Part shown: one piece after another, positions 1 to 28,239 of the stretch
Numbering within the stretch: position 1 is the stretch's first letter
Layout: each line of letters opens with the position of its first letter
Origin: a virus
Strand: one strand, 5' to 3'
DNA length: 28,239 bases
IMG/VR virus record: IMGVR_UViG_3300034198_028989
Coordinates: 1-28,239 of that record
Notes under the pieces: model-generated
Told to the model about the DNA's origin: nothing
The model's database searches: none
The model's input: the letters and a program-made list of their open reading frames with translations, nothing else
Program-made: the position numbers and the translations under genes

Positions 1-1
1 A

Positions 2-274
2 GCTCTTTGTCAGAGAAAGGGAAATGTAACTGTTTGGAGAGATGCTAATAGAGATCTTGTTTTTGAAGAAAATGTAACAGATACCGGAATGTTTGGTATT
101 AATATCCATAAAGCTGGACAAGATTCTACTTGGGTAGAGAACTGGTCAGAAGGATGTCAAGTATTTAAAAGAGTAAAGGATTTTGATGCGTTTATGGCTA
201 TTTGTAAAAAGGCTGCTCGAATCCATGGAAATAAGTTTAGTTATACACTATTAGAATCAACTGATATAAAATAA
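2..274 (+). CDS. C-terminal part of a protein with an L,D-transpeptidase-like His / Ser-x-Gly-Cys motif (5' truncated by window edge)
   Basis: The frame is open from base 2 to a TAA at 272-274, so at least 90 residues of a longer protein are present. An internal ATG at 89 would give 61 residues, but coding character continues upstream of it. The segment GINIHK followed 15 residues later by SEGCQVF resembles the catalytic signature of L,D-transpeptidase (YkuD-like) folds, in which a His precedes an S-x-G-C nucleophile motif. The tail is a helical stretch rich in Lys and Ala. If the resemblance is real, the protein would act on peptidoglycan cross-links, for example in lysis or entry, but the N-terminal half is missing and the assignment rests on one motif. 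It is convergent with the minus-strand block and shares a terminator with it. Confidence 0.6.
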   Translation, partial: ALCQRKGNVTVWRDANRDLVFEENVTDTGMFGINIHKAGQDSTWVENWSEGCQVFKRVKDFDAFMAICKKAARIHGNKFSYTLLESTDIK

Positions 275-301
275 AAAAGAGGAGTGATTAGCTCCTCTTT
301 T
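275..301. terminator. Bidirectional intrinsic terminator between convergent genes
   Basis: A perfect 10-bp stem (275-284 with 292-301) encloses a 7-base loop. It is followed by T-rich sequence on the plus strand and by a T-run on the minus strand. It lies between the truncated plus-strand gene (stop at 274) and the stop of the GroES gene at 305, so it can end both transcripts. Confidence 0.85.
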
Positions 302-304
302 GTT

Positions 305-604
305 TTATTCAAATTCCTCTAAGGAAATATCGTTAATATCATCTAATATTCCGATAATCTCATTTGCCATAATGACATAGTGTTTTTCTCCTTTATACAT
401 TAGCTCTAATCCAGCATAACGATTAAATAGAATTTGATCACCAGCTTTAACCAGCATTTCATTGTTCTTGGTCCCAGTACCAGCGCTAACTACAACACCA
501 ATGTTTGGTTTTTTTATAGCTTTTTCAGGAAGCATGATTCCTTGACTCGTACGAGTCTCTTTTTCTCTAGGTTTAACTAGGACTCTTTCGTATAGAGGCT
601 TCAT
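305..604 (-). CDS. groES: GroES-like co-chaperonin
   Basis: This 99-residue protein has the length and layout of GroES/Cpn10. It starts KPLYERVLVK, matching the conserved first beta strand (RPLxDRVxVK). A mobile loop follows at about residues 15-33 with G-I-M-L at 22-25, the hydrophobic tripeptide that docks into the GroEL apical domain. Next come the G-x-V-V-x-x-G-x-G strand and the D-Q-I-L-F-N-R-Y-A-G region. The C-terminus is extended by an acidic tail (residues 88-99). It should cap a GroEL ring during protein folding, as T4 gp31 does for the host chaperonin, but here the phage also encodes a GroEL about 9 kb away. The ATG overlaps the RNase H stop as ATGA, so translation is probably coupled. 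It is the last gene of the gp32 unit, before the 275-301 terminator. Confidence 0.93.
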   Translation of the reverse strand: MKPLYERVLVKPREKETRTSQGIMLPEKAIKKPNIGVVVSAGTGTKNNEMLVKAGDQILFNRYAGLELMYKGEKHYVIMANEIIGILDDINDISLEEFE

Positions 605-1740
605 AGTAATGATAAATTATTTTTTAAATTTGTAAATTCTCTAGAATTAAAGTTTGTCATTTGATATGACTCAAAGAATTCAATTAGAGCCTCTCTGATT
701 TCCTCTGGGAATACTTTAATTGACAGACGAGTTAACTTAATATTGAATAGTAAGTGTTCTCTAATCTCATCTAGTTTATCTTGATCTTTAATTTTATTAA
801 CGATTTGAATTTCTGAAACAATATTAGAAATTACTTCTTCGTTTAGGTCATCTAGTTGAGAAATAATGTGATCTCCAAACTTTTCATGAACTGCAGAAAT
901 TACTTTTTTAGCTTTCGTTGGAGAAACGCTTGTAATCTTTGGAATATTATCTGACTTATCGCCCAATAATATTTTACTCAATACTTCGTCTACAAAATCT
1001 ACTTTATACTCTACATAATCCTTATTGATTAGATTAGAGATAGTTTTTTCGATTGTTGCTCCAGTAATATGATCGTCACTTAATGAGAAAAAGTTATCTA
1101 TTTCTTCATTAGCAGCGGTAGGAATTAATTGAGATGGGACAAAAAGTCTCTTGGTTTTAGCCATTTGTTTAGGCGTAATTACAAGTACATTTTTATCAGT
1201 AATCCCAGTAGTTTGTTTAATATCTTGGTCTACTGTGTAGATCAAGATGTCACATTTTAAAATATCGCATAGGTATGCAATGATGTCATCACCTTCAGTA
1301 CCTTTAAATTTATATTGATTTATTCCAGACTTGGCAACTAATGGTGCCATAATAACATTTTGGAAATAATCAAAGAAAAGATATTGATGGTCGTCGTATT
1401 TACGAGTTCCTTTGTATTTAAACTCAGTAGGAGCAGAAGTAGTTTTAAAATCTGAATTCTTAAAGAAATCATTAGTATACTCTTTTCTCCAACTTGCTGA
1501 ATCGAAAACGATATGGACTTTTTCTGGACTAGACGAAATAGGGGCAAGTAAAGAGTTTAAGTAAGTAAAACAAAAATTTCTAAATGTTACTCTTACGTGC
1601 TCCTTTAATATAAACCCACCATCATTGAATAAATCACTAACATAATAAGCGTCACCAGTTCTTTTATCCTTAAAGGACAAAGACTTAGTGACACTTATCG
1701 CGACATTAATAAAAGCGTTACCGTCTATGATTAAGTCCAT
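601..1740 (-). CDS. rnh: T4 RNase H-type 5'-3' nuclease (FEN/PIN-fold family)
   Basis: The 379-residue protein carries the acidic motifs of the flap-nuclease/T4 RNase H family. These are LIIDGN (D6), FDSASWRKEY (D80, R85), G-T-E-G-D-D-I-I (E149, D151, D152), TVDQD (D171, D173) and LLGDKSDNIPKI (D261, D264), the last being the metal-site and helix-hairpin segment. In T4 this enzyme removes RNA primers and flaps from lagging-strand fragments and is helped by gp32. It is longer than T4 Rnh (305 residues), mainly through an extended helical C-terminal part. It lies two genes downstream of gp32 in the same unit, as in T4, where rnh is in the gene 32 cluster. The start at 1740 is 8 bases after the upstream stop, and the end overlaps groES. 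Confidence 0.92.
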   Translation of the reverse strand: MDLIIDGNAFINVAISVTKSLSFKDKRTGDAYYVSDLFNDGGFILKEHVRVTFRNFCFTYLNSLLAPISSSPEKVHIVFDSASWRKEYTNDFFKNSDFKTTSAPTEFKYKGTRKYDDHQYLFFDYFQNVIMAPLVAKSGINQYKFKGTEGDDIIAYLCDILKCDILIYTVDQDIKQTTGITDKNVLVITPKQMAKTKRLFVPSQLIPTAANEEIDNFFSLSDDHITGATIEKTISNLINKDYVEYKVDFVDEVLSKILLGDKSDNIPKITSVSPTKAKKVISAVHEKFGDHIISQLDDLNEEVISNIVSEIQIVNKIKDQDKLDEIREHLLFNIKLTRLSIKVFPEEIREALIEFFESYQMTNFNSREFTNLKNNLSLL

Positions 1741-1748
1741 GTTAATTT

Positions 1749-2039
1749 TTATTTTTTAGATTCAGTTTCAGCTTTTTCGCTAGTTTTACGAATTGATCTA
1801 ATTGCAGCAGAAAGAGTTTCAGACTCTAGTAAGTTAAATGCTCCTTTTGCTTGAGAATAATTAGCAGATGCAATTAGGACAAAAAGAGCTTGGCTAATAT
1901 TCATAGACGTTATAAACTCTTCATATGCATTATCATCAGCGTATGTGATTGTCCCAAACAAAATATTTGGTTGAGGTTGTTCTCCTGATTGGATTTGCTC
2001 TTTTTCAAGAGAAACTTGTGCTTCTTTATTTTCTTCCAT
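1749..2039 (-). CDS. Uncharacterised 96-residue protein in the gp32-rnh interval
   Basis: I do not recognise this protein. Its first 25 residues are charged and Gln/Glu-rich. A segment with aromatic and acidic residues follows (YADDNAYEEF). The core is a predicted helical region with Ala, Leu and Ser (residues 48-85), and the tail is Lys/Glu-rich. It has no signal peptide, membrane segment or metal motif. It sits 17 bases after gp32 and 8 bases before rnh. In T4 the corresponding interval holds genes 59, 33 and dsbA, which code for a helicase loader, a late transcription co-activator and a small DNA-binding protein. The position suggests a replication or late-transcription role, but I see no sequence resemblance to any of the three, and no clamp-binding tail like that of gp33. 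Confidence 0.8.
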   Translation of the reverse strand: MEENKEAQVSLEKEQIQSGEQPQPNILFGTITYADDNAYEEFITSMNISQALFVLIASANYSQAKGAFNLLESETLSAAIRSIRKTSEKAETESKK

Positions 2040-2056
2040 GATTAGTATGAATTATT

Positions 2057-3082
2057 TTACAAGTTTGAGAATAGTGAATCGTATTCATCATCTGAGTCAG
2101 TTGAAGTAATAGATTCAGCTACCGGTTTTTCATCATGGCTAGAAGAGTCGGTTGGTGTACTTGAAAACTCTAAATCATCATTTACACTAGCTTTTGGTGC
2201 ATTTGATTTTCCAGGTTTCATTTTAGAACGAATTAATTCATTCATTTTAGTATCCTTGCTTCTTTCAAGAATCATCTCAAGAACTTCTCTTTGTGGAACT
2301 GCTGCAACAATTGCCTCAGCTACTTTTCCAAAAGTCTCTTCTGTCCAATCTTGGTGAAAATATTCATCCATTTTTGGAGTATTCTTTGTCATGAACTCGG
2401 TTACAAGCTTAACTGATTTTTCATCATTTTTAACTTGTACTTGAGTATCACCAATTTTAAATACTAATGGAGTTACTTCGTCCATAAATTTACACTTAGA
2501 CCAATCTCTAAAATCTTTAGTTTTCTTACCAACTACACAAAGAAGATCTTTTCCTTCAAGTAAGTGATAAGGATTTACTTTTTTACTAGTTGAAAATCCA
2601 TCAAGCTCTTCAGGATTAACTAACTGGTCAATAAGCATTCCAATTTGATTTCTAAACTTAAAGATTTTGATAGTTCCTTCAAGATCAGGTCTCTGTGGAT
2701 CTTTCTTAATGTAAACCGCTGAGTGATTTGTACTCCATCTTGAGAAGTTTTTACCAATTTCTTCAGCAATTTCAGGTTCCTCTTTTTTCAAAGATCTTAG
2801 AACTGATTCCATTGTCCATAAAATTGAAGGTTTTTCAACATTCGACGGACAGTCGATGATTAAGGATTCCTTAGTTAAAGGATTCCAAAATTTAGCAGTG
2901 TACTTTGTGTACTTGCTTTTTGTTTTGTCAAACACATATGGAATAAATCGGAAAACCGACTTATACGAACCATTGTGCGCATTTGGATCCGGATCATAAA
3001 CGTTCGGATCTACTTTTTTACCGCCACCAGCTTGAGGTTTCTTTGAAAAGCTCTCTTCTGGTAAATCAAAAAAATCTGTCAT
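2057..3082 (-). CDS. 32: gp32-like single-stranded DNA-binding protein
   Basis: The 341-residue protein matches T4 gp32 (301 residues) in layout. A core strand at residues 43-50 (VFRFIPYV) resembles V-I-R-F-L-P of gp32. The segment at 124-146 (VYIKKDP..P...EG..KIFKF) matches the gp32 sequence around V-V-K-D-P..P.NEGKVFKY. The C-terminus is a Ser/Asp/Glu tail ending DDEYDSLFSNL, like the acidic tail through which gp32 recruits replication proteins. The zinc-binding His/Cys set of T4 gp32 is absent: only C78 lies in the corresponding stretch. It should coat single-stranded DNA in replication and recombination. It heads the unit gp32 - 96-aa protein - rnh - groES. The leader is A-rich without a Shine-Dalgarno site. 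Confidence 0.9.
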   Translation of the reverse strand: MTDFFDLPEESFSKKPQAGGGKKVDPNVYDPDPNAHNGSYKSVFRFIPYVFDKTKSKYTKYTAKFWNPLTKESLIIDCPSNVEKPSILWTMESVLRSLKKEEPEIAEEIGKNFSRWSTNHSAVYIKKDPQRPDLEGTIKIFKFRNQIGMLIDQLVNPEELDGFSTSKKVNPYHLLEGKDLLCVVGKKTKDFRDWSKCKFMDEVTPLVFKIGDTQVQVKNDEKSVKLVTEFMTKNTPKMDEYFHQDWTEETFGKVAEAIVAAVPQREVLEMILERSKDTKMNELIRSKMKPGKSNAPKASVNDDLEFSSTPTDSSSHDEKPVAESITSTDSDDEYDSLFSNL

Positions 3083-3147
3083 AATTTTTGTTGTTATTTT
3101 TATAATCTTGTACTAGCTATATTACTAAAAGTTTTAAGAAAACAAAA

Positions 3148-3172
3148 AAAATGCCTCAAAAAGAGGCATTTT
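3148..3172 (-). terminator. Intrinsic terminator after the histone H1-like gene
   Basis: A 10-bp stem (3148-3157 with 3163-3172) has a 5-base loop and is followed on the minus strand by a run of Ts (the plus-strand A-run at 3144-3150). It lies 27 bases past the stop at 3200 and upstream of gp32, so it separates the two units. Confidence 0.85.
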
Positions 3173-3199
3173 AATAGTTTAGCAGTAGGTGGACAATTC

Positions 3200-3469
3200 T
3201 TATTTTGCTGCGATTTCGTCAGTTAAAGTTTGGCGAAGATTCTTTGCACCTTCTTGAATTTTAGCCATTTCAGCTTTAATTGCAGGATGCTTAATTTCTT
3301 TACGAATCTCTTGCATTTTCTTTTTAAGTCTGTTTCCAGCACTTTTTACACCCTTTCCATAATACTTGTCAGCATCATCTTCTGCTGCTGAAATAAGGGA
3401 AATAATCGGATCAAAGATTGCAGCCTGTGCAGATGCAATTTCAGATTTTAGTTTTTCAAAATCGTTCAT
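3200..3469 (-). CDS. Histone H1-like DNA-binding protein
   Basis: The 89-residue protein is rich in Lys and Ala. It carries the core typical of small histone H1-like proteins of Bacteroidota (Hc1-like): D-A-D-K-Y-Y-G-K-G, then K-S-A-G-N-R-L-K-K-K-M-Q-E-I-R-K (residues 32-57). In hosts such proteins are about 60 residues. Here there is an extra helical N-terminus of about 28 residues and a C-terminal extension. It is expected to bind DNA non-specifically and compact it. It is the last gene of a unit whose three upstream genes carry capsid-targeting-like N-termini, so it may be packaged with the genome, although its own N-terminus fits that motif poorly. An ACTATAAAAAGT stretch 8-19 bases upstream could be an additional start signal. 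The gene likely came from a Bacteroidota host. Confidence 0.82.
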   Translation of the reverse strand: MNDFEKLKSEIASAQAAIFDPIISLISAAEDDADKYYGKGVKSAGNRLKKKMQEIRKEIKHPAIKAEMAKIQEGAKNLRQTLTDEIAAK

Positions 3470-3515
3470 ATTTAATACTTTTTATAGTATTTTACTAAAA
3501 AATATGAATCGGTTC

Positions 3516-4265
3516 TTAGATTGAGTTAATAATATGATCTACTTTAGCTGAAAAGGTAGCGTCTGGATAGAGCTCTAATGATCGAGTAACCCATATTCTT
3601 ATTACTTTATTATATTCCTGATCACTTATATAACCAGATCGAATAAGTGGAAGTAAATAATTATCAAATACTTGGTCTAATGGAATATTTTGAGCCTTTG
3701 AACTTGCATACATTCCTTCAGTCATTGATTCTATCTCATCTTTTAATAGAAAATATTTATAACTTTTTTTGGCATTATTTCTTTCCATTTTATCGCTCAC
3801 ATGAGAATTAAAAGGAGTTCGATTCATACCAAGTTGATCTAGGTGATTTGTTTCATGTGTAAGAATATCAATCAATCTATAATATAATTTACTATAGAGT
3901 ATAGGTTCCTCCTTTGGATTTAAGATAATATGTAGTATGATTTTAGGTATCTTTGATTTTGATCTACTCATTCTTGTATTAGCATCAATACAATATCCTA
4001 AGTGATCAAAATTTATTTTTTCCCAAGGAAGACCTTTAAAGTGACTGTCTTGATCAAGATTAGGTGAATTGTCTGATCTAACATTTAGAATCAAGTCAAA
4101 TGTAAATGGACTAGTAAACTCCATTCCAGAAAAAACCATATATTCAGTACTCTCTTGTAGATATGAAGTACGTAATTTCTCAATTAATGTTTGAGAAAGA
4201 TCTTTAATAAATTGGGATTTTTGATCCATATTTTCGTTTATAAATTCAATAAATGATTTAATCAT
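3516..4265 (-). CDS. Putative zinc metalloprotease (HExxH) with capsid-targeting-like N-terminus
   Basis: The 249-residue protein has HETNH at residues 137-141, preceded by the hydrophobic helix LIDIL. About 35 residues later comes D-E-I-E-S (E177 the likely third ligand), the arrangement of gluzincin-type metallopeptidases. The first residues, S-F-I-E-F-I-N-E, match the T4 internal-protein targeting pattern Y-Q-E-F-I-A-E, in which the prohead protease cuts after the Glu. If that is right, the protein is packaged in the head, loses about 11 residues and may be injected. It has no signal peptide or membrane helix. The ATG overlaps the upstream TAA by one base (TAATG), so translation is coupled to the 167-residue gene. 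Its substrate cannot be told from the sequence. Confidence 0.75.
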   Translation of the reverse strand: MIKSFIEFINENMDQKSQFIKDLSQTLIEKLRTSYLQESTEYMVFSGMEFTSPFTFDLILNVRSDNSPNLDQDSHFKGLPWEKINFDHLGYCIDANTRMSRSKSKIPKIILHIILNPKEEPILYSKLYYRLIDILTHETNHLDQLGMNRTPFNSHVSDKMERNNAKKSYKYFLLKDEIESMTEGMYASSKAQNIPLDQVFDNYLLPLIRSGYISDQEYNKVIRIWVTRSLELYPDATFSAKVDHIINSI

Positions 4266-4768
4266 TACTTTTTATGTTTTATGAAGGTTACATCAATGTC
4301 TTCAGTAGTAGGTGTGCCATTTGAAAAAACTACTGTAACATCAGGTAACTGTTTAGCTATAATGTTTGCCGCTGCTGCATTTTTTAGTTTTTCAATAAAT
4401 GGTAAATCATCACTTGAAATATTTACACGATCGCCTTTAACAATATCTTCTAAGCTTTTTTGACGAACTTCCATCTCTGGTTTAGTCAACTTGTTCTTAT
4501 CTGAATCTATTATGTTTTCCTGGGCCCAAGCTTTTAGTTTTTCAGCATCGATTGAATAACAAGGGTATTCGATTACAACACTACTATCTGGGTATTTACG
4601 ACGACTGTTTCCAAGATCATCGGGTCCTGTCATAAATAGAAATTTATATTCAGTTGGTTTCTTTGCTCCTGGAGCTCCAGGAGCAGCTGGTGCCCCTGGC
4701 AGAGGTGCCATTGCCATATCTTGTTCTACTAAAAAATCAGAATATTTACGAATGTGTTTATTTTTCAT
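4265..4768 (-). CDS. Putative internal head protein with Pro/Ala/Gly-rich linker and capsid-targeting-like N-terminus
   Basis: I chose the ATG at 4768 (167 residues). The frame stays open to a TTG at 4789, but the ATG leaves only an 11-base overlap with the upstream gene and has GAGG directly before it. The N-terminus K-Y-S-D-F-L-V-E (residues 8-15) fits the same aromatic-x-x-F-hydrophobic-x-E pattern as its two neighbours. A low-complexity linker of Pro, Ala and Gly follows at about 20-36. After it comes a soluble domain of about 125 residues with mixed helix and strand and a single Cys. No enzymatic motif was recognised. The linker after a presumed cleavage site looks like a flexible tether. 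It is second in the four-gene unit. Confidence 0.72.
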   Translation of the reverse strand: MKNKHIRKYSDFLVEQDMAMAPLPGAPAAPGAPGAKKPTEYKFLFMTGPDDLGNSRRKYPDSSVVIEYPCYSIDAEKLKAWAQENIIDSDKNKLTKPEMEVRQKSLEDIVKGDRVNISSDDLPFIEKLKNAAAANIIAKQLPDVTVVFSNGTPTTEDIDVTFIKHKK

Positions 4769-4991
4769 CCTCGTTCTTTGCTTTTTCAACTAGTTTACCA
4801 CCATATTGATTCCACTGGCCTAGATTTACTTTAATTGTATCTGTACCCTGTCTCCTAGGTAATTGAATTACACCATTTCCGGCTTTTTTGACTTTATATT
4901 TTGTACCCTTCCAGTTAACAATATCGTTTTTTTCTATTGAATTAAACTCATTATCTTTACTTTCATTTACAAATTGATTAAAATTAAGCAT
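4758..4991 (-). CDS. Small putative internal head protein with capsid-targeting-like N-terminus
   Basis: The 77-residue protein begins M-L-N-F-N-Q-F-V-N-E. Residues 4-10 repeat the pattern seen in the next two genes and in T4 internal proteins (aromatic-x-x-F-aliphatic-x-Glu). The remainder looks like a small beta-rich domain with alternating hydrophobic residues, Gly and Lys (about 20-65), followed by a charged tail. I do not recognise the domain. It is the first gene of the unit, 15 bases downstream of a late-promoter-like box at 5007-5016, and overlaps the next start by 11 bases. A role inside the virion is inferred only from the N-terminal motif, the promoter type and the neighbours. Confidence 0.72.
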   Translation of the reverse strand: MLNFNQFVNESKDNEFNSIEKNDIVNWKGTKYKVKKAGNGVIQLPRRQGTDTIKVNLGQWNQYGGKLVEKAKNEDEK

Positions 4992-5006
4992 GAAAATAGA
5001 TTTTTT

Positions 5007-5016
5007 ATTATTTATC
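5007..5016 (-). promoter_or_regulatory. Late-promoter-like box GATAAATAAT
   Basis: On the minus strand the 10-mer ends 15 bases before the ATG at 4991. It matches boxes at 16631 and 19679, and resembles the T4 late promoter TATAAATA recognised by gp55. The short leader fits that use. It lies just after the NrdA terminator, so the head-protein genes would need their own promoter here. Confidence 0.6.
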
Positions 5017-5025
5017 TAAACAAAA

Positions 5026-5050
5026 AAGCAGCAAAAGTTATTTGCTGCTT
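5026..5050 (-). terminator. Intrinsic terminator after nrdA
   Basis: A 10-bp stem (5026-5035 with 5041-5050) has a 5-base loop, with a T-run following on the minus strand (plus-strand A-run at 5022-5027). It lies 21 bases after the nrdA stop at 5072. Confidence 0.85.
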
Positions 5051-5071
5051 AGTTTATATCTTTATTTAATT

Positions 5072-6877
5072 CTAGCCATCACAACTTAAACAGTCAGTCA
5101 TAGCCCTAGCTGAGATATCTCCACGTAATACGGATTCAGTTCGCATGTAATAAAGTGTCTTAATTCCAGACTGATATGCTTCTAGGTGAACTTGATTAAT
5201 AAATTTAGGTTCAGCTTCAGTAGGGAAAGCAAGATTTAAAGAAACTGATTGATCAATGTATTGTTGGCGTAGTCCAGCTTGGCGAACTAACTCAAGTTGA
5301 TTTATTTCTTTAAATGTTAAGTAAACGTCTTTTAGGGGAATGTAATTAGATTGATCTACCTCTGGAAGTTTAGACCACTTGTTTAAGGTAATTGGATTTC
5401 CAACTTCCCCTAATTTTACTTTATAATTATCTAGAAAATCTAGTCCTTGAATTGAACCGCCATCTTCTAAGATCTTGTCCCAAGTCTCTTTGGTATCGTA
5501 TCCTAATTTCTCAAGAACTTTTTCCAACGAAGGATTTTTACGAATAAATGTCCCTTTAGCGGTTTGCTCAGTAAAAACATTTGCTGCCCATGGTTCAATG
5601 CCCGCAGAAACGTTACCAGAAAGTTTAGAGTTAGATACGGTTGGTGCAATTGCACGTAAGTGAGTGTTTCTCATTCCAGTACCAACACACCATAACGGTT
5701 CACTAAATTCTCTAGCCATATCTCTACTCGCACGTTCACTTTCAATTTTAAGCTGTGAGAATATTTTTCGGGTCTCAAATTGAGCTGGAAGAGAATCGAA
5801 TGGAATATTTTTATTTTGTAAATAAGTATGCCAGCCTAGTACTCCTAATCCAAGAGCTCTGCCTTTTTCTGCAGATCGAACTGAGTTTTCAAAGCCTCTC
5901 ATATATTTTGCTCTTTGAATAAACTCTTCAAGAACGCCATCTAAGAACCAAGTTGCAGTGTAGATCAAGTCAGTATCTTTCCACTCTTCATATTTTGCAA
6001 GATTTAGAGAAGATAAACAACAAACAAATGAGTGATTTTCATCAGTATGTAGAGTAATTTCAGAACAAATATTTGTCATATAGACCTTAAGACCATTCTT
6101 TTTATATGCTTCAGGATTTTGACGATTAACATTTCCTTTGTACATAATATATGGTTCGCCGGTAGTTTTACGTTTTCTTAAAACTGCTGTCCATCTACGA
6201 CGAGCCTCTTTATCACCATGCTCTAATTTTTGCATAAAGTCATCAGATACAACAACGCATTGGTGAAGGTTTAAACACTGACGATTAATATCACCTTTAG
6301 GCTCTCGAATTTCTAGCCAATCCCAAAAGTCTCCATGTTCAATATCCATATTTACAGAAGCAGCTCCTCTACGAACATTTCCCTGATTTGTTGCAAGAAC
6401 TGATGAATCGTATATTTTACAGAAAGGAACAAGTCCATCAGATGTACCATTTTGAGAAATAGTCGATCCGGCTGGTCGAATTTGATTTACTCCAACTCCA
6501 ACTCCTCCACCATGTTTAGCAAGAAGCATAAGCTCTAGGTTTTTTCCACCAATATCTGCAATAGAATCAGCAACATCAATACCAAAACAAGAAATAGGAA
6601 GACCTCGTTCAGTTCCAGTATTTGAAAATACTGGAGTAGCTAAATTTAACCAACCTTTCCACATATAATCAAAGAATTTAGACGCCATCTCTGGCTTACG
6701 AAGTCTTTTTGCAACGGCTGTTGAAACTCTCCAATAAGCGTCTTTAGGTGTTTCACCTTCAAGTAAGTATCCCCTAGACACAGTTTTAACATATACTTCA
6801 GTATTTGCCCATACTGGAAAGTGAACACCGATTTCCCAACCTAGTGATTCGCCGTGATTTATTTCATTTTCTTCCAT
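5072..6877 (-). CDS. nrdA: Ribonucleotide reductase class I large (catalytic) subunit, short form
   Basis: The 601-residue protein has the class I R1 catalytic set: C97 in ISCFG (first redox Cys), N269/C271/E273 in T-N-I-C-S-E-I-T (thiyl-radical site) and C286 in VCCLSSLNL (second redox Cys). It also has the P-T-V-S-N-S..G-N..G-I-E-P segment, YYMRTE near the end, and a C-terminal C596-x-x-C599 pair that would be re-reduced by thioredoxin or glutaredoxin. It converts ribonucleotides to deoxyribonucleotides with NrdB. E. coli NrdA is 761 residues and T4 NrdA about 754. The missing part here is N-terminal and includes the ATP-cone activity domain, so overall dATP inhibition is probably absent. 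It lies downstream of nrdB and ends the unit at a terminator. Confidence 0.95.
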   Translation of the reverse strand: MEENEINHGESLGWEIGVHFPVWANTEVYVKTVSRGYLLEGETPKDAYWRVSTAVAKRLRKPEMASKFFDYMWKGWLNLATPVFSNTGTERGLPISCFGIDVADSIADIGGKNLELMLLAKHGGGVGVGVNQIRPAGSTISQNGTSDGLVPFCKIYDSSVLATNQGNVRRGAASVNMDIEHGDFWDWLEIREPKGDINRQCLNLHQCVVVSDDFMQKLEHGDKEARRRWTAVLRKRKTTGEPYIMYKGNVNRQNPEAYKKNGLKVYMTNICSEITLHTDENHSFVCCLSSLNLAKYEEWKDTDLIYTATWFLDGVLEEFIQRAKYMRGFENSVRSAEKGRALGLGVLGWHTYLQNKNIPFDSLPAQFETRKIFSQLKIESERASRDMAREFSEPLWCVGTGMRNTHLRAIAPTVSNSKLSGNVSAGIEPWAANVFTEQTAKGTFIRKNPSLEKVLEKLGYDTKETWDKILEDGGSIQGLDFLDNYKVKLGEVGNPITLNKWSKLPEVDQSNYIPLKDVYLTFKEINQLELVRQAGLRQQYIDQSVSLNLAFPTEAEPKFINQVHLEAYQSGIKTLYYMRTESVLRGDISARAMTDCLSCDG

Positions 6878-7034
6878 TTTCTTTATTATTCTTTAATTTG
6901 TTTAATTCGTTTGCTACTCTAGGTGAGACAATAATCCATTCAGCTGGTCCTCGTTTACTATTCTCATTTAGCATATTAATATACTCACCAAATGGCGTTA
7001 ATTTACCAAAGTTCGTCTTCTGACCAGTTTTCAT
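6864..7034 (-). CDS. Small ORF bridging nrdB and nrdA (56 residues)
   Basis: The 125 bases between the nrdB stop (7003) and the nrdA start (6877) are covered by one open frame that overlaps both genes. The start is uncertain: ATGs at 7097, 7052 and 7034 are possible. I use 7034 because it limits the overlap with nrdB to 32 bases. The protein is soluble and basic. It has a segment R-G-P-A-E-W-I-I-V-S-P-R-V-A-N-E-L that recalls, from memory only, a stretch in gp23-type major capsid proteins, then a Lys/Asn-rich tail. No function can be given. It may be a small RNR-linked protein, or a non-functional ORF. Confidence 0.45.
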   Translation of the reverse strand: MKTGQKTNFGKLTPFGEYINMLNENSKRGPAEWIIVSPRVANELNKLKNNKENGRK

Positions 7035-8007
7035 TTTCTCCAGCTTTTGCATAATCGGTTGGTCTAATTGCAAAGAAATCAGTATGGGTATGTCCACCAG
7101 TAAGGTGATAAAACCAGTCTAACTGAGAAGCTGCTTCTTCACTATAATTAAATATTGATTCGTATCCTAATTCATTTAATTTTTCGTTTGCTCTCTTTTT
7201 GATAAATGCTTTTAGATCGTCGGCTTTTAAGTTTTCCAGGTCTCCCATTTCAAACATCTTATCAATAAATTTAAGCTCCATATCTACCATTAAGGAAGCA
7301 GCTTCTTCTACTTGTGCTTGAACAGATTCTCTAAGTTCTGGATATTCTTCACACATATGTCTAAATAATTGGCAACCCATCTTAGAGTGTAGTGATTCAT
7401 CTCTAACTGACCATTTCATCTGTTGTCCAATTCCTTTTAAATAGTTTCTCATTTGAAAAGAATATAGTACAGCAAAGGATGAATAGAGGGATACTCCTTC
7501 AGCGAATGCGGAAAATATAGCAAGTGACTTTGCCACATCTCTACGGGCATCTGATGAATCTGCTAGATCAATATGGGTATAATCATTGGCCGTAGATAAT
7601 AAAAATTCAAATTTATCGGCAATCGTAGGCTCATGTAGGAAGGCTTTAAAGTCTTCAAGGCCAAGTGTCTCATTTAAGTATGAGTATGCAGTTGCATGAA
7701 TAGTCTCTTGAGAACCAAAGATCATTGCCATTTGTTTGATTTCATATTTAGGAAACCATTTAGTGACAAGTCCTGTCCAATAGTCACTAACTGCACATTC
7801 GGTTTGAGCAAAACCTAGGAGGATATTACCAACTAGATTTCTTTCAGACTCTGTTAAATTTTCGTTCCAATCTTTAATGTCACCTTGCATTGATATTTCA
7901 GTGTGTAACCAAAATGCTTGTGCTTGTTTTAACCATCCTTCAGTATAATATACTGGATACTCAAAGGGTTTATATTCTATTCTTTCTTTAAAAAGGGAAC
8001 TTGACAT
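7003..8007 (-). CDS. nrdB: Ribonucleotide reductase class I small (radical-generating) subunit
   Basis: The 334-residue protein holds the R2 metal ligands: E101 and H104 in QETIHATAY, E170 in FAEGVSLY, and E204 and H207 in V-R-D-E-S-L-H. The radical Tyr is present at Y108, in the same spacing as Y122 of E. coli NrdB (E-T-I-H-x-x-x-Y). The first ligand appears to be E70 (in Q-T-E-C-A-V) rather than the Asp found in E. coli, as far as alignment by eye allows. The acidic C-terminus ending SEDELW should bind the large subunit. The protein is a ferritin-like helical bundle that makes the tyrosyl radical for NrdA. It lies 152 bases downstream of the S1-like gene. The leader is A-rich with no Shine-Dalgarno site. 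Confidence 0.95.
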   Translation of the reverse strand: MSSSLFKERIEYKPFEYPVYYTEGWLKQAQAFWLHTEISMQGDIKDWNENLTESERNLVGNILLGFAQTECAVSDYWTGLVTKWFPKYEIKQMAMIFGSQETIHATAYSYLNETLGLEDFKAFLHEPTIADKFEFLLSTANDYTHIDLADSSDARRDVAKSLAIFSAFAEGVSLYSSFAVLYSFQMRNYLKGIGQQMKWSVRDESLHSKMGCQLFRHMCEEYPELRESVQAQVEEAASLMVDMELKFIDKMFEMGDLENLKADDLKAFIKKRANEKLNELGYESIFNYSEEAASQLDWFYHLTGGHTHTDFFAIRPTDYAKAGENENWSEDELW

Positions 8008-8159
8008 ATTTTTTACTTGTTTTTTTAGACAGCACTGCTAATACTATCAGCGCAGCCGATTGTTAAATTTTTTAGTGTTACCTGTTTAATCTAGATTGAA
8101 CTGGTTTAGTTCTTGATTATTTATCTTGTCCTCCATTTAGGTGAGCAATCTTTTGAAAA
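8008..8159 (-). other. Intergenic leader between the S1-like gene and nrdB
   Basis: This 152-base non-coding stretch lies upstream of nrdB. It holds a GATAAATAAT box at 8116-8125 (minus strand) and, at about 8030-8065, a GC-richer segment with a weak, imperfect stem. A 16-codon frame at 8086-8136 is too short to call. It probably carries an nrdB promoter or a processing site, but I cannot define the element. Confidence 0.4.
8116..8125 (-). promoter_or_regulatory. GATAAATAAT box upstream of nrdB (weak late-promoter candidate)
   Basis: It is identical to the 10-mer at 5007-5016. However, it lies 108 bases before the nrdB ATG and precedes a gene usually expressed early or middle, so it may be a chance match in AT-rich DNA. 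Confidence 0.3.
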
Positions 8160-9317
8160 TTAATTTTCAAAGTCTTCAACAAATTCAAATTTCAAGCTCT
8201 TATTTAGGATATCTACTTTAGAAACTTTAACATAAGGAAACTTATTTATGTTATTTTCAAGATCTTTTCTTTTTAGTGATACTTCATAGTTTTCGCCATC
8301 GATATCTATTGAGATAGAATTTTTCTTAGCATTAACCTCATATGCAAAACGTCTTGACTCAGTTTTTTCTCTAAGTTGTTGCCATGCTAGTTTTTCAGTA
8401 TTAACACTTTCTGGATTTAAAGTAAGAACTATTCTAAACTGACCACCTTTTGATGTAATATCTTTTACATATACTTTAAGTGAATCACCAGTTTTTAAAG
8501 TTCGTTTGATTGTTTCATAATCATCAAATTCAGTTTGATGAATAAGACCAGTAAAATATCCATCTATCTCAACAAATACTCCAAAGTCATATGGTTTGTT
8601 AGTAAGAGTTCCATCATATTCCTTATTAAATTCAAGATTCTCAATCATAGTAGGCATTGAGTGAGTAACATATTTCTTGTATGAAAGAATGAATAGGTCG
8701 TTTGCTTGATCGTAGTTATCAACCATCACAGTCAATGTTTTATTCAACATGTCATTAAAGTTATGGACAACGTTAGCTGCTGCATGTGAACCTGGAATAA
8801 AGCACTCAATCTCTTTATTATAAAGAGCAAGATATCCACCTTTAATTAATTTAGTGATAGTTACATCAAACCATTTGTTTTCAGCAAGATTATTAAATAG
8901 ATCTTGTTTATATGAAATAGATAATGCTTTTCTTTCAGATCCATAATTTTCACCAAACTTAGTTGATTTATAGACCATTATTAAAAATTCTCTTTCTTCT
9001 CCATGAGAAAGAGCCTCAATATCTTTTGAATATTCTCTAAAAGGAATAATAATTGGAGTCTTGGACGTTATTTCTTCTGCATGGATCATTTTGTCTGTGA
9101 AAGAAATAATATTTGCTTTTACACGATATACTCCATTTTCTTGTAAGTCCTTAGCTGAAACTTCACCGGTTTTCTCATAGTTATTCATTAGATCATATAG
9201 ATCTTGTGCATATGGCTCATGGCAATAGATTTTAACGCCGGCTTTCTTATCTTCTGCTGTAAGGTTAACACTTGTATTATATTTACCTAGTGTTGTGAAT
9301 TGATCAATAGTTGTCAT
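8160..9317 (-). CDS. S1-domain RNA-binding protein (ribosomal protein S1-like)
   Basis: The 385-residue protein contains S1-type OB-fold repeats. The clearest is at about 232-300 (Y-D-G-T-L-T..P-Y-D-F-G-V-F-V-E-I-D-G-Y-F-T-G-L-I-H), which has the canonical G-x-V-x-x-x-x-x-G-x-x-G-L-I-H pattern. A second is at about 147-215 (F-D-V-T-I-T-K-L-I-K-G-G-Y, then I-P-G-S). A degenerate one may lie at about 57-137. The C-terminal 85 residues are mixed and charged. Ribosomal S1 has four to six such repeats, so this is a shorter relative. It should bind single-stranded RNA, either on the ribosome or as a free RNA chaperone. It is the first gene after the GroEL terminator and has a Bacteroidota-type promoter just upstream. 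Confidence 0.85.
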   Translation of the reverse strand: MTTIDQFTTLGKYNTSVNLTAEDKKAGVKIYCHEPYAQDLYDLMNNYEKTGEVSAKDLQENGVYRVKANIISFTDKMIHAEEITSKTPIIIPFREYSKDIEALSHGEEREFLIMVYKSTKFGENYGSERKALSISYKQDLFNNLAENKWFDVTITKLIKGGYLALYNKEIECFIPGSHAAANVVHNFNDMLNKTLTVMVDNYDQANDLFILSYKKYVTHSMPTMIENLEFNKEYDGTLTNKPYDFGVFVEIDGYFTGLIHQTEFDDYETIKRTLKTGDSLKVYVKDITSKGGQFRIVLTLNPESVNTEKLAWQQLREKTESRRFAYEVNAKKNSISIDIDGENYEVSLKRKDLENNINKFPYVKVSKVDILNKSLKFEFVEDFEN

Positions 9318-9340
9318 TGCGAATTAATTTATAAGTTATA

Positions 9341-9375
9341 CAAATATACTACTATAAAGTTTTTGTAAAAACAAA
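9341..9375 (-). promoter_or_regulatory. Bacteroidota-type promoter (TTTG - 23 nt - TATATTTG) for the S1-like gene
   Basis: On the minus strand TATATTTG (9341-9348) fits the Bacteroidota -7 box TAnnTTTG, with a TTTG at 9372-9375 as the -33 element. The spacing of 23 bases is at the long end. The start would fall about 15-20 bases before the ATG at 9317. Confidence 0.5.
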
Positions 9376-9377
9376 AA

Positions 9378-9403
9378 AAAAGAGATAGTTTCCTATCTCT
9401 TTT
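9378..9403 (-). terminator. Intrinsic terminator after groEL
   Basis: An 11-bp stem (9378-9388 with 9393-9403) has a 4-base loop, GAAA when read on the minus strand, and is followed there by a T-run (plus-strand A-run at 9373-9377). It lies 21 bases after the groEL stop at 9425. Confidence 0.88.
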
Positions 9404-9424
9404 CACTTTTAATTTTGGTAAGTC

Positions 9425-11818
<2,394 letters not shown>

Positions 11819-11835
<17 letters not shown>

Positions 11836-12553
11836 ACTCTTCTACTACAGGAAGTCCTGAAAGTTTTAAAAGAGTTTGGATTCCAGCAAAAACATCACGT
11901 TGACAATATTCAGCAATTCGTTGAGTTTCTCCATCTTGCCAAAATACTCGACTTACTTCTTCTCCTTTAATATCTCCTTTTGGAGTCTCAAGACCAATTG
12001 AAGTAACTAGTAATTCAAGAGAAACAAATCCTTCTTGCCATGCTCCAAAGCTCCACAATTCAGAAGTATCGACGAATGGCATTTCCCAAGGTTTAAGATT
12101 TTGAATTTGTAACCCTTTAGGTAGGGATCTTCCATGGATTAGGAGACGCTTACACATCATCGGTATATCAAATCTCTTGATATTGTGTCCTGAAAACTTT
12201 AGGGCTGCAAATTTATCAAATACTTTTTGAATTCCATCAAGTACTTCATCTTCATGCTCTGAATAGTAACTTTTTAAGATCACATTAGGCTCCTCTCCAA
12301 CAAAAGTCAATCGACCAAATGTTGCACAAACTATTCTAGCAAATTCTGGAGTTAGGGCTGCTTTTGCTTCATATAACTGCTCGTCAGTCATGTCCCGGTT
12401 CTCTTCAAATCGGGAACGAAGATAGTCACAACGTTTAGACCATAACTCAGCCATCTTTGGCTTATTAAGAGCTAGTTGGTCTAGTGATGCGTATTCTGAT
12501 GCTGTTTCTAGATCAAAGAATACGACTTTTGCTAATTCTGCGGGTGTATACAT
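11819..12553 (-). CDS. DEDDy 3'-5' exonuclease related to the PolB exonuclease domain
   Basis: The 244-residue protein has the exonuclease motifs in order: F-F-D-L-E-T (D14, E16; Exo I), G-H-N-I-K-R-F-D (N124, F128, D129; Exo II) and E-Y-C-Q-R-D (Y216, D220; Exo III of the DEDDy type). The layout fits the stand-alone exonucleases related to the proofreading domain of family B DNA polymerases. It should remove nucleotides from 3' ends of DNA, or possibly RNA. No polymerase domain is attached. It overlaps the next gene, a PD-(D/E)XK nuclease, by 17 bases, so the pair may act together. The ATG at 12553 lies 9 bases after the stop of the 40-residue membrane peptide gene. Confidence 0.85.
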
Positions 12554-12562
12554 ACTTTAAAT

Positions 12563-12685
12563 TTAATCGGGTTGGTTATCTAAGTCATCTGCTTCATCTA
12601 TTACTTGGCTTGAAAATTTCATTACAAGTAAAGTGATAGTAAGACTTAATACTATTAGAACTGAGGTAATTATTAAAAGTTTCAT
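12563..12685 (-). CDS. Small single-span membrane protein (40 residues)
   Basis: This short gene starts at 12685 with an ATGA overlap with the 83-residue gene before it. Residues 3-24 are almost entirely hydrophobic (L, I, V, T, S), giving one transmembrane helix or an uncleaved signal anchor. The last 16 residues are acidic (D-E-A-D-D-L-D). The exact start/stop overlap with its upstream neighbour and the 9-base gap to the next gene support it as a real coding sequence. The function is unknown. Small anchored peptides of this kind in phages include holin- or antiholin-like, spanin-like and superinfection-exclusion proteins, and nothing in the sequence chooses among them. Confidence 0.7.
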   Translation of the reverse strand: MKLLIITSVLIVLSLTITLLVMKFSSQVIDEADDLDNQPD

Positions 12686-12933
12686 TTTTCTACTACTTTA
12701 ATTATTAAATTACTGTGATATATTTCGGTCTTTCCATTACATAGCTCAATTGAAGTAAATCCATTACTATAGTGATTTACAGTTCTAGCATCAATTGAAA
12801 GTTGACCTTTGACGAAAACGACTAAGTCGCATTCCTTTGATTTTTTAGTGTATGCATAAAGTATTCCTGCAAAACCCGATAGCATAATTAGCATTAGTCC
12901 AATATACTCCCAATTGTTTTTTAAATTCTTCAT
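12682..12933 (-). CDS. Small membrane protein with one N-terminal helix and a soluble domain
   Basis: In this 83-residue protein, residues 9-28 form a single hydrophobic segment (Y-I-G-L-M-L-I-M-L-S-G-F-A-G-I-L-Y), flanked by Lys on both sides. After it comes a domain of about 50 residues with alternating strands and two cysteines (C35, C65) that could pair if the domain faces the periplasm. I do not recognise the domain. The gene is coupled by ATGA to the 40-residue membrane peptide, so the two probably function together at the inner membrane. The leader is A-rich without a Shine-Dalgarno site. Confidence 0.8.
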   Translation of the reverse strand: MKNLKNNWEYIGLMLIMLSGFAGILYAYTKKSKECDLVVFVKGQLSIDARTVNHYSNGFTSIELCNGKTEIYHSNLIIKVVEK

Positions 12934-12951
12934 TTTTTTGTTTTTATGTTA

Positions 12952-13572
12952 TTAATCCCACCAGCCTTTCATGCCTGATCCATCGAACCACTTATCCCAA
13001 AGATCTTCTGTTTTTAGATCAATATTTTGAGACTTAGCTTTATCTAGGAGCATTACATAATGAGAGTGTTCTTGACCATTAAAAATAGTCCAAAGTTCTT
13101 TCCATTCCTCTTCTTCAAGTTTATGAGATAAATCATAGATTTTACTATTCATCTCCTTAATACTAGCAGGTTGATCCTCTTCATCTTTATCTCCAAAGAT
13201 TCCATATGAATGATCTACAGTGTATCCTAATGTTTTCTCAGCTAATTCAATATAGTCATCATTCGACTGTCTATTTAAGATCTCGATAGCTCTTTTAATT
13301 TTAGCTACTTTTTTTAATCTTGGACCATCTACTTCGTTTCCATGGTGCTCTAGAGTATGAGCTAGTGGTTCAAGAGATCGAGCAAGTATTCTCATTTGAA
13401 AACTTGAGTCCCATGATCGATAGTTCCAAATTACCTTCCAAAAAAAGAAGATATTTTTTACCCCATTTGGTAGGTCGTAACGAAGGAAATCCCAAGTCTT
13501 CCAATACCATTTCTGACGATTTACCATTCTCTCTAATGATTTAAAGAATGTGTCTGCAAATTTAATTTCCAT
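12952..13572 (-). CDS. Conserved phage protein of unknown function (206 residues)
   Basis: The N-terminal half is rich in aromatic and basic residues (W-Y-W-K-T-W-D-F, then N-G-V-K-N-I-F-F-F-W-K-V-I-W-N-Y). The second half is helical, with K-K-V-A-K-I-K-R-A-I-E-I-L and E-L-A-E-K-T-L-G. The Trp-rich N-terminal section followed by R-L-K-K-V is a pattern I associate with uncharacterised proteins in large phages. The hydrophobic stretch at about 36-50 contains Lys, Asn and Trp and is not a clear membrane helix. The gene sits in the small-gene cluster between UvdE and the exonucleases. No catalytic motif was seen. Confidence 0.8.
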   Translation of the reverse strand: MEIKFADTFFKSLERMVNRQKWYWKTWDFLRYDLPNGVKNIFFFWKVIWNYRSWDSSFQMRILARSLEPLAHTLEHHGNEVDGPRLKKVAKIKRAIEILNRQSNDDYIELAEKTLGYTVDHSYGIFGDKDEEDQPASIKEMNSKIYDLSHKLEEEEWKELWTIFNGQEHSHYVMLLDKAKSQNIDLKTEDLWDKWFDGSGMKGWWD

Positions 13573-13586
13573 AATATTTTATTTTT

Positions 13587-14096
13587 TTAACTAAATTCAG
13601 TTGATGTGGATACTCTAAGTCCATCGATAATAAGATCAAAGTATTTAGAATGGTCATATGAATAGTCTCGGTGATAACCCTCTTTTTTCATGTGATCAAG
13701 ATATGCTTGGTTATAAACATGCCCGTCAGGTTCTCCCCAACTAAAAGCCATCTCGATAAACTCTTCAATATCTTCCTCTGCTCCATATTCATCAACCACT
13801 CGACCGGCTCGAATAAAAGCTAAGAGCTCCTCCTTGTTCTTGTAATATTTCTCTTTATTGAAATTCCAACAGAACCGCCAACCCATGCTGCGTTTACCTA
13901 AGTGAATTGAAGTTTCCTCAATAAACTCACTCCAAGGGGAATGGTACTCCCATTCAGATTCACTATTTTCTAGCGTGCAAAAGCCTCTCTCAATTGTTCC
14001 TGGAGAAATATCTAATGCTTCTATCCTCTCTTGAAGTTTCCTTTTTTTCTCAAGCATTTCAGCATGAGTAGGTATTCTATAAAAATTAGTTCCCAT
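13587..14096 (-). CDS. Conserved phage protein of the MGTN(F/Y)Y type, function unknown (169 residues)
   Basis: The protein begins M-G-T-N-F-Y-R-I and has the segment I-H-L-G-K-R-S-M-G-W-R-F-C-W-N-F at about 64-79. This pairing of an MGTN(F/Y) start with an (I/L)H(L/I)GK..GW motif recurs in uncharacterised phage and bacterial proteins. In many of those, cysteine pairs suggest a zinc knuckle between the two motifs. Here only one Cys lies between them, so a zinc site is unlikely. The C-terminal half is acidic with many Tyr and Asp residues. The start is one base after the stop of the 82-residue gene, indicating co-transcription. No function can be assigned. Confidence 0.8.
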   Translation of the reverse strand: MGTNFYRIPTHAEMLEKKRKLQERIEALDISPGTIERGFCTLENSESEWEYHSPWSEFIEETSIHLGKRSMGWRFCWNFNKEKYYKNKEELLAFIRAGRVVDEYGAEEDIEEFIEMAFSWGEPDGHVYNQAYLDHMKKEGYHRDYSYDHSKYFDLIIDGLRVSTSTEFS

Positions 14097-14097
14097 A

Positions 14098-14346
14098 TTA
14101 ATTTAGTGCAAATTCATATTCTTTCTTAGTTGACTTGGAGTCTTCTGTGACTCTAAATCGAGTAGCATCGTAACCTATCCATCGCATACCCATCTTAGTT
14201 ATCCCTTCATTAGTGATCCCTTTGATAATGTATACTCGTTGGTCTAGAGCATTATGATACTCATTTTCGACTTCGTATTCTTCTCCAGCAACTACGTGAG
14301 CCCCTTCAGGAAGATTTTTATCGTTTATGCAGGTGACTTTTTTCAT
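14098..14346 (-). CDS. Small beta-barrel-like phage protein, function unknown (82 residues)
   Basis: The protein opens M-K-K-V-T-C-I-N-D-K and has a G-E-E-Y-E-V segment, then Y-I-I-K-G and a G-Y-D-A-T-R-F motif near residue 60. The order of short strands resembles small SH3-like accessory proteins common in phages (a strand ending in a Cys, a G-x-x-Y-x-V turn, then a W/Y-x-x-x-R-F end), but this is only a structural impression. It is coupled to the UvdE gene by ATGA and followed after one base by the next gene. Confidence 0.78.
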   Translation of the reverse strand: MKKVTCINDKNLPEGAHVVAGEEYEVENEYHNALDQRVYIIKGITNEGITKMGMRWIGYDATRFRVTEDSKSTKKEYEFALN

Positions 14347-15281
14347 TGTATTTCAAATTCAAATTTTAACTCTTCTGTAACGACTCCTTCATTAGCTAAG
14401 TATCGAAGTAGAGCTAAGTCTTTTGCTTTTGCCTCTATTTCTACATCTGCATCAAATCCATAATCTGGAATAGTATCATACACGTAATCTGCATGTGAAC
14501 GATTGATTACTGAAGAGTCTTCGTATAGTGCTTTTGAACTAGAGAAGTGTTGTAATGGAGTAATATCTCCCCAGGTAGAAGCTGCAAGGTTGGCTGCTTG
14601 CTCTGCTGAAATATCGTTAGTGCAAAAACGGTGATGGAAGTGATCAAAGGTAATTGGACAGCCAACTACTTTGTAGACTCCATTAAAAAGATCCATTACT
14701 CCAAACTGACTAGCCTTGTCATCGTTTTCGACTACTAGTCGAGCTTGGGTTGAGGGGGCGAGTAGCTTGAAGTTTTCGCAAAACCGTTGCAATGCAGAAT
14801 GTTTATCTCCATAAGATCCACCGATATGAATATTGATTGCTGCACGGTGGTCTTGCGGAAGTCCCATTAGATCCATGATACGAGCATGCTGATCTAGATC
14901 ATAAATGGTCTTGCGAACTACTTCTGAGTTGGGGGAGGCAAGCACGTCAAACTGACCTGGATGAAAGGATAGCCTAGCACTAAATGTTTTAGCAACATTG
15001 CCTATTCTTTGGGCAAGGACCTGAATTTTGTCAAACTCTGGAAGATCCTCAAGTCTGTATTCACTCATCCATGGAAATAGGTCACTGGACATTCGATAGA
15101 CTTGTATACCATTTAGATTGTTCCACGTAAGAATAATAAAGAGATCATCTAGATTCTTTTGAATTAGTTCACTTACGTAGTTTAGCCCTTTTTCATCAAA
15201 AGTTTTTTTGACCATACCGCGATTAGTAGTGATTCCCTGATCCTTCAGGCTTAAATTTATACAACAATATCCTAGTCTCAT
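14343..15281 (-). CDS. uvsE: UV damage endonuclease (UvdE/UvsE family)
   Basis: The 312-residue protein carries the family's TIM-barrel signature throughout: R-L-G-Y-C-C-I-N-L at the start, Y-R-M-S-S-D-L-F-P-W (62-71), S-F-H-P-G-Q-F-D-V-L-A (H107), I-N-I-H-I-G-G-S-Y-G-D-K (H152), L-V-V-E-N-D-D-K (E185) and T-F-D-H-F-H-H (D213, H214, H216, H217). These provide the metal ligands and the DNA-binding region. The enzyme nicks DNA 5' to UV photoproducts and some other lesions, starting an alternative excision repair. T4 itself uses the unrelated DenV for this task. It is the first gene of the leftmost-reading unit beginning at the strand switch. Confidence 0.95.
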   Translation of the reverse strand: MRLGYCCINLSLKDQGITTNRGMVKKTFDEKGLNYVSELIQKNLDDLFIILTWNNLNGIQVYRMSSDLFPWMSEYRLEDLPEFDKIQVLAQRIGNVAKTFSARLSFHPGQFDVLASPNSEVVRKTIYDLDQHARIMDLMGLPQDHRAAINIHIGGSYGDKHSALQRFCENFKLLAPSTQARLVVENDDKASQFGVMDLFNGVYKVVGCPITFDHFHHRFCTNDISAEQAANLAASTWGDITPLQHFSSSKALYEDSSVINRSHADYVYDTIPDYGFDADVEIEAKAKDLALLRYLANEGVVTEELKFEFEIQ

Positions 15282-15335
15282 AGGGTTATGATACTCTTTT
15301 TTTCTTAACTTTAAAAATCCACCCTTCGTGCGCGC

Positions 15336-15418
15336 GAGTACTACTAAAGTATCTATAGAGTAATTAATTAAAGTAGTATAGAAGTAATATTTACTATTAT
15401 AGTACTATTGTAGTACTC
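15336..15418. repeat. Inverted repeat GAGTACTAC ... GTAGTACTC in the divergent region
   Basis: The arms at 15336-15344 and 15410-15418 are exact 9-base reverse complements, 65 bases apart. Further TACTACT/GTAGTA words lie at 15339, 15374 and about 15438. The arms could be paired protein-binding sites or the ends of a weak cruciform. Confidence 0.6.
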
Positions 15419-15467
15419 CCGCCCACTAACCCTCTTCTACTACTGAGAATTTTAAAGGTTTTACAAA

Positions 15468-15477
15468 AATAAATAAT
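15468..15477 (+). promoter_or_regulatory. AATAAATAAT box, possible late promoter for ruvC and gene 55
   Basis: It differs by one base from the boxes at 16631 and 19679. It lies 71 bases before the resolvase ATG, a longer leader than at those two, so its use is less certain. Confidence 0.4.
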
Positions 15478-15548
15478 ATCTTCTGAAAAGAACTTTTTTG
15501 TCCAACTTGTGTATAACAGTATCAGGATTTTAAAAATTATCAAAATGA

Positions 15549-16208
15549 ATGACAATTGTAAGCATAGATTTTTCGATACTCTATCCGGGTATATGTATTT
15601 GTAGAGACTTTAAAGAGTTTAAATGGTTTTCAGTAGTAAATACTAAGCTACGGAAAGTCGACAAAGAAAATCTAGAGCACCTTGTTATTAAATATCCAAA
15701 TCTTCAATTAGACCAGACAAGTACAGTAAGAAAAACTCATCCAGAGTATCATATTACTGAGAGAACAAAACTAGTCAACTATCAGGATCTAGTAGATCGA
15801 ATAATCACAAATATTTTAAAAGAAGTAGGCGACGATCAAGTAATCGTAGCGATCGAAGGAATCTCATTTGGTTCAAAGGGTAACTCACTAGTAGATATTT
15901 CACAGTCTACTGGAATACTTAAATATGCTCTTCTTACTAGAGTCTTAAAGGGAGATGCTGATCGATTATTTGTTTTTAGTCCAAGCGAACTTAAGAATGC
16001 TATTGCCTGTAAAGGTAACGCTAATAAAATGGATATTTTCAATAAATTTAAGGAGGACCCTATTATTGAATCAGTAAAAGATTCAGATTTGCACAAGGCG
16101 ATTTTTGAAGAAAAATGGATAGTTCAAGGAGACAAGATAATTTCTCCAATAATTGATATGGTAGACTCCTTTCTAGGCGTCGTTAAGATTTACCAACTTT
16201 TAAAATAA
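15549..16208 (+). CDS. ruvC: RuvC-like Holliday junction resolvase
   Basis: The 219-residue protein has the RNase H-fold acidic tetrad of RuvC-type resolvases. It comprises V-S-I-D-F-S (D7), V-A-I-E-G-I-S-F-G-S-K-G-N (E103), and I-I-D-M-V-D-S-F-L-G (D203, D206), with the F-S-P-S-E-L-K-N..K-G-N-A-N-K stretch at 144-160 typical of the family's DNA-binding lysines. It should resolve branched recombination intermediates before packaging, the task done by endonuclease VII (gp49) in T4. An in-frame alternative start is not available, because the ATG at 15545 is in another frame (ATGAATG). It is directly followed by gene 55. The length is above bacterial RuvC (about 170 residues), with an insertion at about 35-75. 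Confidence 0.85.
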   Translation: MTIVSIDFSILYPGICICRDFKEFKWFSVVNTKLRKVDKENLEHLVIKYPNLQLDQTSTVRKTHPEYHITERTKLVNYQDLVDRIITNILKEVGDDQVIVAIEGISFGSKGNSLVDISQSTGILKYALLTRVLKGDADRLFVFSPSELKNAIACKGNANKMDIFNKFKEDPIIESVKDSDLHKAIFEEKWIVQGDKIISPIIDMVDSFLGVVKIYQLLK

Positions 16209-16218
16209 TTAACTATGA

Positions 16219-16617
16219 ATGGCAAGAAAAAAGAAAGGGGACACCCACTACATTAACAATAAAGAGTTTACTGCAGATATTATCCTTTGTAAACAGAATG
16301 GAGAGCTCTCAGACTATACAATAAACTGTTTTATCTCACTAGCCAATCGAGCAGTAGATCGTCTCTATTTTAAAGATTATCGCGATAGAGAAGACTGTAT
16401 TCAATCAGCAATCCTAGATTGCTTAAAGTATTGGAAAAGCTTTGACGAAACTAAAATGGCTGTACCAAATGCATTTGCCTACTTTACACAAATTTGTAAA
16501 AATGGATATGCTAAAGAATGGAAAAAGATCCATAAAAAGACTGGATTAGACGCTGACGACACTCTAGAATTTATCTCAATTAGTACAAGCGGAGAAAATT
16601 CAGTGTATAGCATATAA
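16219..16617 (+). CDS. 55: gp55-like late-transcription sigma factor
   Basis: The 132-residue protein resembles T4 gp55 (185 residues). H-Y-I-N-N-K-E-F at 10-17 matches Y-N-Y-V-N-N-K-E-L. A helical sigma-2-like region follows, with Y-R-D-R-E-D-C-I-Q-S-A-I-L-D-C. F-D-E-T-K....N-A-F-A-Y-F-T-Q-I at 75-92 matches F-D-E-T-K..N-P-H-A-Y-I-T-Q. It would direct host RNA polymerase to late promoters of the TATAAATA type. The C-terminal part is shorter than in T4. T-L-E-F-I at 115-119 is similar to the S-L-D-F-L/T-L-D-F-L clamp-binding ends of gp55 and gp33, but here 13 more residues follow. It lies immediately before the structural block it presumably switches on. Confidence 0.85.
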   Translation: MARKKKGDTHYINNKEFTADIILCKQNGELSDYTINCFISLANRAVDRLYFKDYRDREDCIQSAILDCLKYWKSFDETKMAVPNAFAYFTQICKNGYAKEWKKIHKKTGLDADDTLEFISISTSGENSVYSI

Positions 16618-16630
16618 AGTTATTCGATTT

Positions 16631-16640
16631 AATAAATAAC
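16631..16640 (+). promoter_or_regulatory. Late-promoter-like box AATAAATAAC before the 1005-residue structural gene
   Basis: The box ends 19 bases before the ATG at 16660. It is identical to the one at 19679-19688 and resembles the T4 late -10 element TATAAATA. No -35-like sequence is evident, as expected for gp55-type promoters. Confidence 0.6.
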
Positions 16641-16659
16641 ATAAATCTAGTAAACTCTA

Positions 16660-19600
16660 ATGAATGTTCAAAACTTAAACTTTTTTGATAAGTTTGGAAA
16701 GAACTTAAACTTTTTATATGATACTGTTGATTCAGTATGGAAGGGTAAATTATTCTTTAAAAATATCTCAGTATATCTTTTTGATAATGAAAACCTTTTT
16801 ATATTAGAAGAGATTGCTGCAAATACTTATAGATTTCCAACTCTTACCTCTAATCAGTCTCTAAAATTTGTTTGGGAAGATTCCCAAAATAGCGATACTA
16901 TTTTTCTATATGATGTCATTAGAGATACTACTCTACTTGAAAATTTTATTAGCAAAGTAGATTTTTCAATTTTTGCACATTCAGATTTTTCAAGTAGCCC
17001 AGCTCCACTAGACTTAAAGCTGCCTTTACAGGTAAATATTGCGTTTAGTCCATTAACTGAGGTTGCATACGAGAGAAAACTCCTACTTAAATTAATTGAT
17101 GGAACTACTGAGACAACTATTGGAGAATTTAGTGTATATGGAGAAGGAATAGAAGAGGAGGACAGATTTAAAGTATGGGCACAAAACTTTGGAATTAGAT
17201 TCTTACGAGAGGATGCAAATATCCTTAAAGACTATGATATTAAAGAGGCTTATCCAGATGTAGATGCCCTAAACAAAGCCCGAAAACAATTACTTGTAAA
17301 TAAAGAGGAGATTTATCCGTATATCGGTACCTATCGAGGACTAATCAACTTTATTAATATATTAGGTTATCGAGACCTACTAAAAGTAAAAGAATATTGG
17401 AAAAATATTAATTCAAGCTCAACTTATTTCAATAAGCTAGCAATGGTTGATATTACTGACTATTTAGATGATGGAAAAATACAATCACTTGATCTAGTTG
17501 ATCGAAACAGTAACCTAAAATCAGGTAAACAATTTAGAAAAACTGAATTTTTAGCTCTAGTTTATGAGTTTACTGCAGTTACTGGAAATTACGATGATGA
17601 TGGTGTTCCAATTGTTGCTGAGACTACTGAATTTACAGTTAACGAGATTTTTTATAAATTAGACCTACTTAATAAGAAACTAAAGAATGAGATCCTACCA
17701 ATTAATGTCAAAATAAAAGACATAATTGGAGAATTCATATACTTTCAAAAGCTGACAATTAACTATTGGCCAGACTCAACTGAGATCCGGGACTATCAAA
17801 TTAATGAAAACGTTAATATTGGTCTCTATCCTGGAGAAAATACTAATCTTGTGCTTAGATCTCTTGACCCATTATATCGTCAAGTCGATCCTAATGGAAT
17901 AGATTTTGGAGTTGTTCGATTTAATGATGTAGATAAGAATCCTTTTGAAAATTCCCAATACTACGCAAAGACTGAGATTCCAGGAATAACTGATTATATT
18001 ACCACATTTTATGAAAATATTAGGGACCAACGATTACCTAATCTAAATAAGAGACTCAGTTGGGAATATGGCGATGATCCACAAAGAGTTATTGGAGCTC
18101 CAGTAACCCTAACTGCAGATATTGCTAAGTTAACTCTAAGCGATGTTAGAGGAGTTAGACTTGATGATTTAGATGCGATTGCGATCGGTCTTAATCCATA
18201 TTGGACTTTTGAAAATATTGATTTTAAAAACTATTACGAGATCAATTGGAAGATAACTAAACCTGGACCAAATCCTTATAATTTTGAGTATCGAGGAAAA
18301 GTTGTTGACCTTCATACTCTACCTCATTTTCTTCCCTCTGCCGGAAAGTACAGAGTAACCATAGAGTTATATGATTTCTATGGAAATATTAGTGTTTTTT
18401 CAAGATTTATTGAGGTCTCAGATCAAATGAAGCCTGAAATAATCGCATTTTCAAGACTAGAAGATAAATTTGAATATTCAATTGGGAATTTAAGTAATAC
18501 TCAATTACGTGATTTTGGTGCATCTCCACTATATTATCCAAAAGTAAATGTTTTAGATAATGAAGATGTTGTAACTAAAATTGATCTCTATAAAAATTTA
18601 ACTGAATGGGGATCATTTTTTATGAATCGATATGGAATGGGACAAAATATATATGATGTTGACCTATATGATGTTGACACAGCAGCATATGTTGCATACA
18701 CTGATCCTCTACAAAACCACCCTAAAAAAAGGTATTGGGGTCTTGGTGAAAACGATACACCAATTACACTAAAGGACTTTAGAGATATTGAATTAGGTTC
18801 ACTATATTGGATGAGAATTAATAACCTTGTCCATGTTGATGATTTTAAAGCAGGTTTCTATTTTTATACACCTACCATTGGTGATACTATTACACTCTCA
18901 CTATTTACTCCATATACCATTCCAGCATTTACTAGTTTAGATGATTTATGTGTGACCCTAAATGCAAGCACTCATCCAGCAATAAGTCTATTTACGTATG
19001 CTGTATTAAATGGAACTGATATCCATGCACAAGCGAGATTCTTAAGTAAAGAGTTATATCATACTATTCAATATTCTGGAGCAACGATTACCGGTGATAA
19101 ATATACTTACTTTACTCCAAAGCGAGTATTTTCACAAGCACTAGTCGACCATCTAGTTGCAAATTATCCAGCATTTGAGGAAGAAAATCTATTTGTTTTT
19201 GCTAAAACAAGTGACCTGCTTGCTGGAACAATGCAAAATCCTAGTTTTTGGGTAGATGACTATTGGTATTTTGATAATAATCAGCAATATGGATTTATTC
19301 CAACAACAATTGATCAAAACGTATTTAATATAAACGATATCAAACTATTTAATGGAACCTTTGCTGTTCCAGAAAATGGAATAGTATTCTTTGTTATCAA
19401 CAACTTAGATGGTAAAAATGATTTTATTTGGTCCCTAACTAATACTGTTACTGGAGAAGAGGTGATTCGAGTAAAATCAGTTCCATTCTTTGTTTGGAAA
19501 TTTAAAGATATTGGTAACTTCTCACTTAGGGTAACAGTAATTGATAATCGTGAAACAAATTACGAAAACTCAGTACAAAACTTTATTAGAGTTCTAAATA

Positions 19601-19677
19601 AAAGTCAATATTCCCTTGAGACAGAGGATCGTCTTAATACTAGGAAAAATTACTTAATAAAGAACTATAGCGCTTAA
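16660..19677 (+). CDS. Large virion structural protein, probably baseplate/tail (1005 residues)
   Basis: The N-terminal 160 residues are beta-rich. At about 180-245 comes a helical segment with Y-I-G-T-Y-R-G-L-I-N-F-I-N-I-L-G-Y-R-D-L, reminiscent of tail protein I-type baseplate components. Two Ig/PKD-like modules can be suggested, one ending G-K-Y-R-V-T-I-E-L-Y-D-F-Y-G-N-I-S at about 560-590 and one near the C-terminus with G-N-F-S-L-R-V-T-V-I-D-N. The length is close to T4 gp7 (1032 residues, baseplate wedge), but I see no motif proving homology. No enzymatic site was found. A late-like promoter lies 19 bases upstream. It is the first gene of the structural block. Confidence 0.8.
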   Translation: MNVQNLNFFDKFGKNLNFLYDTVDSVWKGKLFFKNISVYLFDNENLFILEEIAANTYRFPTLTSNQSLKFVWEDSQNSDTIFLYDVIRDTTLLENFISKVDFSIFAHSDFSSSPAPLDLKLPLQVNIAFSPLTEVAYERKLLLKLIDGTTETTIGEFSVYGEGIEEEDRFKVWAQNFGIRFLREDANILKDYDIKEAYPDVDALNKARKQLLVNKEEIYPYIGTYRGLINFINILGYRDLLKVKEYWKNINSSSTYFNKLAMVDITDYLDDGKIQSLDLVDRNSNLKSGKQFRKTEFLALVYEFTAVTGNYDDDGVPIVAETTEFTVNEIFYKLDLLNKKLKNEILPINVKIKDIIGEFIYFQKLTINYWPDSTEIRDYQINENVNIGLYPGENTNLVLRSLDPLYRQVDPNGIDFGVVRFNDVDKNPFENSQYYAKTEIPGITDYITTFYENIRDQRLPNLNKRLSWEYGDDPQRVIGAPVTLTADIAKLTLSDVRGVRLDDLDAIAIGLNPYWTFENIDFKNYYEINWKITKPGPNPYNFEYRGKVVDLHTLPHFLPSAGKYRVTIELYDFYGNISVFSRFIEVSDQMKPEIIAFSRLEDKFEYSIGNLSNTQLRDFGASPLYYPKVNVLDNEDVVTKIDLYKNLTEWGSFFMNRYGMGQNIYDVDLYDVDTAAYVAYTDPLQNHPKKRYWGLGENDTPITLKDFRDIELGSLYWMRINNLVHVDDFKAGFYFYTPTIGDTITLSLFTPYTIPAFTSLDDLCVTLNASTHPAISLFTYAVLNGTDIHAQARFLSKELYHTIQYSGATITGDKYTYFTPKRVFSQALVDHLVANYPAFEEENLFVFAKTSDLLAGTMQNPSFWVDDYWYFDNNQQYGFIPTTIDQNVFNINDIKLFNGTFAVPENGIVFFVINNLDGKNDFIWSLTNTVTGEEVIRVKSVPFFVWKFKDIGNFSLRVTVIDNRETNYENSVQNFIRVLNKSQYSLETEDRLNTRKNYLIKNYSA

Positions 19678-19678
19678 T

Positions 19679-19688
19679 AATAAATAAC
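19679..19688 (+). promoter_or_regulatory. Late-promoter-like box AATAAATAAC before the 317-residue structural gene
   Basis: It is an exact copy of the box at 16631-16640 and ends 18 bases before the ATG at 19707, almost the same spacing. It begins one base after the stop codon of the preceding gene. Confidence 0.6.
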
Positions 19689-19706
19689 TAAAATAATTAA
19701 CTAATT

Positions 19707-20660
19707 ATGCCATTTACGCCGATCTCATTACCGATTCAGCAAATACTAATGACTAACTTTGTTACAGACATTGCAACTATAACAAATGCAAATACTTTGC
19801 TTCTTCAAGCTAAACTTGAAGATTTAATTAATGACTTAGAGATAGACATTGCGACTACATCGATTGGGACAACCAACGCTATAAATTATTTAAAGGCACA
19901 AACAGTTATCTTACAGGATACTGGTTTGATTTATCAAGCCGGCTCTCCTACTCCGACTATTATTGCTACTCTTGCTAAAAATGGTAGTAATGAATCAATC
20001 CTAACAGTTGATCATATCGTAACTAATATGACTGCTGGGTTTGACACGGTAACTGTTAATGACCTAACTTCAAATACTACTGCCACTTTTGATGGTACTG
20101 CTGAGTTTAATGCACCAGTTACTATTAACTCAAGTGTAATTGAATCAAAGGAAATAGTTCAAGCCGATCTTCTTTGGAATGGAGTAAGCGGTACCCCAGC
20201 TGAAGCAACTATCACATTAAGTAGTACGTCTAGACAAAATATATTCCTTACACTAAAGGCATCTACTGCACCAGATCCTACTCCAGTATATGATGGATCT
20301 ACTGCAATTAATTCAAATATTCCTGAATTTAATATTATTATTGATTTTGATTTGACTAATCCACCTGCACAAAACACTAAATTTACAATTTATATTGTCG
20401 ACGTAATTAATTCCGTGTCATTAACTTCAATTGTTACTCCATTTGTTCAAACATGGGCATCTCCAATAAAATTTATTGCTGGTACTAACTTAAATACTAC
20501 AAACACGATTCTATTACATGATACTGTTAATTCAATTGGTGTAGTAGATTCAAGTACATATTCTCCATATGGAGCAAGCACCACCTTTAACTATATTATC
20601 GATTCAAATAGTGACGACCGTCTATTAGCGACTAGCTTAGTTGGAACATCAGTATTCTAA
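19707..20660 (+). CDS. Thr/Asn-rich structural protein, probably fibre or baseplate-associated (317 residues)
   Basis: An N-terminal helical part (about 10-75, with L-L-L-Q-A-K-L-E-D-L-I-N-D-L-E-I) could form a short coiled coil. It is followed by a repetitive beta segment (T-V-N-D-L-T-S-N-T-T-A-T-F-D-G-T-A-E-F at about 112-132), typical of fibrous tail proteins. A globular beta domain with many Thr, Ser and Asn forms the rest. There is no cysteine and no catalytic motif. It has its own late-like promoter 18 bases upstream. It is likely a trimeric fibre or wedge component, and the exact role is unknown. Confidence 0.75.
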   Translation: MPFTPISLPIQQILMTNFVTDIATITNANTLLLQAKLEDLINDLEIDIATTSIGTTNAINYLKAQTVILQDTGLIYQAGSPTPTIIATLAKNGSNESILTVDHIVTNMTAGFDTVTVNDLTSNTTATFDGTAEFNAPVTINSSVIESKEIVQADLLWNGVSGTPAEATITLSSTSRQNIFLTLKASTAPDPTPVYDGSTAINSNIPEFNIIIDFDLTNPPAQNTKFTIYIVDVINSVSLTSIVTPFVQTWASPIKFIAGTNLNTTNTILLHDTVNSIGVVDSSTYSPYGASTTFNYIIDSNSDDRLLATSLVGTSVF

Positions 20661-20680
20661 TAAAAAAAAGAAAAAATTAA

Positions 20681-22774
20681 ATGGCAGTAACTCCTTTAAT
20701 TAAGCCAGTTCAGGACAAGAAGGGGATATTTTATAACTTTCAAAGTGCTCTTGAAGACATAAATATCACATTAGCGAATAGTGAAAACTCTGTTCGTTTT
20801 TCAAAGTTTGTGTTGCTTAGAATACCTGAAATCGGGACTCCTAATACCCTAGCAACAGATAATAAAATACAGTTTGGCGCAGCTGGAGAATCTCCAATAA
20901 TTGAAGGACTTAATCCAGATAATAACGTAAACCTAGCAGAAAGTTTTCAAAATTATGCTCTTAACTTTGAGTCACTATTATTAAGTCGCCCAACATATAA
21001 GAAAAATGAAAGGCTTACTGTTTCTGAAAGAGTATTTTGGAAATGGTTAAAAGAACTAGGATCAATTAGATTCCAAGATGCTAATGCTCTTGAGAAAAAC
21101 ACACCAGTTCTTTTAGGTGATCCACGATTTGTTGAAAAACCTGAAACTAATTCTACCTACAATCGAGTAGTTAAGTATATAGGTGATATTGATGTCGTAA
21201 ATACTCTTTCATCTAGTGAAAATTCATATACTGAAGTCTATATTCACGTACCTACAAATGTTGGTACTACCCCACACGTATTATTCAAATCAGTTAGTGA
21301 TTTTAACTATAAAGAAGGAATGACTGTTGCTAATACGTTAGCTGCTCCACTAGATATTGAATATCTTTCAGGTAGACATTATAATGACTCACATCCATTT
21401 GGATTATCACTAAAAGCATTCTACGATTTGGATGATGCTAGTGTAACTGCTGAAATTAAAAATACTCTCGCTGGAACATATACTCCAGGTAATTGGTTTA
21501 CCGGTACTATTAATAATTCATACTATACTGAATCTTTAGCTAATTTTAACGTAGCCCAAGATCAATTTATTAGAAAAACTCAAGGGCCAGTTGTTGTTGA
21601 GTATCAAAGAAATACACTAGATGGTATCTCAATTGATTTTGACTTAGCTAACTATAAACTAGCTAGTGAGAATCCAGAAATTAAAGTATTTTCTCAATTT
21701 AATGATTATGTTGCTAATCGTGACTTTGAATTTAATGCTGTCTTAGTTTACTATGATACATATGATCCAAACAACTTAGATTCTAGTGGAAATCCAATTG
21801 ACTTTAAGACAAACTTATATGGTGTTCTATTCCTAGACAAGATCCAACAAAGTGGCCTAGAATTTGCAATTCCGCCAATTACTAAGTATAAACCGGACCC
21901 ATTAAACAAAACAAATGGTAATGCATTTTCATTTAAGTTAAATCTTAAATTAGATACGTCAATTGAGGATGCTAAAGTAGAAAAATCAATTAACGATTAC
22001 TCTACTTTTTCCTTAGAATTATTTACGGATGTCTTAACTAAGTTTACCCAACTTCAAACTACTTTCTCAAATAAATTAATTGAGATTGAAGCCCTACAGC
22101 AACAAGTAAATTCTCTAAAGGATCTACTTATAAATTCAGTAGACTCTAGTGAAATATTAACAAGAGTTGCTAATTTAGAAACCTCATTAATTGCAAATCA
22201 AGCAATCTTTAGCAATACTGGAGAACTTGTTGCAATGATTGATAATACAAATACTAAAATTAATTCTATAATTTCAGGTGACTCGAACATAGTAGTTTCG
22301 TATGACCTTAATGGAATTAGACCAGGTGAAGGTATATTTATTGATCGTACTACTCCAAATAGAGTACGTGTAGTTAATACAAATCAACAATATAATATTT
22401 CAAATGGTTCATTAACTAATATTGTTACTGGAAGTACCTTGACTCTTGGAACATTTACAAATTATTTTGTTCATCAAAATTCAGGAACACCAACAATACT
22501 AACCTCTGACTTGTCCTTATATATTGATGATACCGAAATCACTTGGAAAAAAGGTCAAGTTCTTAGATTAGTATTGGAGGATGAAATTATTCCAGGAATT
22601 TATGATCTTAGAATATACACAGATGCGCTAAATAGAAATAATACTGGAACATATGGTGTTGCAATAGGAGTCTTTAATGATTTAGATTTTACACCTTCAC
22701 TAAATAAACCAATATTCGATATTATTTGTTTAGATGATACCACTTTTACATTTAGAGTAGATAAAATAAGATAA
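20681..22774 (+). CDS. Tail/baseplate structural protein with central coiled coil (697 residues)
   Basis: The N-terminal 440 residues form a soluble mixed domain that starts A-V-T-P-L-I-K-P-V-Q-D-K-K-G. It includes F-W-K-W-L-K-E-L-G-S-I-R-F-Q. A coiled coil follows at about 450-530 (I-E-I-E-A-L-Q-Q-Q-V-N-S-L-K-D-L-L). After it comes a beta-rich C-terminal domain with R-P-G-E-G-I-F-I-D-R, ending in short strands. A globular-coil-globular layout is common in baseplate and fibre-attachment proteins. No enzymatic motif was found. It starts 20 bases after the previous stop behind an A-rich leader and has no late-like box of its own. Confidence 0.75.
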   Translation: MAVTPLIKPVQDKKGIFYNFQSALEDINITLANSENSVRFSKFVLLRIPEIGTPNTLATDNKIQFGAAGESPIIEGLNPDNNVNLAESFQNYALNFESLLLSRPTYKKNERLTVSERVFWKWLKELGSIRFQDANALEKNTPVLLGDPRFVEKPETNSTYNRVVKYIGDIDVVNTLSSSENSYTEVYIHVPTNVGTTPHVLFKSVSDFNYKEGMTVANTLAAPLDIEYLSGRHYNDSHPFGLSLKAFYDLDDASVTAEIKNTLAGTYTPGNWFTGTINNSYYTESLANFNVAQDQFIRKTQGPVVVEYQRNTLDGISIDFDLANYKLASENPEIKVFSQFNDYVANRDFEFNAVLVYYDTYDPNNLDSSGNPIDFKTNLYGVLFLDKIQQSGLEFAIPPITKYKPDPLNKTNGNAFSFKLNLKLDTSIEDAKVEKSINDYSTFSLELFTDVLTKFTQLQTTFSNKLIEIEALQQQVNSLKDLLINSVDSSEILTRVANLETSLIANQAIFSNTGELVAMIDNTNTKINSIISGDSNIVVSYDLNGIRPGEGIFIDRTTPNRVRVVNTNQQYNISNGSLTNIVTGSTLTLGTFTNYFVHQNSGTPTILTSDLSLYIDDTEITWKKGQVLRLVLEDEIIPGIYDLRIYTDALNRNNTGTYGVAIGVFNDLDFTPSLNKPIFDIICLDDTTFTFRVDKIR

Positions 22775-22783
22775 ACCAAATAC

Positions 22784-25700
22784 ATGGAAACAAAACATAC
22801 ACTATCTGACGTTTTAAAGAGACTAGTCGTTGATATCGATAATATGAATAGATTTTTATTCAGTTTACAAAATATCTTGGAATCAAGTTCTGAAAATGTT
22901 ACTGTGTCTCAGACTAAAGTTGATGGAACATCGACTAATATTACAGTTCCTTCATTTGGATATTTAAAAGGTAAAATTGAAGACATCAACACTAAGTTCG
23001 ATACCCTAATTTCAGCAAATGGTGACGTGATTGGTATTAAATCTTCAAATGGTGACGTTCGTAAATTTGAGTTAAAAAAGACCTCACAGTTAATTAAAGA
23101 TCTTGAAACAGTTCAAAATTCTACATTTACTGTGCCTAGTGCATTTAAAGTAAAGAATAACTGGTTTTTTGAATCATTCTTAAATCCACTACTTTATGTA
23201 AGTTTAGACATATCAACTGTCCTAACTGACGATATTGATCAATTTATAGTTAAGAGAATTATTGTTAACTCAGTAAATAATGATGATGTCGCTACATTTT
23301 TTGATGAAAACTATAAAGGACAAAACGATCTAGTATATGCAGATATTGTTCAAGAACTTAACGATAATGGAATCGACTTTTTTGAAGATGACAATACAGT
23401 AGATATGGAAGTATCTGTTAATCGATATAATGGATCATTTGATGTAGTTAAGATATTAGAAGAGACTGGAAATCAGACTCTTACTAGTGGTGCAACTGTT
23501 TCAACACTACGACGTCGATATAAATTAAGTACTCTTGTATATACTGATGTCTTATCTGGAATACAAAATAGTAAATCATTAGCTGAAGGAGATGTCCTAA
23601 TCACAGCAAATGATAGTGAATATCGAGTAGTCTCAATAAACTCTACCGATACTGAAGTTGTTCTTGAAAGAATATTTGGAAATGACCCAATAACAATCGG
23701 GTCTGCTATTCTTAAATTAAAACCAGTACCATATCGCCGTCCTGAATTACAAGTAAATGTAGGATTTAATGAAAGAGAAATAATCTTTATTAAGCCAGTA
23801 AGTAAATCTAAGAATTTAACAATTAGTGATTTTTCAAAAGGTTTAGCACTATACACAAATGAATTGACTATTCCTTTACAGGATGAATCTACTTCTACTC
23901 TTGCTGATTATTACAATAACTTTGTATCTGACTTTGGTCTAATCCTATTAAACTTAGCAAAAGAAAAGACACTACCTTCAATCTTAGCAATTACACCAGA
24001 TGCACCAGCATTAGATGAAGCGAGTTTTAAAGTTTATCAAATTGATCAACATATACAAAATGATAAAAGTTTAACTGACTTAAATAATAACGTTAAAGAA
24101 AAAGCCGCGCTTCAACAAGAAGTGGAAGAACTTAATAAGAAGATTGATTCAATTAAAGCAAATATTACAACTGTTTCTAAAACTCCAAAGGAGGCAAAGC
24201 GATTACAGAAACAATTAACTGAGTCATTAACTTCAAGAAATGAAAAGACTACCGCGTTATCATCGATCGTAACAAATATTACAACTCAACTTTCTACGAC
24301 TCCACAATTTGTAACAAATAGAAAATATGAGATTCGTGGATTTTGGCAAATACCTAATCCTAAATTAGATAAGTATGGAACTCAAAATGTAGTTCAGTTT
24401 AAATATCGATACCGATACCTAAGTTCAACTGGAACTCAACCTGATGCTCAACAGCAATCATATGTTGATGTAGATGGAACAACAAAATCTGCTACTTTTT
24501 CTCCATGGACAGAAGTATTGACTAAGGCTAGAATCAAAGTTTTAAATGAAGCGACTGGTTTATATGAATGGGCAGAAGAGACTCTTACTGATTCTGATGT
24601 AGTTAATACAAACCAATTAAATATTGCAATTAGAAAAGGAGAACTTGTTGAAATTCAAGTCAAATCTCTTTCTGAAGCAGGCTGGCCAAGTAACGCTGCT
24701 GAATCCGTATGGTCAAATGTAGTTCAAGTTAGATTCCCAGAGGAGATCCAATCTCAGGAAGAGGGAGTAATTACTTCTCAAAAGACATTTGCTGAAAAAG
24801 CTAGATTAGATTTTGAAAATAGTTTAAATGCAAAAGGTTTAGATAATCACTTAGCTAGTCAGTTTACTTCTGGCGATAAATTTTATGGACATGTCGCAGA
24901 AGATATTTCAAGCGGATTTTTTACAAATGAAGGAAACGTAATTGATCTTTATCAAAAATTAAAAAGCTTACAATCAACACTAGACTCAATTCAGCAGTCT
25001 ATTAATCTTGATAAAGGCGTAATTAAAGTTAGTGTTATTGATTCTAGCGGTAATTCACTAGATGTTTCAAATGGAGATACAATTGACCTATTTGCAGGAT
25101 ATTATAAAGATCTAATTAAAGATACTACTGGTGGAACTGTTATCTATAATGAAGGAGCAATTATTACTAAACAATATGCTATTTCTATTCAAAATACTTC
25201 AGCAACTAACCTCGAGTTAGTATCTTTATTATTTGGTGGAATTAGCCAAGTTGCTACTTCTTCTGATCCTACTGCATATCCAGATGATGATTATCATGTA
25301 AATAGAAGATATGATATTGTTCCAATTGGTGTAAATTCAAATCCTACGCCACTAATTAGCAACTTTAAACAAAAGGCAAGTACTCAATCAGGTCAAGTAA
25401 AAAGTCAATTTATTCACTCTAGAGTAAGAGACTATGGTCTATCTGAAGAGATATATGCACCAAGTACACCATCCACTACGTATGCTACTGCTTCATATTA
25501 TACACAAGCCTACGCATATGGAGGTAGGACGGTTGGTACTACTGCATTTGTTCCTGGAAACTGGGGACACTATTTACCATTTAATCCATCAACTGTTATT
25601 CCTGGAACAGCAACTGATACTCGAGTATGGAATGGCACAACAACTGCAGCTACACCTACCGTTACGGCAAATGGTGGAGGTAGACTTAGTGAATTTTGTA

Positions 25701-26377
25701 TAAGTAAAGATCATCCTGATTTACCAACATTATGTGGACCATCTTTTCTAGTTGCAAATATCGCAGAAGCATTTCGACCTGATTTTAATTCAGGTACTTC
25801 AATCACTGCCACTGATTCTCAAAAATACTTACCATTTGCCCATGCACTACACTTTGAAACATCTGTTTCAGAGGGAGCTAATGCATATGGAGTATCCTAT
25901 TACAAACAAGCAGGTCGAACTACTCCAAATACTCCAACTAGTAATGTAACATCTATCGGTAAAAATGATACTCACTATCCAATTAAATTAGGATTTACTA
26001 AAAATGACGAATACTTAATTGGAAAATATACATGTGGTGCATACTTATACTTATACCCTACTACCTATGAATCAGTATCAGTTGAAGGAAACTTTCCAGC
26101 AAGATCAAATAAAGCAGTTAAATTTGGTCCAGAAAACGCATTAAATATTCCTGTCCTATTTCAATTTAGAGCATCAGATAAATTAGGATTTATTGGTGGA
26201 TATAGAACCGGTGATACATTAACTAATATAAAATATTCAAAGAAACTAGGAATTGACATTATCTTAAAAGATGATGCTCCATTCTCATTTGATCTAAACG
26301 TAAGTGCGCAATACATTAAAGAGACTACTCTTGATGCTCCGCTAGTTCAAAGTAGAGGAAATATTTCAACTTTCTAA
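22784..26377 (+). CDS. Very large tail structural protein with coiled coils and an Fn3-like domain (1197 residues)
   Basis: The start (E-T-K-H-T-L-S-D-V-L-K-R-L-V-V-D) is helical. It is followed at about 75-90 by a doubled N-G-D-V motif (A-N-G-D-V-I-G-I-K-S-S-N-G-D-V-R). A strong coiled coil spans about 425-500 (L-Q-Q-E-V-E-E-L-N-K-K-I-D-S-I-K). It is followed by a fibronectin-III-like segment at about 510-650 with Y-E-I-R-G-F-W-Q and Q-V-K-S-L-S-E-A-G-W-P-S. A second coil lies at about 725-750. The last 350 residues are beta-rich, Tyr/Gly/Thr-rich and contain a few Cys (C-I-S-K-D-H..T-L-C-G), as in a receptor-facing or fibre-attachment end. It starts 9 bases after the previous stop. Confidence 0.75.
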   Translation: METKHTLSDVLKRLVVDIDNMNRFLFSLQNILESSSENVTVSQTKVDGTSTNITVPSFGYLKGKIEDINTKFDTLISANGDVIGIKSSNGDVRKFELKKTSQLIKDLETVQNSTFTVPSAFKVKNNWFFESFLNPLLYVSLDISTVLTDDIDQFIVKRIIVNSVNNDDVATFFDENYKGQNDLVYADIVQELNDNGIDFFEDDNTVDMEVSVNRYNGSFDVVKILEETGNQTLTSGATVSTLRRRYKLSTLVYTDVLSGIQNSKSLAEGDVLITANDSEYRVVSINSTDTEVVLERIFGNDPITIGSAILKLKPVPYRRPELQVNVGFNEREIIFIKPVSKSKNLTISDFSKGLALYTNELTIPLQDESTSTLADYYNNFVSDFGLILLNLAKEKTLPSILAITPDAPALDEASFKVYQIDQHIQNDKSLTDLNNNVKEKAALQQEVEELNKKIDSIKANITTVSKTPKEAKRLQKQLTESLTSRNEKTTALSSIVTNITTQLSTTPQFVTNRKYEIRGFWQIPNPKLDKYGTQNVVQFKYRYRYLSSTGTQPDAQQQSYVDVDGTTKSATFSPWTEVLTKARIKVLNEATGLYEWAEETLTDSDVVNTNQLNIAIRKGELVEIQVKSLSEAGWPSNAAESVWSNVVQVRFPEEIQSQEEGVITSQKTFAEKARLDFENSLNAKGLDNHLASQFTSGDKFYGHVAEDISSGFFTNEGNVIDLYQKLKSLQSTLDSIQQSINLDKGVIKVSVIDSSGNSLDVSNGDTIDLFAGYYKDLIKDTTGGTVIYNEGAIITKQYAISIQNTSATNLELVSLLFGGISQVATSSDPTAYPDDDYHVNRRYDIVPIGVNSNPTPLISNFKQKASTQSGQVKSQFIHSRVRDYGLSEEIYAPSTPSTTYATASYYTQAYAYGGRTVGTTAFVPGNWGHYLPFNPSTVIPGTATDTRVWNGTTTAATPTVTANGGGRLSEFCISKDHPDLPTLCGPSFLVANIAEAFRPDFNSGTSITATDSQKYLPFAHALHFETSVSEGANAYGVSYYKQAGRTTPNTPTSNVTSIGKNDTHYPIKLGFTKNDEYLIGKYTCGAYLYLYPTTYESVSVEGNFPARSNKAVKFGPENALNIPVLFQFRASDKLGFIGGYRTGDTLTNIKYSKKLGIDIILKDDAPFSFDLNVSAQYIKETTLDAPLVQSRGNISTF

Positions 26378-26400
26378 TAAAAAAATGAGCGCCCGCTAAT

Positions 26401-28239
26401 ATGAGTAATCGCGACATAGCATATGTTCCATTATTAACAGAAGACAGTAGTTTTCAATTAGTTAGGACAAATCCTAAGCTGACTGGAAATATTAAAATCG
26501 CAATAAGTGATGAAGGTGGGATATGGTTAGAATCAATTAAAGCTAATCCAGAATTATCAAAAGATCTCTATTCAAAAGTTCCGATTGATACTAAGCAATC
26601 TCACCCAGCAAACATATTTAGATTCTTAAACAGTGGGTCAACTCCAAATGAGATCACATTTGACTTAAATGAACAGGTTGATTCAACTAAGACCTCCAAG
26701 AATTTTAAAGATCAATTTGATTTTTCTCATTATTTTAGTGGAGTAAAATACTTAGCATCTAATAAGTATGCTGAAAGAATGTCATATTTTGCTCCAATAT
26801 ATCTTAAGAAGGATGTGCCAGATTATTTCATAATTTTTAAGATTGAAGATCCGGCAAATTTTCCACTGGATCAAGTCAAACAAAAATACGAAGCTGGTGA
26901 GTCCAAGACTGACTACTTAATTGACCTATTTAGTAAAGCGTCAATTATAAAGACATTTGATCTTCGTGCTGAGACTGTTCCAGGAAAGTATTTAAGAGAC
27001 TACCTAAATAATCCTAATTTTCCAACAAGTCCTCTTTCAGTATCCTATGAAGAGAATGATTTTACTAACTGGAACGGTATCCTAATTAATGAGGGAACCT
27101 TTGGCAGTAGAGGCGAGTTAACATATGATCTCTATTCTAGCTCAAATCCTTTAAAATTCTTTGAAGAAAATATCACAAATGGATTTTCAAGAAATGGAAT
27201 CATTTTTCCAAATATCTTAAATCTTGAATTTGTATTCAACGATGATTCTTCTGCAAAATACGATTTTAATCGATACTTAGGAGTATATGTAAATGCAATT
27301 GAACTAACTAAACTTGATATTGACTTGAATCGAGCTTACTTAACTCGCGGAACTTGGGAAAACACACCTCATTTTAGGAAAAACTTCTTAGAGACTGATG
27401 AAGTTACCCTTACTCAAAGTAATCCAGCTGGAGTAATTATACCCTTTAAAAACTCAACAGTAAATGTTTCAGAGTTTGTCCCGACCTTTACTGATTCCGA
27501 CAATCTCTTTATCAATTATATTAGCGATAAAGACAATAACTTATACATGCCGAATCTTACTCAGCCATTTGAGGTAGAGTATGATTTAAGTCAATCGGTT
27601 ACTCTTAGTAGAATAGGTACACAAGTTACTGCTATTCTCACATCTCACGGGTATAGTACTGGAGATCTAATAGTAATCGCATCTAGCGATTCTGAATACT
27701 CTGGAGAATTCCTAATAACTAAGATTGATGATAATACTTATGAATACACAGTAGATACTATCCCGACTTTGCCGTCTGCTATTGGGACTTCTAAAAAGGA
27801 GTTGAGTACAGGACAATTTAGGTTTGCGAATACTAAAATTGATTTAGGACTCTTCTTTGGACAGAGCAGAAACCTATTTTTGCAGGATCTTGGTGAATCC
27901 ACTAAAGTTGGTGGACACTCATATGGAGTAATTAAAATCAATTCAGCATTAAACAACTACGATGAGATTAGACTATATCACCCAAATGGTACTCAAATTG
28001 ACTCTATTGGAAAATATGATTTAATTGTATCTGCTCAATCATACCCATTAGTTCCTAATCCAGGAGAATATTATGTCTATAACGATTATGATGGTATCCT
28101 AGGATTCGATGAATTCTATATGAATGGTTCAGGTACAGCTTCTCAAATTGCTAGTGCCCTAGCTGGATGTATCAATGGAATTAGAAATGCTGCATTTAGT
28201 GCATATCAATATGACGATAGAGTATTTATAAAATTGAGA
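26401..28239 (+). CDS. Large virion structural protein, 3' end beyond the window (613 residues seen)
   Basis: The frame is open from the ATG at 26401 to the last base of the window. The start M-S-N-R-D-I-A-Y-V-P-L-L is followed by R-T-N-P-K-L-T-G-N-I-K-I-A-I, a beta-rich opening I associate with baseplate or tail proteins of T4-like marine phages. At about 393-458 lies a small beta module (V-T-A-I-L-T-S-H-G-Y-S-T-G-D-L-I-V-I, then D-N-T-Y-E-Y-T-V). This is the 'HGxxTGD ... F/YxYxV' repeat frequent in phage tail and adhesin proteins. It begins 23 bases after the previous stop. A 4-codon frame at 26386 precedes it and is not counted. Confidence 0.8.
   Translation, partial: MSNRDIAYVPLLTEDSSFQLVRTNPKLTGNIKIAISDEGGIWLESIKANPELSKDLYSKVPIDTKQSHPANIFRFLNSGSTPNEITFDLNEQVDSTKTSKNFKDQFDFSHYFSGVKYLASNKYAERMSYFAPIYLKKDVPDYFIIFKIEDPANFPLDQVKQKYEAGESKTDYLIDLFSKASIIKTFDLRAETVPGKYLRDYLNNPNFPTSPLSVSYEENDFTNWNGILINEGTFGSRGELTYDLYSSSNPLKFFEENITNGFSRNGIIFPNILNLEFVFNDDSSAKYDFNRYLGVYVNAIELTKLDIDLNRAYLTRGTWENTPHFRKNFLETDEVTLTQSNPAGVIIPFKNSTVNVSEFVPTFTDSDNLFINYISDKDNNLYMPNLTQPFEVEYDLSQSVTLSRIGTQVTAILTSHGYSTGDLIVIASSDSEYSGEFLITKIDDNTYEYTVDTIPTLPSAIGTSKKELSTGQFRFANTKIDLGLFFGQSRNLFLQDLGESTKVGGHSYGVIKINSALNNYDEIRLYHPNGTQIDSIGKYDLIVSAQSYPLVPNPGEYYVYNDYDGILGFDEFYMNGSGTASQIASALAGCINGIRNAAFSAYQYDDRVFIKLR

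Follow-up and report, generated by a model that had tools for sequence, protein, structure and literature searches.

The prohead protease gp21 of phage T4 cuts after [LI]-x-E, with A, S or G preferred as the next residue. The bodies of internal head proteins are diverse among T4-like phages, and homology of the body is not required of cargo that carries a capsid-targeting sequence (CTS). Experiments in T4 show that residues 4 and 7 direct targeting and that residues 8 and 10 govern processing (PMC9026906). The propeptide of T4 gp23 is 65 residues long (PMC5694885), and the heptad FGSFLTE65 forms its end. In phage PAU, N-terminal sequencing is reported to give a mature capsid protein of 520 of 585 residues (PMC5646251), which places the cut at or directly beside ALME64, again an L-x-E site.

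The DNA analyzed here, referred to as the window, is the entire 28,239-base IMG/VR record IMGVR_UViG_3300034198_028989. Its products include a gp32-like single-strand binding protein (phrog_224), GroES (Pfam Cpn10), large structural proteins and, from a by-eye reading of the translations, ribonucleotide reductase subunits and GroEL. Together with a gp55-like gene, these genes identify it as a piece of a T4-like phage. DNA comparison with the phage collection found no near relative of the window. The protease and capsid genes are absent from it and are known only from relatives, which were retrieved from IMG/VR by searches with P0002, P0003 and the protease-scaffold protein. The sample consists of contigs of 23-176 kb, LR745206 (W03, 634.8 kb), LR756500 (W02, 462 kb), PAU, PTm1 and T4, each scanned in its entirety. 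Gene calls follow a simple longest-ORF rule, which makes their start codons approximate. The features of the window discussed below are as follows.

5026-5050, minus strand: terminator-like hairpin after nrdA, the upstream boundary of the unit; a similar hairpin lies 5' of the box in relatives.
5008-5015, minus strand: late-promoter-like box ATAAATAA, 24 nt ahead of the first start codon (P0001).
4758-4991, minus strand: open reading frame of P0001, a small basic protein of 77 aa, N-terminally tagged.
4962-4991, minus strand: P0001 tag MLNF4NQF7V8NE10, followed by S11, in the register of T4 IpIII (MKTY4QEF7I8AE10).
4265-4768, minus strand: P0002, 167 aa, with a tag, a flexible Pro/Ala linker and a folded alpha/beta domain of unknown fold.
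4724-4768, minus strand: P0002 tag MKNKHIRKYSDFLVE15, followed by Q16; it resembles the tag MKYIKEYEEFLLE of huge phage W02.
3516-4265, minus strand: P0003, 249 aa, a tagged putative zinc metallopeptidase whose start codon overlaps the P0002 stop codon.
4233-4265, minus strand: P0003 tag MIKSFIEFINE11, followed by N12.
3843-3857, minus strand: HExxH motif of P0003 (H137-E138-T-N-H141), invariant in the homologue alignment.
3200-3469, minus strand: P0004, 89 aa, Hc1 (histone H1-like), untagged, conserved beside the tagged genes.
3148-3172, minus strand: terminator-like hairpin closing the unit.
14343-15281, minus strand: UV-damage endonuclease UvdE (Pfam, E = 1.4e-52).
15549-16208, plus strand: RuvC-like resolvase, directly 5' of the gp55-like late sigma factor gene.
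16219-16617, plus strand: gp55-like late sigma factor (E = 1.2e-19 to phrog_234, late sigma transcription factor), which probably reads the late box.

An earlier note on this DNA, made without database searches, had described three adjacent minus-strand genes whose products start with a common heptad, in a unit that opens with a late-promoter-like box and closes with a histone H1-like gene and a terminator. The three open reading frames, the box, the Pfam match of P0004 and the hairpin all agree with that description. The longest frame of the P0002 gene begins at an upstream TTG (174 aa), and the 167-residue ATG start is backed by the alignment of relatives. P0002 and P0003 are always neighbours in relatives, with stop and start codons that overlap or touch, and in every close relative checked the Hc1-like gene separates the tagged genes from gp32. 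The interval from nrdA to gp32 is a variable island in which different tagged genes are inserted in other relatives. In G006 it holds an extra tagged phosphatase-like protein (Y_phosphatase3, E = 1.9e-5), and other tagged genes are added there in G012 and G016.

The heptads are F4-N-Q-F-V-N-E10 in P0001, Y9-S-D-F-L-V-E15 in P0002 and F5-I-E-F-I-N-E11 in P0003. Each presents the T4-type register, with aromatics at the equivalents of positions 4 and 7, a hydrophobic residue at 8 and Glu at 10, and P0001 matches the residue roles known from T4 exactly. The pattern used here to define the tag, [FY]xx[FYW][ILV]xE, occurs at residue 4 in exactly two T4 proteins, IpII and IpIII, both annotated as internal head proteins, which upholds the likeness to a T4 capsid-targeting N-terminus that the earlier note proposed. 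Since the overall N-terminal count in T4 is not significant (3 versus 1.8 expected), T4 supports the register and not the statistic. The tag is conserved in about a dozen relatives, and all close relatives of the three families carry it. Its aromatics and Glu are invariant or nearly so in the family alignments (13 sequences for P0001, 15 for P0002 and 16 for P0003), with F4, Q6, N9 and E10 invariant in P0001 and F12, E15, Q16 and D17 in P0002. The same peptide is encoded by different synonymous codons among copies, so selection acts on the peptide, and an explanation of the tag at the mRNA or codon level was rejected. Beyond the tag the bodies are unrelated, as had been claimed, with the three pairwise comparisons returning no match, E = 2.1 and E = 4.3.

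Cleavage after the tag Glu would leave residues 11, 16 and 12 as the new N-termini of P0001, P0002 and P0003, as the earlier note had counted correctly. P0001 continues from V-N-E to Ser. The next residue is an invariant Gln in P0002 and Asn, Ser or Asp in P0003; cleavage of these two proteins is uncertain because the residue is mostly not the classical A, S or G. Among tags of the whole clade, 65% have A, S or G here, compared with a background of 19%. In G018, a distant P0003 homologue is untagged, yet its P0002-like neighbour is tagged (MLKNFTNWLNEQ). Perhaps the two proteins are carried together as a complex, or perhaps G018 can do without this tag.

A search for the motif across the genome and its relatives, which the earlier note had proposed as a check, shows that in the relatives it clusters at residues 4-9. 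In the window the strict motif is N-terminal in 3 of 27 proteins (0.07 expected from internal positions), and residue-shuffled N-termini give a mean of 0.05 and a maximum of 1 over 300 trials. By the same chance estimate, 11 proteins of G007 have an N-terminal motif where 0.35 are expected. Nine clade records together contain 48 strict motifs at residues 4-9, 12 elsewhere up to residue 40, and 39 in the remaining ~244,000 residues; this count leaves out the scaffold protein, and many of the counted proteins are orthologues. A motif in a topoisomerase subunit (YAVYVVE at residue 20) was discounted as a tag because it falls outside the residue 4-9 peak. When spaced patterns with a final Glu are scanned without bias, [FYWH]xx[FYWH][ILVM]xE ranks first in G007 (11 versus 0.54 expected), G012 (13 versus 0.82) and G013 (9 versus 0.94). 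A longer variant, [FYW]xx[FYWH]xx[ILVM]xE, is also enriched (for example, MSYLLNYKNWRALYES). The tagged clusters of the clade comprise well over a dozen unrelated families, and the tagged sets vary greatly from relative to relative.

The late-like box and the gp55-like sigma factor, both identified from sequence, support the prediction that the operon is expressed late. In G013, a gene start follows within 90 nt for 48 of 68 ATAAATAA boxes (3.6 expected), and the spacing is mostly 22-29 nt. The box also lies 26 nt before the protease-scaffold gene in relatives; it precedes this gene in all five that were checked and stands before most of the cargo-operon starts listed. Across pooled genomes, 53 of 88 tagged genes have a late box, compared with 113 of 820 others (odds ratio 9.5). 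Orthologues inflate the pooled p value and leave single-genome counts unaffected, and in G013 alone the box precedes 13 of 17 tagged genes versus 32 of 189 others. The second and third genes of the operon are tagged and have no late box directly upstream.

The relatives encode an S77 prohead protease-scaffold fusion of ~650-680 residues directly before the gp23-type capsid gene. Its protease domain matches head maturation protease phrog_207 (E = 1.1e-36), and its middle consists of about eleven 14-residue tandem repeats (for example, YSEYIAESLGEG), which open with seven residues that follow the tag pattern. This protein is the only one in each genome with at least 4 motif copies, and it has 8-13 repeat copies in the window clade and in most huge phages examined. 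In the 634-, 636-, 642- and 735-kb huge phages there are at least 10 copies, some of them nearly perfect, and the scaffold repeats of W02 (462 kb) are degenerate. No such repeats were seen in the scaffolds of Lak, SP-15 or PTm1. A profile built only from the repeats recovers N-termini as 11 of its top 40 matches in the clade (3.1 expected, p = 2e-4). It predicts them only weakly in W03 (p = 0.03, top 40) because the fourth position is preferentially Phe in tags and Tyr in repeats. The kinship of tag and repeat, as judged from these profiles, is thus one of pattern and not of close sequence. We found no account of this resemblance in the open-access literature; subscription papers were mostly outside the scope of the search.

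Several other genes bear on the repeats or lie near them. W03 encodes an 83-aa protein that consists almost only of scaffold-type repeats (YEDYIAESLEKNIS YSEYISENLN...), beside a DnaJ-like gene (460435-460686, L112:435-686, minus strand). An 85-aa protein of G013 (161332-161589, L092:1332-1589, plus strand) starts with SYSEYLSDSLKES, almost a scaffold repeat, and continues into a small basic domain, which is the layout of P0001. A gene for a DnaJ-domain protein (E = 3.3e-24; L031:11731-12741 and relatives) lies directly 5' of the protease-scaffold gene, and GroEL and GroES are present in the window.

The two huge phages scanned each have tens of tagged proteins. Those of W03 include a T4-type RNA ligase (8e-21), a SMODS-associated NUDIX protein (4e-30), a GH108 lysozyme-like protein and a 2H phosphodiesterase with weak similarity to Acb1 (6.7e-5) that is fused to an exonuclease domain. 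Their family names allow the inference that these enzymes counter host defence. W03 also has a second type of tag, MK[HY][LI]Kx[FY]NE[S], on about 70 mostly uncharacterised genes, many of them clustered (for example, at W03:450900-458342); one pattern of this tag occurs in 48 proteins versus 3.9 expected. The only Pfam families found among 63 proteins with this tag are NUDIX, DUF6576 and Peptidase_M15_4, so no replication or core metabolism genes turned up. Part of the MKYLKxFNE set looks paralogous, with an LKDDGF-like stretch common to several members, and the count therefore overstates independent tagging. PAU (L188) has its own tag, MKT[LI]xxLYE, on 23 proteins (2.9 expected), many of which are encoded around the head genes (gp131-gp166). 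Carriers include gp142 and gp154, deposited as 'internal capsid protein', and one protein deposited as scaffolding; the basis of these assignments is not stated. Searches for virion proteomics turned up none for any member, and none for PAU or Flavobacterium phage immuto.

Searches of Pfam and PHROG return no significant family for the bodies of P0001, P0002 or P0003. P0001 is basic, with a pI of 9.6 after the presumed cut. In the structural model of P0002 the tag and linker have low confidence and are probably flexible, and the remaining domain is folded; a fold search with this domain gave no significant PDB match. A weak Pfam match of P0002 to potato inhibitor I (E = 0.028) was rejected, as the fold search does not support it. 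P0003 has invariant H137, E138, H141 and E177 in 16 homologues, including one that is 26% identical, and its confident model (pLDDT 87) places HExxH in a helix at 122-145 and E177 in a helix at 175-192. A PDB fold search with P0003 found no match below E = 0.001, and its profile found nothing among PDB sequences. BFVD offers weak IrrE and SprT entries and, as a weak fold neighbour, a 'structural protein' of Serratia phage BF (E = 6e-3), and immuto has a weak P0003 match in the C-terminal part of a NadR-like protein. From its conserved residues and model, P0003 is a putative zinc metallopeptidase of unrecognised fold. P0004 matches Pfam Hc1 (PF07432) at E = 2.6e-10, with 40.4 bits against a curated cut-off of 23.5, and tblastn of the phage collection with its gene gave no relative.

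The unit is quite probably a late-expressed head-cargo operon whose proteins carry T4-type capsid-targeting sequences resembling one scaffold repeat. The concentration of the motif at N-termini, the late box, the scaffold repeats and the agreement with T4 IpII and IpIII all support the head-cargo interpretation of the earlier note; packaging, cleavage and injection remain inferences. The first 10-15 residues of each tagged protein would act as the targeting sequence, and their aromatic-xx-aromatic face may bind the growing prohead core by imitating one 14-residue unit of the protease-fused tandem-repeat scaffold. Only the sequence pattern common to both is observed here, and binding is inferred from it. 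The protease would then cut after the Glu of [ILV]-x-E in scaffold repeats and tags alike, which fits the known gp21 rule. If so, the mature cargo could be left loose in the head, be packed alongside the DNA and reach the next cell. It would comprise the small basic P0001, P0002 with its unknown fold and P0003, the putative HExxH metallopeptidase; the same operon also encodes an untagged DNA-binding protein of the Hc1-like kind.

A broader reading, which we advance only tentatively and slightly short of even confidence, treats the scaffold half of the fusion as a docking array and its repeat unit as an address label. Any protein with one N-terminal unit would then enter the core, be released by the protease and travel on to the next cell. 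The system would have expanded in huge phages to tens of packaged proteins, including counter-defence-like enzymes such as the RNA ligase, the Acb1-like phosphodiesterase with its exonuclease domain and the CBASS-type NUDIX protein.

It is conceivable, though we think it unlikely, that the tag binds the scaffold but that tagged proteins are head-assembly factors, such as core components or a second morphogenetic protease with its partner, which work in the prohead without being passed on to the next host. The invariant HExxH site of P0003 would suit such a protease, and the constant adjacency of P0002 and P0003 with overlapping or touching codons resembles that of an assembly pair. The weak resemblance of P0003 to the Serratia phage BF protein and its one untagged distant homologue are further points on this side. 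However, a variable island with differing tagged genes, such as the phosphatase-like gene of G006, suits accessory cargo better, and so do the great differences between the tagged sets of relatives.

Delivery as head cargo is also preferred to a role of the N-terminus outside the head, either as a signal for another intracellular compartment or as a translation-initiation feature of late mRNAs. Such a feature could ride along with the late box that tagged genes have in common, and the function of many tagged proteins is unknown. But the second and third genes of the operon are tagged without a box directly upstream, the peptide is kept while its codons differ, and both the 8-13 motif copies in the scaffold half of the prohead protease and the match to T4 IpII and IpIII would be left unexplained, which makes this explanation very improbable. 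There is next to no room for the remaining possibility, that the tags are alike by chance or because a single ancestral gene or N-terminus was duplicated. Duplication could account for the identical start MLKSFIQFINE of two neighbouring proteins in G006 and for the paralogous-looking part of the W03 set, but not for bodies that are unrelated, and the counts exclude chance (3 and 11 observed versus 0.07 and 0.35 expected in the window and G007).

The head-cargo reading suggests what the T4 capsid-targeting peptide imitates, namely one unit of a repeat scaffold, and it gives a sequence rule that predicts head-carried proteins of jumbo and huge phages. If the docking-array reading is true, then the head contents of huge phages could be read from sequence. 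Several of these predicted cargoes are similar to enzymes that would disable bacterial immunity as the DNA enters.

Other phages have parts of this arrangement. An N-terminal signal brings the large protein DarB into the head of phage P1, but P1 has no separate T4-type scaffold (PMC9024508). In SPN3US and other phiKZ-type phages the prohead protease removes N-terminal propeptides from many head proteins, but these are mostly longer than 100 residues and no gp22 counterpart is confirmed (PMC5694885). The 'Prohead core scaffolding protein and protease' of Tenacibaculum phage PTm1 likewise combines a protease domain and a scaffold in one protein encoded beside the capsid gene, but it lacks YxxY[LIV]xE repeats and the phage lacks a clear tag; lake Bacteroidetes phages have a protein of the same name (PMC9723584). 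The CTS of T4 IpI-IpIII and Alt, cut by gp21, is likewise an N-terminal peptide of 10-15 residues with aromatics three apart followed by [ILV]-x-E. Unrelated bodies and late expression are also common to T4 and the window clade, and the S77 protease and gp23-type capsid are present in relatives. In T4, however, the scaffold gp22 is separate and without such repeats, whereas the scaffold of the window clade is fused to the protease and carries ~11 tag-like copies, and the cargo set of the clade is larger and different.
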